NCBI RefSeq assembly: GCF_008691045.1
Contig: NZ_VMSO01000001.1
Location: 310,001 to 374,000, forward strand
From: Mediterraneibacter catenae
GTDB taxonomy: Bacteria > Bacillota > Clostridia > Lachnospirales > Lachnospiraceae
Length of the DNA: 64,000 nucleotides
Direction of reading: 5' to 3'
In this document: piece after piece, positions 1-64,000 of the stretch
How the letters are laid out: each line of letters begins with the position of its first letter
How positions within the stretch are numbered: position 1 is the stretch's first letter
The notes under the pieces: generated by a model
Seen by the model: only the letters and a program-made list of their open reading frames with translations
The model's database searches: none
Told to the model about the DNA's origin: nothing
Program-made: the position numbers and the translations under genes

Positions 1-309
1 GATGATAAGGGAGGTCGCGATCGTAGAGATGATGATCGGAAGAGACTGTTTTCCCTTAGCGAGGATCTCGGTCAGGTTCATGCCGAATCCTAAAAATACC
101 ACGGCCGCCTGCAGAATCTTTTTGGAAGTATAATTGATGCCCGCGGTAAAGGGTTCCTTTTTTGTCAGTATCAATGTAAGGATCATACCGATGAGTATGG
201 CGAATACCGGACCGCCGATGACAGGGAGTGCCTGCCCGAGAAACCAGGACGGTACTGCGATAATAAGGCAGAGCAGGAGCCCTGCTCCGTTTTTCTTTAA
301 GAAGTTCAT
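1..309 (-). CDS. YeiH/UPF0324-family putative sulfate exporter-like permease (5' part; runs off the window)
   Basis: The gene reads leftwards from ATG at 309 and stays open to base 1, giving 103 N-terminal residues; the rest lies outside the window. The start [10 protein letters not shown] is followed by alternating hydrophobic stretches and short polar turns ([13 protein letters not shown], then [20 protein letters not shown]), the pattern of the YeiH/UPF0324 membrane family, often annotated as putative sulfate exporter transporters. An AAGGAAG ribosome site precedes the ATG. A divergent LysR regulator starts 230 bp away, as in the yeiH-yeiE pair of enterobacteria, so that regulator probably controls this gene. 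The transported substrate is not established by the sequence. Confidence 0.8.
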
Positions 310-402
310 TGTTTTATTTCCTTCCTTTATGATTTCCAATATTTGTCTGCAAGTCATAAGATATCATAAAAAAATCATAAAATAAAATTATTAATATTTA
401 TT

Positions 403-427
403 TTATCATAAATATATGTTATGATAA
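403..427. promoter_or_regulatory. Candidate LysR operator between the yeiH-like gene and lysR
   Basis: An inverted repeat TTATCATA-N9-TATGATAA sits in the AT-rich divergent intergenic region. Two more ATCATAA half-sites lie at 362-368 and 374-380 in the same orientation. LysR proteins bind interrupted dyads of this kind plus extra half-sites near the target promoter. The pairing with the adjacent LysR gene is inference. Confidence 0.5.
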
Positions 428-455
428 TGCGCAGGGAGTAGTTCTTTATAGATTT

Positions 456-491
456 GGGCGGAGTTCTGACAGATCTCCGCCCGGGTTTCTT
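456..491 (+). terminator. Terminator-like hairpin in the leader of lysR
   Basis: GGGCGGAG and CTCCGCCC form a perfect 8-bp GC-rich stem around an 11-nt loop, followed by GGGTTTCTTTT. It lies 48 bp ahead of the lysR start on the same strand, so it could attenuate lysR or block read-through. The T-tract is interrupted, so intrinsic termination is not certain. Confidence 0.4.
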
Positions 492-538
492 TTACATATT
501 GTCAGTTTTGTGTTGCCGAAGATAAGGGGAGTGAGGTA

Positions 539-1465
539 ATGCTTGATTTTAGGATGGAAACATTTCTAACTGTATGTCAGTGTATGAATTTCACGCGAGC
601 ATCGGAAAAACTGAATATCACACAGCCTGCGGTGTCCCAGCATATTCATTTTCTGGAGAAGCATTATAATACGAAACTTTTCCGATATGAGGGTAAGAAA
701 TTAAAGCTCACGGGTGCCGGAGAGATCCTGCGAAATGCATCGCTCACTATGATGCACGACGAGATTTCCATGCAGAATCAGATGCAGAAGAGCGAAGAGG
801 AGGAAGAGATCCGTTTCGGGGCTACCAGGACAGTCGGCGACGTGCTCATGGGCCGAATTCTCGAGCGTTATCTGCGGGAATACCCGGATGCAAGGATATG
901 CATGATCGTGGAGAATACGCAGGAACTTCTGAAGAGACTGGACGAGGGGACGATTGACTTTGCCCTTGTGGAAGGCTTTTTTCAGAAGAATGAATACGAT
1001 TACCAGAAGTATTCGGAGGAAAACTATATTGCGGTATGTGCGCCGGACTATGTATTCTACGGACAGAATGAAGCCGGTTCTTCCGGCGGTTTAAGAGACA
1101 CTGCGCCTTCCGGACAGATGATGGGCATTGAGAATCTTTTTCATGAACGCCTGCTTGTACGCGAGGAGGGATCGGGAACGCGTGAGGTGCTGGAACGCTG
1201 TCTGGATGCTCAGAATCTGAGTGTGCGGGACTTTGACAAAGTGATGGAAGTGGGAAGTCTTCAGACTATCAGGGAGTTGACAAAAGCCGGATGCGGTATT
1301 ACATTTTTATATGAGACTGCTGTGCGGGAGGATTTGAAAAAGGGGATTTTGAAAAGGATTCCACTGAAAGGTTTCGATATTTCCCACGAATTCAACTTTA
1401 TCTGGAGGCGGGGGAGCATCTATGCGGACAGGTATAAGGAGATTTTCTGCAGGTTTTCCGTATAG
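539..1465 (+). CDS. LysR-family transcriptional regulator
   Basis: A 308-residue protein of normal LysR length. Residues 1-60 hold the winged HTH (NFTRASEKLNITQPAVSQHI), and residues about 90-300 form the periplasmic-binding-protein-like effector domain. GGGGAGTGAG lies just before ATG 539. It is divergent from the YeiH-like permease and is the likely regulator of that gene. YeiE and CbrR-type LysR proteins control sulfur or anion-related permeases, but the ligand here is unknown. The next operon starts 47 bp downstream with no obvious terminator; a TATAAT at 1485-1490 may serve that operon. Confidence 0.92.
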   Translation: MLDFRMETFLTVCQCMNFTRASEKLNITQPAVSQHIHFLEKHYNTKLFRYEGKKLKLTGAGEILRNASLTMMHDEISMQNQMQKSEEEEEIRFGATRTVGDVLMGRILERYLREYPDARICMIVENTQELLKRLDEGTIDFALVEGFFQKNEYDYQKYSEENYIAVCAPDYVFYGQNEAGSSGGLRDTAPSGQMMGIENLFHERLLVREEGSGTREVLERCLDAQNLSVRDFDKVMEVGSLQTIRELTKAGCGITFLYETAVREDLKKGILKRIPLKGFDISHEFNFIWRRGSIYADRYKEIFCRFSV

Positions 1466-1512
1466 CGGATTTTCACATTAGAGATATAATAAGAAGGAAG
1501 TGAACTTAAGAG

Positions 1513-2259
1513 ATGTTACAGGTAGAACATTTGTCATATGATGTTGTAGAAGAAGGAAAACAGTCGGAGATCTTATCTGACGTGAGCTTTACTGTAAATG
1601 ACGGAGAGATGCTTGTGATCACCGGACCGAACGGCGGAGGAAAGTCCACACTTGCCAAACTGCTCATGGGGATCAACAAGTCTACCGCGGGAACGATCAC
1701 TCTTGACGGACAGGATATCACGGATTACACCATCGATGAGCGTGCTAAGGCGGGCATCGGCTTTGCATTCCAGCAGCCGCCCCGTTTTAAAGGAATGACG
1801 GTGCGCAGACTTCTGTCACTGGCAGCAGGACAGCCGCTGGACGAGAAGACGTGCTGTAATCTTCTGAGCAGTGTAGGTCTCTGTGCAATGGAGTATATTG
1901 ACCGTGAGGCGGATGCAACGCTCTCGGGTGGTGAAATGAAGAGGATTGAGATTGCGACTGTTCTGGCGAAACAGCATAAGATCTGTGTATTTGACGAACC
2001 GGAGGCGGGGATTGACCTCTGGAGCTTCTCTATGCTGATCAAGCGGTTTGAGCAGATACACAAAGAGAAGAAAGAAAGCCTGATCCTGATCTCTCATCAG
2101 GAGAGGATTATACAGATGGCAGACCGGATCATGGTCATTTCCGACGGAAAGGTAGAATCTATCGGAGATGCGAAGGATATTATGCCGACACTGTTCGGCG
2201 GGGAACTGGATTCCTGCGAGTGCAGGAGACAAAAGGGAGGTGAGCTCTATGGAGAGTAA
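1513..2259 (+). CDS. sufC: SufC-like Fe-S cluster assembly ATPase (minimal SUF/SMS type)
   Basis: ABC ATPase of 248 residues with Walker A GPNGGGKST at 38-46, signature LSGGE at 137-141 and Walker B ICVFDEPE at about 157-164. In SUF systems SufC hydrolyses ATP in the cytosolic scaffold complex that builds iron-sulfur clusters. The only partner here is the SufB-like gene that begins inside its last codons (11-bp overlap). No sufS, sufU or full-length sufB/sufD is next to it. This matches the two-gene SUF-like minimal system (SMS, SmsCB) described in archaea and many Clostridia. GAAGGAAG precedes the ATG. The ATPase call is firm; the physiological role is from family knowledge. Confidence 0.9.
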   Translation: MLQVEHLSYDVVEEGKQSEILSDVSFTVNDGEMLVITGPNGGGKSTLAKLLMGINKSTAGTITLDGQDITDYTIDERAKAGIGFAFQQPPRFKGMTVRRLLSLAAGQPLDEKTCCNLLSSVGLCAMEYIDREADATLSGGEMKRIEIATVLAKQHKICVFDEPEAGIDLWSFSMLIKRFEQIHKEKKESLILISHQERIIQMADRIMVISDGKVESIGDAKDIMPTLFGGELDSCECRRQKGGELYGE

Positions 2260-3187
2260 TCAGACAGCGAAGCTCGACAAAGTGACAGAAGATGTGCTGA
2301 AAGTGATCGACTCCTACGGGTTTAAACAGGAAGGCGCATACAACCTGAGGCTGAACGGCATGGCCGTCTGCCACGGCGACAGCCGCCATATCCATATTGT
2401 GAAGAAAGAGGATAAGCCGGGAATCGATATCCATATCAGCGGTGAGGCAAAAGACGAGCAGGTGCACATCCCGGTCGTTATGAGCCAGGAAGGCGTCGAT
2501 GTGGTGTACAATGATTTCTACATTGAGGACGGAGCTGATGTGACGATCATCGCCGGTTGCGGTATCCACGGCGAGGGCTGCTCCGAGACACGCCATGACG
2601 GCATCCATGCATTTCATGTGGGGAAAGGATGCAACGTGAAATATGTAGAGAATCACTACGCAGAAGGAAACGGTACAGGACAGAAAGTCCTCAATCCGGT
2701 GACGAAGATCTATGTGGGAGAAGACTCTACATTTACACTTGAGACAACGCAGATCAAAGGCGTGGATTCCACAGAACGTGAGAACTACATCGAGCTTGCA
2801 GACAATGCGAAGCTCTTCGTGACAGAGAAGCTGATGACAGATGAAGGACAGACAGCAATCTCCAATATGGACGTAGAGCTGAACGGCGAGAACAGTTCCG
2901 CCAGGATTGTATCCCGTTCCGTCGGAAAAGGAACCTCCAGACAGGTATTCCACCCGAGAGCAATCGGAAACAACCGCTGCCATGCTCATGTGCAGTGCGA
3001 TTCCATTATTATGGATACGGCTGAGATCAGTTCAATCCCCGAGATTGATGCAAAACATGTGGATGCGCAGATCATCCACGAGGCGGCGATCGGCAGGATC
3101 AACGACGAACAGCTTGTGAAACTGAGGACATTCGGTCTTAATGAGGAAGAGGCTGAAGCCGTGATTATAGAAAGTTTCCTGAAATAG
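2249..3187 (+). CDS. SufB/SufD-like scaffold protein of a minimal SUF system (SmsB-like)
   Basis: A 312-residue protein, clearly shorter than classical SufB (about 470) or SufD (about 430) because it has little N-terminal extension before the beta-helix core. ATG 2249 is chosen because AAAGGGAGGTG lies directly upstream and translation is coupled to sufC by an 11-bp overlap; an open frame reaches further up but has no ribosome site. The C-terminal half carries the typical SufB/D run: RIVSRSVGKG, FHPRAIGNNRCHAHVQCD, then SSIPEIDAKH and IHEAAIGRI. It probably forms the scaffold dimer with the preceding ATPase. A strong terminator follows at once. Confidence 0.88.
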   Translation: MESNQTAKLDKVTEDVLKVIDSYGFKQEGAYNLRLNGMAVCHGDSRHIHIVKKEDKPGIDIHISGEAKDEQVHIPVVMSQEGVDVVYNDFYIEDGADVTIIAGCGIHGEGCSETRHDGIHAFHVGKGCNVKYVENHYAEGNGTGQKVLNPVTKIYVGEDSTFTLETTQIKGVDSTERENYIELADNAKLFVTEKLMTDEGQTAISNMDVELNGENSSARIVSRSVGKGTSRQVFHPRAIGNNRCHAHVQCDSIIMDTAEISSIPEIDAKHVDAQIIHEAAIGRINDEQLVKLRTFGLNEEEAEAVIIESFLK

Positions 3188-3200
3188 GGTGAAAATTAGG

Positions 3201-3244
3201 AAGCTCCTCTCATATGAGAACATCGTATGAGAGGAGCCTTTTGA
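3201..3244. terminator. Bidirectional intrinsic terminator after the suf-like operon
   Basis: AAGCTCCTCTCATA and TATGAGAGGAGCCTT form a roughly 13-bp stem followed by TTTT on the plus strand. It lies between the convergent SufB-like and YbaK-like genes, so it probably serves both; the minus-strand T-tract is weaker. Confidence 0.85.
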
Positions 3245-3252
3245 CAGTTATC

Positions 3253-3720
3253 CTATTTGCACACGTCAATCCATTCTTTTGCTTTTGAATCCTGCTCCAG
3301 TTCTTCGCAGGTCAGCTCTACGGCAGAGTTCGCGCTTCCCGCAGCAGGGAACACAGTCTCAAATCTCTTTAGCGAGACATCCAGATATACAGAAGTGTTT
3401 TCTGGATTTCCGAACGGGCACACGCCTCCGATGGCGTATCCGGTCAGTTTTTCCACATCTTCCGCGGCCAGCATCTTCGCCTTCATCCCGAAGAAATGCT
3501 TGAATTTACTGTTGTCGATCTTCATGTCGCCTGCGGTCACGATGAGGATCGCGGCGTCTTTTTCCTTCGTATAAAACGAAAGCGTCTTGGCGATACGCGC
3601 CGGTTCCACTCCTACAGCCTGAGCCGCCAGTTCGACGGTAGCACTGGAGACGGGAAATTCTAGAATTTCTTTGTCAATATTGTTTTCCTTAAAATAGTTT
3701 CTTACAATTTCTACAGACAT
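3253..3720 (-). CDS. YbaK/EbsC-family aminoacyl-tRNA deacylase-like protein
   Basis: A 155-residue single-domain protein of the YbaK/ProRS-INS fold, which hydrolyses mischarged tRNA such as Cys-tRNA(Pro). Family features are the N-terminal helix with PVSSATVELAAQAVG, the central AILIVTAGDMKIDNSKFKH segment with its conserved lysines, the GYAIGGVCPFG loop and the VYLDVSLKRF strand. The upstream AGGAAG site supports ATG 3720. It is a single gene between terminators, and the exact tRNA substrate cannot be read from the sequence. Confidence 0.88.
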   Translation of the reverse strand: MSVEIVRNYFKENNIDKEILEFPVSSATVELAAQAVGVEPARIAKTLSFYTKEKDAAILIVTAGDMKIDNSKFKHFFGMKAKMLAAEDVEKLTGYAIGGVCPFGNPENTSVYLDVSLKRFETVFPAAGSANSAVELTCEELEQDSKAKEWIDVCK

Positions 3721-3790
3721 AATTATAACTACTTCCTTTGTTTCATTTTATCCAATTATAACAGGTATCGGACAACTTTGGTAGCATCGG

Positions 3791-3819
3791 TTTACATGAC
3801 ATGACTGCCATGCTAGAAT
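3791..3819 (+). promoter_or_regulatory. Sigma-A-type promoter for the PD-(D/E)XK gene
   Basis: TTTACA and TAGAAT are separated by 17 bp, 38 bp before the ATG at 3857. Confidence 0.55.
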
Positions 3820-3856
3820 AAGGTTGTATTGAATTATCGCAGCCATAAGGCATTAT

Positions 3857-4774
3857 ATGAAAAATAAAAAGAAATATCAGAAGAAAAAGCAGGTTTATAA
3901 TTTCGAAGCTGTACATCCGCCTGATTCAGCAGATCTGCTCCGGGAGCGTGAACGCAGGCTGAAAGATTTGGAGCAGCTTACTCTGCTCAGCGATGTATTT
4001 ATGTCGGTCGTATTATCCGATCTGAAAGCCTGTCAGCATGTAGTGCGCATCCTGATAGGGAATCCGGGGATCACGCTCGTATCTGTTAAAACACAGTATG
4101 TTATTTCAAAAGTCACCTCGCACGGAGCCAGACTTGACGTTCTTGCGGAAGATGCAGACAAAACGCTCTATCATCTTGAAATCGAGGGAGCGGATGTGAC
4201 AGATCATGCGCGAAGGACCAGATTTTACGGATCACTGACTGATGGAGAGATTCTGAGAAAAGGGAAAGACTACAGTGAACTGCCGGAGAGATACATTTTC
4301 TACATCAGCAGAAAGGATATCTGGAAAGGCGGCTGTACTGTTTACGAGGAAGAAAAGCGATTCCGGAAGAGCGGACAGCCGTATACGGACGGCGCCCATC
4401 TTATCTATGTAAATACCGAAATAGATGACAGGAGCAGAATAGCAAAATTAATGAAATATTTTAAAACCGCAGATCCTTTCGATGACAGGGAGGGAGAGTT
4501 GTCGAAGCAGGTGCGGTTCTTAAAGACTGAGGAAGGAGGTATAGAGATTATGTGTGAGATCATGGAAAGAATCAGAGAAGAGGGAAAAATAGAAGGAATA
4601 CGTGAGGGAAAGAAATCCGGACTGCGTGAAGGCAGGAAATCAGGCCGCCTTGAAAGCAGCAGGAAGGCAGCGGTTAATTTGGATCAGATAGGAATGCCGC
4701 CTGAAACGATCGCACGCGCGGTAGAGGAGGATGTCACTGTGGTGAAGCAGTGGCTGAAAGCGGCAAAAAAGTGA
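3857..4774 (+). CDS. PD-(D/E)XK nuclease-family protein (Rpn/transposase-associated type)
   Basis: A 305-residue protein with a lysine-rich start, then a PD-(D/E)XK-like core: D94 in ARLDVLAED, then E108 and E110 in LYHLEIEG, followed by HARRTRFYGSLTDG. Proteins of this kind are numerous in gut Clostridia, are annotated as PD-(D/E)XK nuclease family transposase or Rpn family, and often occur in multiple copies. Residues about 235-270 are a charged stretch with GKIEGIREG and GLREGRKSG repeats, followed by a small C-terminal helical domain. Usually the catalytic third residue is Q or K; here it is E, so nuclease activity is uncertain. It has its own promoter and terminator, so it is a self-contained unit. 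Confidence 0.75.
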   Translation: MKNKKKYQKKKQVYNFEAVHPPDSADLLRERERRLKDLEQLTLLSDVFMSVVLSDLKACQHVVRILIGNPGITLVSVKTQYVISKVTSHGARLDVLAEDADKTLYHLEIEGADVTDHARRTRFYGSLTDGEILRKGKDYSELPERYIFYISRKDIWKGGCTVYEEEKRFRKSGQPYTDGAHLIYVNTEIDDRSRIAKLMKYFKTADPFDDREGELSKQVRFLKTEEGGIEIMCEIMERIREEGKIEGIREGKKSGLREGRKSGRLESSRKAAVNLDQIGMPPETIARAVEEDVTVVKQWLKAAKK

Positions 4775-4824
4775 AATTCAACCACCGGTATGGTTACTTT
4801 TTGCATGCAGGGATGTATATTAGA

Positions 4825-4857
4825 GGCAGGAAGATAGGTGAAACTTCCTGCCTTTTT
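4825..4857 (+). terminator. Intrinsic terminator after the PD-(D/E)XK gene
   Basis: GGCAGGAAG and CTTCCTGCC form a perfect 9-bp stem with a 10-nt loop, followed by TTTTT. Confidence 0.88.
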
Positions 4858-4936
4858 ACATATCTGAAAATGTGTGAATAGGAATGTGATAAGAAATGGC
4901 AAAACGGATTTATAACATAGCTAGGGAGGGGCGCAG

Positions 4937-5449
4937 ATGAATCAGGAAAAAACAGGGGCTTTCATCGCCAAAAGAAGAAAAGAACTGAATCTTACACAGA
5001 AAGAACTGGCAGAAAAGCTCGGCATTACAGATCGGGCAGTATCTAAGTGGGAGAATGGACGCTGCATGCCTGATCTGTCACTGCTCCAGCCTCTGAGTAG
5101 AATACTGAAGGTCGGAGTCAATGACCTGCTGAGCGGGGAGATTATTTCAGAAAAGGAATACAGAAAAAAAAGTGAGACAAATATTATCGGCTTAGTTGAC
5201 TTAAATATACTGAAGAGTTTTAGATATGGATATTTCTGGTTTTATATACTTGCAGTTTTGCTTCTGATCTATTGTCTCATAAAAAATGTAGAGTATGCCG
5301 GTGTTCTTGCCCTTTTCCTTGCATATAGCACGGCAATGTATTATTACAGATATCGGATAAAAAGAGATGTTTTGTCAGCAATTATTATAGCAGGAGGGAT
5401 TCTTGGTATGGTTACAAGTCTTATCGGGTTTATTGTACGGACATGGTAG
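4937..5449 (+). CDS. XRE-family regulator with a C-terminal membrane domain
   Basis: A 170-residue protein. Residues 8-62 form a Cro/CI-type HTH (LTQKELAEKLGITDRAVSKWE), and residues about 95-170 contain three hydrophobic segments (IYCLIKNVEYAGVLALFLAY; then IIIAGGILGMVTSLIGFIV). This HTH-plus-membrane layout is common in Firmicutes and usually regulates a neighbouring gene. GGGAGGGG lies before ATG 4937. The protein ends in FIVRTW, and the same ending reappears as a decayed copy immediately downstream. No target is evident. Confidence 0.85.
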   Translation: MNQEKTGAFIAKRRKELNLTQKELAEKLGITDRAVSKWENGRCMPDLSLLQPLSRILKVGVNDLLSGEIISEKEYRKKSETNIIGLVDLNILKSFRYGYFWFYILAVLLLIYCLIKNVEYAGVLALFLAYSTAMYYYRYRIKRDVLSAIIIAGGILGMVTSLIGFIVRTW

Positions 5450-5455
5450 AGTATT

Positions 5456-5626
5456 GGATTCTGTTTGCTTTGGATTGAAGTATATGGCACCCTGCCAGAT
5501 AGGATATACAATTTCTACTGTTCCAGATACCGTAGGACGAGAAGTCAACAATTACTTGGATACGGGATTGTGTGGGCGCTTACGGCAGGTCTCAATCTTA
5601 TTGCATTTCTCATTGGGACGTGGTAA
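5456..5626 (+). pseudogene. Decayed tandem copy of the C-terminus of the XRE-membrane regulator
   Basis: Seven bases after the XRE gene a short frame without a start reads through ...FYCSRYRRTRSQ... and ends LTAGLNLIAFLIGTW-stop at 5626. This parallels the end of the intact gene (YYYRYRIKRD ... MVTSLIGFIVRTW). Similarity is clearest over the last 35-40 residues; the HTH half is absent. It looks like the remnant of a tandem paralogue rather than a functional gene. Confidence 0.55.
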
Positions 5627-5726
5627 CATTATTTTCGGACAATCGAATCAAAGATCACACGAAAGAGGTTTTACCGGGCGGGGAGCGCCGTTCCGGGTTT
5701 TCACTGTACGCGATACGAAAACAATA

Positions 5727-5776
5727 TGCGAGGGAATCCGTGTTCCGGAGTGAGAGGATGCCAGTAAGCATCGACC
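5727..5776 (+). promoter_or_regulatory. Possible truncated TPP riboswitch remnant upstream of thiW
   Basis: GCGAGGGAATCC...GGAGTGAGAGG is followed by a hairpin GATGC-CAGTA-GCATC and then GACC. This follows the 5' half of a THI element (GGGG ... TGAGAGGA, P3, GACC), but the conserved 3' half (ACCTGAT ... GTAGGGA) is missing and the thiW ribosome site comes almost at once. It is plausibly a broken aptamer. Confidence 0.35.
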
Positions 5777-5800
5777 GATATGTGTACAGGAGGTAGAGAC

Positions 5801-6331
5801 ATGAAAAATGTCAACGTAAGGAAACTTGCCCTTGCGGGAATACTGGTAGCGGTCGGTATCGTATGTTCGCCGCTGTCCATCCCGATCGGGGCATCCAAAT
5901 GCGCTCCGGTCCAGCACTTCATCAATATTCTCGGCGGAGTGTTCTTAGGACCAGGCTATGCAGTGGGCATGGCGTTTGTAACCAGTCTTTTAAGAAATCT
6001 GATGGGGACAGGCACACTGCTTGCATTTCCCGGCTCCATGTGCGGAGCATTTCTGTGCGGCATGCTGTATAAGTACGGAAAGCATCTTCCCTTTGCCTAT
6101 GCGGGAGAGCTGTTCGGCACATCAGTTATCGGAGGACTTCTGAGCTATCCGATCGCCACACTGATCATGGGAAGTGAGAGCGCGGTATTTGGTTTTGTAC
6201 TTCCTTTCTTCGTTTCAAGCTGCGGCGGCACTGTTATAGCTGCGGTGCTCGTGACTGCGATGAAGAAAATGAAAGTGTTTGACGTTTATCTGGGTAATCT
6301 GGATGCAGAGCCTCAGAAAATAAAACACTGA
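5801..6331 (+). CDS. thiW: ThiW, substrate-binding component of an ECF thiazole/thiamine-precursor transporter
   Basis: A 176-residue integral membrane protein with roughly five to six hydrophobic segments. The family-typical N-terminal half reads LALAGILVAVGIVCSPLSIP, then CAPVQHFINILGGVFLGPGY and RNLMGTGTLLAFPGSM. ThiW is the S-component that binds the thiazole precursor of thiamine, and works with a shared energizing module not found in this window. ATG 5801 follows CAGGAGGTAG with good spacing. It lies just before the TPP-riboswitch-controlled thiM operon. Its own leader shows only a partial TPP-like element. Confidence 0.88.
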   Translation: MKNVNVRKLALAGILVAVGIVCSPLSIPIGASKCAPVQHFINILGGVFLGPGYAVGMAFVTSLLRNLMGTGTLLAFPGSMCGAFLCGMLYKYGKHLPFAYAGELFGTSVIGGLLSYPIATLIMGSESAVFGFVLPFFVSSCGGTVIAAVLVTAMKKMKVFDVYLGNLDAEPQKIKH

Positions 6332-6355
6332 TGTAATATTTGCAGGGATATATAT

Positions 6356-6512
6356 CAGTTCAGCTCGCGCCATTCGCAAAGACGCACTGGCGTGCTTACT
6401 GCGGCTATGCCGCTTCTTTGCTCATTGACTGGCGCTCGGCTCATCAGGAACAGGCCGGACTGATCCTTATGCAAGCATAAATCAGCCCAGTCCATTCCTG
6501 ATGGCTGAACTG
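6356..6512. repeat. MITE-like palindromic repeat with 9-bp terminal inverted repeats
   Basis: The element starts with CAGTTCAGC and ends with GCTGAACTG, a perfect 9-bp inverted repeat 157 bp apart. Just inside the right end TTCCTGATG is complementary to CATCAGGAA at 6442-6450, and GGACTGAT pairs with the ATCAGCCCAGTCC region. The left half holds further small hairpins (GCGGC...GCCGC). A related partial copy of its left end occurs at 27911-27962. No coding frame runs through it. Confidence 0.6.
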
Positions 6513-6545
6513 TTAAAAGAAGATTGTCTGAAACACATATGAAAA

Positions 6546-6634
6546 AACGGGGAGCTTGCGTATCAAGCAGGCTGAGAGGAAGATGAATCGCTTCGACCCG
6601 CTACCTGATTTGGGTAATGCCAACGTAGGGAATA
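6546..6634 (+). promoter_or_regulatory. TPP riboswitch (THI element) upstream of thiM
   Basis: The aptamer shows CGGGGAGC, GGCTGAGAGGAAG, a GAAG...CTTC P3 stem, GACCC, and the conserved block ACCTGATTTGGGTAATGCC followed by AACGTAGGGA. It binds thiamine pyrophosphate and here probably represses the thiM-thiE-HAD genes by termination at the hairpin just downstream. Confidence 0.95.
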
Positions 6635-6651
6635 TAGAGAGACTACTGACG

Positions 6652-6687
6652 CGGGCGTACCCTTTTGCAGGGCTTCCCGTTTTTTTA
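6652..6687 (+). terminator. Expression-platform terminator of the TPP riboswitch
   Basis: CGGGCGTACCC and GGGCTTCCCG pair with a small internal loop and are followed by seven T residues. The hairpin lies between the aptamer and thiM, as expected for TPP-induced premature termination. Confidence 0.85.
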
Positions 6688-6721
6688 TTCCTTTTTTGGA
6701 AATATGAAAGGTGGAAATACG

Positions 6722-7540
6722 ATGAGAGAATATCTGGAAAATGTAAGAAATACAGTACCACTGGTACATAATATCACTAACTATGTGACAGTAAACGATG
6801 TGGCAAATGTACTTTTGGCATGCGGAGGAAGTCCGATCATGTCTGACGAGGCGGAGGATGTGGAAGATATCACATCTGTCTGCGGCGGACTGAATATCAA
6901 TATCGGAACCCTCCATAAGACGAGTATCGAGGGCATGTTCCGTGCGGGCAGAAAAGCAAACGAGCTCGGGCATCCGGTGCTTCTTGATCCGGTAGGGGCA
7001 GGAGCAAGTGCGCTTCGCACAAATACAGCTCTCGGGCTCATGAAAGAACTGAATTTATCTGTTATCCGCGGAAATATTTCAGAGATTAAAACGCTTGCTC
7101 TTGGAAGCGGCACGACGAAAGGCGTGGACGCGGATGTGGCAGATGCGGTGACAGAGGGAAATCTTGACGAAGCAGTTGCATTTGTAAAGAAATTTGCAGA
7201 AGAGACAGGGACGATCATCGCCGTGACCGGGGCTATCGACCTGGTGTCCGACGGCAAGACATGCTATGTGATCCGCAACGGAAGGCCGGAGATGGGAAAG
7301 ATCACAGGGACTGGATGTCAGCTTTCCGGCATGATGACAGCCTATGTAACGGCGAATCCGGAACATCCCCTCGAGGCGGCAGCGGCAGCAGTCTGTGTCA
7401 TGGGACTGGCAGGTGAGATCGGCTGGAGCCGGATGCAGGAAGGGGACGGAAACTCTACTTACCGCAACCGGATCATCGATGCGATCTACAATATGACGGG
7501 TGAAGAGCTTGAGAAGGGGGCAAAATATGAGATCAGATAA
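6722..7540 (+). CDS. thiM: Hydroxyethylthiazole kinase
   Basis: A 272-residue ThiM phosphorylates the thiazole alcohol salvaged from outside. Family features are VPLVHNITNYVTVNDVAN near the start, ALGGSPIMSDE-like ACGGSPIMSDEAEDV, LDPVGAGAS, VIRGNISEI, and the anion-hole motif ITGTGCQLSGM with its catalytic Cys. ATG 6722 follows AAAGGTGG; an in-frame ATG slightly upstream lies next to the terminator stem and lacks a ribosome site. It is the first gene behind the TPP riboswitch and overlaps thiE by 14 bp. Confidence 0.95.
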   Translation: MREYLENVRNTVPLVHNITNYVTVNDVANVLLACGGSPIMSDEAEDVEDITSVCGGLNINIGTLHKTSIEGMFRAGRKANELGHPVLLDPVGAGASALRTNTALGLMKELNLSVIRGNISEIKTLALGSGTTKGVDADVADAVTEGNLDEAVAFVKKFAEETGTIIAVTGAIDLVSDGKTCYVIRNGRPEMGKITGTGCQLSGMMTAYVTANPEHPLEAAAAAVCVMGLAGEIGWSRMQEGDGNSTYRNRIIDAIYNMTGEELEKGAKYEIR

Positions 7541-8180
7541 CCAGGGAAACTGCAGAAAAGAGGATCTGCTCCTCTATGCGGTCACAGACCGGAGCTGGCT
7601 GAACGGAGAGTCTCTGTATGATCAGGTTGAGAAAGCATTAAAGGGCGGCGTGACATTTGTCCAGCTCAGGGAAAAGAATCTGGATGAAGAAGCATTTCTT
7701 GAGGAGGCAAAGGAGATAAAGAAGCTGTGCGCTCAATATCGCGTGCCGTTTGTTATCAACGATAACGTGGGGATTGCCGCACAGATCGGTGCGGACGGTG
7801 TCCACGTAGGACAGAGTGATATGGAAGCCGGAGATGTGAGAAGGAAACTCGGACCGGACAAGATCATCGGCGTTTCGGCGCAGACTGTGGAACAGGCCTT
7901 AAAGGCACAGGAACACGGCGCGGATTACCTTGGTGTAGGAGCGGTATTTCCGACAGGTTCTAAGGCAGACGCAGTGGAAGTAAGCCACGAGACGGTTAAA
8001 GAGATATGTAAGGCCGTGGATATACCGGTTATTGCCATCGGCGGCATCACTGCGGACAATGTGACAGAACTTGCCGGCACAGGGATCTGCGGCATAGCCG
8101 TGATCAGCGCAATCTTTGCACAGAAAGATATCGAAGCTGCGGCACAAACGCTGAAGCTGCGTACGGAAGAGACAATATAA
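7527..8180 (+). CDS. thiE: Thiamine-phosphate synthase
   Basis: A 217-residue TIM-barrel enzyme that joins HMP-PP and thiazole phosphate to give thiamine phosphate. It shows LYAVTDRSWL, GVTFVQLREKNLD, VPFVINDNVGIA, GADGVHVGQSDM, the GADYLGVGAVFPTGSK phosphate-contact segment and IPVIAIGGI. The start is placed at ATG 7527, inside the end of thiM, with GAGAAGGGG upstream; the overlap implies translational coupling. Confidence 0.95.
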   Translation: MRSDNQGNCRKEDLLLYAVTDRSWLNGESLYDQVEKALKGGVTFVQLREKNLDEEAFLEEAKEIKKLCAQYRVPFVINDNVGIAAQIGADGVHVGQSDMEAGDVRRKLGPDKIIGVSAQTVEQALKAQEHGADYLGVGAVFPTGSKADAVEVSHETVKEICKAVDIPVIAIGGITADNVTELAGTGICGIAVISAIFAQKDIEAAAQTLKLRTEETI

Positions 8181-8203
8181 ACAGTCAGAAGGAGATGCGT
8201 GAT

Positions 8204-8863
8204 ATGATTCGTGGAGTGATATTTGATGTGGACGGAGTATTGTTAAACTCCATGCCTGTATGGGAAAATCTGGGAGAGCTCTATCTGAACAGGCTGGGGG
8301 TCGAGGCAGAGAAAGACCTCGGCGAAATATTGTTTGCGATGAGTCTTGAAGAAGGCGCGGAGTATCTTATATCGCATTATGGAATTGAAAAGACACCGGA
8401 GGAGATTGTCAGGGGTCTGAACCGTGAGGTGCAGGAGTTTTATGAGAAACGAGTGCCGTTAAAAGAAGGCGTCAGACAGTATCTACAGGAATTCCGGGAC
8501 CGAAAGGTTCCCATGGCGATTGCCACATCAGGTGACCAGAAGAATGCAGAATCCGCATTGAAAAGGCTGAAGATACTCTCTTACTTTCAGGGAATCTTCA
8601 CCTGTTCGGAAATCGGCAGCAGCAAGAGCCAGCCGGATATCTATTATGCCGCTGCTCTCCAGCTCGACACAGATCCTTCTGAGACATGGGTGTTTGAGGA
8701 TGCGCTACATGCGCTTAAGACGGCAAAACAGGCGGGATTTAAGACGGTAGGGGTCTACGACCAGGCGAGCGACCGGAATCTCGCACAGATATGGAACACG
8801 GCAGATATTTATCTGCCGGAGTTCAAGGATTTTAATTTATTCTGGAAAAGGGCGTCCGCATAA
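8204..8863 (+). CDS. HAD-superfamily phosphatase in the thiamine operon
   Basis: A 219-residue HAD hydrolase of the beta-phosphoglucomutase-like subfamily. The nucleophile/acid pair is D8 and D10 in IFDVDGVLLNS, motif II is AIATSG, and motifs III/IV are SSKSQPDIYYAAA and WVFEDALHALKTA. A helical cap lies at about residues 15-85. ATG 8204 is preferred over ATG 8195 because AAGGAG (8189-8194) is 9 bp away from it. It lies 14 bp or more after thiE in the salvage operon, which lacks a thiL. A role in dephosphorylating thiamine phosphate or another thiamine intermediate is inference from context. Confidence 0.85.
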   Translation: MIRGVIFDVDGVLLNSMPVWENLGELYLNRLGVEAEKDLGEILFAMSLEEGAEYLISHYGIEKTPEEIVRGLNREVQEFYEKRVPLKEGVRQYLQEFRDRKVPMAIATSGDQKNAESALKRLKILSYFQGIFTCSEIGSSKSQPDIYYAAALQLDTDPSETWVFEDALHALKTAKQAGFKTVGVYDQASDRNLAQIWNTADIYLPEFKDFNLFWKRASA

Positions 8864-8904
8864 CAGCGGATACTTTTCGGGCTGCAGTTCACTGCGGCCT
8901 TTCA

Positions 8905-8935
8905 GCGGCAGGCCGGGGGCACCACTTTCTGCCGC
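8905..8935 (+). other. Hairpin between the HAD gene and thiD
   Basis: GCGGCAG and CTGCCGC form a perfect 7-bp stem with a GC-rich 17-nt loop in the 152-bp gap before thiD. No run of T follows, so it may be a processing or stabilising structure rather than a terminator. Confidence 0.4.
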
Positions 8936-9015
8936 TATATAAAATTAATGCTGAGTGTGCATGGCTGCAGAAAATGTCAGCGGCACAGACACGAAAGAAG
9001 AAAGGATGAGGAAAA

Positions 9016-9894
9016 ATGAGAACAGCATTAACAATCGCTGGCAGTGACTCCAGCGGAGGCGCCGGAATTCAGGCAGATATCAAGACAATGACCGCAAATG
9101 GCGTTTTTGCCATGAGCGCGATCACTGCACTGACTGCACAGAATACGACCGGCGTAGCAGGAATCATGGAGGTATCTCCTGAATTTCTAAAACAACAGGC
9201 AGACTGTATTTTTACGGACATCCGTCCGGATGCGGTCAAGATCGGGATGGTATCGTCATCGGAATTGATCACTGCCATCGCGGAGAAACTCACAGAATAC
9301 AAGGCGGAGAATATCGTTGTCGATCCGGTCATGATGGCGACGAGCGGGGCAAAGCTGATCAGCGATGACGCCATAGATACGCTGAAAGAGAAGCTGCTTC
9401 CTATGGCGGATATCCTGACTCCGAACATTCCTGAGGCGGAAGTTCTCTCAGGTATGGCGATAAAGACTGAGGAAGACATGATAAAAGCAGCAGAGAAGAT
9501 CAGCGCGGCTTATCACTGTGCTGTGCTCTTAAAGGGAGGACATCAGTTAAATGACGCCAACGATCTGCTCTGGAGAGATGGAAACTACCGCTGGTTCTAT
9601 GGAAAACGTATTGACAATCCAAATACACACGGAACCGGATGTACCCTGTCAAGTGCCATTGCTTCCAACCTGGCGAAAGGCTTTGACATGGATCAGTCTG
9701 TAGAGAGGGCAAAGGCATATATCTCCGGCGCTCTCGGAGCCATGCTCGATCTTGGCAAAGGCAGCGGGCCGATGAACCATGCTTTTGACATCACAGGCGA
9801 ATTTGCAAAGACTCCGGAAAGTGCAGTGACAGGAACACCGGAAGGTACAGTGCCAGAGACAGACATGTCTTCTGCCGGAAAGGAGACAGTCTGA
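9016..9894 (+). CDS. thiD: Bifunctional hydroxymethylpyrimidine / phosphomethylpyrimidine kinase
   Basis: A 292-residue ribokinase-fold enzyme that makes HMP-PP by two successive phosphorylations. It begins MRTALTIAGSDSSGGAGIQAD, then has GVFAMSAITALTAQNT, VVDPVMMATSG, LTPNIPEAEVLSG, VLLKGGH and the catalytic NTHGTGCTLSSAIAS near residues 205-220. The last 25 residues (rich in P, E, T and G) extend past the usual end of about 266 and look disordered. cytX follows after 1 bp. Confidence 0.94.
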   Translation: MRTALTIAGSDSSGGAGIQADIKTMTANGVFAMSAITALTAQNTTGVAGIMEVSPEFLKQQADCIFTDIRPDAVKIGMVSSSELITAIAEKLTEYKAENIVVDPVMMATSGAKLISDDAIDTLKEKLLPMADILTPNIPEAEVLSGMAIKTEEDMIKAAEKISAAYHCAVLLKGGHQLNDANDLLWRDGNYRWFYGKRIDNPNTHGTGCTLSSAIASNLAKGFDMDQSVERAKAYISGALGAMLDLGKGSGPMNHAFDITGEFAKTPESAVTGTPEGTVPETDMSSAGKETV

Positions 9895-9895
9895 T

Positions 9896-11077
9896 ATGGA
9901 ATCAAAACGTACTTCTGTATATGAAAACAGTCTGATCTGGTTCGGGGCAGGTGTTTCTATTGCGGAGATTCTGACAGGTACTTACCTTGCGCCTCTCGGA
10001 TTTCAGAGAGGACTTGCCGCAATCATTATCGGACATGTGATCGGATGCTGCATGATGTTCTTTGCCGGGCTGATCGGCGCCAGAATGAGAAAGAGTGCTA
10101 TGGAGACGGTGAAGATGAGCTTTGGACGGAAGGGAGGGCTGCTCTTTGCCATCCTGAACGTACTCCAGCTCGTGGGATGGACTGCCATCATGATCTATGA
10201 CGGAGCTCTTGCGGCAAACGGCATCTTCCACACCGGAGCATGGGTGTGGTGCCTTGTGATCGGTGCTCTCATCGTACTCTGGATCGCAGTAGGAGTGACA
10301 AATCTGGGCAAAATCAACACGATAGCAATGGCAGCGCTTTTTATCCTGACCATTCTGCTCTGCAGAGTCATCTTTTTCGGAGGTTCGGACGCTTCCGTGG
10401 ATCTGAGCAGCGACGCTATGAGTTTCGGCGCAGCGGTGGAATTGTCTGTGGCGATGCCCCTTTCCTGGCTCCCTGTGATCAGCGACTATACAAGAGAAGC
10501 TGAGAAGCCGGTGAAAGCGACGGCGGCAAGTGTGATCGTCTACGGTCTTGTAAGCTGCTGGATGTATGTGATCGGCATGGGAGCGGCGATCTATACAGGA
10601 GAGACAGATATCGCGGTGATCATGGCCAAGGCTGGTCTGGGAATCGCGGCACTCCTGATTGTGATCTTTTCCACAGTCACGACCACATTCCTCGATGCTT
10701 ATTCAGCAGGAGTGTCTTCGGAGTCGATTTTCTCAAAACTGAAAGGAAATCATGTGGGCATTGTGGTGACAGTGATCGGAACAATCGCTGCTATTATCTT
10801 CCCGATGGATGATATTACGGACTTCCTCTATCTCATCGGTTCCGTGTTCGCGCCGATGATCGCAGTACAGATCGCGGATATATTTATCCTCAGAAAAGAG
10901 AAGAAGCTGACAGACTTCGACTGGAAGAACCTTGTAATCTGGCTGATCGGTTTTGTGATATACCGGTGGTTTATGACGATCGATATACCGGTGGGAAATA
11001 CGTTACCGGATATGGCGGTGGTGATCGTACTGTGCCTGATCGCAGAACTGCTGTGCGGCAGGAAAGGCGGGAGATAA
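9896..11077 (+). CDS. cytX: CytX-type hydroxymethylpyrimidine transporter (NCS1 family)
   Basis: A 393-residue membrane protein with about 12 predicted segments. It belongs to the nucleobase:cation symporter-1 family and the putative HMP permease CytX type: SLIWFGAGVSIAEILTGTY at the start, then GFQRGLAAIIIGHVIG and LSWLPVISDYTREA. It starts 1 bp after thiD, so it is surely co-transcribed. With thiW (thiazole), thiM, thiD and thiE this gives uptake and reassembly of both thiamine precursors; no de novo genes (thiC, thiG) are present here. Confidence 0.92.
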   Translation: MESKRTSVYENSLIWFGAGVSIAEILTGTYLAPLGFQRGLAAIIIGHVIGCCMMFFAGLIGARMRKSAMETVKMSFGRKGGLLFAILNVLQLVGWTAIMIYDGALAANGIFHTGAWVWCLVIGALIVLWIAVGVTNLGKINTIAMAALFILTILLCRVIFFGGSDASVDLSSDAMSFGAAVELSVAMPLSWLPVISDYTREAEKPVKATAASVIVYGLVSCWMYVIGMGAAIYTGETDIAVIMAKAGLGIAALLIVIFSTVTTTFLDAYSAGVSSESIFSKLKGNHVGIVVTVIGTIAAIIFPMDDITDFLYLIGSVFAPMIAVQIADIFILRKEKKLTDFDWKNLVIWLIGFVIYRWFMTIDIPVGNTLPDMAVVIVLCLIAELLCGRKGGR

Positions 11078-11085
11078 CTTTTGTG

Positions 11086-11122
11086 ACAGCAGGCAGGGAT
11101 CATACCCTGCCTGTGCTGTTTT
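11086..11122. terminator. Bidirectional terminator between cytX and the AraC gene
   Basis: ACAGCAGGCAGGG and CCCTGCCTGTGCTGT form a long stem followed by TTTT on the plus strand. The stop codon of the convergent AraC gene at 11100 lies inside the hairpin. Confidence 0.85.
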
Positions 11123-12032
11123 CCCGGTGCGGCAGAAACGGCAGCGATGGAGCTTCCCGGATAAACTGTTTCGGAGTCATGCCGTACTTTTTCTTAAATT
11201 CCCGGTAGAAATATGACAGATTGGAAAAACCGCATGACATGGAAACGTCAAGCACTGACCGGCCGCCCTGCGCTAAGCGCGAGGCGGCTTTTTCGAGTCT
11301 CAGGTTTTTGATGTATTCCAGACAGGAGATCCCAACATATTTTTTAAAAAAGCGCATGAAATGATATTCGCTGAAAAAGCAGAGTTTCGAAAGCTGAGGG
11401 ATTGTCAGATCTTCGGCGTAGTGTTCACTTATGTATTCCAGGACAAGTTTCAGTTTTGCCGTATGCTCATTTTCGAGCTGCGGCCTGATATTTTCAGTTT
11501 CTCTGTATGGTACCAGCAATGCTGTTGCATAGAGCAGCAGTGCTTTGAGCATCAGTTCATAACCGGGCTGCATTTCACTGTATGCACGCTCCATTTCATG
11601 AAAGACTTTCACAAGTTCAGGATAAACCGGGTGGTCTTCCTTTATGATATAGGGCAGCATTAGGGAATGCCTGCTGATCGGTGTCAGATATTTTACCGCA
11701 CATATATCAGCAGAGTCTGCATTAAGATAATCCATATGAAAGACATAAGTTGTAGATTTCATTTCTATTCCGGGTTTCATACTGATCGAGTGGAGTTCCG
11801 CGGGAGGAATGAACAGCAGGTCGCCCGCCTGTGCTTCGTAGGTCTCCAGGTGGATGTGGTAAGTGCAGGATCCGTCAGTGATGAGTGTCAGTTCCGCCTC
11901 CTCATGCCAGTGAGCAGTGACTGCCGGATAAAGATCTGAAAGGGCAGTGATATATCTTTTCAGTGGGAACATTTTCTCTCCATGCTGCGCCTGTTCTTTC
12001 TGTGACGGTGACAGTTCAAAATCAGATTTCAT
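11100..12032 (-). CDS. AraC-family transcriptional regulator with N-terminal cupin domain
   Basis: A 310-residue activator-type protein. Residues about 30-110 form a cupin-like sensing domain (TAHWHEEAELTLITDGSC, LFIPPAELHS), and residues about 205-305 carry the double HTH (LTIPQLSKLCFFSEYHFMRF, then VLDVSMSCGFSNLSYFYREFKKKYGMTPKQF). ATG 12032 is chosen because GGAGG lies 8 bp upstream; a TTG five codons earlier would overlap that site. It is divergent from a GH13 glucosidase gene. The shared intergenic region contains one of three copies of a composite motif that also precedes MFS and GH31 genes, so it is the leading candidate regulator of a scattered glucoside regulon. Confidence 0.9.
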   Translation of the reverse strand: MKSDFELSPSQKEQAQHGEKMFPLKRYITALSDLYPAVTAHWHEEAELTLITDGSCTYHIHLETYEAQAGDLLFIPPAELHSISMKPGIEMKSTTYVFHMDYLNADSADICAVKYLTPISRHSLMLPYIIKEDHPVYPELVKVFHEMERAYSEMQPGYELMLKALLLYATALLVPYRETENIRPQLENEHTAKLKLVLEYISEHYAEDLTIPQLSKLCFFSEYHFMRFFKKYVGISCLEYIKNLRLEKAASRLAQGGRSVLDVSMSCGFSNLSYFYREFKKKYGMTPKQFIREAPSLPFLPHRENSTGRV

Positions 12033-12057
12033 AAGATCATCCTCCAAAGCAGCAGAA

Positions 12058-12114
12058 TTGTGTTATTAATGCAAATGATTGTGCAAGATTTCTTTGCTTG
12101 ATTAAGCTTATAAT
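12058..12114 (+). promoter_or_regulatory. Composite AraC-type operator (site C) and promoter of the GH13 gene
   Basis: TTGTGTTAT (12058-12066), 15 bp, TGCAA (12082-12086), 22 bp, TATAAT (12109-12114). The -35 position is poor (AGATTT), which fits an activator-dependent promoter with the site overlapping -35. The same arrangement occurs before the MFS gene and the GH31 gene. Confidence 0.65.
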
Positions 12115-12171
12115 AACAGCATCATACAAAAAAAGCAATGTTATCAGGTGAAGAGAGGAGAGAAATCTATC

Positions 12172-13905
12172 ATGAAGAAAAAATGGTGGCATGACAAAGT
12201 GGCATATCAGATCTACCCGAAGAGTTTTCTGGATACAAATGGTGACGGAATCGGGGATCTTCGCGGAATTATCTCAAAACTTGATTATCTGAAGGATCTG
12301 GGGATCGATATTATCTGGCTGTCGCCCATCTACCAGTCCCCTTTTGTAGATCAGGGGTATGACATATCAGATTATTATAAGATTGCAGAAGAATTCGGTA
12401 CGATGGATGAATTTGATGAGCTGCTCGCCGAGGCTAAAAAACGGAATATGTACGTCCTGATGGATCTTGTTGTAAACCATTGTTCCGACAAGCATGAATG
12501 GTTTCAGAAAGCATTGGAAGATCCATACGGAAAATATGCGGGATACTTCCATTTTGTAAAAGGCAGAGACGGCAAGGCGCCGAGCAACTATCGGTCATAT
12601 TTTGGCGGCAGTGCGTGGGAGCCGGTACCGGGGACAGATCTGTATTATCTCCACATGTTTGCAAAAGAACAGCCGGATCTTAACTGGGAGAACCCTAAAC
12701 TGCGGGAAGAAATCTATAAGATGATCAACTGGTGGCTGGATAAGGGGCTGGCAGGTTTCCGTATCGATGCAATCATTAATATCAAGAAAGACCTGAGTTT
12801 TCCGTCGTTTGAGCCGGACGGACCGGACGGACTTGCATCCTGTGTGAAGATGGTAGAGGAAGTTGAAGGCGTCGGGGAGTATTTTGAAGATATCAAGCGG
12901 AATACATTCGCGAAATATGATGCGTTTACAGTGGCGGAAGTGTTCAATATGAAGGATGATGAGCTTGCGGAATTCATTGGTGATAACGGGCACTTCTCGT
13001 CAATGTTCGATTTCAGCGCCCACACGATGGCACAGGGAGAGAGCGGCTGGTACAACAGCAGAAAACCTTCTTTTAAGAAGTGGCGCGACACAATATTTGC
13101 ATCACAAATGAGGCTGCAGGAGGTAGGACATGCAGCGAATATCATTGAAAACCACGATGAGCCGAGAGGTGTAAGCCGTTTTCTTCCGGATCATGCACAG
13201 AATGAAGCCGGAAAGAAGATGCTGGCAACTACATCGATCCTCCTGTATGGTATTCCGTTTATCTATCAGGGGCAGGAAATCGGAATGACTAACTGCTGGA
13301 GAAGTGACATCTCGGAATATGATGATATCAGCACAAAAGACCAGTATCGGGAGGCGCTGGCCGCGGGATGCAGTAAAGAGCAGGCGCTGGAATACTGTTA
13401 TGAAAACAGCCGGGATAATGCGAGAACACCTCTGCAGTGGAGCGGCGCTTCGGAAGCGGGATTTACAGACGGGACGCCATGGCTGTCTGTCAATCCGAAT
13501 TATAAAGAGATCAATGTAGAGGAACAGGAACAACGGAAAGATTCTGTGCTTTCTTACTATAAGGCGCTCATTGCGTTGAAGAAATCCCCGGAGTATAAGG
13601 AAACCTTTACGTATGGAAGATTTGTTCCCGATTATGAGGAGAAGGAGGGGGTCTTTGCCTTCCACAGAATCTCAGCAGATGCTGCCGGAAACGGGGCAGA
13701 ATTAATGGAAGCGGCAAAAGGCGGAAAGCAGGATATCCTTGTGGCGGCAAACTATGGGACAGAAGCGTGCACGCTGGATCTGGACGGACGGACAGGTAAA
13801 GTGCTCTTATCCAATGTGGGAGAGGAGAAAACACGCAGCGAAGAGATTCGGACAGAAGGAACGATTACACTGCAAAGTTGTGAGTCGGCAGTAGTAATGC
13901 TGTAA
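12172..13905 (+). CDS. GH13 alpha-glucosidase (oligo-1,6-glucosidase / trehalose-6-phosphate hydrolase type)
   Basis: A 577-residue cytosolic GH13 subfamily-31-like enzyme that hydrolyses short alpha-glucosides. It opens MKKKWWHDKVAYQIYPKSF and has DTNGDGIGDLRGI, LMDLVVNHCSD, the nucleophile in GFRIDAI (near residue 200), the acid/base in FTVAEVFN (near 255) and IENHDEPR (near 328). There is no signal peptide. ATG 12172 is preferred; a GTG eight codons earlier lacks a ribosome site. It is divergent from an AraC regulator and is preceded by the composite AraC-type motif. The sequence alone does not separate isomaltose, sucrose or trehalose-phosphate specificity; no PTS gene is adjacent. Confidence 0.92.
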   Translation: MKKKWWHDKVAYQIYPKSFLDTNGDGIGDLRGIISKLDYLKDLGIDIIWLSPIYQSPFVDQGYDISDYYKIAEEFGTMDEFDELLAEAKKRNMYVLMDLVVNHCSDKHEWFQKALEDPYGKYAGYFHFVKGRDGKAPSNYRSYFGGSAWEPVPGTDLYYLHMFAKEQPDLNWENPKLREEIYKMINWWLDKGLAGFRIDAIINIKKDLSFPSFEPDGPDGLASCVKMVEEVEGVGEYFEDIKRNTFAKYDAFTVAEVFNMKDDELAEFIGDNGHFSSMFDFSAHTMAQGESGWYNSRKPSFKKWRDTIFASQMRLQEVGHAANIIENHDEPRGVSRFLPDHAQNEAGKKMLATTSILLYGIPFIYQGQEIGMTNCWRSDISEYDDISTKDQYREALAAGCSKEQALEYCYENSRDNARTPLQWSGASEAGFTDGTPWLSVNPNYKEINVEEQEQRKDSVLSYYKALIALKKSPEYKETFTYGRFVPDYEEKEGVFAFHRISADAAGNGAELMEAAKGGKQDILVAANYGTEACTLDLDGRTGKVLLSNVGEEKTRSEEIRTEGTITLQSCESAVVML

Positions 13906-13984
13906 AAAGCAGCAGTTTGAAAAGATTGTCTTGTTATTTTCCTGTACTTCTTATACAATAGTAGACACATGCGAGTGTCGAAAC

Positions 13985-14018
13985 AAAAGGAGCGGCTGCA
14001 TATGCGGCCGCTCCTTTT
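13985..14018 (+). terminator. Intrinsic terminator after the GH13 gene
   Basis: AAAAGGAGCGGC and GCCGCTCCTTTT form a perfect 12-bp stem with a short loop. Confidence 0.88.
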
Positions 14019-14066
14019 ACGGCGTCTCATGGTGCAAATCTTGAAAAGGAATGGAGAGATAATTTT

Positions 14067-15578
14067 ATGGATAGTTCTATGTTTATCGGGACATGGTGGG
14101 CTCTGATCCCGCCGCTTCTTGCGATAATCCTTGCTTTTGTTACAAAAGAAGTGTACAGCTCCCTGTTTCTCGGTGTGGCAGTTGGTGCTATGCTGTACAG
14201 CGGATTTCACCCGTGGGAGTCATTTGTCAATTTCTTTGAGATCATGAAGAACAGCATGAATCTGAACATACTGATCTTTGACGTGCTGTTGGGAATGATT
14301 ATTGTACTGATGGCAAAGACAGGGGGCTCCGCAGCTTATGGCAAATGGGCGGGAACAAAGATAAAATCGAAGAAGAGCGCTCTGCTCGCGACAACAGGGC
14401 TTGGAATACTGATCTTTGTGGATGATTATTTTAACTGTCTGACCGTAGGCTCTGTCATGCGCCCTGTAACGGATCGATACAAAGTATCAAGGGCAAAGCT
14501 TGCATATATTATCGACTCCACTGCTGCACCGGTGTGTATTATCGCACCGATCTCGAGCTGGGCGGCAGCAGTTAATTCTTATGTGCCCGAGGATGCGGGA
14601 ATTACGGGGTTTCAGCTTTTCCTGAGGACAATCCCGTATAACCTGTACGCGATCCTTACCCTGTTTATGGTAATCTTTATCACTGTTATGGCATTTGATT
14701 TCGGCCTGATGAAGAAGCATGAGGATAATGCGGCGAAAGGAGACCTTTTTACAAGTGGCGCAGAGGAGTTTGAACAGATATCTGAGGATGAAGTAAATCC
14801 GAACGGCAAAGTGATAGATCTTGTTCTTCCTGTGGCTGTTCTTATCGTATCGGCAATAGGTGCCATGGTATATACAGGATATCTCGGAGGAGCGACAGAT
14901 GTGATCACCGCATTTTCCGGATGTGATGCAGAGACGAGCCTGATCTTCGCCACAATGATTACTATCTTTTTCATGCTTATTCTGTACCTGCCGAGAAAAG
15001 TGGTAACGTTTAAAGGATTTATGGACAGCCTTGCGGAAGGGTTTAAACTTATGGTACCGGCAGTAACCATCCTGATCTTTGCATGGTCGCTTAAAGGCGT
15101 GGGAGACGCACTCTGTCTCGCAGATTTTGTGGGTCACATAGTAGGGGATAATGCATCTGCCAGCATTTTTATTCCTGTAGTTATGTTTGCTGCAGCAGTA
15201 TTTCTTTCGTTTTCAACAGGAACATCCTGGGGAACATTTGCCATCCTTGTACCGATCGCGACGGCTATGTTCTCCGGCGGAGCAGAGCTGGAGATGATGG
15301 TCATCTCTGTATCGGCGGTGCTTGCCGGAGCTGTATGCGGAGATCACATATCTCCGATCTCCGATACTACGGTCATGTCCTCTGCGGGAGCCCAGAGTAA
15401 CCACATCAATCATGTGTCGACTCAGATGCAGTATGCTGCAGTCGTTGCGGCGGTCTGTCTGGTGGGCTATGTGATCGCCGGAATCGTGCATGTATGGTGG
15501 ATCGTGCTTGGTATCAGTCTGATCCTCCTGGTGGGAGTCCTCACCGTGATTCGGAAAGTGACGAAGCAGGAAAGATGA
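14067..15578 (+). CDS. NhaC-family Na+/H+ (or substrate/H+) antiporter
   Basis: A 503-residue membrane protein with about 11-12 hydrophobic segments. Family-typical pieces are WWALIPPLLAIILAFVTKEVY near the N-terminus, GILIFVDDYFNCLTVGSVMRP with its paired aspartates, DSTAAPVCIIAPISSWAA, FSTGTSWGTFAI and AVCGDHISPISDTTVMSSAG. NhaC-type carriers exchange Na+ for H+; some relatives exchange amino acids or organic acids, so the substrate is open. It overlaps the following C39-like peptidase gene by 4 bp (ATGA), so the two are co-translated. Confidence 0.88.
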   Translation: MDSSMFIGTWWALIPPLLAIILAFVTKEVYSSLFLGVAVGAMLYSGFHPWESFVNFFEIMKNSMNLNILIFDVLLGMIIVLMAKTGGSAAYGKWAGTKIKSKKSALLATTGLGILIFVDDYFNCLTVGSVMRPVTDRYKVSRAKLAYIIDSTAAPVCIIAPISSWAAAVNSYVPEDAGITGFQLFLRTIPYNLYAILTLFMVIFITVMAFDFGLMKKHEDNAAKGDLFTSGAEEFEQISEDEVNPNGKVIDLVLPVAVLIVSAIGAMVYTGYLGGATDVITAFSGCDAETSLIFATMITIFFMLILYLPRKVVTFKGFMDSLAEGFKLMVPAVTILIFAWSLKGVGDALCLADFVGHIVGDNASASIFIPVVMFAAAVFLSFSTGTSWGTFAILVPIATAMFSGGAELEMMVISVSAVLAGAVCGDHISPISDTTVMSSAGAQSNHINHVSTQMQYAAVVAAVCLVGYVIAGIVHVWWIVLGISLILLVGVLTVIRKVTKQER

Positions 15579-16240
15579 ACGGGAAAAAGAGAATTATTTT
15601 AAATGCGCCGTATATTGACCAGAGTATTTTCTATCCTACCGGTTGCGAAAGTGTTTCTTCCGTGATGCTGCTTCAGTATCTCGGGATTGATATTACAGTG
15701 GATGAATTTATAGAAAAATATCTGGACAAGCAGGAATTTGAAGAGAGAAACGGGGAACTGTACGGTCCGGATCCACGGAAATATTTCTGCGGGAGTCCGT
15801 ATGATGCAGATTCATTCGGATGTTACGCTCCGGTGATAGTGAATGCACTGGAAAAGATTTTCTCGAAAAAGCAGGAGAGCACAGGCGGCGAAACAGCAGC
15901 GGGGACATATCAGGCTGTCGATGAAACGGGTACACCGGTAAATGAGCTCATCATAAAATACATTGACAGGGGCATGCCGGTAATCTGCTGGGCATGTATC
16001 GATATGCGTGAACCCGTGATTGGTCCGCAGTGGCGTCTTAGAGACACAGGCGAACTGTTTACCTGGATCTCTAATGAACACTGCATGCTCCTTGTCGGCT
16101 ATGACAAAGAAAGCTACTATTTTAATGATCCTCATAACGGAAACGGGGTTATCGGATATAAGAAAGAAATAGTGGAAGAACGCCATCGGGCGCAGTATAT
16201 GCAGGCTGTTGGCGTGAGAAACGAGCAGACAGAAGAATAA
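15575..16240 (+). CDS. C39-like (papain-fold) cysteine peptidase-family protein
   Basis: A 221-residue protein whose start overlaps the antiporter stop (ATGA), with AGGAAAG just upstream. It has the C39-like catalytic layout: Cys in FYPTGCESVSSVMLLQYLG near residue 23, and His in NEHCMLLVGYDKESYYFNDPH near residues 170-190. There is no signal peptide, no ABC domain and no recognisable double-glycine cargo nearby, so it is not a standard bacteriocin exporter peptidase. Coupling to an NhaC-type antiporter is curious and unexplained. The catalytic residues appear intact, but the substrate is unknown. Confidence 0.75.
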   Translation: MNGKKRIILNAPYIDQSIFYPTGCESVSSVMLLQYLGIDITVDEFIEKYLDKQEFEERNGELYGPDPRKYFCGSPYDADSFGCYAPVIVNALEKIFSKKQESTGGETAAGTYQAVDETGTPVNELIIKYIDRGMPVICWACIDMREPVIGPQWRLRDTGELFTWISNEHCMLLVGYDKESYYFNDPHNGNGVIGYKKEIVEERHRAQYMQAVGVRNEQTEE

Positions 16241-16245
16241 TATAA

Positions 16246-16298
16246 AAAAACCGGAACGTTTTTGATGACAGATGTCATGAGAAAACATTCCGGTTTTT
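16246..16298. terminator. Bidirectional terminator between the C39-like and MFS genes
   Basis: AAAAACCGGAA and TTCCGGTTTTT pair perfectly, with an internal TGACA...TGTCA hairpin. It lies between convergent genes and has A and T tracts on both sides. Confidence 0.85.
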
Positions 16299-16318
16299 CA
16301 GTGCTATAGTATCAGATA

Positions 16319-17494
16319 TTAGTGTGCCGTCTTTTTTGACAGAAGTTCATGCATGATCACCATGAGGATCAGCAGAGCCATTATATATACAGGAAACAGA
16401 GCGATACTGATATGATTTGCAATGAGTCCGAAGATCGGCGGCATGAGACATGTGCCTACATAGGCGCTTGCCATCTGGACTCCGATCAGGGCCTGTGACC
16501 GTCCGGCACCGAAATGTGCCGGTGTGGAGTGGATAATGCACGGGTATACCGGAGCACATCCGAGACCGATAAGAATCAGGCCGGCAAGCGAGATGATATG
16601 GGGACCGGGCAACAGCATAACGATCACGCCGATCGCAATAATGCTCTGTCCCAGCCGGATCATCTGCGAGTCCTGTAATTTCATGGCGATAAATCCGTTT
16701 ATAGCGCGTCCGACGGTTATGCCGATGAAGAACATGCCGGCAAATCGTGCGGCAGTTTCTGCAGAAACTCCTTTAAATAAGGTGAGATAACTGCTGGCCC
16801 ACAAGCCGGCAGTCTGCTCGATCGCGCAGTAACAGAAGAAACACAGCATGACCTCTTTTGCTCCCGGAATCTTTATGATCTGAGGAAGTGCAAGAGGTTT
16901 TTCGAGTGCCGTATTTTCATTTGTATTTCCGGGCGACTCTGAAGTTTTTCGCTCTTTCCACAGGGGCAGGCTGAAGACCAGAATCGCGGTCAGCACAATC
17001 TGAAGCACGCCGATGTACAGATACCCTGTGTTCCATGTCTTTCCGCCGGACAGTGCAAATCCCATTATATAAGGGCCGACTGTGGCTCCTACACCCCACA
17101 TGCAGTGAAGCCAGCTCATGTGATGACTTTCATAATGAAGAGCAACGTAATTATTCAGTGCAGCGTCCACGCTTCCTGCGCCTAATCCGTAGGGAACGGC
17201 CCATACACAGAGCATCCAGAAGGCATGGGAAGAAGAGAATCCGAGCAGGGCAATGGCGGTCATTGCCACGCTGATCGCGGTGACCTTACCCGTTCCCAGC
17301 TTTCGTGTCAGCCGGTCGCTCTGCAGACTGGATATGATCGTGCCGAGAGCGATGATCATAGATATGATCCCGGCGTATGAGACAGGAACATCGAACTCCG
17401 AATACATTGTGGGCCAGGCAGATCCCAGGAGGGCGTCCGGAAGCCCGAGACTGATAAAAGCCAGATAAATAATTGCAAGCAGCAGGTGTATCAT
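16319..17494 (-). CDS. MFS transporter (FucP-like sugar porter type)
   Basis: A 391-residue major facilitator with 12 predicted segments. It begins with an uncleaved hydrophobic helix (LAIIYLAFISLGLPDALLGS), then LGTIISSLQSDRLTRKLGTGKV, the typical MFS loop 2-3, and a charged central loop at about 190-215. Layout and length resemble FucP-like and related sugar MFS proteins. Its promoter carries the same AraC-type composite element seen before the GH13 and GH31 glucosidase genes, so uptake of a glucoside or disaccharide is a reasonable inference. AAGGAG precedes ATG 17494. Confidence 0.85.
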   Translation of the reverse strand: MIHLLLAIIYLAFISLGLPDALLGSAWPTMYSEFDVPVSYAGIISMIIALGTIISSLQSDRLTRKLGTGKVTAISVAMTAIALLGFSSSHAFWMLCVWAVPYGLGAGSVDAALNNYVALHYESHHMSWLHCMWGVGATVGPYIMGFALSGGKTWNTGYLYIGVLQIVLTAILVFSLPLWKERKTSESPGNTNENTALEKPLALPQIIKIPGAKEVMLCFFCYCAIEQTAGLWASSYLTLFKGVSAETAARFAGMFFIGITVGRAINGFIAMKLQDSQMIRLGQSIIAIGVIVMLLPGPHIISLAGLILIGLGCAPVYPCIIHSTPAHFGAGRSQALIGVQMASAYVGTCLMPPIFGLIANHISIALFPVYIMALLILMVIMHELLSKKTAH

Positions 17495-17525
17495 ATTATG
17501 TTCTCCTTAGTTTGGGTTGATTACT

Positions 17526-17581
17526 ATTATAGTGCTGTAAGATCGGAAACGCTTGCAGTATACTGCAGGATTATAACACAA
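17526..17581 (-). promoter_or_regulatory. Composite AraC-type operator (site A) and promoter of the MFS gene
   Basis: Read on the minus strand: TTGTGTTAT (17581-17573), 15 bp, TGCAA (17557-17553), 21 bp, TATAAT (17531-17526). The TGCAA half lies in a perfect palindrome TGCAGTATACTGCA (17554-17567). The layout is the same as site B to the base pair. Confidence 0.65.
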
Positions 17582-17618
17582 AAATGCTCTCGGCCGTTTT
17601 AAACAGCCAAGAGCAGAT
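17582..17618 (-). terminator. Terminator downstream of asnA
   Basis: On the minus strand GCTCTTGGCTG and CGGCCGAGAGC form an 11-bp stem followed by ATTTTTG. It ends directly against the AraC-type operator of the MFS gene. Confidence 0.8.
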
Positions 17619-17678
17619 TATAGATTATAATTCCGTAAATCTGAAGCCGGATGTGAGCTGTAATAAGCTGTATGCCGG

Positions 17679-18689
17679 TTACAGCAGATTGATTCCGTGC
17701 GCAAGCGCCTCTTCTGACACATCATCCGGCCACAGTGAGGACTGCACCTCTCCGATATGTGCCTTGCGCAGGTAGTACATACAGATACGTGACTGACCGA
17801 TTCCGCCGCCTACTGTATAAGGCAGCTCCTTGTTCAGCAGGGATTTCTGGAACGGAAGTTCGGCACGCTCTTCACAGCCTGCAGTTTTAAGCTGGCTTTT
17901 AAGAGAATCCTCGTCTACGCGGATTCCCATGGAAGAGAGTTCCAGTCCCATATCAAGCACAGGATAATATACAATAATATCTCCGTTTAATTCCCAGTCA
18001 TCATAGTCCGGAGCACGCCCGTCATGCCTCTCACCTGAAGCAAGAACCTTCCCGATCTGAGAAATGAATACTGCACCTTTGGCTTTGGCAATTCTGTTTT
18101 CCCGCTCTTTTGGAGTACAGTCAGGAAACATGTCTTCAAGTTCCTGAGAAGTAATAAAGAAGATATCATCCGGCAGCAGCGGCTCGATATAGTTATATCT
18201 CCTGGATATATAATCTTCAGTATCCTTCAGGGCACTATAGACTTTGCGGACAGTGTATTCGAGTGTCTCCATGTTGCGCTCTTCTTTTGAAATAATCTTC
18301 TCCCAGTCCCACTGATCAACATAGAGTGAGTGGATATTATCTGTATCTTCATCGCGGCGGATGGCACTCATATCGGTATAAAGTCCTTCTCCGGAGTGAA
18401 AACCGTATTTTTTCAATGCGTAACGTTTCCACTTTGCAAGAGAGTGGACGATTTCTGCTTCTGCGTCACCCTGCTCTTTGATTCCGAATGATACCGGACG
18501 CTCCACTCCGTTTAAGTTGTCATTCATACCCGATTCCGGACGGACGAACAGAGGTGCGGACACACGTGTCAGATGCAGTGATTTGGCAAGCGCCCGCTCA
18601 AAATGGTCTTTTACTTCTTTGATAGCTACCTCGGTCTCACGGATTGTGAGCGGCGAGAAGTAGCCTTCTGGTATTTTCAGGTTTTCCAT
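17679..18689 (-). CDS. asnA: Aspartate-ammonia ligase (asparagine synthetase A)
   Basis: A 336-residue class-II-synthetase-fold enzyme that makes asparagine from aspartate, ammonia and ATP. Typical segments are [20 protein letters not shown]-like near residue 32, the VERPVSFGI segment, the MSAIRRDED and [13 protein letters not shown] segments, [12 protein letters not shown], and the C-terminal [28 protein letters not shown] lies before ATG 18689. It lies 103 bp downstream of a MarR gene in the same direction; no T-box leader is visible in that gap. It ends at a clear terminator. Confidence 0.96.
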
Positions 18690-18792
18690 TGTTAAAACTC
18701 CTTTTTAAATTCATTAATTCTGGCATACATGCATTGGGATTTTGCTGGCACGGTATTTTCTTCTGTTACCTATGCTTTTGCTTCCGCCATCA

Positions 18793-19269
18793 TTACGTCT
18801 CTGCTTTCAGCAGTCCGATATACTGCTCCAGTATCCGGTAAAACGCATCTAAATCCGCTTCACTGCATTGTTCTACAAGATAGGCCGTGGTCTGTGTGAT
18901 ATCTGCTACATCATAAGCCTTGTGGACATTGGCGAGCTGATGCCCCTTCTCCGTGACAAACAGACGAGCTGTCTTTTCATTGTTTTCCAGATGCTTTTTT
19001 TCCACATACCCTGCGGTGATCAGCTTCTTTACAGTCTGGGAGATAGCGCTTTTGCTCTTATGCCATATTTTCGAAAGTTCTGTTGCAGTGATTCCCGGAC
19101 GGTCATTAATATAGGTAAGGGTGTGTATTTCCATCATGTTGCAGTTTTCTGCTTCATAAGTATGCTGGGCATAGATATAGTTGTGATACAAAATGACAAA
19201 TTCGTAGAGCATATCTGCTCTGACTGTCAGTTTTTCATACATTTTGCTGATATCCGAAAAATGGTCCAT
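18793..19269 (-). CDS. MarR-family transcriptional regulator
   Basis: A 158-residue winged-helix protein. DRPGITATELSKIWHKSKSAISQTVKKL (near residues 55-85) is the recognition region, followed by the wing NNEKTARLFVTEKG. It is divergent from the cysteine-lyase/CoA-disulfide reductase/cystine cluster, whose promoter region has palindromes that could be its operators. Such MarR proteins often sense redox or electrophile stress, which would suit the neighbouring thiol genes; this is inference. Confidence 0.88.
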   Translation of the reverse strand: MDHFSDISKMYEKLTVRADMLYEFVILYHNYIYAQHTYEAENCNMMEIHTLTYINDRPGITATELSKIWHKSKSAISQTVKKLITAGYVEKKHLENNEKTARLFVTEKGHQLANVHKAYDVADITQTTAYLVEQCSEADLDAFYRILEQYIGLLKAET

Positions 19270-19411
19270 ACTATTGCTCTTCTCCTGATTTTTCTGCTAT
19301 ATCTCTCAACTCAGTATATTCAATCATACCATATTTAAAATGCCGTTTCAAGATTTTCGTTCATTGCAGTTCTTTTTTCTTTATCTGTCACATGTGTTGT
19401 TAAAATAGTAA

Positions 19412-19540
19412 AGTTTATAAACTATATTGTGCTGTATACCATAAAAATATTGTTAAATATAACTAATTTATATCATAATCAGAATGAATAATTGACATAA
19501 ATTACAATACGCATTATAATATGGTTTAGTTAGAAAACTA
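19412..19540 (+). promoter_or_regulatory. Promoter and candidate MarR operators for the MalY/CoADR genes
   Basis: A consensus promoter TTGACA (19492-19497), 17 bp, TATAAT (19515-19520) precedes the MalY-type gene. A dyad TAGTT-AGAA-AACTA (19527-19540) covers the likely transcription start, and a perfect 12-bp palindrome AGTTTATAAACT lies at 19412-19423 toward the divergent MarR gene. The rest of the 314-bp gap is AT-rich and shows no gene. Confidence 0.6.
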
Positions 19541-19584
19541 TTTCGCTTTTCCGGGAAAGTAAGAGAGAAAGGGTGGTAATTAGA

Positions 19585-20781
19585 ATGGATTTTGAGAAGT
19601 ATTGCCGCGAAAACTGTGTGGAAAGAAAAGGAACAGGCACATTAAAGTGGGATTCTCTGGAAGAGATTTTCGGAGATGCTGATCTGCTCCCCATGTGGGT
19701 TGCCGATATGGAAATCAGATGTCCGCAGTCTGTGCTTGATGCAATGGCAAAACGTGTCTCGCATGGAGTGTTCGGTTACGGTAAGGTGGAAGATTCCTAT
19801 TATGAAGCATTTTTTGCATGGCAGAAAAAGCATCACAATATGGATATTGCCAAAGAGAATGTACGGTTCGCAACCGGTGTGGTAGGTTCCCTGTATGCAG
19901 CAGTAAGAGCATACACAAAGGAGGAGGAGTCTGTAATTATCTGTTCCCCTGTATACTATCCGTTCTATGACGCAGTGCTGAATTCCGGAAGGAAGCTGGT
20001 TACTGTTGAACTGGATAACAATGACGGATACTACACGCTGGATTACGAAAAATTTGAAAAAGAAATAGAAGATAATGACGTGAAGCTGTTTATCCTCTGC
20101 TCACCCCACAATCCGGTGTGCCGTGTATGGACTGAAGAAGAATTGGAAAAAATATTTGATATCTGCCGCAGGCACGGAGTGCTGGTAGTCTCAGATGAGA
20201 TTCATCAGGATTTTGTCTTTGGAGACAACAAATTCATATCTTCTTCAAATTTAAAAGGCGGTGCGTATAAGGATATGCTGATCCTTCTGAACTCTGGCTC
20301 CAAGACGTTCAATCTGGCCGGACTGATTCATTCCCATGTAATCATTTATGATGAGAAGCTGATGGAAACCTATGATAAATATATCCAAAGCATCGGTTCT
20401 CCGGAGGCAAATGTGATGGGACTTGTCGGTATGGAAGCTGCATACCGAGGCGGTGAGGAATGGTTTGAGGATGTAAAGGCTCTGATCTGTCACAACTACG
20501 ATTATATGAAAGGCGAGTTTGCAAGAGAGCTCCCGAAGATTGTTGTAACACCTCTTGAGGGGACTTATCTCTCCTGGATTGATCTGAGAGCCTACATTGA
20601 CGGAACAAAAGTGGAAGAATTTGTCCAGAAGAAATGCCGCCTGGCATGCGATGTAGGCGAATGGTTCAGTTATACCGGTCACGGATTTATCCGCATCAAC
20701 CTTGCTACGGATACGAAGTATATTAAGACAGCGGTGGAAAGCCTTATTAAAAACCTTAAGGAATTAAATGGATTAGACTAA
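19585..20781 (+). CDS. MalY/PatB-family C-S beta-lyase (cystathionine beta-lyase-like aminotransferase fold)
   Basis: A 398-residue fold-type-I PLP enzyme. It opens DFEKYCRENCVERKGTGTLKW and has LPMWVADMEI, the HNPVCRVWTEEEL block, VVSDEIHQDF and the PLP-lysine motif SGSKTFNLAGL (Lys near residue 240). MalY/PatB enzymes cleave cystathionine, cystine or cysteine to thiol, pyruvate and ammonia. ATG 19585 follows GAAAGGGTGG. It is followed 12 bp later by a CoA-disulfide reductase gene and then by a cystine-type symporter, so cystine cleavage is the likely role. Confidence 0.9.
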   Translation: MDFEKYCRENCVERKGTGTLKWDSLEEIFGDADLLPMWVADMEIRCPQSVLDAMAKRVSHGVFGYGKVEDSYYEAFFAWQKKHHNMDIAKENVRFATGVVGSLYAAVRAYTKEEESVIICSPVYYPFYDAVLNSGRKLVTVELDNNDGYYTLDYEKFEKEIEDNDVKLFILCSPHNPVCRVWTEEELEKIFDICRRHGVLVVSDEIHQDFVFGDNKFISSSNLKGGAYKDMLILLNSGSKTFNLAGLIHSHVIIYDEKLMETYDKYIQSIGSPEANVMGLVGMEAAYRGGEEWFEDVKALICHNYDYMKGEFARELPKIVVTPLEGTYLSWIDLRAYIDGTKVEEFVQKKCRLACDVGEWFSYTGHGFIRINLATDTKYIKTAVESLIKNLKELNGLD

Positions 20782-20793
20782 AGGAAGTGAAAC

Positions 20794-22491
20794 ATGGGAA
20801 AACGTATACTTATTATAGGCGGTGTGACGGGAGGAGCTTCTGCGGCCGCACGGATCAGGCGTCTGGATGCAGATGCGTCCATAACGATTTTTGAAAGAGG
20901 AGAACATGTATCCTTCTCTAACTGTTCTCTTCCCTACTATTTGAGCAGGACAGTTGAGGAAGCAGATTATCTGCTTGTAATGACTCCGGAAGGTTTTCGG
21001 GACTCCTATGATATTGAGGTGAGGACAAACAGCGAAGTCCTCGCCATTGATCGGGAATCCAAAAAAATCCGGGTCAAAGATAAAATTGCCGGAGAAGAAT
21101 ATGAGGAGGCCTATGATGAGCTTGTCCTTTCACCCGGCGCCGCTCCGATTCGTCCACGATCCATCGAGGGTGTATTTCTTCCTCACGTATTTACAGTCCG
21201 TAATGTAAATGATATTGTTAATCTCGACCAGTATGTAAGGGAGAAAGACCGGCACAATGTAGCTGTTATCGGAGGCGGATTTATCGGTCTGGAGGTTGCG
21301 GAGAACTTAAAAGAGTCGGGAAAGCACGTCGCAGTAGTGGAGGCAGCGGACCAGGTTATGGCTCCCTTTGACTATGATATGAGCCAGATCCTTCATAAGG
21401 AGCTGCTTGATCACGGTGTGGAATTATATCTGGGAGATGGAGTAAAAGCGATTGCTGAAGATCATGTAACGCTTGTATCCGGCAGGAAAATTCCTGCAGA
21501 TGTGGTAGTTTTGGCAATTGGTGTGCTCCCGGAGACGTCACTTGCCAAAGATGCCGGGCTGGAACTGGGGGTGACCGGGGCCATCAAGGTATCCCCGGAT
21601 TTCCGGACAAGTGATCCGCATATCTATGCGGTGGGAGACGCTATAGAGGTCTATAACAGTTTGACCCGCAAACCGGCAAAACTCCCTCTGGCGGGTCCGG
21701 CACAGCGTCAGGCAAGGACGGCTGCAGATGCCATTTGCGGTAAAGGCGGGGCAAATAAAGGAGTGATAGGCTCCTGCGCGGTACGCATCTTTGGAATGAA
21801 TGCAGCCGCAACCGGACTGAACGAAAAGACAGCAAAGCAAAACGGGATACCCTGCGATTATGTCTATACTATGGCAATGGATAAGGTAGGGCTGATGCCG
21901 GGCAGCGCGCCGGCACATTTCAAACTTGTATTTGAAGTTCCTACAGGAAGAATCCTTGGGGCTCAGTCGATCGGCGCGGGCAATGTGGACAAGCGAATAG
22001 ACGTCATCGCTACAATGATTGCGATGAATGGGACTTTGGAGGACTTAAAGGAGCTGGAGCTCTGTTATTCTCCAATATTCGGGACTGCCAGGGATATCGT
22101 AAATCAGGCTGCACTTGTAGCTCTTAATGTGCTCCACGGGGTATTCAGACAGGTTCATGTAAGCGATGTGAGAGAGCTTGTAGAGAGTGGCGCATACATT
22201 GTAGACGTGAGGACACCGGAGGAATTTGCAGAAGGACATCTTAAAGGCGCGGTGAATATTCCGCTGGGAGAACTGCGGCAGAGAGTCTCAGAGATTCCTG
22301 AAGACTGTCCGGTTTATCTGCACTGCAGAACAAGCCAGCGAAGCTACAATGCAATTATGGCGCTTAAAGGAAGAGGATATGAAAATGTCTATAATATTTC
22401 AGGTTCTTTCCTGGGAATCAGTTTCTATGAGTACTATATGGATACTGTGACCGGACGTGAGAAGATACTTACAGATTATAACTTTATGTAG
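20794..22491 (+). CDS. CoA-disulfide reductase with C-terminal rhodanese domain
   Basis: A 565-residue flavoprotein. The FAD-binding start is IIGGVTGGASAAARIRR, and the active-site Cys44 is in SFSNCSLPYYLSRTVEEAD. The NAD(P)H site is IGGGFIGLEVAENL, followed by YAVGDAIEV. The dimerisation domain ends at about residue 450, and residues about 465-560 are a rhodanese domain with CRTSQRS. CoADR-RHD proteins reduce CoA-disulfide, CoA-persulfide and polysulfide. The position between a C-S lyase and a cystine carrier fits handling of sulfane sulfur released from cystine. AAGGAAG precedes the ATG. Confidence 0.93.
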   Translation: MGKRILIIGGVTGGASAAARIRRLDADASITIFERGEHVSFSNCSLPYYLSRTVEEADYLLVMTPEGFRDSYDIEVRTNSEVLAIDRESKKIRVKDKIAGEEYEEAYDELVLSPGAAPIRPRSIEGVFLPHVFTVRNVNDIVNLDQYVREKDRHNVAVIGGGFIGLEVAENLKESGKHVAVVEAADQVMAPFDYDMSQILHKELLDHGVELYLGDGVKAIAEDHVTLVSGRKIPADVVVLAIGVLPETSLAKDAGLELGVTGAIKVSPDFRTSDPHIYAVGDAIEVYNSLTRKPAKLPLAGPAQRQARTAADAICGKGGANKGVIGSCAVRIFGMNAAATGLNEKTAKQNGIPCDYVYTMAMDKVGLMPGSAPAHFKLVFEVPTGRILGAQSIGAGNVDKRIDVIATMIAMNGTLEDLKELELCYSPIFGTARDIVNQAALVALNVLHGVFRQVHVSDVRELVESGAYIVDVRTPEEFAEGHLKGAVNIPLGELRQRVSEIPEDCPVYLHCRTSQRSYNAIMALKGRGYENVYNISGSFLGISFYEYYMDTVTGREKILTDYNFM

Positions 22492-22543
22492 ATGATGCCA
22501 GGATTGTGGGAGTGCGCAGCACGGAACAATCCGTAGGCATCAT
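22492..22543 (+). other. Strong hairpin between the CoADR and symporter genes
   Basis: ATGATGCC/GGCATCAT (8 bp) encloses GGATTGT/ACAATCC (7 bp) and an apical GTGC...GCAC loop. No T-tract follows, so it may tune mRNA stability inside the operon rather than end it. Confidence 0.55.
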
Positions 22544-22642
22544 GCAGATATCTTTATCAAAAACTGCTTCAGGATATCATAAATGATTCGGTTATCATGC
22601 AATCCCGGGGCGGAAATAAAACCAAAGAGAAGGTGAGAGTAT

Positions 22643-24058
22643 ATGGATAACGTTTTTTTAAAAGACTTTATGATGATTAGTGATTTCAGGACCATTATTT
22701 TTCTGGTTGTACTCGCGGCACTGTTCTATCTGATTCATGTTTTATACCATAAGAAACATATGGATTTCTCTATTGTTGTTCTGATCGGAACCGGGCTGGG
22801 GCTTGTACTCGGACTTGTGATGCAGTTTGTTGCCGGCTTCCCGGATGATCCGATGGAAGTAACATTTGTATCGGAAGCGACAACCTGGTATGCAATGTTC
22901 GGAAGCGGATATCTTAACCTGATCCGTATGATCGTGGTGCCGCTGGTTATGATCTCTATCCTTCAGGTTGTGATCAACATGCAGCAGGGCAAGACCATGG
23001 CCAGTCTGGTAAAAAAGACAATTGCAGTTACCATGGGTATGGTTGCCATCGCTTCTGTAACAGGTATTGTTGTAGGTCTTTTGTTTGGCATCGGACAGGG
23101 GGGCACCATTGTCGAGGAGGGAACAGCTACGGCAAAAGAAATCACTCCGGTAGCTACTACTATCCAGAACCTGATTCCGAACAATATTGTCAGTGCAATG
23201 GTGGACAGCAACATTATCGGACTGGTTATTTTTTCAGCTTTCCTCGGCCTGGCAGTATGGTGGGTAAAACACGATCCTTCAACAGAAGGATTTGCAAAGC
23301 CGTTATATGATCTGATCAATGCAGCGCACAAGGCAATGATCAACATGGCACTCCTGATTCTCGATTACATGCCGTGGGCGGTTATGGCTCTTCTTGCCAA
23401 TACTATCGCACAGAGAGGCCTTTCCTCTATTATCGAGGTGGGAAAATTCATCATTGCGCTTTATGTCGCGGTTATTATACAGTTTATCATTCAGCTGATC
23501 CTGCTTGTGATAAACGGACTGAATCCGGTGGTTTACTTAAAGAAAAGTTTTGCTACTATGCTGCTGGCGTTTACATCCCGTTCCAGTGTCGGATGTCTTC
23601 CTATGACTATTGAAACGCTGACAAAGAAACTCGGAGTTGATCAGGGGACTGCAAGTTTTGTTGCGGGCTTTGGCACAACGGCAGGCATGCAGGGATGTGC
23701 GGGTGTATTCCCGGCTCTGCTGATCATCTATGTATGTAATATCACAGGAACTCCGATTGATATCACAATGATCGTCATGACTATCTTCGTCGTAACCATC
23801 GGTTCTCTGGGCATCGCAGGTATTCCGGGCACGGCTACAATGGCAGCATCAGTAGGACTCTCCGGTGTAGGTATGGGCGCACAGTTCTCGAATGTAAGTC
23901 CGATACTTGCCATTGACCCGATTATCGACATGGCCAGAACGATGTTAAACGTAACCGGATCCCTGACGAATGCACTTGTTGTAGATAAGATGATGGGAAG
24001 TCTGGATATGAAAGCTTATAATGATATGAATGCCGGCCAGGTGGAAAAGAAAAATTAA
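22643..24058 (+). CDS. Dicarboxylate/amino acid:cation symporter, L-cystine (TcyP/YdjN) type
   Basis: A 471-residue DAACS-family carrier. The long N-terminal hydrophobic region, the MFGSGYLNLIRMIVVPLVMISIL segment, the serine-rich hairpin FTSRSSVGCLPMTIETL, and GTTAGMQGCAGVFPALL plus SLGIAGIPGTATMAASVGLSG are family marks; the length matches TcyP/YdjN cystine carriers more closely than glutamate carriers. GAAGGTGAG precedes ATG 22643. Together with the lyase and CoADR upstream it completes a cystine uptake and breakdown set. Confidence 0.87.
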   Translation: MDNVFLKDFMMISDFRTIIFLVVLAALFYLIHVLYHKKHMDFSIVVLIGTGLGLVLGLVMQFVAGFPDDPMEVTFVSEATTWYAMFGSGYLNLIRMIVVPLVMISILQVVINMQQGKTMASLVKKTIAVTMGMVAIASVTGIVVGLLFGIGQGGTIVEEGTATAKEITPVATTIQNLIPNNIVSAMVDSNIIGLVIFSAFLGLAVWWVKHDPSTEGFAKPLYDLINAAHKAMINMALLILDYMPWAVMALLANTIAQRGLSSIIEVGKFIIALYVAVIIQFIIQLILLVINGLNPVVYLKKSFATMLLAFTSRSSVGCLPMTIETLTKKLGVDQGTASFVAGFGTTAGMQGCAGVFPALLIIYVCNITGTPIDITMIVMTIFVVTIGSLGIAGIPGTATMAASVGLSGVGMGAQFSNVSPILAIDPIIDMARTMLNVTGSLTNALVVDKMMGSLDMKAYNDMNAGQVEKKN

Positions 24059-24086
24059 TCAGATAATAATCTGTTATTGTCAGCAA

Positions 24087-24124
24087 GAGCATCACAGTTC
24101 CATCGGACTGTGATGCTCATTTTT
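24087..24124 (+). terminator. Intrinsic terminator after the cystine symporter
   Basis: GAGCATCACAGT and ACTGTGATGCTC form a perfect 12-bp stem with a short loop, followed by ATTTTT. Confidence 0.92.
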
Positions 24125-24205
24125 CGGCAGTTTTGCATGCGTATAATAAAACGGGAGTATATCCCGGAAGAAAAATAAAAATGAAATGAATGGTGAGTGA
24201 CATAC

Positions 24206-25114
24206 ATGACTGAAATTGAATTTAAGAAAGTAGAGCTGGAACACAGGGCTCTGATTTCCGGATTTTTTCATAAATACTGCAGCAGAAGCTGTGAGAGGTC
24301 TTTTGTAAATGTTTATCTGTGGTCCAGATATTATCCTGTTACTTTCGGAATCGTAGAATCTGCGCTGGTATTTAAAAATGAAAGTGAAACAAGGCTGGCA
24401 TTCGCCTTCCCGGCAGGCGAGACCGGTAATGTGAAGCGGGCTCTGGAGCTGCTGGAAAACTACAGCCATGAGCGGGGATGTCCTTTCTGCCTCTATAATA
24501 TTACTGAAAGTAATTTTGCACTTCTGGAAGAATGGTATCCGGGAAGATTTCAGATCAAATATGATGAAGATCTGGCTGATTATGTATATGAAACCGAGAA
24601 ACTTGCCTCACTTTCCGGGAAAAAACTTCACGCAAAACGGAATCATATAAACAAATTTAAGGCCGTATATGAAGGGCGCTGGAGTTATGAACCCATGTCT
24701 TCCGACAATGTGGAAGAATGCTTCCAGATGGCGCTTATTTGGCGTCAGGAAAACGACTGTGAGGAAGAGGAAGAAAAACTTGCTGAAATCTGCGTGGCAT
24801 TGAATTCTTTGCGGCTTTTTGAAGAGCTGGAACTTACAGGGGGAGTCCTGCGGGTGGACGGTGAAGTGGTTGCCTTTACCATTGGAGAACCCCTCTGTGG
24901 AGATACATTTGTCGTCCATATTGAGAAAGCTCTTTCCCGTGTGCCGGAGGCTTATGCGATGATCAACCAGCAGTTTGTCTGTCACTCCTGTATGGATTAC
25001 CGTTATGTAAACCGCGAGGAGGACACAGGATCAGAAGGACTGCGCCAGGCAAAACGTTCTTATCGTCCTGCATTTATGGTGGAAAAAGGATTTGTGACAG
25101 AATGCAGGGGTTAA
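24206..25114 (+). CDS. DUF2156-domain protein (GNAT-fold, LPG-synthase C-terminal-like)
   Basis: A 302-residue soluble protein. SCERSFVNVYLWSRYYPV, KLHAKRNHINKFKAVYE and FTIGEPLCGDTFVVHIEKAL, with YRYVNREEDTGSEGLRQAKRSYRP near the end, are typical of the DUF2156 family. That family shares the GNAT fold of the MprF C-terminal domain, which transfers aminoacyl groups to lipids. There is no membrane domain, so it is not a full MprF. ATG 24206 follows GGTGAG. The substrate is unknown. Confidence 0.8.
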   Translation: MTEIEFKKVELEHRALISGFFHKYCSRSCERSFVNVYLWSRYYPVTFGIVESALVFKNESETRLAFAFPAGETGNVKRALELLENYSHERGCPFCLYNITESNFALLEEWYPGRFQIKYDEDLADYVYETEKLASLSGKKLHAKRNHINKFKAVYEGRWSYEPMSSDNVEECFQMALIWRQENDCEEEEEKLAEICVALNSLRLFEELELTGGVLRVDGEVVAFTIGEPLCGDTFVVHIEKALSRVPEAYAMINQQFVCHSCMDYRYVNREEDTGSEGLRQAKRSYRPAFMVEKGFVTECRG

Positions 25115-25211
25115 CCTGTAAAAACTGCATAGCTGTTGCGGGATTTTGTATAAAGCACAAACATAATTGACTGATAATTAAATGATTGAATGAAAAATAT
25201 CAAAAAAATAG

Positions 25212-25240
25212 TTGACAAAACAGAAATAAAGAGTTATTAT
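25212..25240 (+). promoter_or_regulatory. Consensus sigma-A promoter of the candidate noncoding RNA
   Basis: TTGACA (25212-25217) and TATTAT (25235-25240) are separated by 17 bp. No open frame of convincing size follows, so the transcript starting near 25247 is probably noncoding. Confidence 0.75.
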
Positions 25241-25246
25241 TAATTC

Positions 25247-25556
25247 AACAAATAAAACTGATTGAAAGTTTTAGAGAAACCCATTGAATATCGGAATTGA
25301 GAAATGGGTAATCAGATATAGAGAAAGATCATAATGACGAGAAAGTTATGAGAGAAGTAAAATCTATATCGAAGAAAGATTATCGAGGAACTCAAGTTCA
25401 ATGGGAATTTAAGTAAAGGAGGTACGGACCACCGGGAACATAAGTTAAGTCTATCAATCACAAAAGAAAGATAGAAAGAGGTAAAAGAAAATGATAGAAA
25501 TATCAGTATGAAAGTGGATGTTGATCAAGACAGATTGGTTGGCATCCACTTTCTAT
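25247..25556 (+). ncRNA. Candidate structured noncoding RNA of about 300 nt (raiA RNA is one possibility)
   Basis: The 621-bp gap 25115-25735 has no credible gene but holds a complete transcription unit. Helices seen by eye: AAAACT/AGTTTT (25254-25272); ACCCATT/AATGGGT as a local hairpin; CCCATTGAA (25280-25288) with TTCAATGGG (25397-25405) as a competing long-range helix; GATATAG/CTATATC enclosing TCATAA/TTATGA; GGAGGT/ACCACC near 25420-25435; TCTATC/GATAGA; and TGATA-GAAA-TATCA with a GNRA loop. GAATTGAG in the first loop can also pair with CTCAAGTTC, a pseudoknot. It is not 6S, tmRNA, RNase P or SRP RNA by the motifs I know. The rest of the gap to the WYL gene shows no clear element. Confidence 0.6.
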
Positions 25557-25566
25557 TATTGTTTGT
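25510..25566 (+). terminator. Intrinsic terminator of the candidate noncoding RNA
   Basis: GAAAGTGGATG and CATCCACTTTC form a perfect 11-bp stem with a 22-nt loop, followed by the T-rich TATTATTGTTTG. Confidence 0.8.
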
Positions 25567-25735
25567 GATGGTCAGGTATGGCAGTAACCTGGATTATGGC
25601 CACTGTGTAAATATTAATTGTTATATCTTGTCAATAAACAGGAACATTGATAGAATAAGGAAAGCAGACGCCGGTACATTAGAAAGATGACAGCTGTGAC
25701 GGTGTTGTACATATTTCAGGGGAGTATGGGAATCT

Positions 25736-26731
25736 ATGGCAAAGAGCAGCAATCAGAAAGCGAAAATTTTATATCTGATGGAACTGTTCATGCGGGAGAC
25801 AGATGAGGAGCATCCGGTTTCCCGGAAAGTCCTGGAAGAGAAGCTGGCGGCTCAGGGAATCCGTGCAGAGCGGAAGAGCCTTTACAATGACATTGAGACT
25901 CTGAAAAATTTTGGTATGGATATCGCTTATCGTAAAGAACATCCGGAGGGATATTATCTTGCGGAGAGGGAATTCGAGATGCCGGAGCTGAAGCTTCTTG
26001 TGGATGCCGTCCAGTCCTCAAGATTTATCACTCAGAAGAAATCCGATACGCTGATTCGAAAAATCGAAAAGCTGACCAGCCGGTACGAAGCGCGTGCACT
26101 GCAGCGGCAGGTGGTCGTGGCCGATCGCATCAAGGCGATGAATGAAAGCATTTATTATAATGTAGATAAACTTCATACGGCAATCGCGCTGAACAGACAG
26201 ATTGTCTTCAGGTATTTTGAATGGACAGTTTCCAAAGAAATACGTCTTAGGAGAGACGGCGGAAATTATCATGTGAGCCCGTGGGCGCTGACCTGGGACA
26301 ATGAGAATTACTACCTCATCGGTTATGATACAGATGCAGATATCATTAAACATTTCCGGGTGGACAAGATGCTGAATATCGAGCTGACCGGGCAGGAAAG
26401 AGACGGGCGTGATGAGTTTTCCAGATTCGATCTTGCACGGTACACGAAACGGACATTTGGAATGTTCGGCGGAAATGAAGAAACAGTCCGGATCAGATTC
26501 CATAACAGGTTTGTAGGAGTTGTGATAGACCGTTTTGGGAAGGACGTACCTCTGCGCACGGATGGGAGAGATTACTTTGTGGCCCGCGTGGAGGTGGCCG
26601 TCAGTGAACAGTTCTTTGGATGGATAACCGGACTGGGAAGGGATGTGCAGATAATCTCACCGAAGTCTGTTGTGGAGGAGTACAGAAGTCTGCTGGAAGA
26701 CCTGGGGAAAATATATGAAAAAAATAATTAA
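25736..26731 (+). CDS. WYL-domain transcriptional regulator
   Basis: A 331-residue protein. An HTH lies in the first 70 residues (RKVLEEKLAAQGIRAERKSLYNDIETL), and a WYL domain at about 145-215 (YHVSPWALTWDNENYYLIGYD, then IKHFRVDKM) is followed by a C-terminal WCX-like region. WYL proteins sense ligands, often nucleic acids or nucleotides, and regulate stress or defence genes. GGGGAG lies before the ATG. It may be co-transcribed with the membrane protein 19 bp downstream. No defence system is adjacent, so the target is unknown. Confidence 0.9.
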   Translation: MAKSSNQKAKILYLMELFMRETDEEHPVSRKVLEEKLAAQGIRAERKSLYNDIETLKNFGMDIAYRKEHPEGYYLAEREFEMPELKLLVDAVQSSRFITQKKSDTLIRKIEKLTSRYEARALQRQVVVADRIKAMNESIYYNVDKLHTAIALNRQIVFRYFEWTVSKEIRLRRDGGNYHVSPWALTWDNENYYLIGYDTDADIIKHFRVDKMLNIELTGQERDGRDEFSRFDLARYTKRTFGMFGGNEETVRIRFHNRFVGVVIDRFGKDVPLRTDGRDYFVARVEVAVSEQFFGWITGLGRDVQIISPKSVVEEYRSLLEDLGKIYEKNN

Positions 26732-26750
26732 GGGGTAAAGGTGTAGTTAT

Positions 26751-27602
26751 ATGAATGTAAATGAAATTTTTGACGTGATACGTAACTTTGATCTGAGTGG
26801 TATAATTCGGGAATTGGGGGCAGAAGAGCATGTGCTGACGCAGCCGGAAATGATAGGCCTTGCAGCTGCCGCGGCGACCGGACTTCTGCTCTGCCTTCTC
26901 GGCCTGAAGATCGTGCGTGTATGGGCGGCTCTTACCGGTCTGATCCTCGGTTTTGCCGGCGGACTGACAGCGGGCGGGATGCTCGGGCTGAACGAGACGG
27001 GAATGCTGATTGCCGGAGGTGTGCTGGGAATTATACTTGCAGTACTTGGAGCTGTTCTTTACCGTGTGGGTGTATTTCTGACGGTGTTTGCTTCGGCAGC
27101 CGGCGTCAGTGTATATCTGATCGCTCCGCAGGATTGGATATGGTCGCTGGTTTGTGTCGCGATTGCCCTTGCAGCCGCAATCCTCGCGATACGGTTTGTG
27201 GCTGTGCTCACAATTATTGTAACTTCAGTGGGCGGAGCGGCAGCGGCGGGAACTGCCATCTATTATTTGCTCCCGGTAACAGGAAGCCTGATACATATCG
27301 CACTTTGCGTAGTCATCTGCGTTATCGGTATCCTTGTACAGCTGCTCCTTGAGTCAAAAAAACAGAAAAAAAGAAGCCTTAAAAAAGCGGCGCAGATCAG
27401 AGAAGAAAAATCCACAGCGAATGAGGTCGAAAAAGCCCGTGCCATGATGGAGAATCTGGACAAAATGTCGGAGGATAACGACGAGGAGCCTGCTGAAGAG
27501 GCAGAGGAAGATGAATATCTGGACGAAGAGCCGGAAGAAGATTTTGAAGATGATGATATGATTATAATAGATTTGGATGACGAGGAAGAATCCAAAAAGT
27601 AA
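26751..27602 (+). CDS. Multi-pass membrane protein with long acidic C-terminal tail (DUF4203/TMEM198-like)
   Basis: A 283-residue protein. After a 30-residue N-terminus, residues about 33-200 hold six or seven glycine/alanine-rich hydrophobic segments (LAAAAATGLLLCLLGLKIV and AGGLTAGGMLGLNETG are examples). A lysine-rich stretch (KKQKKRSLKKAAQ) follows, and the last 60 residues are mostly Glu and Asp. The pattern recalls TMEM198/DUF4203 membrane proteins. AGGGGTAAAGG precedes the ATG. Function unknown; the polarised basic then acidic cytosolic tail suggests protein or cation interaction, which is inference. Confidence 0.65.
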   Translation: MNVNEIFDVIRNFDLSGIIRELGAEEHVLTQPEMIGLAAAAATGLLLCLLGLKIVRVWAALTGLILGFAGGLTAGGMLGLNETGMLIAGGVLGIILAVLGAVLYRVGVFLTVFASAAGVSVYLIAPQDWIWSLVCVAIALAAAILAIRFVAVLTIIVTSVGGAAAAGTAIYYLLPVTGSLIHIALCVVICVIGILVQLLLESKKQKKRSLKKAAQIREEKSTANEVEKARAMMENLDKMSEDNDEEPAEEAEEDEYLDEEPEEDFEDDDMIIIDLDDEEESKK

Positions 27603-27717
27603 ATGTTTAAAGAAGGAAAAGATAGGTAAAGTCCGTTTTATGACACACCTGACCTGTTAAGATAGACCTGTCAAAACGAAATAAGAGGTAAATCTTATCA
27701 GAGAAAGGTGTGTTTTT

Positions 27718-27891
27718 ATGTATAGCAGAAAATCTGTTTTTAAGGGAATTGCAGCGGTTATGGGAATCATTATACTGATTATAGTGGCTGTGCTGTACTG
27801 TTTTACGGAGATTTCGGTTCCGGTGCCGGTATATGCGGCGGTGTGGTTCGGGTGTCTGGCAGCGATGCTTGCAGGAACATCCCGGAAGTAG
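27718..27891 (+). CDS. Small two-helix membrane protein, 57 residues
   Basis: MYSRKSVFKGI, then a hydrophobic segment (VMGIIILIIVAVLYCF), a short turn with FTEISVPVPV, and a second hydrophobic segment (YAAVWFGCLAAML) ending AGTSRK. GAGAAAGGTG lies 8 bp before the ATG. Basic residues at both ends place both termini inside. Upstream at 27645-27685 GACCTGT occurs twice. Function unknown; the good ribosome site and clear topology support a real gene. Confidence 0.6.
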   Translation: MYSRKSVFKGIAAVMGIIILIIVAVLYCFTEISVPVPVYAAVWFGCLAAMLAGTSRK

Positions 27892-27910
27892 CTTTTGAGT
27901 ATCAATGTTC

Positions 27911-27962
27911 AATTCAGCACGCGCCGTTCGCAAAACTGTACTGACGTGCTGTCTGCGGCTTA
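27911..27962. repeat. Partial copy of the MITE-like repeat found at 6356
   Basis: AATTCAGCACGCGCC, then RTTCGCAAA, CTGACGTGCT and CTGCGGC match the left 57 bp of the 6356-6512 element with a few changes. The right half and its terminal repeat are missing. The surrounding 27892-28074 gap contains nothing else clear except the RBS of the next gene. Confidence 0.55.
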
Positions 27963-28074
27963 ACTGTTTCTGAAAAGTCCGTGTTCTCATATTGTCACCG
28001 GTCTGTTGTTTGATGTATAATTAGTTTATAATAACTGCATCATAAAGAGAGCAGAATAAAAAGGGGGCTTGTGT

Positions 28075-28890
28075 ATGAAGATAGATATGCACTGCCACGT
28101 AAAAGAGGGCTCTATCGACAGTAAGGTCGGAGTGGAAGAATACATTACAATATTAAAGCAGCACGGATTTCAGGGAATGGTCATTACCGATCATGATACG
28201 TATAATGGATATCGCTACTGGAAAGAGCATATCAAGGGTAAAAAACATACAGATTTTGTGGTGCTTAAAGGAATCGAGTATGACACCCGTGACGCGGGAC
28301 ACATCCTTGTTATTATGCCGGAGGGAGTAAAGATGAGGCTTCTTGAGATGAGAGGGATGCCTTTGGCGCTCCTGATTGACCTGGTGCACAGGAACGGCGG
28401 TGTGCTTGGACCTGCACATCCGTGTGGCGAGAAATATATGAGCTTTACAAATGCAAGGAGATATTATTTGTCACCGGAAATTGCCAAAAGATTCGATTTT
28501 GTGGAGGCGTTTAACAGTTGTGAACCGGTTGAGTCCAATGCCGGTGCGGAGAAACTGGCGAAGAAATACGGGAAGGTCACGACGGGCGGAAGCGATGCGC
28601 ATAAACCGGACTGCGTGGGGACAGGCTATACGATCCTGCCTGAGCCGGTGACATGCGAGACGGAACTGATTTCGCTGATCCACAAGAAGACCGCGTTTAA
28701 GGCCGGAGGCACGCTCTACGGGAAGACGACAAAAGAAAAGATTGGAAAGATCAACAAACTGCTCGTGTATTCGTTCTGGGTATATAATAAGAGCGGCGAG
28801 CTGCTTAAGCGCCGGGGTAGAAACAAGAAGATGGAAGAAGAGCATCCGTTTGACCCGATCGATCCCATCGAACTGTATTATCATTCGTAG
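28075..28890 (+). CDS. PHP-domain phosphoesterase-like protein
   Basis: A 271-residue protein of the polymerase-and-histidinol-phosphatase fold. Metal-binding residues are visible in KIDMHCHVKEGSIDSKVG (His at 5 and 7), VITDHDTYNG, AHPCGEKYM and TGGSDAHKPDCVG. Relatives include TrpH-type nucleoside 3',5'-bisphosphate and RNA/DNA phosphatases; the final 70 residues are basic and may bind nucleic acid. ATG 28075 follows AAGGGGGC. A terminator follows. The substrate cannot be fixed from sequence. Confidence 0.85.
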   Translation: MKIDMHCHVKEGSIDSKVGVEEYITILKQHGFQGMVITDHDTYNGYRYWKEHIKGKKHTDFVVLKGIEYDTRDAGHILVIMPEGVKMRLLEMRGMPLALLIDLVHRNGGVLGPAHPCGEKYMSFTNARRYYLSPEIAKRFDFVEAFNSCEPVESNAGAEKLAKKYGKVTTGGSDAHKPDCVGTGYTILPEPVTCETELISLIHKKTAFKAGGTLYGKTTKEKIGKINKLLVYSFWVYNKSGELLKRRGRNKKMEEEHPFDPIDPIELYYHS

Positions 28891-28928
28891 CAGCCAGCCG
28901 AATAACAGCAGATATGCAGCCTGAAAAG

Positions 28929-28973
28929 AAAAAGCTGCCTGTCAGTTATCTTCGTAACTGATAGACAGCTTTT
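28929..28973. terminator. Bidirectional terminator between the PHP gene and the PqqD-like operon
   Basis: AAAAGCTGCCTGTCAGTTA and TAACTGATAGACAGCTTTT form a long stem with one bulge around TCTTCG. It overlaps the last codons of the minus-strand gene. Confidence 0.8.
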
Positions 28974-29296
28974 CCGTTTTCATGCGTTTCTGTGATCATT
29001 TTCTGTTTTATCATATATGGAAGGATCGAGTCGAGGAACTGTTTCGGATCCGTTACGGCAATCTGCTCCCTGCTGAAGGGCTGCTTTGCTGTCAGATTTT
29101 TTATGAAAGGCTCCAGTTCCTTTTCTGTCATGGCTCCGTTTTTCTTCAGCGCCTTTTTAACTTTTGATATACCTTTCGCGCTGAGCATATTGGAGAGATC
29201 CTGCTGCTGGCGTATTGAGCGCCACAATCCCCACGCGTAGATGATCATCGTTGCAAGGGCGAAAAGGAGGACATAAGGAAGATATTCTAATATCAT
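28946..29296 (-). CDS. Membrane-anchored hypothetical protein coupled to a PqqD-like gene
   Basis: A 116-residue protein with one N-terminal helix (YLPYVLLFALATMIIYAWGLW), then a cytosolic region of about 90 residues with two winged-helix-like parts (ISKVKKALKKNGAMTEKELEPFI and FLDSILPYMIKQKMI). Its start overlaps the stop of the PqqD-like gene by 4 bp, so it is translationally coupled. I do not recognise a family. The layout suggests a membrane-tethered DNA- or protein-binding partner. Confidence 0.7.
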   Translation of the reverse strand: MILEYLPYVLLFALATMIIYAWGLWRSIRQQQDLSNMLSAKGISKVKKALKKNGAMTEKELEPFIKNLTAKQPFSREQIAVTDPKQFLDSILPYMIKQKMITETHENGKAVYQLRR

Positions 29297-29646
29297 TTTA
29301 CTTTCTCTCCTTTCCAGCGGATCAGACGGTTGTCATGGAGGATCTCAAGGAATTTGATCAGCCTTGACAGTGACTTTTCCATCTTAGGGAAACGGGCGTC
29401 AAGCTCTTTGGAGAGCTGGTGCACGTCTTTCATATCATCGATGGCGAGCCATACGAAACTGCCGTAGTCGTCCAGCTTCACATCGCTCACGCGGGGACGG
29501 TGGAAAAACTTCTGGGCGATCCTGTGGTAGAATCCTTTCCATTCAATATAGACAGTGACCCTGCCGTTTTCATCAGTTCCGTATTCAATCTCCGGATTCT
29601 TTACCGGGATGTAGTCCAGATAATTGTTATCTTTCTTTTTCTTCAT
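29293..29646 (-). CDS. PqqD-like (RiPP recognition element fold) protein
   Basis: A 117-residue protein resembling orphan PqqD-family proteins of gut Clostridia: DYIPVKNPEIEYGTDENG, then GFYHRIAQKFFHRPRVS, DDYGSFVWLAIDDMKDV and a C-terminal helix with KFLEILHDNRLIRW. PqqD domains form winged helices that present leader peptides to radical SAM or other RiPP enzymes. No such enzyme, precursor or exporter is adjacent, so this is an orphan. AAGGAAA precedes the ATG. Confidence 0.72.
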   Translation of the reverse strand: MKKKKDNNYLDYIPVKNPEIEYGTDENGRVTVYIEWKGFYHRIAQKFFHRPRVSDVKLDDYGSFVWLAIDDMKDVHQLSKELDARFPKMEKSLSRLIKFLEILHDNRLIRWKGEKVK

Positions 29647-29750
29647 TACAGAGATTTCCTTTTTATCTAATAAATATTATGTCCGTCTGCGCCGGAGGCT
29701 GTCCGGCTGCGGAGCTGGCCCATTAGTGAATCATAACATAACACAGAAAG

Positions 29751-29780
29751 AAACAGCCTGCAAGAGGCAGGCTGTTTTTC
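29751..29780 (-). terminator. Terminator after the OPT transporter gene
   Basis: AAACAGCCTGC and GCAGGCTGTTT form a perfect 11-bp stem with a 5-nt loop; on the minus strand it is followed by TTTCTTTCTG. Confidence 0.8.
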
Positions 29781-29786
29781 TTATAT

Positions 29787-31694
29787 TTATTTTTCCTTCT
29801 TCATACAGCGTGTGTACAGGAAGTACAGAAGCAGGATGAAGACGATCAGGCTTACAAACTGCGGAGTAGTGAAATTAAATCTCGCACTCAGATTGATTAC
29901 GGAATCCACTTTCAAAACTGCAAGTACTGCAAGCACAATACCGATGATACCTTCTCCGGCGATCAGACCGGAAGTGAAGAGTACGCCTCTGTCTGCGCGT
30001 GCTTTCTTCTCTTCGTCTGTTCCTTTGATCTTCTCAACGATGAAGCGGACAGCACCGCCGGCCATGATACCCGCACTTAAGCTGAATGGCAGGTACATAC
30101 CTACTGCAAACGGCATAACCGGAACTTTCAGGATCTCTGCCACGATAGCGATGAACACTCCGATGAAGATCAGAGCCCACGGAAGTTCAGCATTCATGAT
30201 ACCTTCAACGAGCATCTTCATCATAGTCGCCTGAGCTGCAGGAAGTTCCTCTGTACCATAGTGCCATGCTTCGTTCAGCAGGTAGAGAACACCGCCGATT
30301 GCTGCAGCTGATACAACGACACCGATCATTTCACCAATCTGCTGTTTCTTCGGAGTAGCTCCGACAATGAAACCGGTCTTAAGATCCTGTGACGTATCTC
30401 CGGCGATTGCCGCGATGATACAGATAACACCGCCAATTGCGATTGCTCCGACCATACCTGTTGTTCCTGTTGTTCCTGTAACTTTCAGGAGCAGTGTGGC
30501 AATGATCAGTGTAGCAATAGCCATACCGGATACCGGGTTGTTGGATGAACCGATCAGTCCGACCATACGTGAGGATACGGATGCAAAGAAGAATCCGAAG
30601 ATCACGATGATCAGGGAACCTACCGGATTAACCGGGAATGTCGGGATGATCCAGATCAGGAGCACGATCGCCAGAATGATCACAAGGAGGATCGGCATCG
30701 GCAGATCCTGCTGTGTACGCAGTGCGTTTTTCTGTGCGTGCTTCTTGCTCATGCTCGCCATTGCCTGCTTGAATGTGCGGACGATCAGCGGGAATGTCTT
30801 GATCAGGCTGATGATACCGCCGGCTGCAACGGCTCCGGCACCGATATATTTAATGTAGTTAGACCACAGAAGGGACGGACCGCCGCCTTCCATTGTAAGC
30901 ATCTCATTAATAGACACTTCTCCGGGGAAGATTGTTGCATCTCCGCCGAACAGTGCGATCGCCGGCATGAGAACGAACCAGCTTAATGTACCGCCGGCCA
31001 GCATATAGCTGGAGATCTTCGGTCCGCAGATAAATCCGACGCCTGCAAGTGACGGGAGTACCTGGATACCGATCTGGGATCCTGCATAGCTTTTGAATGC
31101 ATATCCAATCTCACTCGGGAAGAGCTTCAGACCGTCTGCGATAAATTTGTAAAGTGCAGCAACTCCAAGTCCTGTGAATACAGAACCAGCCTTGCTGCCG
31201 CCTTCCTCACCTGCAAGAAGAACTTCTGCACAGGCAGTTCCTTCCGGGAACGGAAGTGTTCCGTGTTCCTCTACAATAAGAGCCTGGCGGAGCGGCACCA
31301 TAAAGCAGACTCCGAGAAGACCGCCAAACAGTGCGATGAAGAAGATAGTGATAACGCTCGGGTAATCAATCTTTCCTTCCTCTGCCCAGAGGAAAAGTGC
31401 AGGCAGTGTGAAGATCGCGCCTGCTGCAAGAGACTCACCGGCAGAACCGATTGTCTGTACGAGGTTGTTCTCAAGGATGGAATCCCTGCGAAGGATCACA
31501 CGGATGATTCCCATAGAGATAACTGCCGCCGGAATAGAAGCGGAGATTGTCATACCAACGAGAAGACCGATGTATGCATTCGCTGCGCCGAATACAACTG
31601 CAAGGATGATACCGATGAGAACAGAGGTTACCGTAAATTCCGGGACGATCTTGTCCGCAGGGATATACGGCTTGAACTCATTTTTGTTGTCCAT
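29787..31694 (-). CDS. OPT-family oligopeptide transporter
   Basis: A 635-residue membrane protein with about 14-16 predicted segments, the normal size for the bacterial OPT family (EspB-like). Typical parts are the N-terminal YIPADKIVPEFTVTSVLIG, the NAYIGLLVGMTISASIPAAVISMG segment, the glycine-rich SNNPVSGMAIATL and IAAIAGDTSQDLKTGF. OPT carriers import small peptides or metal chelates with protons. AAAGGAATG lies before ATG 31694. Its promoter region has a pair of 9-bp direct repeats. It is a single-gene unit. Confidence 0.93.
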   Translation of the reverse strand: MDNKNEFKPYIPADKIVPEFTVTSVLIGIILAVVFGAANAYIGLLVGMTISASIPAAVISMGIIRVILRRDSILENNLVQTIGSAGESLAAGAIFTLPALFLWAEEGKIDYPSVITIFFIALFGGLLGVCFMVPLRQALIVEEHGTLPFPEGTACAEVLLAGEEGGSKAGSVFTGLGVAALYKFIADGLKLFPSEIGYAFKSYAGSQIGIQVLPSLAGVGFICGPKISSYMLAGGTLSWFVLMPAIALFGGDATIFPGEVSINEMLTMEGGGPSLLWSNYIKYIGAGAVAAGGIISLIKTFPLIVRTFKQAMASMSKKHAQKNALRTQQDLPMPILLVIILAIVLLIWIIPTFPVNPVGSLIIVIFGFFFASVSSRMVGLIGSSNNPVSGMAIATLIIATLLLKVTGTTGTTGMVGAIAIGGVICIIAAIAGDTSQDLKTGFIVGATPKKQQIGEMIGVVVSAAAIGGVLYLLNEAWHYGTEELPAAQATMMKMLVEGIMNAELPWALIFIGVFIAIVAEILKVPVMPFAVGMYLPFSLSAGIMAGGAVRFIVEKIKGTDEEKKARADRGVLFTSGLIAGEGIIGIVLAVLAVLKVDSVINLSARFNFTTPQFVSLIVFILLLYFLYTRCMKKEK

Positions 31695-31742
31695 GTTACA
31701 TACATTCCTTTCTTTTGTTTTTTAACGACTTCTTAACGCAGT

Positions 31743-31767
31743 CTTGACCATTATATCACTTGACCAT
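31743..31767 (-). promoter_or_regulatory. Direct-repeat operator candidate around the OPT promoter -10
   Basis: CTTGACCAT occurs at 31743-31751 and 31759-31767, a 16-bp period. On the minus strand they flank an extended -10 TGATATAAT (TATAAT at 31755-31750). A regulator bound there would block or alter transcription of the OPT gene. Confidence 0.45.
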
Positions 31768-31969
31768 GCTAAAGGGAAGAAGAAATTTCATACAATTTTT
31801 ATATATTATCCATAATTATTTTGACATTATGAAATATACGTATGCTTTATACAGTATCCTATATCGGGAAATTGAGTGCAAAATGAATGAACAAAATAGT
31901 AAAGCTTCAAAAAACAGACAATACATAACAAAAAATCGAAGAAAACAAGCAAAAAAATGCAAGAAAGCA

Positions 31970-31998
31970 TTGACGAACCGTCATTAATCGGATACAAT
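31970..31998 (+). promoter_or_regulatory. Promoter of the aspartate aminotransferase gene
   Basis: TTGACG (31970-31975) and TACAAT (31993-31998) have 17-bp spacing, 48 bp before the start codon. Confidence 0.7.
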
Positions 31999-32046
31999 AC
32001 CATTCAGTGACTAAAAATAATGAAGAGAAAGTGGAGGAGTCCTGCA

Positions 32047-33333
32047 ATGACTGCGTACAAAGATTTGAGTAGAGATGAGTTATTGGAACTGAAGAGTGGG
32101 CTGGAGGCCCGTTTTACAGAGATCAAGGCCAAGGGCCTGAAACTGGATATGTCCCGCGGAAAGCCGTCCGCAGAACAGCTCAACCTGTCCATGGAGATGA
32201 TGGATGTATTGAACAGCGGTGCCAACCTGACCTGTGAGGACGGAGTTGACTGCAGGAACTACGGCGGGCTGGACGGAATCGCCGAGGCAAAACAGCTTCT
32301 TGCGGATATGATGGAAGTGCCGAAAGATAATGTAATCATCTTCGGAAATTCCAGTCTGAACGTTATGTATGATACAGTTGCAAGAGCAATGACACACGGA
32401 GTACTCGGAAGCACACCGTGGTGCAAGCTCGACAAAGTAAAATTCCTCTGCCCGGTACCGGGATATGACAGACACTTTGGTATTACAGAGCACTTCGGAA
32501 TCGAGATGATCAACATCCCGATGACGCCTACGGGACCGGATATGGATCTGGTAGAGAAATATGTAAATGAGGATCCGGCAGTAAAAGGTATCTGGTGCGT
32601 GCCGAAATATTCCAATCCTCAGGGAATCACATACTCTGACGAGACAGTATTCCGCTTTGCGAATCTGAAGCCGGCGGCAGAAGACTTCAGAATCTACTGG
32701 GATAATGCATACTGCGTACATCATCTGTATGAAGATAAGCAGGATTACCTTATCGAGATCCTGACAGAGTGTAAGAAAGCCGGCAATCCGGATATGGTTT
32801 ACAAGTTCTCCTCTACATCCAAGATCAGCTTCCCGGGATCAGGTATTGCGGCTCTTGCAGCATCAGATGCAAACTTAAAAGAGATACGCAGCATGATGCA
32901 GGTACAGACAATCGGACACGACAAGGTGAATCAGCTGCGCCATGTACGTTTCTTCAAAGATGTACACGGAATCGTAGAGCACATGAAAAAACACGCAGAT
33001 ATTCTCAGACCGAAGTTCGAGGCCGTTATCGATATCTTCGAGAAAGAACTCGGAGGGCTGGAGATCGGTTCATGGACAAAACCGCTGGGAGGATATTTTA
33101 TTTCCTTTGACTCCATGGACGGCTGCGCGAAAGCAATCGTTGCAAAAGCGAAAGAGGCAGGGGTCGTACTCACAGGCGCCGGCGCTACTTTCCCGTATGG
33201 CAAAGATCCGCACGACAGCAATATCCGTATTGCGCCGTCTTATCCGACGCCGGAAGAACTGTCTCTGGCGACAGATATCTTTGTACTGAGCGTAAAACTG
33301 GTCAGCATCGACAAACTGCTGGGTAACCTGTAA
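32047..33333 (+). CDS. Aspartate aminotransferase (PF12897-type, fold type I)
   Basis: A 428-residue PLP enzyme. It begins MTAYKDLSRDELLELKSGLE, then LDMSRGKPSAEQLNLS, RNYGGLDGIAEAKQLL, GNSSLNVMYDTVARA, CPVPGYDRHFGI, IWCVPKYSNPQG and the PLP-lysine motif SSTSKISFPGSG (Lys about 259). This subgroup, common in Clostridia and Actinobacteria, transfers the amino group between aspartate and 2-oxoglutarate. GTGGAGG lies before ATG 32047; an open extension of nine codons has no ribosome site. It is followed by a terminator, so it is a single unit. Confidence 0.92.
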   Translation: MTAYKDLSRDELLELKSGLEARFTEIKAKGLKLDMSRGKPSAEQLNLSMEMMDVLNSGANLTCEDGVDCRNYGGLDGIAEAKQLLADMMEVPKDNVIIFGNSSLNVMYDTVARAMTHGVLGSTPWCKLDKVKFLCPVPGYDRHFGITEHFGIEMINIPMTPTGPDMDLVEKYVNEDPAVKGIWCVPKYSNPQGITYSDETVFRFANLKPAAEDFRIYWDNAYCVHHLYEDKQDYLIEILTECKKAGNPDMVYKFSSTSKISFPGSGIAALAASDANLKEIRSMMQVQTIGHDKVNQLRHVRFFKDVHGIVEHMKKHADILRPKFEAVIDIFEKELGGLEIGSWTKPLGGYFISFDSMDGCAKAIVAKAKEAGVVLTGAGATFPYGKDPHDSNIRIAPSYPTPEELSLATDIFVLSVKLVSIDKLLGNL

Positions 33334-33346
33334 GAAACAACAGAAG

Positions 33347-33378
33347 GAAAGTCGGAATTGTTCCGGCTTTCTTTTTTT
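33347..33378 (+). terminator. Terminator after the aspartate aminotransferase gene
   Basis: GAAAGTCGGAA and TTCCGGCTTTC form an 11-bp stem (one G-T pair) with a 3-nt loop, followed by seven T residues. Confidence 0.92.
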
Positions 33379-33502
33379 AGTGCGCTGTTCGTTTTCACAC
33401 AACGGACAGACCTCTTTCATCATCTATTCACGGAAATAACATATGATTCAGCGAAACTGTTACCAGAAGATATATGAAAGGTAAATATGCGCTGAAATAA
33501 AT

Positions 33503-34399
33503 ATGAAAGAATCTATAAAAGTCAGGCTGAAACAATTACAGAGGATATCAGGACGTATTTTCAGATCAAGACTCCTTGTCCTCATGGGTGTTTTCTGCCT
33601 GACTTCTTCTATGCTTGTCTGCAGATGTTTTTATCTCCAGATTATAAAAGGAGAGGAGTATGCCGAAGAATACGAACTCCGGATCAAAAAGACAGAAGAG
33701 ATCAAAGCAACCCGGGGGAATATTTACGACCGGAATGGAAATCTCCTAGCATACAATGAACTTGCCTATTCTATCACGATCGAAGATCCCACTTCCTCCG
33801 ACAGCCCTGTATCTGAGCGGAATGAGACGATCAACGCAATACTTGAACAGGTTCTTGAGATCGTAGAGGAAAACGGGGACTCAGTGATCAATTCGTTCGG
33901 TATTACTCTGGACTCTTCAGGAAACTATCAGTTCAGCCAGACAAATGAAACGCAGCGGCTCAGATTCGTGGCTGATGTGTACGGATATTCGTCGGCGGAT
34001 GATCTGACAGATGAACAGAAAAATCAGACGGCAGATGATATTATCGAATATCTGTGTACGGATGAAATATATGGATACGGGCTGGATTATAACGGATCTG
34101 ATCCGGGGTATATCCTCGATATGGTCAATATGCGCTATGCCATGCATCTGAACAGCTACCAGAAATACATGTCTACAACTATTGCCACAGGAGTCAGCAG
34201 GGAAACGGCGGCAGCAGTCATGGAGAATAAGGATGTTCTTACAGGGGTGGACATTGCGGAGGATTCAGTCAGAAAATATACCGATTCAGAAGTTTTTTCT
34301 TCGATCATCGGATATACGGGACAGATTTCGGAGGAAGAGTACAGCGCCCTGAGCGATGAGGAGCAGGAGAACCGCTCCAGGAGCGGAGGACAGCAGTGA
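33503..34399 (+). pseudogene. Penicillin-binding protein 2-like N-terminus, internally deleted and frameshifted
   Basis: This 298-residue frame begins with a cytosolic basic tail, a membrane anchor (LLVLMGVFCLTSSMLV), and the PBP dimerisation start KKTEEIKATRGNIYDRNGNLLAYNE. It then follows the pedestal region (GVSRETAAAVMENKDVLTGV, SSIIGYTGQISEEEYSALSDEEQE) and breaks off in a random tail (RSRSGGQQ). Class B PBPs of this group are about 900 residues and end in a transpeptidase domain; none is present. The next homologous part appears at once in another frame, about 100 residues further along, so a deletion caused the frameshift. Confidence 0.8.
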
Positions 34400-35255
34400 T
34401 ATTATCATCCCCGTGGGGGATGCGTATTACTCAATGATCGGAAATTCTGTCATCGATTACACGGAATTCGGCGACGAGGATGCAGGTGAGGCAGAACAGG
34501 AAGTGTACGGCATATTTATGGAGAAGCGGGCGTCTGTCTGTGAGGATATCATGGAACAGCTCTCGGACAGTGATGCCGCGTCAGATGACAGCCTTACGGA
34601 TGAGATGCAGGATTATATGGACTATGTCTGTGATACTGTCCTGACAGAGAATACAGGGATACTGGACAGCGGCGCCGTTGACTACAGCGACGATACTTAT
34701 ACGGAATGGTCGCAGGGGAACATCAGTCTGTATGCTTATCTGAACTATGCCATATCCCGGAACTGGATCAATACAGTGAATCTTTCCGGCAGCTCTTACT
34801 CAAGTTCGGCAGAAATCTATCAGGCAATCCTGGATTATGTCGAAGAATACATCGAAAGCGACAGCGGACTGACAGTACTGCTCTATATGGCGGACGGAAC
34901 GCAGCTTGGTTTCGTGGGAAATGTGGATCTGTACACCATGTTCGGAAACGCCCTCGACAACGCTGTCGAGAGTGTCGTGAAGCAGGAGGACGTGCAGAAA
35001 CGCGTCATCCAGGTGTCGGTCTTCCATGAGAAGAATCTGCAGATGATCCGTGTCCGCAACTACTGCGACGAGAAACCGGTATTCTCGGACGGACTGCCGG
35101 TCAGTACGAAAAAAGACCGCAGATATCACGGATACGGGCTGAAGAGTATCCGATATACGGCAGAGAAATACGGAGGAGGGATCGTATGCCAGGCGGCGGA
35201 TAATTATTTCGTGCTCCAGATACTTCTTCCGATTCCGGAAAGCGTTCGGGAATAA
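34389..35255 (+). pseudogene. Chimeric remnant: middle of the PBP2-like protein fused to the C-terminus of a GHKL sensor kinase
   Basis: Starting at DSSDIIIPVGDAYY the frame continues the PBP middle region (VIDYTEFGDEDAGEAEQEVYG, LDSGAVDYSDDTYTEW, YLNYAISRNW, SSAEIYQAILDYVEEY). Near 34865 it changes without a stop into the ATPase domain of an AgrC/VirS-like GHKL histidine kinase: VDLYTMFGNALDNAVESV (N-box), RVRNYCDEKP and HGYGLKSIRYTAEKYGGG (G-box), ending at 35255. The transpeptidase domain and the kinase N-terminus are both gone. No ribosome site or natural start serves the frame, so it is probably not translated alone. Confidence 0.75.
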
Positions 35256-35274
35256 AGATGAGACGGATTTTTTC

Positions 35275-35328
35275 TTGACAATTTCCCGGACGGGGAATAC
35301 AATATAACAGTGATATATAACACTGTTA
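35275..35328 (+). promoter_or_regulatory. TetR promoter with perfect inverted-repeat operator
   Basis: TTGACA (35275-35280), 17 bp, TACAAT (35298-35303) is followed directly by TAACAGTG-ATATATAA-CACTGTTA (35305-35328), a perfect 8-bp dyad over the expected transcription start near 35310. This is the classic site for autorepression by the TetR protein encoded next. Confidence 0.8.
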
Positions 35329-35345
35329 CAAGGAGGCGCAGACAT

Positions 35346-35960
35346 ATAGAAGGGAACCTGACAACTTTAGAACGCATCCATCAGGCAGCAAAAGCTGAGT
35401 TTTTGGAAAAAGGCTACAAAGACGCTTCTCTGCGAAACATTGTCAGATCGGCGGGCATGACCACCGGAGCTTTTTACGGGTACTACAAAAGCAAAGAACA
35501 GTTGTTTGAAGCACTGGCAGGCAGACACTATGAATATATCCTGAACCGCTTTCAGAAAGCACAGAAAGAGTTCGCCGGCCTGCCGCCGCACAGGCAGCCG
35601 GAGGTCATGAGCGAAATATCGGGCCTGTGTATGTATGATATTCTTCATTATGCGTATGACCATCTGGAGGAATGCAAGCTTATCCTCTGCTGTTCGGAAG
35701 GTACGAAGTTTTCCGGGCTTATTGATGAAATGGTGGAGATCGAAGCGGAGGGAACGCATGCCTATCAGAATGTGTTGCGGGAGCTTGGCCGTCCTTCCCC
35801 GAAGATTGACCCTGTGCTGGAACACATTCTGATCACCGGCATGTTCCATACGTTCTTTGAACTGGTCATTCATGAGATGCCGCTGCGTGACGCAGAGAAC
35901 TATGTGAAAGAGATGCGTGCTTTTTATACAGCCGGATGGATGAAAATTATGGGGCAGTAA
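35346..35960 (+). CDS. TetR/AcrR-family regulator (probable AUA or lost start codon)
   Basis: About 204 residues. The HTH is in RIHQAAKAEFLEKGYKDASLRNIV, then GMTTGAFYGYYKSKEQLFEAL; the rest is the ligand domain. The start is unusual: AAGGAGG at 35330-35336 has no ATG, GTG or TTG at proper distance. The in-frame codon 9 bp away is ATA (35346), giving IEGNLTTLERIHQ, the length expected for relatives. A GTG at 35310 is in frame but falls on the predicted transcription start and would lie upstream of the ribosome site. The gene precedes a two-gene ABC exporter unit, its likely target. Confidence 0.85.
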   Translation: MEGNLTTLERIHQAAKAEFLEKGYKDASLRNIVRSAGMTTGAFYGYYKSKEQLFEALAGRHYEYILNRFQKAQKEFAGLPPHRQPEVMSEISGLCMYDILHYAYDHLEECKLILCCSEGTKFSGLIDEMVEIEAEGTHAYQNVLRELGRPSPKIDPVLEHILITGMFHTFFELVIHEMPLRDAENYVKEMRAFYTAGWMKIMGQ

Positions 35961-36013
35961 AGCCCCCTGATTTTTGCCCGAAAGTTAGATAAAACTAACT
36001 AAAGAGATATAAG
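35951..36013 (+). promoter_or_regulatory. Short hairpin at the tetR end and a second dyad before the ABC genes
   Basis: GGGGC-AGTAAA-GCCCC followed by CTGATTTTT overlaps the tetR stop and may partly terminate. Then AGTTAG-N6-CTAACT (35983-36000) lies over the -35 position of a possible promoter with TATAAG at 36008-36013. It could be a second regulator site for the ABC genes, but it differs in sequence from the tetR dyad. Confidence 0.45.
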
Positions 36014-36081
36014 GCGAACACGTATGCGGCGCCCTTGTACACTGACACTGTCATAAATCAATAGAAAAGGAGGAAGTATCG

Positions 36082-37851
36082 TTGAAAAAACAATCCAATC
36101 TGTCACGCCTGCTCAAAATAGCAGGCAGTCACAAATATCTGCTCTACGCTTCGTGGGTACTATCAGCAGTCAGCGCATTTATCGCGCTGGTACCATTCTA
36201 TTATATCTGGAAGGTGATCCGGGACGTGCTGGACGCCGCGCCGGATTTCGGACAGGCGGAGAACCTGCCCCGTAACGGCTGGATGGCGGTGCTGTTTTCA
36301 GTCATTGCGGTGCTGATTTATATCTCCGGACTGATGTGTTCCCACAAGGGAGCGTTTCGTGTTGCCACAAATCTGCGTCTGCGGACGATGGAACATATCA
36401 TAAAACTGCCGCTCGGATTCGCAGAGAGCTTCGGAAGCGGCAGACTGCGCAAAATTGTCAATGAGTCCAGCGCAGCCACCGAAACATATCTGGCTCATCA
36501 GCTTCCGGACCGCTGCAATGCGATTGCGACACCCTGCGGCCTTCTGATACTGCTGCTGGTATTCGACTGGAGGCTGGGACTCTTAAGCCTCGTGCCGGTG
36601 GTGCTGGGCTTTCTGATCATGATGGCAATGACAGGGCGGCGGATGCAGGAAAAAATGAAAGAGTATCAGGACGCGCTGGACGACATGTCTAATGAGGCGG
36701 TGGAATATGTCCGGGGTATTCCCGTAGTCAAAACGTTCGGGCAGACTATATTTTCTTTTAAAAAATTCAAGGACTCGATCGACCGGTATAAAGTATGGGT
36801 TATTGCTTACACGAAAGAACTCCGGACGCCTATGATGTTCTATACGGCGGCTGTTAACGGTGTTTTTGCGACACTGATCGCAGGAGGGCTGGCATTTACC
36901 CGAAACGGCGTGACGACAGAATTCCTCCTGGATCTGATCTTCTATATCGTCATTACGCCGGTCATCTCGGTTACACTGACCCGTATTATGTTTCAAAGTG
37001 AAAATGCGATGATCGTAAACGATGCCCTGCAGAGGATCGACAGTGTTTTAAACCTGAAACCTCTGGAAGAGACAGAGCATCCCGGGCATCCGAAAGACGC
37101 TTCGGTGGAACTGCAGAATATCCGATTCAGCTATGACGGTGAAACGGACGTATTGAAAGATATATCTCTCGCCATTCCCCAGGGACAGACTGTGGCTTTT
37201 GTCGGGCCGTCCGGCGGAGGAAAGACGACTCTGGCGAACCTGATCCCGCGTTTTTTTGATCCGAAGAGCGGGAGCGTGAGGATCGGCGGAGTCAATGTGA
37301 AAGATATTCCCAAAGAGGAACTCATGAATACAGTTTCCTTTGTATTCCAGAACAGCCGCCTTATCAAAGCCACTGTTTTGGAAAATGTCCGTATGGGCAA
37401 ACCGGACGCATCCAGAGAAGAGGTGCTTGACGCGCTCCACAACGCCCAGTGCGACGATATTCTCGAAAAACTGCCGCATGGCGCAGATACCGTGATTGGA
37501 ACAAAAGGCGTTTACCTGTCGGGAGGCGAACAGCAGAGGATCGCGATCGCCCGCGCTATGCTGAAAAATGCGCCTGTCATAATATTAGATGAAGCTACGG
37601 CATTTGCCGATCCGGACAATGAGACGAGAGTACAGGCTGCCTTTTCCAAACTCGCCGAAGGCAAAACGGTCATTATGATCGCCCACCGGCTTTCTACTGT
37701 GGCGGGAGCAGATCAGATCTATGTGATCTGCGACGGGCGTGTCGCTGAGAGGGGCACCAGCCGGGAACTGATGGAGCGAGGCGGGATTTTCAGCCGTATG
37801 TGGCAGAACTATCAGACATCTGTTCAATGGAAAGTTGCAAAGGAGGTATAA
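36082..37851 (+). CDS. ABC exporter-type ATP-binding/permease protein, first half of a heterodimer
   Basis: A 589-residue half-transporter: six membrane segments in residues about 15-300, then an ABC ATPase with Walker A GPSGGGKTT, signature YLSGGEQQR, Walker B VIILDEAT and H-loop AHRLS. It starts with TTG behind AAAAGGAGG at good spacing. It ends 4 bp before its partner. Pairs like this (IrtA/IrtB, YbtP/YbtQ-like) either export compounds or import siderophores. Control by the upstream TetR suggests inducible drug or metabolite transport; which one is open. Confidence 0.9.
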   Translation: MKKQSNLSRLLKIAGSHKYLLYASWVLSAVSAFIALVPFYYIWKVIRDVLDAAPDFGQAENLPRNGWMAVLFSVIAVLIYISGLMCSHKGAFRVATNLRLRTMEHIIKLPLGFAESFGSGRLRKIVNESSAATETYLAHQLPDRCNAIATPCGLLILLLVFDWRLGLLSLVPVVLGFLIMMAMTGRRMQEKMKEYQDALDDMSNEAVEYVRGIPVVKTFGQTIFSFKKFKDSIDRYKVWVIAYTKELRTPMMFYTAAVNGVFATLIAGGLAFTRNGVTTEFLLDLIFYIVITPVISVTLTRIMFQSENAMIVNDALQRIDSVLNLKPLEETEHPGHPKDASVELQNIRFSYDGETDVLKDISLAIPQGQTVAFVGPSGGGKTTLANLIPRFFDPKSGSVRIGGVNVKDIPKEELMNTVSFVFQNSRLIKATVLENVRMGKPDASREEVLDALHNAQCDDILEKLPHGADTVIGTKGVYLSGGEQQRIAIARAMLKNAPVIILDEATAFADPDNETRVQAAFSKLAEGKTVIMIAHRLSTVAGADQIYVICDGRVAERGTSRELMERGGIFSRMWQNYQTSVQWKVAKEV

Positions 37852-37855
37852 GAAA

Positions 37856-39589
37856 ATGATACAACGCCTGCAAAAACGCTACGCCCTCTCTGAACAGGGG
37901 GCAAAGGATCTTGTGAAAGGATGCCTGGCCTGCGTCCTTCAGAATCTTTCATTCATGTTTCCGGTAAGTCTGCTTTATTTTCTGGTGAGCGATCTGCTAA
38001 ACGGCGGAATCGCTTCCGGAAAATCAGTTTTTTATATCATCGGCTGCGCAGTGTGCATCGGACTGATCCTGTTTACCACATACCTCCAGTATAATGCGAC
38101 TTATTTTGCTACATATACGGAAAGCGGTGTGCGGCGGATCACACTGGCGGAACGGCTGAGGAAAATTCCGCTTTCATTTTTCGGGAAAAAAGACCTGGCT
38201 GACCTTACGAGTACGATCATGGCCGACTGCACGTTCCTGGAACAGAGTTTTTCTCATTTTATACCCGAACTGGCGGGATCCGTGATCTCTACGATTCTTG
38301 TCGCCGTCAGCCTGTTTGTTTTTGACTGGCGTATGGCGCTGGCGGCACTGTGGGTAATGCCGGTGGCCTTTGCTATTGTGGGATTTTCTGCAAGGATCCA
38401 GGAGAATCTTAATCAGAAAGCAATGGACGTCAAGATGGAATGCGCGGACGGGATCCAGGAGTGCATCGAAACCGTGAGGGATCTGAAAGCGAACAATGCG
38501 GAACAGGAATACATGGAAGGACTGGAAAAGAAAATACGCGCGGTGGAACGCCGGTCAATCCTCAACGAATTCGGACTGGCAGCCTTTGTGGTTTCTGCGT
38601 CTCTGGTGTTAAAGCTTGGAATCGCTACGGTTGCGCTGACCGGCTCCATACTGCTGGTCAGGGGAAGCCTGGATGTGATAACGTTCTTTTTGTTCCTGCT
38701 GGTCGTATCACGATTGTATGATCCGCTGCAGGGAGCGCTGCAAAACCTGGCGGCGGTGATCAGTACGCGCACCAATATTGCCCGCATGAACGAGATCCTT
38801 GATCATCCCATACAGCAGGGAGAAAACAGGCTGACGAATAAAGGATGTGATATTGTATTCGAACATGTGGGGTTTGCATACAATACCGGGGAAACAGTGC
38901 TGAAAGATGTATCTTTTACCGCCAGACAGGGAGAAGTCACAGCTCTGGTCGGACCGTCCGGCGGAGGAAAAACGACGGTTTCCAGACTGGCGGCGAGATT
39001 CTGGGATGTAAGCAGCGGGAAGATTACCGTAGGCGGGATGGATATTTCCCGCACGGATCCGGAAGCGCTTTTGTCTCTGTTCTCGATCGTATTTCAGGAT
39101 GTTACTTTATTTGACAATACGATCCTGGAAAATATCCGGATCGGAAACAAGAATGCAACGGATAAGCAGGTGATCGAGGCGGCAAGGCTTGCCAATGTGG
39201 ATGAATTTGCGGAAAAGCTGCCGGATGGGTGGAATACGGACATCGGGGAAAACGGCTGTGAACTTTCGGGCGGAGAACGTCAGCGCATTTCCATAGCCCG
39301 TGCTTTTCTGAAAAATGCTCCGATCATCCTCTTAGACGAGGCGACGGCGTCACTGGATGTTGAAAATGAGACGCTGATCCAGACAGCGCTTTCCCGTCTG
39401 ATCGCTGATAAGACCGTACTGGTGATCGCCCACCGGATGCGCACTGTGGCCGGCGCCGATAAGATTGTGGTGCTTGCAGACGGCGCGGTGGCAGAAGAAG
39501 GCTCTCCGGAGAAACTGCTGGAGAAGAACGGAATCTATGCCCGCATGGTGAAACTGCAGTCGGAAAGCCAGAACTGGAAACTGAAATAA
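37856..39589 (+). CDS. ABC exporter-type ATP-binding/permease protein, second half of a heterodimer
   Basis: A 577-residue half-transporter with the same plan: membrane domain at about 15-300 (SVLYFL-like segments, SFFGKKDLADLTSTIMADC coupling region) and an ATPase with GPSGGGKTT, LSGGERQR, IILLDEAT and AHRMR. ATG 37856 follows AAAGGAGG, 4 bp after the first gene's stop. Both ATPase sites look canonical, unlike degenerate-site heterodimers. The operon ends into a region with LytTR-like repeats; no clear terminator is seen. Confidence 0.9.
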   Translation: MIQRLQKRYALSEQGAKDLVKGCLACVLQNLSFMFPVSLLYFLVSDLLNGGIASGKSVFYIIGCAVCIGLILFTTYLQYNATYFATYTESGVRRITLAERLRKIPLSFFGKKDLADLTSTIMADCTFLEQSFSHFIPELAGSVISTILVAVSLFVFDWRMALAALWVMPVAFAIVGFSARIQENLNQKAMDVKMECADGIQECIETVRDLKANNAEQEYMEGLEKKIRAVERRSILNEFGLAAFVVSASLVLKLGIATVALTGSILLVRGSLDVITFFLFLLVVSRLYDPLQGALQNLAAVISTRTNIARMNEILDHPIQQGENRLTNKGCDIVFEHVGFAYNTGETVLKDVSFTARQGEVTALVGPSGGGKTTVSRLAARFWDVSSGKITVGGMDISRTDPEALLSLFSIVFQDVTLFDNTILENIRIGNKNATDKQVIEAARLANVDEFAEKLPDGWNTDIGENGCELSGGERQRISIARAFLKNAPIILLDEATASLDVENETLIQTALSRLIADKTVLVIAHRMRTVAGADKIVVLADGAVAEEGSPEKLLEKNGIYARMVKLQSESQNWKLK

Positions 39590-39601
39590 AAGGAAGGCGT
39601 T

Positions 39602-39651
39602 GACCGATTGTGCCGCGTTTTCGACCAATTGTGCCGTAATCCGCATAAAAT
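39602..39651 (+). promoter_or_regulatory. LytTR-like direct repeats upstream of the frameshifted secreted gene
   Basis: GACCGATTGTGCCG (39602-39615) and GACCAATTGTGCCG (39623-39636) are 14-bp direct repeats with a 21-bp period, two helical turns. TAAAAT at 39646-39651 is a possible -10 with the second repeat over the -35 position. LytTR response regulators (AgrA, VirR) bind direct repeats of this spacing to activate promoters. No intact LytTR gene is in the window. Confidence 0.6.
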
Positions 39652-39709
39652 CCTCCCGGATGATATTCTGGAACCATAAAAAATATCAAACAGAATGGGA
39701 GGTAAAAAC

Positions 39710-40268
39710 ATGTCTGAGATGACAGCAAAATCCGGCAGGTCAAAACTGTCGGTCATCGCGGTGATGATCTGTATGCTCGTGATCATCAACTGCGTGCTCG
39801 CACGCATGCAGGATGATATCTCGATGTATTTAGGCGGCGGAACCGTGGATGGATCAACGCTCGAGTACGACTCGGCGGCATGCTTTGAAGAAGGCACTGG
39901 CATTTTCCACGGCGCAGGCAGCAACAGAGGATACGACGGATGCAGCGGCGGAGAGCAGTACGGATGCCGGTACAGAGAGCGGCACAGACGGATACGACGG
40001 AACTTCCGGGACTGACAGCGGTTCAGGAGCGGATACATCAGCAGAAAATACGAATAACTTCGTTTTTGACGGCGAGACGGGAGACTTCAGCTTTACCGGT
40101 GATGAATCTGCAGAGTATTATACGGTGTGGATCTACTCTGTGGACGAGGAAGGAAATCAGTCCGACAGCTATGTGGCGGCTTCCTCGAGACTTACCGGGA
40201 CGGGCGAGATCACCGGAAATGTGGACTTGAGCGAGCTGGCATTCGGAACTTACTATACATTGAGCTAA
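39710..40268 (+). pseudogene. Frameshifted membrane-anchored or secreted protein (possibly a shrunken glycosidase)
   Basis: ATG 39710 follows GGGAGG. The first frame gives a basic N-terminus and an anchor (LSVIAVMICMLVIINCVLA), then YLGGGTVDGSTLEYDSAAC. Near 39880-39900 the sensible reading moves to another frame: a D/S/T-rich linker (TDAAAESSTDAG) and a small beta-rich domain (FSFTGDESAEYYTVWIYSVDEEG, YVAASSRLTGTGEI) ending at 40268. The N-terminal pattern resembles membrane-anchored GH3-type glucosidases, which are several times longer. A large deletion or a frameshift in a small gene are both possible; I favour decay. Confidence 0.55.
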
Positions 40269-40531
40269 CAGACGGAATCAGTCCTGCTGGTCTCTATCCA
40301 GGCAGTCGATGCATTGCCCGCTGAATTATCATCATTATATTCATCAATAGAAGAGTAAGATCCGCTGAGAAAAAGCACAGCGGCCAAGGTCAGCGCCGCT
40401 ACAGCAAGGAACAGACAGATACAAAAGATGCGTATATTGCGGCGGAATGATCCCCTTTTCTTGTCTTCCCGAGACATGTCCGGTATCCGGGGAGTCTCCG
40501 GCGGATTTGAGTGATAGATATAATTGCTCAC
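40265..40531 (-). CDS. Small single-pass membrane protein, 88 residues
   Basis: The frame starts at GTG 40531 with AGGAGGTCA directly upstream, which decides the start; longer frames exist but have no ribosome site. The protein has a proline-rich cytosolic N-terminus (NYIYHSNPPETPRIPDMS), a basic stretch (REDKKRGSFRRNIR), one membrane helix (FCICLFLAVAALTLAAVLFL) and an acidic, Ser/Asn-rich outer tail. It converges on the frameshifted gene and overlaps its end by 4 bp. Function unknown. Confidence 0.6.
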   Translation of the reverse strand: MSNYIYHSNPPETPRIPDMSREDKKRGSFRRNIRIFCICLFLAVAALTLAAVLFLSGSYSSIDEYNDDNSAGNASTAWIETSRTDSVC

Positions 40532-40723
40532 GGTTTGACCTCCTATCTTTTGTATCCAATGTATACCCGGTATGTGAAGCATTTTTAGAAAAAGAGTGAA
40601 TAATTTATGTTCTGAAAATGAAAGATTTAAATTTATATATGAAATGTGATATAATATTTTCATTTGCCGGCGGTATCGGCGGAAGAAGGTTTTATAAAGC
40701 GGATACAGAGAGGAAGGACATAT

Positions 40724-42571
40724 ATGGATTTTCATACTATATTCAGATCGCGCTGCCTGGTTGCGGATGGGGCGCTTGGAACATATTACAGAGAAAAATA
40801 CGGGGACACCCGGAGAGCACCCGAGCTTGATAATCTGGCAGATCCCTGCAAGATAGAGACAATTCATCGAGAATATATCAAAGCAGGAGCTGATATCCTG
40901 AGAACGAACAGTTTTGCATCAAATGTCCGGACGCTGTGTCCCGATCGTGCGGGAAAAATGACGAGAGACGAGCGGTTGAAAACAGTTTACGACAATGTCT
41001 CAGCCGCATGCCGGATTGCAAAGACAGCGGTAAAACAGGAACAGACGGCTGCAGCTGAGGAAGGGCGTAAGCTGAAAGAAATCTATATTGCCGGGGATAT
41101 CGGACCTGTACCGGAACAGCATAGCTCTGATGATCAGGATGAAGAGATTATCGAGGAATATAAGGAAATGGTCAGGGCTCATCTGGATGCAGGGATCAAT
41201 CTGATCTGGTTTGAAACATTTGCAGATTTTGAGCGTATCCTGCCTGTGGCCGAATGGATCAGAAGTATAAGACACGCCTTTATCATGGCAAGCTTTTCTG
41301 TCAATGCATTTGGTTATACTAAGACGGGGCTCAGTATGGGAGAGCTGATCAAAACAGCGAAGGAAAGTGATCTGATAGACGGGATCGGCTTCAACTGCGG
41401 CGTCGGTCCGTCTCATCTGAGCAGACTGATGAAGCGGCAGAACCTGGGAGAACTGATCGTGGCTGTCTCACCGAATGCAGGGTATGCGGACCGTATCGAG
41501 AACAGAATGATCTATCGTGATAACTCGGGATATTTCTGCGAGGCAATGAAGGAAATTGCAGCCCTCGGGGTGAATGTAATCGGCGGATGCTGTGGAACCA
41601 ATCCGTCATATACGAGGCGGCTGGCACGGACCGCAGAAAACATGCCAATTGCAAAAAGACTTGCAGACCGTCCGGAGCAGCGTGCAGAGTCAGAGATCCG
41701 CTATGACAATAATCTGTTTATCAGAAAGCTCTACTCAGGCGAAAAAGTAGTGATTGCCGAGCTGGATCCTCCTTTTGACGGAAATGACAGGAAGATGATG
41801 GAGGCAGCGGGAGTCCTTAAACGCGCCGGGGTGGAAATGATCACGTTTTCAGACTCCCCGATGGGAAAGATGCGCGCTTCTGCCGCAATGTCTGCTGTCA
41901 AAGTATCAAATCAGATGCAGATTGAGACTATGCCCCATATGGCGTGCCGCGACAGGAATACGATAGGGATCGGCTCGGAAATACTTGGAGCATACATGAA
42001 CGGCATACGGAATTTCCTGTTTGTGACCGGAGATCCGGTGCCGGTGGGAGACAGAGGAAGCATTACTTCAGTCTATGACCATCACTCGGTTACTCTGATG
42101 AACTATGTAAGGCAGATGAACCGGGAACTCTTCTCCGAAGATCCGATCGCTTATGGCGGAGCGTTGAATTATGGCAGAAAAAATATTGATGCAGAGATCA
42201 GAAGAATGGAGAAAAAATGCGAGGCAGGCGCCTCCTTCTTTCTGACACAGCCGATCTATTCTGATGAGGATATTGAGCGGATCCGTTACATAAAGAGCAG
42301 GATAGACACAAAGATCATCTGCGGAATTATGCCGCTGGTCAGTTACCGCAACGCGTTGTTTATGAAAAATGAGATTACGGGAATCCATGTACCGGATGAG
42401 ATCATCGCACAGTACACCAAAGATATGAGCAGAGAAGAAGCACAGGCAGCGGGCGTACGGATCGCAGCCGGAATTGCAGGAAAACTTGGTGAAATTGCAG
42501 ATGGATTTTACTTCATGGTACCGTTTAACCGCGCTGCGATGATCGCAGAGATTATGGAAATAATGAGATGA
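40724..42571 (+). CDS. Bifunctional homocysteine S-methyltransferase / methylenetetrahydrofolate reductase
   Basis: A 615-residue fusion. Residues about 1-300 are a zinc-dependent homocysteine methyltransferase (LVADGALGTYYREKYG, GADILRTNSF, GFNCGVGPSH near 224, and GGCCGTNPSY near 288, supplying the three zinc cysteines). Residues about 325-610 are an MTHFR TIM barrel (VVIAELDPPFDGNDR, FVTGDPVPVGD, FFLTQPIYSDEDI, ICGIMPLVSYRNA). The arrangement is that of B. subtilis YitJ. It makes methyl-THF and passes the methyl group to homocysteine. ATG 40724 follows GAGGAAGG. No SAM riboswitch is visible upstream. Confidence 0.93.
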   Translation: MDFHTIFRSRCLVADGALGTYYREKYGDTRRAPELDNLADPCKIETIHREYIKAGADILRTNSFASNVRTLCPDRAGKMTRDERLKTVYDNVSAACRIAKTAVKQEQTAAAEEGRKLKEIYIAGDIGPVPEQHSSDDQDEEIIEEYKEMVRAHLDAGINLIWFETFADFERILPVAEWIRSIRHAFIMASFSVNAFGYTKTGLSMGELIKTAKESDLIDGIGFNCGVGPSHLSRLMKRQNLGELIVAVSPNAGYADRIENRMIYRDNSGYFCEAMKEIAALGVNVIGGCCGTNPSYTRRLARTAENMPIAKRLADRPEQRAESEIRYDNNLFIRKLYSGEKVVIAELDPPFDGNDRKMMEAAGVLKRAGVEMITFSDSPMGKMRASAAMSAVKVSNQMQIETMPHMACRDRNTIGIGSEILGAYMNGIRNFLFVTGDPVPVGDRGSITSVYDHHSVTLMNYVRQMNRELFSEDPIAYGGALNYGRKNIDAEIRRMEKKCEAGASFFLTQPIYSDEDIERIRYIKSRIDTKIICGIMPLVSYRNALFMKNEITGIHVPDEIIAQYTKDMSREEAQAAGVRIAAGIAGKLGEIADGFYFMVPFNRAAMIAEIMEIMR

Positions 42572-42662
42572 TTTTAGCCAGCAGTATTTGAGAAGTATAT
42601 GAAATACCGCTTCTGACGGTGTAAAATAGATAGAAAGCAGAGTCAAAGAGAGGAGAATCATA

Positions 42663-43152
42663 ATGAAACGGTCAAAAATCAACGCGGTAATCAAAGACAT
42701 GGAAAAACTGATCAAAGAGCACGGATTCGAAATCCCGCCGTTCTGTAACTGGACACCGGAGGAGTGGAAATCGAAGAGTCATGAGTACGATGAGATCAGG
42801 GACAATATGCTGGGATGGGACATTACTGATTACAGTATATAATTCTACAGAGGACGGAGGGTTTGCAGACACTGATGTGACCGTACACAGTGACGGAAGA
42901 ACCTATACTGTTCCTGCGGGAACACGTGTGAGACTGATACCGGGAGAAAGTATCACAATCCAGCCTTATCTCTATCATGATTTTCATGTAGAGGAAGGTA
43001 CGGGAGATGTTCTGCTCGGAGAAGTTTCCATGTGTAATGATGATGAGAATGACAACCGCTTTTATGAGCCAATCGGAAGATTTCCATCTATCGAGGAAGA
43101 CGAGCCGGCATACAGGCTGCTCTGCAACGAGTACCCGGCTGCTAAAGAGTGA
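42663..43152 (+). pseudogene. D-lyxose ketol-isomerase-like gene with internal deletion
   Basis: The first frame (ATG 42663 after GAGAGGAG) reads MKRSKINAVIKDMEKLIKEH ... NWTPEEWKSKSHEYDEIRDN and MLGWDITDY, then meets a stop at 42839-42841. The homologous C-terminal part continues at the same place in a different frame: ITVYNSTEDGG, VTVHSDGRTYTVPAGTRVRL, YHDFHVEEGTGDVLLGEVS and NDNRFYEPIGRFP. The intact family (about 225 residues) has some 55-60 more residues between these parts, including the cupin metal ligands. The junction CTGATTAC could come from either side, so a microhomology deletion is likely. Confidence 0.8.
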
Positions 43153-43217
43153 TCGAACAGTATGTGGCATTTAATAATCATACCTCCCAGGCATACTCCA
43201 CCATGTAAACAAAGTAT

Positions 43218-43246
43218 TTGTCTATAGTCTCAACCGGTTATACAAT
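43218..43246 (+). promoter_or_regulatory. Promoter of the cupin/CMD operon
   Basis: TTGTCT and TACAAT with 17-bp spacing. The flanks GTCTATA and TATACAGAC make an imperfect dyad around the promoter, a possible regulator site. Confidence 0.5.
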
Positions 43247-43296
43247 ATATACAGACCAAAAGATAATAATTGTATTTCAAACTGGAGGCGTTACAC

Positions 43297-43719
43297 ATGG
43301 ATACAGAAAAAATGAAACAGGACTTAGGCGGTGGAAGTGTATTTGAGATCGGCGAGCCGAACACAGCGTTTGCCCAGTATTTTATCGGACAGAGCTACCT
43401 GAAAATGCTCACAACAGAAAGAGTTGGAGTCGGCAACGTGACATTCGAGCCGGGCTGCCGTAACAACTGGCACATCCACCACAAAGGCGGTCAGATCCTG
43501 CTTGTAACAGGCGGACGTGGCTGGTATCAGGAGTGGGGAAAACCTGCACAGGAGCTGCATGCAGGCGATGTTGTGAATATTCCGCCGGAGGTAAAACATT
43601 GGCATGGAGCAGCAAAGGATAGTTGGTTCCAGCATCTTGCTATTGAGGTGCCGGCTGAGGGCGCATCCAATGAATGGCTTGAGGAAGTTTCGGACGAAGA
43701 ATACGGAAAATTAAAATAG
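43297..43719 (+). CDS. Small cupin-domain protein
   Basis: A 140-residue single cupin. The metal motif is visible in CRNNWHIHHKGGQILLVTGG (two His and Gln) and EVKHWHGAAKDSWFQH (third His). ATG 43297 follows ACTGGAGG. It is paired, 25 bp upstream, with a carboxymuconolactone decarboxylase-family gene. Such cupin/CMD pairs are frequent in gut Firmicutes and Bacteroidetes and are thought to act in redox or peroxide-like chemistry. The substrate is unknown. Confidence 0.88.
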   Translation: MDTEKMKQDLGGGSVFEIGEPNTAFAQYFIGQSYLKMLTTERVGVGNVTFEPGCRNNWHIHHKGGQILLVTGGRGWYQEWGKPAQELHAGDVVNIPPEVKHWHGAAKDSWFQHLAIEVPAEGASNEWLEEVSDEEYGKLK

Positions 43720-43744
43720 CATGCTATGAAAGGGAGTAATGATC

Positions 43745-44494
43745 ATGACAGAAGCAGCAGAAAAATATATTAACAGATTATATCCCGGCGGAGAGTATAA
43801 ACTCGCGTCCACAGACCCGGAGTTTTCCGAGTTCTTTACGAATTTCTCCTGTGACGAAGTTGTCAGTCAGGACGACCTCGACGACCGTACAAGGATGATG
43901 GCAATCCTGTCAGCCCTCATTGGATGTCAGGGAATCGATGAATTCAGAGAAATCCTTCCGGGGGCACTGAATCTCGGAGTAACACCGGTGGAAGTGAAGG
44001 AAATCGTCTATCAGGCATGTGCTTATCTCGGAATCGGAAGAGTGCGTCCGTTTTTCGATGCTGCTAATGATATCCTGACAGAAAAAGGAATTACACTTCC
44101 GCTTGAAGGACAGGCGACCACAACCAGTGAGGATCGTGTAGAAAAGGGCGAGCAGGCACAGGTCGATATCTTTGGCGACGGTATGAAAGGATTTGCAACA
44201 TCAGGACCGGAGGAGAGCCGACATATCAACCGCTGGCTTTCCGGCAACTGCTTCGGTGATTATTATACCCGCACAGGTCTGGGATATGCTCAGAGGGAGA
44301 TGATCACGTTCTGTTTCCTGGCAGCACAGGGCGGATGCGAACCGCAGCTCACCTCCCATGCTGCCGGCAATATGAAAGTAGGAAATGACAAATTGTTTCT
44401 GATTAAGATCATTTCCCAGTGCCTTCCATACATCGGATATCCGAGAAGCCTTAATGCACTCAGATGTGTGAATGAGGCAGCCTCTCAATTATAG
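43745..44494 (+). CDS. Carboxymuconolactone decarboxylase (AhpD-like) family protein, two domains
   Basis: A 249-residue protein with two CMD repeats at about 40-110 and 165-245. The second repeat has the Glu-Cys-His arrangement REMITFCFLAAQGGCEPQLTSHA, which in AhpD-like proteins forms a proton-relay/thiol site; the first has VYQACAYLGIGRV. ATG 43745 is chosen over ATG 43739 because AAAGGGAG is too close to the latter. It follows the cupin gene and ends at a terminator. A peroxidase-like or decarboxylase role is possible but unproven. Confidence 0.88.
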   Translation: MTEAAEKYINRLYPGGEYKLASTDPEFSEFFTNFSCDEVVSQDDLDDRTRMMAILSALIGCQGIDEFREILPGALNLGVTPVEVKEIVYQACAYLGIGRVRPFFDAANDILTEKGITLPLEGQATTTSEDRVEKGEQAQVDIFGDGMKGFATSGPEESRHINRWLSGNCFGDYYTRTGLGYAQREMITFCFLAAQGGCEPQLTSHAAGNMKVGNDKLFLIKIISQCLPYIGYPRSLNALRCVNEAASQL

Positions 44495-44525
44495 AAAAGC
44501 CGGTAGTCAGCTGATGACTATATGT

Positions 44526-44569
44526 AAACACTTTCTGTATCAGCATACTGCTTGCAGAAAGTGTTTTTT
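44526..44569 (+). terminator. Terminator after the cupin/CMD operon
   Basis: AAACACTTTCTG and CAGAAAGTGTTT form a perfect 12-bp stem with an 18-nt loop, followed by TTTTA. Confidence 0.88.
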
Positions 44570-44718
44570 ATGTTGTACATGCGTTAAGAAACAGCTCTTA
44601 TTATGATTTCTGTCTGGATATTGGCCTCCTAATAATGTTATAATAACTTTAACAGTTCACAAGGATAAAGGACTGTTCCGTTTTATCAAAGCAAGGAGTC
44701 ATCCGGAAAGGAAGTATT

Positions 44719-46140
44719 ATGAGAAAGACAAAGATCATCTGTACACTCGGACCTGCCACAGACAAGGAAGGAATCCTGGAAGCTCTCATCAGAGAGGGGA
44801 TGGATGTGGCGCGGTTCAATTTTTCACATGGAACCCATGAAGAACAGAAAGTGCGTCTTGAAAAATTAAAGACGCTCCGCAAACAGTTTGACAAGCCTAT
44901 AGCGGCACTCCTGGATACAAAAGGACCGGAGATCCGTATCGGATGCTTTAAAGATCATAAGATCACACTGGAAGAAGGCCAGGAGTTCATGCTTGTGAAT
45001 GACGAAATTGACGGAACGAATGAACGCGTATCTATTACCTATAAAGATCTTTATAAAGATGTACAGCCGGGAGATTCTATCCTTATCGACGATGGTCTTG
45101 TGGGCATGGAAGTCGTAAATATAGTTGGAAAAGATATCGTCTGCAGAGTAAAGAACGGCGGCGATATTTCAGATCACAAGGGTGTCAATGTTCCGGGTGT
45201 GGAGCTGAAAATGCCGTTCATCAGTCCGAAGGACAGAGATGACCTTATGTTCGGCATACAGGAAGATTTTGACTTTGTAGCAGCATCATTTACAAGAACA
45301 GCAGACGATGTCAGAGAGATGAGAAAGCTGTTAAATGATAATGGCGGACAGTCCATCAATATCATTGCTAAGATCGAGAATCAGCAGGGTGTTGACAACA
45401 TTGATGCGATCATCGAGGAGGCGGACGGCATCATGATTGCCAGAGGCGACATGGGGGTGGAAATTCCCCTTGAGCATGTGCCGATCATCCAGCAGCGCAT
45501 CATTGAGAAAGTGTATGAGGCGGGCAAGGTCGTTATTACTGCTACGCAGATGCTTGACTCTATGATGATCCATCCGAGACCGACACGTGCTGAGACTACG
45601 GATGTTGCCAATGCGATCGCACAGGGGACGAGTGCTATCATGCTTTCCGGTGAGACAGCGGCAGGACAATATCCGGTAGAGGCGCTTAAGATGATGGTCA
45701 AGATCGCAGTTCATATGGAGCGCAACATTGACTATAATGCAATCTTCCGCAGAAGAGAGCGGAGCGAGGAACCGGATATCACCAATGCGATCTCACATGC
45801 CACATGTATGACTGCCATTGACCTGAAAGCGAATGCAATACTGGCAGTGAGCAAGACAGGTAATACGGCAAGAATGATTTCCAAGTACCGCCCGGAATGC
45901 CTGATCGCGGGATGCTCCAGTTCAGAGAAAGTATACAGGCAGCTTAATCTGTCATGGGGAATTCTTCCACTGCAGATCAGGGAAGAGTACAGTTCCGAGA
46001 TCCTCTGTCTGCGTGCAATAGAAGCGGCCCAGACGCACGGGATTGTGGAAGAAGGAGACAAGATTGTGTTCACAGGCGGTATTCCGCTTGGTATCCCGGG
46101 ACGGACGAACCTGATCCGCGTATGTATCGTTGGAGAATAA
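44719..46140 (+). CDS. pyk: Pyruvate kinase
   Basis: A 473-residue glycolytic enzyme converting PEP and ADP to pyruvate and ATP. It shows KIICTLGPATDKEG, DVARFNFSHG, ALLDTKGPEIRIG, the catalytic IIAKIENQQGVDNIDAII, IARGDMGVEIPLEHVP and ATQMLDSMMIHPRPTRAETTDVANA. The protein stops after the normal C-domain and lacks the extra 100-residue PEP-utiliser-like domain that many Bacillus and Clostridium pyruvate kinases carry. GGAAAGGAAG precedes the ATG. Confidence 0.97.
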   Translation: MRKTKIICTLGPATDKEGILEALIREGMDVARFNFSHGTHEEQKVRLEKLKTLRKQFDKPIAALLDTKGPEIRIGCFKDHKITLEEGQEFMLVNDEIDGTNERVSITYKDLYKDVQPGDSILIDDGLVGMEVVNIVGKDIVCRVKNGGDISDHKGVNVPGVELKMPFISPKDRDDLMFGIQEDFDFVAASFTRTADDVREMRKLLNDNGGQSINIIAKIENQQGVDNIDAIIEEADGIMIARGDMGVEIPLEHVPIIQQRIIEKVYEAGKVVITATQMLDSMMIHPRPTRAETTDVANAIAQGTSAIMLSGETAAGQYPVEALKMMVKIAVHMERNIDYNAIFRRRERSEEPDITNAISHATCMTAIDLKANAILAVSKTGNTARMISKYRPECLIAGCSSSEKVYRQLNLSWGILPLQIREEYSSEILCLRAIEAAQTHGIVEEGDKIVFTGGIPLGIPGRTNLIRVCIVGE

Positions 46141-46177
46141 ACGGCATATTTTTACTGCATCGATCCCGGAGCGGACA

Positions 46178-46450
46178 TTATACAAAAGTCATTCCAATGA
46201 TTGCTACAGCGCCTGCAGCATACATTAGTGTGATGACAAGACAGATCTTCATCAGAATATTTTTCACTCCTGCTGTCGTGTATGACAGCAGGGTGAAGAT
46301 TCCGCTGAATACCATAAACGCGGCATAACTGTAAATGATGATTTCAGCCGCAGGCGACTCGAGTGCCCAGCTGCAGGTGCGGAGCGGCAGGATCGTCCAT
46401 GGGATGAAGATCATAAGTGTACTGACTGCGGTTAATATTTTCTCTTTCAT
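46178..46450 (-). CDS. Small four-helix membrane protein downstream of the ABC permeases
   Basis: A 90-residue, strongly hydrophobic protein with three to four predicted membrane segments (LTAVSTLMIFIPWTILPL, IIIYSYAAFMVFSGIFTLL and ICLVITLMYAAGAVAIIGM). It starts 5 bp after the second permease with AAAGGAGATAA upstream, so it is the last gene of that operon. I recognise no family. It may be an accessory subunit of the peptide-resistance transporter, or just a coupled gene. Confidence 0.65.
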   Translation of the reverse strand: MKEKILTAVSTLMIFIPWTILPLRTCSWALESPAAEIIIYSYAAFMVFSGIFTLLSYTTAGVKNILMKICLVITLMYAAGAVAIIGMTFV

Positions 46451-46455
46451 ATTGA

Positions 46456-47226
46456 TTATCTCCTTTCATTTCGCCCGAAACACAGGCAGGAAATCAGCAG
46501 ACAGAACAGCGAGATACAAACGGCGACGGGAATCCACGGGATCAAATCGACCGTATTCTTTCCGATATTTTCTGCTACCTCCCCATACTCTGACATTATA
46601 AGATAGAACGGATATCCCATCGGATAGAGGAACCATCCTTTTGTATTGTTGATAAGTACGCTCGGTACGATCAGGACAAGACCGGCGCCAATGGAAAAAA
46701 CAGGCGTTGATATGCAAACAGCAATCAGCCAGAACACGGTAAGCATAGGCAGGGAAGCCAGATACAGTTTCCCGGCAAAGGGAAGCACATAGGCGGGCGA
46801 CAGGATAAAGATATAATCATGCAGCGTACCCGCAGCAACTGCAGCGATATAATACCCGGCAGTCATAAGCAGGATGAAGACTGCTGAGATTACCGCCAGT
46901 ACGATGAACTTCGCAAGGCACATAACGGGTGTGCTGACCGGCAGGGAGAGCATCTTGAGGATGCCGTGGTTCGTCCGTTCTGTCTGTACGAGAAGGACAG
47001 TGGTGACGACCATGACCGCCGGATAGATAAACCATGCCATCCCCATGAAGCCCTGGATGAAGAAGCTGTCCTCCGGTGAGATGCCTATATCACTCATATC
47101 GAAGTTCAGATCAGCGTTCAGAACATTCGGAAGCCACAGGATGACCGTGGCGGCGATCATGATCAGCAGGATCTTCGAGCGCCTTATTTTCTTAAATTCA
47201 ACTGCTGCTATCGTAAAAATATTCAT
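46456..47226 (-). CDS. Lantibiotic-immunity-type ABC permease, second subunit
   Basis: A 256-residue ABC-2-type permease with about six membrane segments: FTIAAVEFKKIRRSKILLI at the start, VVTTVLLVQTERTNHGILKML, then GAGLVLIVPSVLINNTKGW. ATG 47226 follows AGGAGG and overlaps the end of the previous permease by 4 bp; this decides the start. Two permeases of about 250 residues plus one BcrA-like ATPase is the layout of NisFEG, SpaFEG and CprABC-type transporters that remove lantibiotics or other peptides from the membrane. Confidence 0.85.
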   Translation of the reverse strand: MNIFTIAAVEFKKIRRSKILLIMIAATVILWLPNVLNADLNFDMSDIGISPEDSFFIQGFMGMAWFIYPAVMVVTTVLLVQTERTNHGILKMLSLPVSTPVMCLAKFIVLAVISAVFILLMTAGYYIAAVAAGTLHDYIFILSPAYVLPFAGKLYLASLPMLTVFWLIAVCISTPVFSIGAGLVLIVPSVLINNTKGWFLYPMGYPFYLIMSEYGEVAENIGKNTVDLIPWIPVAVCISLFCLLISCLCFGRNERR

Positions 47227-47945
47227 GCAGACAACCTCCTGACTTTTAAGTAAATAATTTCTGCGGCACATGCGGCGGCAGCTTCGCACACAGCGGCGAT
47301 ACAGTAATGGATTACCCGGTCTGTCCCCATGCCCGGTAATAACTGAAACGGCAGAGCATACGGAAACAGTGACGCAATAAAAATATCTGCGGGGAGCATG
47401 GTCGCCAAAAAGATACATAATATTCCAATCCCGAGCGCGGTCCACAGATTGCGGCATGCAGATGCAATCACAAGAGCGGTCACGGCTGCAGGGAGCGTAA
47501 GGAGCATTGTAAAGCCGAGAGTCTGCAGCACTTCGACGAGTTCTTCTCTTCCGGCGTTCAGCCAGTACCCTCCGCAGAAACACAGAGAGGCAGCTTCAAA
47601 GACGAACATCAAGACAAGAAACGGCAGGAGTATACCACATTTCCCGCTGAAAAGTCCGGACTCCCGGATCGGGAGCGACTGCATCTTCTGGATTGCATTA
47701 TCCGCATATTCCATGTGGTATAAGATGCACGCTCCGGCTGTAATGAGCAGAAGGTTTAACATGGAAATAATCTGCAGATTGGAGTCCGCGAGGACTGCGG
47801 CAGGTGAGCCTGCCATAGAGGTAAAAGTATCCGGGCGGGCGGCTGTATTTATGACTGGAAGTGCCGCTGCTATGATGCTTCCGGCGATAAACGCGCCCGC
47901 CAGACCCGTCCTTCGGATTTTTTTACATTCCAACCGAAAACTCAT
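47223..47945 (-). CDS. Lantibiotic-immunity-type ABC permease, first subunit
   Basis: A 240-residue permease: SFRLECKKIRRTGLAGAFIAG, then MEYADNAIQKMQSLPI (the short cytosolic motif typical of this group) and five or six membrane helices. It overlaps the ATPase stop by 4 bp and the next permease start by 4 bp, so the operon is tightly coupled. Confidence 0.85.
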   Translation of the reverse strand: MSFRLECKKIRRTGLAGAFIAGSIIAAALPVINTAARPDTFTSMAGSPAAVLADSNLQIISMLNLLLITAGACILYHMEYADNAIQKMQSLPIRESGLFSGKCGILLPFLVLMFVFEAASLCFCGGYWLNAGREELVEVLQTLGFTMLLTLPAAVTALVIASACRNLWTALGIGILCIFLATMLPADIFIASLFPYALPFQLLPGMGTDRVIHYCIAAVCEAAAACAAEIIYLKVRRLSA

Positions 47946-48697
47946 TTCACACCACCCCGCTTTATATTGTCTTCCTCGATCAGCGCCAGGAACATATCTT
48001 CCAGATTGTCGTCGGGATACCCTTCGAAAGCAGCTTTTTCCTTCAGCTCCTCGGGAGTTCCTTCAAAGAGAAGGTGTCCGTGGTTGAGGATGCCGATGTG
48101 ATCTGCCATGAGTTCGATCTCCGAGAGAAGATGAGACGATACGAATACCGTGCAGTTGAATTTCTCCGGCAGGGTGCGGATCAGGGTACGGATCTCGTGG
48201 ATTCCCACTGGATCAAGGCCGTTCGTCGGCTCGTCGAGGATCAGGATGGGCGGTCTCCCGAGCAGAGCTCCTGCCAGCCCGAGACGCTGCTTCATGCCCA
48301 GGGAATACTTCCGTGCGAGTCGTTTCTTGTGAGGAGTCAGATCTACAAGCTCAAGGGCATCATCCACGCTGGATCTCGGCAGTCGCAGGATGCGCCGGAT
48401 GATATCCAGGTTCTCTTCTCCGGTCAGATTCCCGTAGAAAGCAGGGGCTTCGATAAAAGAACCGATCTCTCTTAAAATCTTTACGCGGTTGTGGGGGTAG
48501 CTCATTTTATCGATGACAAATGCTCCGCTGCTTGGACGGGTGAGCCCGAGGAACATCTTCATAGTCGTTGATTTTCCGGCTCCGTTAGGTCCGACAAAGC
48601 CGTAGACAGATCCTTTTGGGACATGCAGGTTCAGATTTGAGACTGCGGTGAAGTCGCCGTAGGATTTGGTCAGATTTCTTGTCTGAATAATATTCAT
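47942..48697 (-). CDS. BcrA-type ABC ATPase, probable antimicrobial-peptide resistance
   Basis: A 251-residue ATPase: Walker A GPNGAGKST at about 38, signature YSLGMKQRLGLAGALL, Walker B LILDEPTNGLDPVG and switch VSSHLLSEIE. It begins with IIQTRNLTKSYGDFTAVSNL. AGGAGAGAC precedes ATG 48697. It drives the two permeases downstream. A two-component system is transcribed divergently from 48955, the usual source of induction for such transporters. Confidence 0.92.
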   Translation of the reverse strand: MNIIQTRNLTKSYGDFTAVSNLNLHVPKGSVYGFVGPNGAGKSTTMKMFLGLTRPSSGAFVIDKMSYPHNRVKILREIGSFIEAPAFYGNLTGEENLDIIRRILRLPRSSVDDALELVDLTPHKKRLARKYSLGMKQRLGLAGALLGRPPILILDEPTNGLDPVGIHEIRTLIRTLPEKFNCTVFVSSHLLSEIELMADHIGILNHGHLLFEGTPEELKEKAAFEGYPDDNLEDMFLALIEEDNIKRGGVK

Positions 48698-48954
48698 GAT
48701 ATGTCTCTCCTTTTGTTTTATTGGCCGGCGGCGGGGGTTCCCGTCGCTGTATCTTTATCATAAAAGACGAACCTTACATCAATCTTCTCTCTGCCTTACA
48801 TTTACCTTACATTTGCAGTGTAGAATACAAAACATGAGACTGCTGTGCTACAATATTTCTGGTAAGGATATGTGCCGCAGTCTGATAGTGGCGAAGCCCG
48901 ACGGGAGAAAAGGATGACGCAGGGATGCTTTGCCGGAAAAGGAGGAAAATGTCT

Positions 48955-49653
48955 ATGATATCAGATTATATAAAGAAGAAACAGATTCTGCTCGTGGACG
49001 ATGAGCCGGAGCTGCTCGATATGGTCGTATCTATATTAAGAGAGGACGGATATGAGAATATCCGGACAGCGGGCACAGTGGAGGAAGCGCTGAAGGAGGC
49101 GGAAAAATCTGAGCCGGAGCTGGCTATCCTCGATGTAATGCTGCCGGACGGCGACGGATTTGGACTAATGGAAAAGCTGAGGGAAAAGGGTGACTATCCT
49201 GTGCTCTTTCTGACAGCCCGGGGAGAGGATGAGGATAAATTCAGAGGGTTCGGTCTGGGTGCGGACGACTATATTGTAAAGCCTTTTTTGCCGAAGGAAC
49301 TGCTTTTCCGTGTTGCTGCTATCCTCAGAAGGAGCTATAAAGAGGAAGATCCGCTTGTAAAACTGAGCGGCTGCAAGATTGATCTGGAGCGTGCGGAAGT
49401 AATCAAGGAAGGAGAGAGGATTCCGCTGACTGCAAAGGAATATGAACTTTTGTCGGCTCTATACCGTAATGCCGGGCGCATTGTGACGATTGACGCTCTC
49501 TGCGAGGCAGCCTGGGGAGATAATCCGTACGGATACGAGAACTCTCTAATGGCTCACATCCGGCGCATCAGGGAGAAGATAGAGACAAATCCATCGAAGC
49601 CGGTCTCTCTGGTTACAGTCAAAGGACTGGGATATAAGCTGATCATCGCGTGA
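48955..49653 (+). CDS. OmpR-family response regulator
   Basis: A 232-residue regulator. The receiver domain has acidic DDE at 15-17, the phospho-acceptor D60 in ELAILDVMLPDGDG, and VKPF; the winged helix at about 130-230 has LTAKEYELLSALYRNAGRIV and VKGLGYKL. ATG 48955 is 9 bp from AAAAGGAGG; ATG 48949 is only 3 bp away and less likely. It is divergent from the peptide-resistance ABC operon and followed 71 bp later by its kinase. It probably activates the ABC genes when cell-envelope peptides are sensed. Confidence 0.93.
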   Translation: MISDYIKKKQILLVDDEPELLDMVVSILREDGYENIRTAGTVEEALKEAEKSEPELAILDVMLPDGDGFGLMEKLREKGDYPVLFLTARGEDEDKFRGFGLGADDYIVKPFLPKELLFRVAAILRRSYKEEDPLVKLSGCKIDLERAEVIKEGERIPLTAKEYELLSALYRNAGRIVTIDALCEAAWGDNPYGYENSLMAHIRRIREKIETNPSKPVSLVTVKGLGYKLIIA

Positions 49654-49724
49654 TACTGCGCTTCCTGATAAGAGAGAGTACAGTCATAAAAATAAGAACG
49701 ATCCAAGAAAGGAAATGACGGATT

Positions 49725-51113
49725 ATGAAAAGCATTCCCAAACTGATCCGGAGATTTGTCCTGATCCTGCTCCTTAGTATTTTTCTCTTCCTGGTACTCA
49801 ACATAGGCTTTCTGGTCTTTTATACAGTCGGACATTCTTCGAACGGAGGGCCGTGGACAACTGCGCAGGAGGCGGCGGAGGCTATGACGGCGACAGAAGA
49901 AGGATATACGCTGCCGGAGAAGATGCAGACAGAACTGGAAAGTAAAAATATATGGGCGGTCTATATAGATAACGGCACGCTGAAGGCGTTGTGGCACTCG
50001 GATAATCTGCCGGATACGGTGCCGCTCCAATATACTGCCTCGGAGATCACGTCGCTCACCCGGGGATATATCAACGACTGTCCCACATTTACCGGAACGG
50101 GAGAAGAGGGACTTATGATTCTCGGATATCCGCAGAAGAGTTTCTGGAAACATATGTATCCGAGCTGGGATTATCAGATGATCGAGAGCGCCCCAAGGAC
50201 AGTGCTGCTGGTGCTGGGAGGAAATATTTTACTGGTGATGCTCATCTATCTCGGGGCAAATTCCGGGCTGCTACGTTCTGTGCGTCCGATCGTGGACGGG
50301 ATCCGCAGACTTCCGGAAGGAGAACCGGTCCGCCTGAAAGAAAAAGGCATACTCTCAGAACTTGCCTTTCATCTCAATAAGGCTTCTGAAGTCCTCCAGT
50401 CGCAGAAGTATCAGCTAATGAAAAAAGACGCTGCCCGTGCCAACTGGATCGCAGGGGTGTCCCACGATATACGTACGCCTCTGTCTATGGTTATGGGCTA
50501 TGCAGGACAGATTGAAAATTTGACGTACCTGCGGGAAGAGGACAGAAAGAAAGCATCTGCGATCGTCCGTCAGAGCCGCAGGATGAAGGGCTTGATCAAC
50601 GACCTGAACTTGGCGTCAAAGATGGAGTACAACATGCAGCCCCTTGTCCGGGAAGATATCAATGCGGTGGCCCTTGCCCGTCAGGTGGCGGTCGACTTTA
50701 TCAATATGGATGTGGAAGGGAGATATCCCATCGAGTGGGAAACAGAAGATGCACTTACAGTCTGTCGTATATATGCAGATAAGGAGCTTATGAAGAGGGC
50801 AATTTCAAATCTGATCCAGAACAGCATGAACCATAATGAAGACGGATGTACAATCTATGTATCAGTGGCTGCAGGAGGATACTGTGTGATCTCGGTGGAG
50901 GACGACGGAACAGGCGCCTCCGACGAGCAGATCGAAAAGCTGAATCATGCCCCGCATTATATGGTGTGTGATACGAATACTACAGAACAGCGTCATGGAC
51001 TGGGGCTGCTGATCGTAAAGCAGATCGCAGAGTCACATGGCGGGTGTGTGGAGATCGGCAGGGGAGGCCATGGAGGTTTTGGAGTGAAGATCGTGCTACC
51101 GGTGAAAGATTGA
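49725..51113 (+). CDS. Sensor histidine kinase
   Basis: A 462-residue kinase. A first membrane helix lies at about 10-32 (FVLILLLSIFLFLVLNIGFL), an extracellular region of about 120 residues follows, and a second helix is near 160-182 (VLLVLGGNILLVMLIYLG). Phospho-acceptor His about 246 sits in AGVSHDIRTPLSMVMGY. The ATPase domain has NLIQNSMNHNEDG (N-box), VEDDGTGASDEQIEKL and HGLGLLIVKQIAESHGG. The large outer domain suits direct peptide or envelope sensing. AAGGAAA precedes the ATG. Confidence 0.92.
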   Translation: MKSIPKLIRRFVLILLLSIFLFLVLNIGFLVFYTVGHSSNGGPWTTAQEAAEAMTATEEGYTLPEKMQTELESKNIWAVYIDNGTLKALWHSDNLPDTVPLQYTASEITSLTRGYINDCPTFTGTGEEGLMILGYPQKSFWKHMYPSWDYQMIESAPRTVLLVLGGNILLVMLIYLGANSGLLRSVRPIVDGIRRLPEGEPVRLKEKGILSELAFHLNKASEVLQSQKYQLMKKDAARANWIAGVSHDIRTPLSMVMGYAGQIENLTYLREEDRKKASAIVRQSRRMKGLINDLNLASKMEYNMQPLVREDINAVALARQVAVDFINMDVEGRYPIEWETEDALTVCRIYADKELMKRAISNLIQNSMNHNEDGCTIYVSVAAGGYCVISVEDDGTGASDEQIEKLNHAPHYMVCDTNTTEQRHGLGLLIVKQIAESHGGCVEIGRGGHGGFGVKIVLPVKD

Positions 51114-51147
51114 TAAAAATTGGAATATGGAAAGGGAGTTATGTGTT

Positions 51148-52092
51148 ATGGAAAATCTGATATTCAGCCTGAACGCCACAGTACCTATCTTTCTTTTGAT
51201 GATACTGGGATTCCTGCTGAAAAAGCTGGGAGTGATCGACGATGTATTTGCATCGAAAATGAATAAATTCGTATTTCTCATACCTCTGCCGGTCCTGCTG
51301 TTTGAGGATCTTTCGACGGTGGATTTCGCGCAGGTGTGGAACATGAAGTTTGTATTATTCTGCTTTGTGGTCACACTGGTATGTATCATACTGGCGGCTC
51401 TGGTATCTTTCCTGTGGCATGATAAGAGCATACAGGGAGAGTTTATCCAGGCATCTTATCGGAGCAGCGCGGCGCTCCTCGGGATTGCTTTTATCCAGAA
51501 TATTTACGGGAATGCGGGGATGGCTCCGCTGATGATCATTGGCAGCGTGCCGCTCTATAATATCATGGCGGTCGTCGTCCTCTCTTTCTTTAAACCAGAT
51601 AGAAAAAAACTGGATAAAGAAGTGTGGAAGACAACGCTGAAAGGAATCGTTACGAATCCGATCATCCTTGGTATCGCAGCGGGGCTTCTCTGGTCAGCAC
51701 TCAGGCTCCCCATGCCGTCTATCCTGGAGAAAACGGTATCAGACATCGGAGCAGTCGCAACTCCGCTGGGACTGATGGCGATGGGAGCAAGCTTTGACAT
51801 AAAGAAGGCATTCGGGAAAGTGAAGCCTGCAGCTGCAGCTTCCGTGATGAAGCTTGTGCTGTTCGCAGCCCTGTTCCTGCCGCTTGCCGTGTGGATGGGG
51901 TTCCGCCGGGAAGAACTGGTGGCGATCCTTGTCATGCTCAGCTCGGCCACTACGGTGAGCTGCTATGTGATGGCACGGAATATGGGGCACGAGGGCGTGC
52001 TGACCTCCAGCGTAGTCATGCTGACAACATTGTTCAGCGCATTCACAATGACGGGATGGCTGTACATATTAAGGAGTATGGGGATGGTGTAA
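51148..52092 (+). CDS. AEC-family (auxin efflux carrier-type) transporter
   Basis: A 314-residue membrane protein with about ten helices. It begins with FSLNATVPIFLLMILGFLLKKLGVI and includes ASYRSSAALLGIAFIQNIYG and the conserved late segment LSSATTVSCYVMARNMGHEG. AEC carriers transport organic acids such as malate or malonate. ATG 51148 follows GAAAGGGAG. It starts 34 bp after the kinase gene in the same direction, perhaps by read-through, but a functional link is not evident. Confidence 0.88.
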   Translation: MENLIFSLNATVPIFLLMILGFLLKKLGVIDDVFASKMNKFVFLIPLPVLLFEDLSTVDFAQVWNMKFVLFCFVVTLVCIILAALVSFLWHDKSIQGEFIQASYRSSAALLGIAFIQNIYGNAGMAPLMIIGSVPLYNIMAVVVLSFFKPDRKKLDKEVWKTTLKGIVTNPIILGIAAGLLWSALRLPMPSILEKTVSDIGAVATPLGLMAMGASFDIKKAFGKVKPAAAASVMKLVLFAALFLPLAVWMGFRREELVAILVMLSSATTVSCYVMARNMGHEGVLTSSVVMLTTLFSAFTMTGWLYILRSMGMV

Positions 52093-52142
52093 AATTTTCC
52101 TTTTTTTCCTGTATTTCCCTGTCCTTTTTCCCCCTTGGAATG

Positions 52143-52210
52143 TTGACAATTATCTGTACGGATTAGTATACTCTTGCAGTGAAATTATTCGGGCGCCTGA
52201 AGATAATTTC
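52143..52210 (+). promoter_or_regulatory. Promoter and 5'-UTR hairpin of the sortase-anchored surface protein gene
   Basis: TTGACA (52143-52148), 18 bp, TATACT (52167-52172). Just downstream GAAATTATTC and GAAGATAATTTC make a hairpin of about 14 bp (52181-52210) with GGGCGCC at the tip. A hairpin at the 5' end of the mRNA could protect it or tune its translation. Confidence 0.6.
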
Positions 52211-52237
52211 AAAATATAACTAATACAGGAGATCAGT

Positions 52238-54028
52238 ATGAAGAGAAAATTTTTAGCTGTAGTTATAACCGCGGCTATGGTGGCCGGGGCTCCGGGGCTT
52301 GTTCTTGCGGCACCTGCGGCGGAGGATACATCAGAGATACAGACAGTGCAGCAGACTGAGGATATACAGGAATTAGATACGGAGGGATTAGTCGAAACTG
52401 AAGAGGTGCCCGAGACGCCCGAAGCAGATAGACAGGAAGAAACACCTGCAATGCAGGAAGCTGGAGAGATAAGTGGGACACAGGAAGTTCAGTCCCCGGA
52501 CGCAGAGAGAAATACGGCAGTGGAAACAGCCGGCGTATCAGCCAGCGCTGATGTGATCGATACAGAGCAGGAGCTCGCAGATGCGATCGCTCAGGGAGGA
52601 GAGATCAATCTGACGGGGCAGCGTATAGAGCTTACCAGCCCTCTTTACGTAAATAATGACGTAGTGATCAAAGGCGGAACACTTGTGGGAACAGACAGTG
52701 TAACAGGAAATCTTGTTACGCTGATGGGAAATAAAGTTACACTGGAAGGTGTGATGATCCGGACATCAGCAGGAAATAAGTCGGCGCTCCATGTATATGG
52801 AACTGATCTGACAGTAAACGACCTGACGATTGACCACAGCAGTGCGGCAGGCGGAGCGCCGGTCATTATCAATAACGGAGCAGAGGCGGTCTTCAACGGC
52901 GCTGTCAAACTGACACTGGGAAGCAGTTCGTGGTACGGAATCAATGTAGACAATGCAAAGGCTGATTTTTCAGGCGCGGCATTAAATGTGACACCGGTGA
53001 CAGATACTCAGTCGGTAATCTGCAGTGAGGGCGATGACGCATCTGTGACCGGAGCCGGATTTACGGTAGTTGTTACAGAAAAAGACGGGGGTGCCAATCA
53101 CCGTCAGACAGCCTACGTAGCAGATTCCAATCTGGCTCAGTTCGTCAAAGCGAAAACTGAAGCAGGAGCTGACATATCACTTATCGAATTAAACAAGGAT
53201 GTGACTTTGACAGCTCCGCTGTATTTAAGAGAAGCAACGACTATGAGAAGCAGTGCTTCAGGAAATTACACGATCAATGGATCCGGTGCGATCGGAGCAG
53301 ACAATGTTGTGACAATAATGGCCGATGGCGTAGTGCTCGAAGGACTGGGGATCAAAACAGCGTCAGCAAATAAATCCGCACTTCACGTATACAGAGTATC
53401 TGCCACCCTTAAAGATATCACGCTCGATAATCGGGAGACCGCAGGAGGAGCGGGAATGATCGTCAACGGTGGAACAGTTACTGTAGAGGGGAAATTAAAT
53501 CTCCTTCTTGGTGAGAATTCCTGGGGAGGAATTAATGTTGATACGAAAAATGGCGCGGCAGGCGTCACATTTGCGGACGGCTCCGCAGTAAATATGTCGG
53601 GCAGTGATCAGAATGTCATCTATATAGATAAAGACAATGATACAGATCTGGTGACTATCACAGGAGCGGAAGAAGCGGGACTTGCACAGGATGCTGACGG
53701 CAATTATATCATTGAGGGACAGGAAGAAGATACGGATCCTTCACCGGAGCAGCCGGGAGACGGAGAAGATGAGCAGAAGCCTGAAGGAGGTCCGGCTGAT
53801 GGCAGCCAGAACGATGATGATACACCGGCAAAAGGGGATGAGTTATCAGACGGCGGCTCATCTGTAAGCGGACAAGCAGACGATAAGAAAAATGCGGAGA
53901 AAAACATGAAAAAAGCTCCTCAGACCGGAGATAACAGTACCGGTTTGTACATTGCGCTGGCGGCGCTTCTCGGATCGGGAACTGCAGCAGGATCAGTCCT
54001 TAAAAAGAGACGTGAACTGATGAAATAG
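52238..54028 (+). CDS. Sortase-anchored surface protein with duplicated pectate-lyase-like domain
   Basis: A 596-residue protein. A signal peptide with predicted cleavage near residue 25 (AGAPGLVLA) is followed by an E/Q/T-rich linker to about 105. Two related beta-solenoid blocks span about 108-265 and 300-475: compare LVTLMGNKVTLEGVMIRT ... NKSALHVYGTDLTVNDLTID with VVTIMADGVVLEGLGIKT ... NKSALHVYRVSATLKDITLD. A low-complexity wall-spanning region follows, then the sorting signal APQTGDN at about 560, a hydrophobic stretch and KKRRELMK. APQTG is a variant of LPXTG. The fold is common in adhesins and glycan-binding proteins; a polysaccharide-lyase active site is not evident. Confidence 0.82.
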   Translation: MKRKFLAVVITAAMVAGAPGLVLAAPAAEDTSEIQTVQQTEDIQELDTEGLVETEEVPETPEADRQEETPAMQEAGEISGTQEVQSPDAERNTAVETAGVSASADVIDTEQELADAIAQGGEINLTGQRIELTSPLYVNNDVVIKGGTLVGTDSVTGNLVTLMGNKVTLEGVMIRTSAGNKSALHVYGTDLTVNDLTIDHSSAAGGAPVIINNGAEAVFNGAVKLTLGSSSWYGINVDNAKADFSGAALNVTPVTDTQSVICSEGDDASVTGAGFTVVVTEKDGGANHRQTAYVADSNLAQFVKAKTEAGADISLIELNKDVTLTAPLYLREATTMRSSASGNYTINGSGAIGADNVVTIMADGVVLEGLGIKTASANKSALHVYRVSATLKDITLDNRETAGGAGMIVNGGTVTVEGKLNLLLGENSWGGINVDTKNGAAGVTFADGSAVNMSGSDQNVIYIDKDNDTDLVTITGAEEAGLAQDADGNYIIEGQEEDTDPSPEQPGDGEDEQKPEGGPADGSQNDDDTPAKGDELSDGGSSVSGQADDKKNAEKNMKKAPQTGDNSTGLYIALAALLGSGTAAGSVLKKRRELMK

Positions 54029-54045
54029 TATATAGAAATATTGAC

Positions 54046-54087
54046 GGCGTATCCGACCGCTTTTGGGCAGTCAGATACGCCTTTTTA
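54046..54087 (+). terminator. Terminator after the surface protein gene
   Basis: GGCGTATC-C-GAC and GTC-A-GATACGCC pair with one mismatch, followed by TTTTT. The convergent acetyltransferase gene ends 15 bp further on. Confidence 0.85.
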
Positions 54088-54101
54088 AATCCAGTTAAAT
54101 T

Positions 54102-54725
54102 TTATTTGAGGCTTGAAATAAATTCCCATGCCTCAGGATCGAATTCTCTGTCTTTATAATAATATTTTTTATCCTCATCTGTGATCTGTCTGATCACTCT
54201 GCATGGATTCCCTGCCGCAACGACCCAGTCAGGGATATCTTTCGTTACTACGCTTCCGGCACCGATGACTGTGTTGCTCCCGATATGGACTCCTGGCATA
54301 ATAACGGTGTTTCCTCCGATCCAGACATTGTCACCGATGGTCACGCTGATGCCGTACTCGTAAAGGGAGTTGCGGGAGACCGGATGAATAGGGTGCCCGG
54401 CAGTGTAGACCGCTACGTTTGGCGCCATCTGGCAGTTGTCACCAATCTTTACTTTTGCAACGTCTATGATCGTACAGTTATAGTTTGCAAAGAAGTTTTT
54501 CCCGACTTCGATGTGGGAGCCGTAATCACAGTAGAACGGCGGATTGATAAATGCTCCGTCAGACTTTCCGAGCAGTTCTTTGACAATCTTACCGATCTCG
54601 TCAAAATCAGAACGGTCGACGGTGTTCAGGCGCTGCAGGATCTTACGGCAGACTTTCTGTTCTTCCATTACGGAATCATCGGAAATATAAGCCATTTCTT
54701 TGTCTCTTCTCTCAATATTATCCAT
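54102..54725 (-). CDS. Maltose/galactoside O-acetyltransferase-like enzyme (hexapeptide repeat)
   Basis: A 207-residue left-handed beta-helix acyltransferase. The N-terminal maltose acetyltransferase cap is at about 12-60; hexapeptide repeats follow, with FINPPFYCDYGSHIEVGKNF, the catalytic His in TAGHPIHPVSR, and GDNVWIGGNTVIMPGVHIG. It transfers acetyl from acetyl-CoA to a sugar. AAAAAAGGAGAAAAA precedes ATG 54725. It lies downstream of the GH31 glucosidase in the same direction, with a 21-bp perfect hairpin between them, so it may detoxify excess sugars in the same pathway (inference). Confidence 0.92.
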   Translation of the reverse strand: MDNIERRDKEMAYISDDSVMEEQKVCRKILQRLNTVDRSDFDEIGKIVKELLGKSDGAFINPPFYCDYGSHIEVGKNFFANYNCTIIDVAKVKIGDNCQMAPNVAVYTAGHPIHPVSRNSLYEYGISVTIGDNVWIGGNTVIMPGVHIGSNTVIGAGSVVTKDIPDWVVAAGNPCRVIRQITDEDKKYYYKDREFDPEAWEFISSLK

Positions 54726-54740
54726 TTTTTCTCCTTTTTT

Positions 54741-54787
54741 GGATATGGGGACGTAGTAAAAACGGGTTTTACTACGTCCCCATATCC
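54741..54787. repeat. Perfect 21-bp inverted repeat between GH31 and the acetyltransferase
   Basis: The left arm (54741-54761, beginning GGATATGGGGACGTAG) and right arm (54767-54787, ending CGTCCCCATATCC) are exact reverse complements around a 5-nt loop. It starts 9 bp after the GH31 stop. On the minus strand it is followed by AAAAAAGGAG, the acetyltransferase ribosome site, not a T-run, so it is not a normal terminator. It could be an mRNA-stabilising or processing hairpin, or a small mobile palindrome. Confidence 0.8.
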
Positions 54788-54795
54788 GTTTTCGG

Positions 54796-56820
54796 TTATT
54801 TTAATATGCGACAGTTTTTCTCAAGATCATAATCTTTATGAACTCCGTCATCATCGTAGAGCATGTATTCTGCCCCTTCATAACCGATCAGCCGGATTGT
54901 ATCTGTATCGATTTCATCCACGCATTCCGCCGCATCTGCCACGGGGATGCATTTTCCGGCGCGGATGAACAGCGGTACTTCGTTGAGCGCGATATCCACA
55001 TAGTGGATGCCTTTTCCAAGGATCTCTTCAGAGATACTTCCATCAGGCAGAAATTTGACGAATTTCATTTCTTCCGGCAGGTATACATATCTGCCTTTCC
55101 CATTCTGCTCGTAGACCGGTGCGATCATAATCTCATTGCCGAGCATGAGCTGATCTTCGATGCGGGACGCCATTTTGTCCTCCGGATAGACGAAGGCGAG
55201 CGGTTTGAAATACATATCGTCGTTCAGTGCAGCTTTCATGTACTCGCTGTACAGATAGGGCAGAAGGCGGTATCTGACGCCGACTACATGGCGAAAATCT
55301 TCCATGTCCTCAAACTGATAACATTCCTGCTCCCTTGTACCGAGAGCTGAGTGATTTCTCATGAGCGGTGTGAATACGCCCAGCGCCAGGAAACGGAGCA
55401 GAAGGTCTCTTGTAGTGTCGGACCCGAATCCGCCCAGATCAGCTCCCGTATAGAGAAATCCGCACATATTGAGTGATGGCATCATCTTCAGGTTGAGCAG
55501 GATATGTGACCACCAGGAGCGGTTGTCACCTGTCCATACGCCGCCGTAGCGATGCATTCCGACATAGGAGGAACGGGAGAACATCAGGAAACGTCTGTCT
55601 GGATTGATGCGCTCAAACGCTTCGCCTGCGGCTCTTGTCATATTAAATCCATACAGATTGTGGACCTTGTCGTGACGGATTTTCCTGCCGTTTACATTAT
55701 GATAAAATCTCTTATAATCATCCTGGCTGTTTGCGAGACTTGTAAGTTTGCCGCCGAGCTGCCAGACGCCGATATCATCCCCGCCTTCGGACTTCTTTTC
55801 ACTGCCGTCCCAATTGCAGCTTCCGGTCTCGGCAAACTTGCGTGCCATCTCTTTTGCTTCTTCAAGACCTTCTTTCGAGTAGAAGATCGCAGGCTCGTTC
55901 ATATCGTTCCAGAATCCTTCGATACCCTGGTCCGTGAGGAAACGATATTTATCTCCGAACCATTTCCGCGCCTCAGGATTCAGTACATCTGGGAAATGTG
56001 TGTCACCCGGCCATACTGCCGCTACGAAGTCGCTTCCGTCTTCCCTCTGGCAGAAGTAGCGGTTCTGTACACCTTCTTCGTATACATCATAGCCGTCCTC
56101 TATTTTTACGCCTGCGTCGATAATCGGAACAAGACGGATATGCTGATCTTTCATCTCCTGTACGAATCCGGAAAAATCCCGGAAATCATCATTTACAGTA
56201 AAATCCTTGTAGGAATCCATATAATCGATATCCATATAGATCATATCCAGCGGAATGTGATTCTCACGGTAGCCCTGGGCAACCTTTTTAAAATCTTCTT
56301 TTGTCTTATATCCCCAGCGGCTCTGGCCGAAGCCGAAGGCGAATTTCGGCGGGATATAGCTGTGCCCGATAATCTTACGGAACTGCTTAACGATCCCGTA
56401 AGGGGTATCACCATCGATAACGTACAGTGCAAGATTGGCATCCTCGCAGGAAACTCTCAGGGTATCCATACGCGTATAGCCGATATCAAATGTCAGCTTT
56501 GAAGGATAATCGAAGAACAGTCCGAAACTTTTCTTACCGGAGATGATAATGAAGTTATATGCACCGTAGAGAGAGAACTTGTCCTCTGTGTGGTTTGGAT
56601 CGTCCGAGCAATTGCTGATATAGCAGTACCCGCGCTTGTTGATGCCGCGGTTGGATTCACCCAGACCGTATACGATATCCTCCTCGTCCATGATATAAGT
56701 AAAAGAAAAACCATCCTGTGTATCAATGACGCCGTATGCAGGGGCACCGTCAGATGCAGAGATGCCGTACACTACTGCCTCTGTCTCAAAAGGTGTTCCA
56801 TAGGTATATTTTCGGATCAT
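54796..56820 (-). CDS. GH31 family alpha-glucosidase
   Basis: A 674-residue retaining glycosidase without signal peptide. The N-terminal beta-sandwich includes EDIVYGLGESNRGINKRG; the barrel has FAFGFGQSRWGYKTKEDF, IPLDMIYMDIDYMDSYKDF, the nucleophile Asp in GFWNDMNEPAIF, RRFLMFSRSSYVG, the acid/base Asp in GGVWTGDNRSWW, and YTGADLGGFG. ATG 56820 follows AAAGGAGG. GH31 enzymes release glucose from the non-reducing end of alpha-glucosides. The promoter carries the AraC-type composite element shared with the GH13 and MFS genes. Confidence 0.94.
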   Translation of the reverse strand: MIRKYTYGTPFETEAVVYGISASDGAPAYGVIDTQDGFSFTYIMDEEDIVYGLGESNRGINKRGYCYISNCSDDPNHTEDKFSLYGAYNFIIISGKKSFGLFFDYPSKLTFDIGYTRMDTLRVSCEDANLALYVIDGDTPYGIVKQFRKIIGHSYIPPKFAFGFGQSRWGYKTKEDFKKVAQGYRENHIPLDMIYMDIDYMDSYKDFTVNDDFRDFSGFVQEMKDQHIRLVPIIDAGVKIEDGYDVYEEGVQNRYFCQREDGSDFVAAVWPGDTHFPDVLNPEARKWFGDKYRFLTDQGIEGFWNDMNEPAIFYSKEGLEEAKEMARKFAETGSCNWDGSEKKSEGGDDIGVWQLGGKLTSLANSQDDYKRFYHNVNGRKIRHDKVHNLYGFNMTRAAGEAFERINPDRRFLMFSRSSYVGMHRYGGVWTGDNRSWWSHILLNLKMMPSLNMCGFLYTGADLGGFGSDTTRDLLLRFLALGVFTPLMRNHSALGTREQECYQFEDMEDFRHVVGVRYRLLPYLYSEYMKAALNDDMYFKPLAFVYPEDKMASRIEDQLMLGNEIMIAPVYEQNGKGRYVYLPEEMKFVKFLPDGSISEEILGKGIHYVDIALNEVPLFIRAGKCIPVADAAECVDEIDTDTIRLIGYEGAEYMLYDDDGVHKDYDLEKNCRILK

Positions 56821-56865
56821 GATATTTCCTCCTTTGATTTTATCCGGTTGGATCATTCTGATTGT

Positions 56866-56921
56866 ATTATAATGCCTTGCCCGAGAGAAAACTTGCAGTA
56901 TTCTGCAAAGTTATGACACAA
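56866..56921 (-). promoter_or_regulatory. Composite AraC-type operator (site B) and promoter of the GH31 gene
   Basis: Minus strand: TTGTGTCAT (56921-56913), 15 bp, TGCAA (56897-56893), 21 bp, TATAAT (56871-56866). The TGCAA half is in TTGCAG-TATT-CTGCAA (56893-56908). Spacing is identical to site A before the MFS gene. The divergent GH2 promoter begins 33 bp further right. Confidence 0.65.
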
Positions 56922-56953
56922 AACTGGCTTTTATATACAGGCCGTCAGCGCGC

Positions 56954-56982
56954 TTGACATCTTCCGGGTGATTCTGCACAAT
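56954..56982 (+). promoter_or_regulatory. Promoter of the GH2 gene
   Basis: TTGACA and CACAAT with 17-bp spacing, 57 bp before ATG 57039. The strong -35 suggests it does not strictly need the nearby AraC-type site. Confidence 0.6.
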
Positions 56983-57038
56983 AGAAACATAAGAAAGCCT
57001 GCAAATATGTAATTTTAAGATTATTGAGGAAAATGCTT

Positions 57039-58847
57039 ATGAAACAGCTATATACCCGATGGGGAAGAGAACTTGATCCACAGAATGTCCTTCCGGAGTA
57101 TCCGCGTCCTCTGCTCAGAAGGAGCAGTTATACGAATCTGAATGGATACTGGGACTACGCATTCACAAGAGAATTCAAAATACCGGAGAAATACGACGGA
57201 CAGATCCTTGTCCCATTCTCGCCGGAGGCTGTGCTCTCCGGTGTATCCAGGCAGCTGATGCCGGATGAGTATCTCTGGTATCGGCGTATCTTTATTATCG
57301 AAGGATGGAACGGCAGAAAGAGCGGCAGACGTCTGATCCTGCATTTCGGGGCAGTGGATCAGGCCTGTGCCGTATATGTAAACGGGCAGCGGGCAGCGCG
57401 GCATACAGGGGGATATCTCCCTTTTGAAGCAGATATTACACAGCTGGTCAGGGATGGAGAAAATGAGCTGATCGTCGCCGTGAAAGATCTCAGTGATACT
57501 TCCTGCCATGCCAGAGGGAAGCAGCGGCTGGAGCGGGGCGGTATGTTTTACACTGCGCAGAGCGGAATCTGGCAGACGGTGTGGATGGAGGAAGTACCGG
57601 AAACTTATATACAGACGATCGAGTCTGTAACTGATCCGGATGCAGGAACTGTCCGTATCCGAGTGACGGCGGCGGAGAATAATAAATATGAAGGGACAGA
57701 AGTGAAGACTTCCGGACATCAGGAAGGAGACAGAGCTTCAGGTCTGCCGGTACAGGTACAGATTCACAGACCGGGGCTGTATACGGATTCATGTGAATAC
57801 TCCGGGGCTGAAGAAATACTCTGCAGAGCCATTGGCTCCGCAGGTGAATGGATCGAGATTGCGATTCCGGATATTATGCTCTGGACATGTGAGACACCTT
57901 ATCTCTATTTTTATACTGTGACACTGGGAGAAGACCAGGCTGAGAGCTACTTTGCCATGCGCAGATTTTCTGTCGAAAAGGATGAAAAAGGGATTCCGCG
58001 CATCTGCATGAACGGAGAAGTACAGTTTCAGAACGGAGTCCTGGATCAGGGCTACTGGCCGGACGGGCTGTACACAGCGCCATCGGATGAGGCAATGATC
58101 TTTGATATAACAGAGATGAAGAGATGTGGATTCAATATGGTGCGAAAGCATATCAAGATCGAACCTCAGAGGTGGTACTGGCACTGTGACCGGCTTGGAA
58201 TCGTAGTATGGCAGGATATGGTCAACGGAGGTGAAGCCTACCGATACTGGTTTGTGACATATCTGGCAACAGTGATGTCATGGCGGAATATAAAGATAAA
58301 GGACAGTCATCCGTGGCTGCTTGCGAGGAGGGAGAGGACCGGAAGGACAGAATTTGTGCGTGAGATGAAAGAGACGATCCGTCTTCTGAAAGGACACCCC
58401 AGTATCTGTACATGGGTGATATTTAATGAGGGATGGGGACAGTTTCAGACAAAAGAGCTCACCCGTATTGCAAGAGAGGCAGATCCGGACCGGCTGATCG
58501 ACCCGGCAAGCGGATGGTTTGATCAGGGAGGCGGAGACCTGCAGAGTGTACATAACTACTTTTTCAGATTAAAGGTGCGGCCGGAGAAAGAGCGTGCGGC
58601 AGTGTTATCGGAGATCGGAGGGCATACATACCGGGAGCCGGATCACAGTGCATGCGAGGAACTGTACGGTTATGGCGCGTGCAGGGATAAGGAAGCCCTC
58701 GGAAGGGCGTACCGGGAACTGACGAAGAAAGTCAAAAAACTTATCCCTCAGGGGCTGTGCGCCAGTGTGTATACCCAGTGGACGGATATCGAAGAAGAAA
58801 TTAACGGAGTATATACATGGGACAGGGAAGTCAGAAAAATACTCTGA
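57039..58847 (+). CDS. GH2-family glycosidase (beta-galactosidase/beta-glucuronidase-like)
   Basis: A 602-residue cytosolic GH2 protein. The N-terminal sugar-binding domain includes PRPLLRRSSYTNLNGYWDY, LHFGAVDQACAVYVNGQ and GGYLPFEADITQLV; an Ig-like domain follows; the barrel holds GFNMVRKHIKIEPQRWYWHCDRLG, the acid/base Glu in VIFNEGWGQFQ and the probable nucleophile Glu in VLSEIGGH. ATG 57039 has the best spacing from GAGGA. It is divergent from the GH31 gene. The exact substrate (beta-galactoside, glucuronide or other) is not settled by sequence. Confidence 0.9.
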   Translation: MKQLYTRWGRELDPQNVLPEYPRPLLRRSSYTNLNGYWDYAFTREFKIPEKYDGQILVPFSPEAVLSGVSRQLMPDEYLWYRRIFIIEGWNGRKSGRRLILHFGAVDQACAVYVNGQRAARHTGGYLPFEADITQLVRDGENELIVAVKDLSDTSCHARGKQRLERGGMFYTAQSGIWQTVWMEEVPETYIQTIESVTDPDAGTVRIRVTAAENNKYEGTEVKTSGHQEGDRASGLPVQVQIHRPGLYTDSCEYSGAEEILCRAIGSAGEWIEIAIPDIMLWTCETPYLYFYTVTLGEDQAESYFAMRRFSVEKDEKGIPRICMNGEVQFQNGVLDQGYWPDGLYTAPSDEAMIFDITEMKRCGFNMVRKHIKIEPQRWYWHCDRLGIVVWQDMVNGGEAYRYWFVTYLATVMSWRNIKIKDSHPWLLARRERTGRTEFVREMKETIRLLKGHPSICTWVIFNEGWGQFQTKELTRIAREADPDRLIDPASGWFDQGGGDLQSVHNYFFRLKVRPEKERAAVLSEIGGHTYREPDHSACEELYGYGACRDKEALGRAYRELTKKVKKLIPQGLCASVYTQWTDIEEEINGVYTWDREVRKIL

Positions 58848-58878
58848 TGCGCTTTTATAAGAAGCAGTGACCAGAATA

Positions 58879-59340
58879 TTATTGTACTGATGTCCAGACC
58901 CAATATATAAATCCGAGAGCCCAGCTGGTGAAGATTCCGTAGAGTATCACGGGACCTGCGATGGTAAAGATCTTACAGCCGATTCCGAAGACCTGCCCTT
59001 CCTTCTTGTATTCAATGGCAGGAGCAGCCACGGAGTTGGCAAAACCGGTGATAGGGACAAGGGCGCCGGCTCCTCCCCATTTTGCCAGCCTCGGATAGAT
59101 GCCGGTGCCGGTGAGCAGTACGCTGAACAGAACGAGCATAAGCGAGGTCCAGCTGCTGCATTCGTCGGTGCTCAGATTCCGGAATTCACAGTAGTGATAA
59201 ATGATCTGGCCGAGCGTGCAGATGGCGCCGCCAAGGAGAAACGCCTTGAGCATGTTGAGCCAGACATTATGCCTGGGAGTCTTCTCGTTGACATATTTTT
59301 CGTATTCTTTTTCATGTTTTAATCGCTGTATCTTATCCAT
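58879..59340 (-). CDS. spoVAC: Stage V sporulation protein AC
   Basis: A 153-residue membrane protein with about four helices. KAFLLGGAICTLGQIIYHY, LTGTGIYPRLAKWGGAGALVPITGFANSV and YKKEGQVFGIGCKIFTIAGPV are diagnostic of SpoVAC, the channel subunit for dipicolinic acid movement across the inner spore membrane. ATG 59340 follows TAAAGGAG; twelve codons of open frame upstream have no ribosome site. Unusually, it is transcribed away from spoVAD-spoVAE instead of preceding them in one operon. Confidence 0.95.
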   Translation of the reverse strand: MDKIQRLKHEKEYEKYVNEKTPRHNVWLNMLKAFLLGGAICTLGQIIYHYCEFRNLSTDECSSWTSLMLVLFSVLLTGTGIYPRLAKWGGAGALVPITGFANSVAAPAIEYKKEGQVFGIGCKIFTIAGPVILYGIFTSWALGFIYWVWTSVQ

Positions 59341-59388
59341 AGAGTTATCTCCTTTACTGCCGGTTTTTACCGGCAATTTTTATTTCTT

Positions 59389-59417
59389 TAGTATTCTTCT
59401 TTTCAGGGAAATTATGC
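59389..59417 (-). promoter_or_regulatory. Possible sigma-G/F-type promoter for spoVAC
   Basis: Minus strand: GCATAA (59417-59412), 16 bp, AATACTA (59395-59389). This is close to forespore promoters (GCATA ... CATACTA). A small GCCGGT/ACCGGC hairpin (59359-59376) lies in the leader before the ribosome site. No equally clear forespore promoter was found for spoVAD. Confidence 0.4.
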
Positions 59418-59529
59418 GCGTAATATCTGTTTCAAATGATGTTGAGGGCTTTTGACTCCGGCATTATGCATATTCTGCTTATAAATGCAGATAATATCAT
59501 CAGACAGTGAAAGAAATGAGGAGATCGAT

Positions 59530-60585
59530 ATGAACCAGATTACAAAAGGAAAACAGAGCCTGTTGTTTGAAAATGCCCCGTATATCGTGAGCGCGGCATC
59601 CGTGACAGGCAGCAAGGAGGCGGAAGGCCCGCTGGGAAAACTTTTTGACATGACAAGCGAAGACAATCTGTTTGGCGCGCAGACATGGGAAGAGGCAGAG
59701 AGTACGATGCAGAAAGAGGCATGTGTGCTTGCGCTCGGAAAAGCACATGTGAAAGCTGACGAGATCCGGTATCTCTTCGGGGGAGATCTGCTGCGTCAGG
59801 GAATTGCTACATCCATGGGTGTAGAGGCACTGCAGATTCCGATGTTCGGGCTGTACGGAGCATGTTCCACCTCGGGAGAGGCGCTTGCGCTTGCGGGAAT
59901 GAGCGCCGCGGCGGGGTATGGAGAGTATATGCTTGCGGTCACCTCGAGTCATTTCGGAAGCGCGGAAAAAGAATTCAGATTTCCTCTGGGATATGCCAGT
60001 CAACGGCCATTGTCGGCTCACTGGACCGTAACTGGAAGCGGGGCATTCCTTGTACGCGCGGCAGAACCGGAGCGTGATGTCAGTACTACCCGTATTTCAC
60101 ATGTGCGCATTGCGGGCGTGACAGTAGGAAAGATCGTGGATTACGGGCTGAAAGATTCTCAGAATATGGGAGCCTGCATGGCGCCTGCGGCGATGGATAC
60201 GATAGTCTGCAATTTTGAGGACATGGGAAGAAGTGAGAAAGATTATGACCGAATCATTACCGGAGATCTTGGTTATGTGGGACAGTCGATCCTGTTTGAT
60301 CTGGTGAGAGGAAAAGGATATGACATCAGACAGAAGCATATCGACTGTGGGATGACTATATTTGACAGAGAAACGCAGGATACACATGCGGGAGGGAGCG
60401 GCTGTGGATGTGCGGCGGTCACCCTGGCATCTTTTATCATCCCGAAGATCGAGAGCGGGGAATGGAAACGGGTGCTTTTCGTCCCGACAGGCGCTCTGAT
60501 GTCCACGGTAAGCTATAATGAGGGAGCCAGCGTTCCCGGGATCGCTCACGGAATCGTACTGGAACATTGTCCGGAGACAGAATAA
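59530..60585 (+). CDS. spoVAD: Stage V sporulation protein AD
   Basis: A 351-residue protein of the thiolase-like fold that binds dipicolinic acid on the spore inner membrane. Hallmarks are GKQSLLFENAPYIVSAASVTGSKE, LFGGDLLRQGIATSMG, LYGACSTSGEALALAG, GSAEKEFRFPLGYASQRPLSAHWTVTGSGAF split over two segments, ITGDLGYVGQSIL and GGSGCGCAAVTLAS. ATG 59530 follows AGGAGA. spoVAE begins 27 bp downstream; spoVAC is divergent, 189 bp upstream. Confidence 0.95.
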   Translation: MNQITKGKQSLLFENAPYIVSAASVTGSKEAEGPLGKLFDMTSEDNLFGAQTWEEAESTMQKEACVLALGKAHVKADEIRYLFGGDLLRQGIATSMGVEALQIPMFGLYGACSTSGEALALAGMSAAAGYGEYMLAVTSSHFGSAEKEFRFPLGYASQRPLSAHWTVTGSGAFLVRAAEPERDVSTTRISHVRIAGVTVGKIVDYGLKDSQNMGACMAPAAMDTIVCNFEDMGRSEKDYDRIITGDLGYVGQSILFDLVRGKGYDIRQKHIDCGMTIFDRETQDTHAGGSGCGCAAVTLASFIIPKIESGEWKRVLFVPTGALMSTVSYNEGASVPGIAHGIVLEHCPETE

Positions 60586-60612
60586 AGGATACATTGAAGG
60601 GAGACATTTACG

Positions 60613-60969
60613 ATGGAATATATAACAGCATTTGTTATAGGAGGACTTATCTGTGCGGCAGTGCAGATCCTTCTCGACCGCACCAAAATGATGCCGGGAA
60701 GAGTTATGGTGCTCCTTGTATGTACCGGAGCGCTGCTCGGATTCTGCGGGATCTATAAGCCCTTTCAGGAATTTGCCGGTTCCGGCGCCAGTGTACCGCT
60801 GCTCGGTTTCGGCAATGTTTTATGGCAGGGTGTAAAGGAAGCGGTGGACGAGTACGGATTTATCGGTATCTTTATGGGCGGATTCAAAGCAAGTGCAGTG
60901 GGAATATCGGCGGCTTTGATTTTCGGATATATTGCATCCTTTATATTCGAACCGAAAATGAAGAAATGA
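60613..60969 (+). CDS. spoVAE: Stage V sporulation protein AE
   Basis: A 118-residue membrane protein with about four helices. AFVIGGLICAAVQILLDRTKMMPGRVMV, FAGSGASVPLLGFGNVLWQGVKEAV split here by a short gap, and GGFKASAVGISAALIFGY match SpoVAE(b), the third core subunit of the DPA channel. AAGGGAG precedes the ATG. It forms an operon with spoVAD. No terminator is obvious before glmS. Confidence 0.94.
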   Translation: MEYITAFVIGGLICAAVQILLDRTKMMPGRVMVLLVCTGALLGFCGIYKPFQEFAGSGASVPLLGFGNVLWQGVKEAVDEYGFIGIFMGGFKASAVGISAALIFGYIASFIFEPKMKK

Positions 60970-60977
60970 AAGAAATA

Positions 60978-61006
60978 TTGACAGCATAAATATGCAATGG
61001 TATGAT
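60978..61006 (+). promoter_or_regulatory. Sigma-A promoter and long leader of glmS
   Basis: TTGACA (60978-60983), 17 bp, TATGAT (61001-61006). A leader of about 145 nt follows, with a hairpin TGCAGGTG/CACCTGCA near 61019-61037 and a looser GGGGAATA...TATTCCCC pairing that ends in CTTTT. I do not see the conserved core of the glmS ribozyme. Confidence 0.65.
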
Positions 61007-61160
61007 AAATTCCGTATTTGCAGGTGCTCACCTGCATGATAATCATAAACAAGGCAGCCGGGGGAATAGGATTTTTCAGAAATACAGAGAAAGATTTTAT
61101 TCCCCTTTTCAATGAAAAAGCAGTGCATCATATGTCAAGGCAAAAGGAGGTATTACAGAT

Positions 61161-62999
61161 ATGTGTGGAATTGTCGGATATGTAGGAGAAGAACAGGCGG
61201 CGCCGATCCTTCTGGAAGGATTGTCGAAGCTGGAATACAGAGGATATGATTCTGCCGGGATCGCAGTCCGCAACGAGACGTCAGGGGACATCTCTGTCGT
61301 CAAGGCAAAAGGACGGCTCAATATACTGGCAGAAAAGACGGATAACGGAAGAAGTGTGCTCGGCACCTGCGGTATCGGCCATACCCGCTGGGCGACACAC
61401 GGTGAACCTTCCGAGAATAACGCGCATCCCCACTGCACAGACGATAAGTCTGTTGTTCTGGTACATAACGGTATTATCGAGAATTACCAGGAGCTCAAAG
61501 ACAAACTGGTCAAATCCGGATATACATTTTATTCACAGACAGATACAGAGATTGCCGTGAAGCTGGTCGACTATTATTATAAGAAGACCGGAACCCCTCT
61601 GGAGGCTCTTACAAGGAGTATGCTCCGTATCAGAGGATCCTACGCTTTCGGCGTGATGTTCCATGACCATCCGGGAAGGCTCTTTGCGGCAAGGAAAGAC
61701 AGCCCTCTTATAATAGGAAAAGGTGAAACAGGATGTCTGATCGCATCTGACGTACCGGCTATTCTTGACAGGACAAGAGATGTATATTATATCGGAAATC
61801 TTGAGATTGCGGAACTTACAGGCGAGGAAGTACATTTTTACAACATTGACAGAGAAGAAATCCGTAAAGATATTGTAGAGATCAAATGGGATGCCGAGTC
61901 TGCGGAAAAAGGCGGATATGAGCATTTTATGCTGAAAGAGATCCACGAGCAGCCGAAGGCGGTACAGGATACGATCGGCGCATATGTCCATGAAGGTGCG
62001 ATTGATTTCTCTGAGACCGGACTGTCGGATGAAATCTTTGCGGGACTTAAAAGAGTCTATATCGTAGCATGCGGTTCAGCATACCATGTGGGAATTGCGG
62101 GCAGATATGTGATGGAGAGTCTGGCGGGAATTCCGGTTGAAGTGGATCTTGCATCGGAATTCCGGTACCGTGATCCGATCCTTGAGCCGGATTCTCTTGT
62201 TGTCGTAATCTCCCAGTCAGGTGAGACAGCGGACAGTCTTGCAGCGCTGCGTCTGGCGAAAGAAAAAGGCCATCCGGTGCTGGGGGTTGTAAATGTAGTG
62301 GGATCCAGTATAGCAAGAGAGAGTGATTATATTCTGTATACTTATGCAGGGCCGGAGATTTCTGTCGCTACTACAAAGGCCTACAGTACACAGCTGATCG
62401 CCATGTACCTGCTTGCTGTCCAGGCGGCAAAAATCAAAGGAAAGATTGACGACGAACGTTATGCGGGGCTTCTGGCGGAGATGGGAACACTCCCGGAAAA
62501 GATACAGAAGACACTCGACGACAAAGAGAGGATCCAGTGGTTTGCAAGCAAATATGCAAATGCAAAAGATATTTTCTTCATTGGCAGAGGTATCGACTAT
62601 GCGATCAGTATGGAGGGCAGTCTCAAGATGAAAGAGATCAGCTACATTCATTCTGAGGCATATGCCGCTGGCGAGCTTAAACACGGAACGATCAGCCTTG
62701 TCGAGGACGGAATCCTTGTTGTGGGAGTCCTGACGCAGAGCGCGCTCTTTGAGAAGACGCTGAGTAATATGGTCGAAGTCAAGAGCCGCGGTGCTTATCT
62801 GATGGGACTTACAACATATGGTAATTACAATATAGAAGATACAGCTGATTTTTCAGTGTATGTACCGAAGACAGACGAGTATTTCACTACGAGTCTTGCG
62901 ATCGTGCCGCTCCAGCTGATGGGATATTATGTAAGCGTGGCGAAAGGTCTTGATGTGGATAAACCGAGAAATCTGGCGAAATCGGTGACAGTGGAATAG
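61161..62999 (+). CDS. glmS: Glutamine-fructose-6-phosphate aminotransferase (isomerising)
   Basis: A 612-residue enzyme of normal length that makes glucosamine-6-phosphate for cell-wall synthesis. The Ntn glutaminase domain begins MCGIVGYVG with Cys2 as nucleophile and contains YRGYDSAGIAV and GIGHTRWATHGEPSENNAHP. Two SIS sugar-isomerase domains follow (VACGSAYHVGIAGRYV, VVISQSGETADSLAALR; FIGRGIDYAISMEGSLKMKE), and the C-terminus ends DVDKPRNLAKSVTVE. AAAGGAGG lies 14 bp before the ATG. It has its own promoter. Confidence 0.97.
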   Translation: MCGIVGYVGEEQAAPILLEGLSKLEYRGYDSAGIAVRNETSGDISVVKAKGRLNILAEKTDNGRSVLGTCGIGHTRWATHGEPSENNAHPHCTDDKSVVLVHNGIIENYQELKDKLVKSGYTFYSQTDTEIAVKLVDYYYKKTGTPLEALTRSMLRIRGSYAFGVMFHDHPGRLFAARKDSPLIIGKGETGCLIASDVPAILDRTRDVYYIGNLEIAELTGEEVHFYNIDREEIRKDIVEIKWDAESAEKGGYEHFMLKEIHEQPKAVQDTIGAYVHEGAIDFSETGLSDEIFAGLKRVYIVACGSAYHVGIAGRYVMESLAGIPVEVDLASEFRYRDPILEPDSLVVVISQSGETADSLAALRLAKEKGHPVLGVVNVVGSSIARESDYILYTYAGPEISVATTKAYSTQLIAMYLLAVQAAKIKGKIDDERYAGLLAEMGTLPEKIQKTLDDKERIQWFASKYANAKDIFFIGRGIDYAISMEGSLKMKEISYIHSEAYAAGELKHGTISLVEDGILVVGVLTQSALFEKTLSNMVEVKSRGAYLMGLTTYGNYNIEDTADFSVYVPKTDEYFTTSLAIVPLQLMGYYVSVAKGLDVDKPRNLAKSVTVE

Positions 63000-63011
63000 A
63001 AGGAAACGACA

Positions 63012-63692
63012 ATGCCGGGATATATATTACATCTGACTTCTGCGCGTATGCTGCTGGATCTGTTTTCGGCAGATGACTCTCTGTGCAGCGACTGCGGGAT
63101 GCAGAATGATTTTTATGTGGGAAATCTTTTACCGGATGCCGGCAGCTCAAAGCCGGCATCCCATTTTTATGACCCGGAGTACCTGGATCGCATGATCGTA
63201 TGGCCGAGACCGGGAGAATTTCGAAGAAAGTACCGGGAACAGCTGGAAGATCCGCTGTATCTGGGATATTATTATCATCTGTATATTGATAAGGCGTTCC
63301 TTCAGGACTATCTGCCGTGTGTTGCCGGGTATTATGACCGGCATGGGAATACTACAGAATTTAAAGGTGATGTGAGCCGGGTGAGACTGAAGAAAACAGG
63401 GGAGTCCCTGCCGCTTGAAAAGTATCTCTCGGAGGAATATTATTACGGAGATTATACGAGGATGAATACCTGGCTCTGTGAGAAATTTCATCTGCCGGAG
63501 GAGCTGTCGGCGGATCGTGATCCGAAGATAGAGGAAGCAGACTTCTCCGGAATAGATAAGGTCCTCTTGGATCTGAAGGAATATAGAAATGTTCCTGCAA
63601 AAGCAGTGGAAGACCTCAGAGTATTTGATCTGAAGGAACTGCTGGAATTCCTGAGGTGGGCAGCCCGGCGGTTTTACAAACATTTAACATAA
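63012..63692 (+). CDS. Small Zn-dependent phospholipase C-like hypothetical protein
   Basis: A 226-residue protein. MPGYILHLTSARML, NDFYVGNLLPDAGSSKPASHFYD and LGYYYHLYIDKAFLQDYLP place histidines and aspartates as in the Zn_dep_PLPC-like domain (PF00882-type) found in many Firmicute hypotheticals. There is no signal peptide, so it would act inside the cell. It starts 12 bp after glmS with GAAGGAAACG upstream and is probably co-transcribed. The substrate is unknown. Confidence 0.7.
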   Translation: MPGYILHLTSARMLLDLFSADDSLCSDCGMQNDFYVGNLLPDAGSSKPASHFYDPEYLDRMIVWPRPGEFRRKYREQLEDPLYLGYYYHLYIDKAFLQDYLPCVAGYYDRHGNTTEFKGDVSRVRLKKTGESLPLEKYLSEEYYYGDYTRMNTWLCEKFHLPEELSADRDPKIEEADFSGIDKVLLDLKEYRNVPAKAVEDLRVFDLKELLEFLRWAARRFYKHLT

Positions 63693-63714
63693 TCCGGCAG
63701 CCGCCGGATTTTTT
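63691..63714 (+). terminator. Terminator after the glmS operon
   Basis: ATCCGGC and GCCGGAT form a 7-bp GC-rich stem with a 4-nt loop, followed by TTTTT. Confidence 0.88.
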
Positions 63715-63847
63715 CATCTGTTATAATAGTTTTACATTCAGCTAAGAGAAACGAGGAGAGAATTCTGTAGATTATCTACACCTGCCTTCTGCTTTATACA
63801 CGTGTTGTGCAGGGCAACAGACGATCTCCGGAAAGTGAAACATAACA

Positions 63848-64000
63848 ATGAAAAACAGTATTACAAAACAGATTGAATCCGGTTATGCTGATCTTCGACG
63901 TTCCGAGAAACAGGCGGCGGATTACATCCTGGAACATCTGGAACAGGTGGCGGACGAGCCGATCGACCGGCTGGCAAGGGCGGCAGGCGTCAGTCAGCCT
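63848..64000 (+). CDS. MurR/RpiR-family regulator (5' part; runs off the window)
   Basis: The frame opens at ATG 63848 and stays open to the window end, giving 51 residues: MKNSITKQIESGYADLRRSE, then KQAADYILEHLEQVADEPIDRL and ARAAGVSQP, the start of the RpiR HTH. A SIS sugar-phosphate domain would be expected beyond the window. MurR/RpiR proteins usually control amino-sugar genes, which would suit the position after glmS. A sigma-A-like TATAAT lies near 63721. Confidence 0.85.
   Translation, partial: MKNSITKQIESGYADLRRSEKQAADYILEHLEQVADEPIDRLARAAGVSQP

Follow-up and report, generated by a model that had tools for sequence, protein, structure and literature searches.

Do the genes for a GH13 alpha-glucosidase, an MFS transporter and a GH31 alpha-glucosidase in Mediterraneibacter catenae answer to one AraC-type activator, and if so, to which? 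Within the window, the whole stretch of 64,000 nucleotides that was analysed, a preliminary description had placed one composite element upstream of each of the three genes and had tentatively assigned it to the AraC-family regulator AraC1. From sequence comparison, we consider it probable that an AraC-type alpha-glucoside activator uses the element as its operator-promoter and that, at the GH13 gene, the element forms part of a bidirectional promoter with araC1.

The composite element and the genes it precedes

The element was present letter for letter at 12058-12114 (+), 17581-17526 (-) and 56921-56866 (-), designated sites A, B and C, and each copy was directed at the gene downstream of it (GH13, MFS and GH31, respectively), as first described. 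The TTGTGTYAT-15-TGCAA core is real but covers only the inner portion of a pair of longer half-sites, GCAGNATTNTGYNAT (box1) and NNNNNATNNTGCAAG (box2), of 15-16 bp each, which form a direct repeat; site A had likewise been placed correctly, but it starts 6 bp more 5' than had been given (Table 1). The distance from box1 to box2 was 21 bp in 51/65 elements and 22 bp in 14/65 (20-23 bp was allowed), and box2 was followed by 19-20 bp and then by the -10 sequence, which was TATAAT in 61/65. Direct correlation of box1 with box2 was 0.66 in register and never exceeded 0.27 in other registers. The hexamers 17 bp 5' of TATAAT shared 0 (site A), 1 (site B) and 1 (site C) of 6 bases with TTGACA, and the place of the -35 was covered by box2, the promoter-proximal half-site, in agreement with the poor -35 and the overlap claimed earlier. 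A direct repeat of ~21 bp with its promoter-proximal half-site over a poor -35 is the layout of AraC-type activator sites, and the element is thus a predicted operator.

The genome-wide check proposed earlier indicated that the motif is rare, with 3 strict sites in the 3.18-Mb genome. The element matched 3 times in the window and 0 times in any of 100 dinucleotide-preserving shuffles. Relaxing the pattern, by dropping the first T and allowing 20-23 bp before TATAAT, gave 3 matches in the 3.18-Mb genome, all in the window, and the reversed control gave 0 in the same genome. Site B of this genome continues into TGCAAGCGTTTCC at 17557-17545 (-), which we take to resemble a CcpA cre box; several relatives have TGCAAGCAATTCC there.

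Table 1 Coordinates of genes and predicted regulatory features in the window
Feature	Coordinates	Strand	Basis and details
AraC1, AraC-family regulator, 310 aa, cupin-type sensor and two-HTH domain	11100..12032	-	Pfam HTH_AraC, HTH_18, AraC_binding
Site A box1 GCAGAATTGTGTTATT	12052..12067	+	Orthologue alignment; GCAG in 30/30 GH13 promoters
Site A box2 AAATGATTGTGCAAGA	12073..12088	+	21 bp after box1; overlaps weak -35
GH13 -10 TATAAT	12109..12114	+	TATAAT then A in 30/30 orthologues
araC1 predicted -10 TATTAT	12110..12115	-	TGT extension 12116-12118
box3, candidate half-site ACAGCATCATACAAA	12116..12130	+	Inside araC1 promoter spacer
araC1 predicted -35 TTGCTT (TTGNNN)	12133..12138	-	Exactly 17 bp spacer
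GH13 alpha-glucosidase	12172..13905	+	Pfam Alpha-amylase; best PDB match 2ze0; GFRIDAI motif
MFS transporter	16319..17494	-	Pfam MFS_1
Site B	17526..17587	-	box1 17587-17572, box2 17566-17551, -10 17531-17526; precedes MFS gene
maa, hexapeptide sugar O-acetyltransferase	54102..54725	-	Pfam Mac, Hexapep; 70 bp downstream of GH31
GH31 alpha-glucosidase, close homologue of PDB 3n04	54796..56856	-	
Site C	56866..56927	-	box1 56927-56912, box2 56906-56891, -10 56871-56866; precedes GH31

The GFRIDAI motif of the GH13 protein is presumably that of an alpha-1,4-type enzyme. The GH31 protein aligned with PDB 3n04 over 675 residues (1,247 bits) and keeps SRWGY, in which W is residue 172 of the chain sequence; we take this residue to be Trp169, which is tied to the isomaltose preference of the Ruminococcus obeum enzyme. 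Together, the GH31/GH13 pair may split isomaltose- and maltose-type bonds. The maa gene adjoins GH31 in 15/30 loci and is likely in one operon with it. The suggestion that a divergent GH2 gene uses the GH31 site (site C) was not upheld, since GH2 has its own TTGACA-N17-CACAAT and lies beside GH31 in 6/30 loci (1.5-kb flanks). This GH2 sequence is located at 56954-56982, with a half-site-like GATTCTGCACAA over its -10.

Distribution in the genus and the candidate readers

Upstream DNA was taken from 30 loci per orthologue set, out of 58 genus genomes in which some match was found to GH13 in 56 (E 1e-100), to GH31 in 44 (1e-100) and to MFS in 38 (1e-60). The two-half-site pattern reached at least 17/21 at 30/30 GH13, 26/30 GH31 and 9/30 MFS loci examined; the genomes are related, so that these counts are non-independent events, and the consensus was derived from the same promoters that were scored, so that they are a description and not a blind test. 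In 1,800 base-shuffled regions scored with the same pattern, the 99.9th percentile was 16 and the maximum 17, and exactly 17 was scored by 3 of the 65 accepted promoters. Two outcomes had been named as speaking against an AraC-type regulon of GH13, MFS and GH31, namely a motif common and unrelated to sugar genes genome-wide, and no conservation in close relatives. The motif is rare and the sites are kept in relatives, and the core of the proposal stands, but the MFS site is missing in 21/30 loci. In some relatives (e.g. G002, G062) the MFS gene lies almost directly after asnA and lacks the element; other relatives (e.g. G005, G016, G073) have MFS and araC1 next to each other on the same strand.

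Two sequence-only profiles were generated with the window's genome left out, R1 from 29 GH13 elements and R2 from 25 GH31 and 8 MFS elements. In the window, R1 scored site A at 53.4 bits, followed by C at 11.8 and B at 11.5, both weak in absolute terms, and next 5.5. R2 scored C at 56.0 bits, B at 46.9 and A at 26.3, followed by 11.8 and 9.4, which are C and B read on the reverse strand, and then 6.0. Each gene class's profile therefore finds the other class, because C and B come second and third with R1 and A comes third with R2.

When R2 was applied to the whole of the same genome, C, B and A were followed by a fourth site at G000:C25:6782-6841 (19.1 bits, E 0.004; 28.9 bits with R1) and then by two weak partial matches. 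The fourth site lies between a carbohydrate (glycogen) phosphorylase gene, after which comes a 4-alpha-glucanotransferase gene (malQ), and a divergent AraC-family gene, AraC2. Of the three-site regulon under one AraC protein that had been proposed, the three sites stood, yet the fourth lies beside a paralogue that is a second candidate reader. The AraC-type regulon is well supported, is wider than first noted and is probably common to the two paralogues. AraC1 has the C-terminal double HTH and the N-terminal sugar-sensing, cupin-like domain of the AraC family (Pfam scores of 79.8 bits for HTH_AraC, 76.3 for HTH_18 and 49.1 for AraC_binding), and orthologues occur in 38/58 genus genomes, in pieces in G020 and G008. 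AraC2 is 30% identical to AraC1, and their helix residues are mostly common (SEYHFMRFFK versus SKSHFMKFFK, NLSYFYREFK versus NLSYFNRIFK) in segments that, from family knowledge, we take to be the AraC recognition helices. In the AraC2 neighbourhoods a phosphorylase-like coding start lies downstream of the element in 17/19, the other 2 stretches having ended too early; the phosphorylase was identified by Pfam in the window's own genome alone and in relatives by a similar coding start. A MoeA/CinA-like gene, recognised by eye, adjoins AraC2 at L218 6173-7396, and likewise at L019 and L020.

Across the 58 genomes (E up to 0.02, with stricter filters), R2 gave 117 hits of at least 20 bits, 116 of them assigned by position: GH31 39, AraC2-side gene 33, GH13 29, MFS 9, maa 4, second MFS 1 and GH13 paralogue 1, with 1 unlabelled. 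These labels are positional and were entered by hand, the maa and second-MFS genes being initially identified by eye, and 33 GH31/MFS elements were the training set of R2. One of the 33 AraC2-side hits was labelled through the phosphorylase itself. Hits below 20 bits in unrelated places (G001, G059, G066:C7, G053:C85, G041:C13 and others) were taken as noise, as were the weak matches of R1, which at E up to 1 found some match in 58/58 genomes. When the named loci were searched with a profile, 13 matches were obtained from 18 sources at E 0.1. An element of 24.6 bits near a contig start, at G049:C172:273-332, has no gene assigned to it. In G041 (30.8 bits) and G053 (19.0 bits), where the window's MFS type was not found at E 1e-60, the element accompanies the second MFS type; the protein of this type belongs to MFS_1 and did not match the window's MFS at 1e-15. 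Maa-like genes in 5 other genomes, recognised by eye, have separate elements, of which the fifth, in G056, was detected by R1 only.

Of the genomes with AraC1 or AraC2 (E 1e-40), 47/49 had an R2 hit at or above 20 bits (exceptions G052 and G064), as did 2/9 genomes with neither (G023 and G012), a co-occurrence that related species inflate. In G023 the hit is the site of the phosphorylase, located where a contig starts, and in G012 the GH31 element is present with neither AraC found at E 1e-40. Sites thus stand before linked genes and are lost with the regulator, except in the AraC1-less genomes that keep the GH31 site, which AraC2 and contig gaps explain in part. These genomes were rejected as plain counter-examples: AraC2 partly accounts for them, and in G023 and G048 the N-terminal end of the GH13 orthologue is cut by a contig edge, so that AraC1 may be absent from the assembly only.

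The first letters of box1 (the A-box) separate the elements further. Box1 starts with GCAG in all GH13 elements (Table 1) and with ATAG in 29/29 elements beside AraC2 or its phosphorylase. At MFS it begins with GCA in 8/9 elements, and at GH31 in AraC1-bearing genomes with GCA in 29/30, the window having CCA. The GH31 box1 of AraC1-less genomes has A first in 7/9 elements (8 genomes), the exceptions being G023 and G048; these genomes are few and probably related, and the pattern supports an assignment without proving it. Because the A-box is GC beside AraC1 and AT beside AraC2, AraC1 is favoured as the reader of sites A to C. The pattern favours a division in which AraC1 would read sites B and C, and AraC2 would read the GH31 site where AraC1 is absent. 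The A-box rule, GC versus AT, is thus predicted to separate the two paralogues.

Alternatively, AraC2 might read B and C, alone or with AraC1, in one overlapping alpha-glucan regulon, which we regard as possible but doubtful. Its recognition helices, nearly identical to those of AraC1, could read B and C here, and R2 found an element on the divergent side of AraC2 in 39/48 AraC2 genomes, AraC1-less ones among them. The GH31 element, present at 20/20 loci with AraC1, is also retained in 6/10 AraC1-less genomes, and therefore another reader, probably AraC2, acts there. However, the A-boxes of GH31 and MFS in AraC1-bearing genomes are GC-type, as beside AraC1, rather than AT-type, and G050, G057, G061 and G064 have AraC2 but neither AraC1 nor a GH31 element.

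The region between GH13 and araC1

The GH13 -10 reads TATAATA, a symmetric sequence proposed to be common to GH13 and araC1. The opposed arrangement TTGNNN-N14-TGT-TATTAT was found in 30/30 orthologous GH13 promoters and in 0/35 GH31 and MFS sites. By component, the opposed TTG was present in 30/30 GH13, 0/26 GH31 and 0/9 MFS promoters and the TG extension in 30/30, 1/26 and 0/9; the opposed TATTAT was found in 30/30 GH13 promoters, and an opposed -10 matching 5 of 6 at 11/26 GH31 and 5/9 MFS. Downstream of the -10, the 30 GH13 orthologues carry TATAATAACAGCATCATACAA (one base different in 4/30) and then CAA. Column information was 2.0 bits for the -10, 1.95 for the next 15 bases and 2.0 for each TTG base, and it was 0.6 bits in the upstream spacer and 0.26 beyond the -35 hexamer. 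The TTG of this hexamer is constant in 30/30, and its next three bases vary. In this genome the araC1 -35 has 3 of 6 consensus matches, and the araC1 promoter was not reported by a simple sigma-70 scan (16-18-bp spacer, 9 of 12). One Lachnospiraceae MAG, Candidatus Fimousia and two Candidatus Choladousia loci also have the opposed TTG with TGT-TATTAT. G008 (L018), of the same genus but outside the 30, has no such TTG at its GH13 gene, Roseburia L156 has not kept the TTG, and G025 shows neither TTG nor TGT-TATTAT.

Transcription starts predicted 7 bases past each -10 fall near 12121 (+) and 12103 (-), 18 bp apart. With a symmetric -10 and upstream elements of their own in each direction, GH13 and araC1 appear to share a single -10 in a predicted bidirectional promoter. 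If araC1 starts near 12103, its leader would contain box1 and box2. The possibility that site A is a mere part of the adjacent araC1 promoter was rejected, as box1 and box2 lie outside that promoter.

Within the spacer of the opposed promoter, ACAGCATCATACAA resembles a half-site and was designated box3, a candidate third half-site 42 bp from box2 in 28/30 orthologues and 43 bp in 2, including this genome. The changes seen in 4/30 fit a half-site, since a C to T change falls at a free position and others, C to T and A to G, bring the sequence closer to the consensus. Its scores are modest, 4.8-12.4 bits versus means of ~16.8 for box1 and box2, with non-independent shuffle p values of 0.005-0.08 (4.8 bits and p = 0.045 in this genome). 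Box3 is kept as AACAGTATCATACAA in two Roseburia loci, and no box3-like block stands out at GH31 or MFS elements. We tentatively suggest that the araC1-GH13 region could be a self-contained switch of ~90 bp, in which an AraC1 dimer would move between a box1-box2 state and a box3 state. Bound at box1-box2, the dimer would turn GH13 on and araC1 off by polymerase competition; holding box3 within the opposed promoter, it would turn off both directions. A half-site ~42 bp from box2 would then replace the distant looping site of E. coli AraC.

The block 3' of the GH13 -10 could instead belong to the GH13 leader, as a feature at the RNA level or at the start site, and be neither a promoter nor an operator of araC1. 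We consider this unlikely, since TTG lies at exactly 17 bp in every one of the 30 promoters while the next three -35 bases vary, and conservation drops past the hexamer. The position of the block at the predicted GH13 transcription start would nevertheless suit a leader feature, as would the modest score of box3 and the retention of part of the block without the opposed TTG in Roseburia and G008.

Proposed mechanism and related systems

A dimeric regulator of a different kind could be proposed for B and C, in which a TGCAG-N4-CTGCA palindrome would be its operator and site A a chance likeness. Both sites contain a near-perfect TGCAGNNNNCTGCA, and the correlation of box1 with box2 in reverse complement, 0.81 across an overlap of 12 columns, exceeds the direct one. 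The palindrome is missing from the GH13 and AraC2-side sites, in which the direct repeat and spacing are retained, for which reason the palindromic operator of a non-AraC dimer was rejected, and the reciprocal finding of each class by the other's profile makes this explanation highly improbable. Chance resemblance among AT-rich promoters, to which the degeneracy of single half-sites and the ubiquitous R1 matches at E up to 1 might point, is contradicted for the three sites by the shuffles, the genome rarity, the orthologue conservation, the cross-profiles and the genus scan and has practically no likelihood.

From the observed sites, spacing, conservation, rarity, co-occurrence and opposed promoter-like sequence, we infer the following sequence of binding, induction, activation and competition. 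An AraC1 dimer would bind the two 15-16-bp half-sites of the direct repeat, two helical turns apart, and with a non-consensus -35 under the downstream half-site, polymerase would be recruited to TATAAT mainly when AraC1 is present. The inducer would most likely be an alpha-glucoside in the cupin domain of AraC1, and activation would switch on GH13, the MFS porter and GH31-maa; AraC2 would play an equal role for glycogen phosphorylase-malQ. The TATAATA would also serve araC1 on the other strand through its own TTGNNN-N14-TG element. If polymerase leaves one way at a time, activation of GH13 would lower araC1 transcription, a built-in negative feedback.

The comparison yields a predicted operator code of AraC type for the use of alpha-glucans in a common gut family, together with a natural case, in 30 genomes of one genus, of an activator gene apparently sharing a -10 with one of its targets. 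Each part belongs to a known kind, and what stands out is the conserved arrangement of regulator and target on a predicted bidirectional promoter; a literature search on the motif, the regulon, the promoter arrangement, the GH31 enzyme and AraC half-sites, with most subscription journals outside its scope, gave no recognised description.

In the Gram-positive polysaccharide utilisation loci of Roseburia/E. rectale, AraC-type genes lie beside glycoside hydrolase genes, and the cited part of that survey describes one starch and one glycogen locus with LacI-type regulators, one also with AsrR (PMC5320581). AraC genes are near GH genes both there and here, and no AraC operator is given in that part of the survey. 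The cited part of a Bifidobacterium study describes MalR1/2/3, paralogous LacI-type regulators with one motif over alpha-glucosidases, glgP and malQ (PMC4746261). Paralogous regulators and a common motif are likewise seen here, although the sites are AraC-type direct repeats rather than LacI-type operators.

The half-sites of E. coli AraC repeat at 21 bp, with a 4-bp overlap of the -35. At araI1-araI2 the half-sites are neighbours and the promoter-proximal one recruits polymerase, according to the cited part of PMC4760080. Paired half-sites and an activator gene divergent from its target are found here too, but the half-site sequence, sugar and phylum are different, and regulator and target appear to share a -10.

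SoxS is itself a member of the AraC family. In the bidirectional promoters of Warman and Grainger, e.g. PacrA/acrR and PsoxS/soxR, one symmetric -10 serves both ways, 18 bp is the commonest start spacing in E. coli, and SoxS activates acrA and represses acrR at their shared promoter via polymerase competition, as described in the cited part of PMC12825309. As in those promoters, a symmetric -10 is seen here, with predicted starts 18 bp apart, and activation one way could repress the other, so that the polymerase-competition rule proposed for E. coli becomes testable as feedback at araC1-GH13. Unlike those promoters, the one described here belongs to the Lachnospiraceae, has a half-site-like block in the opposed spacer and would place the activator's own gene on the repressed side.
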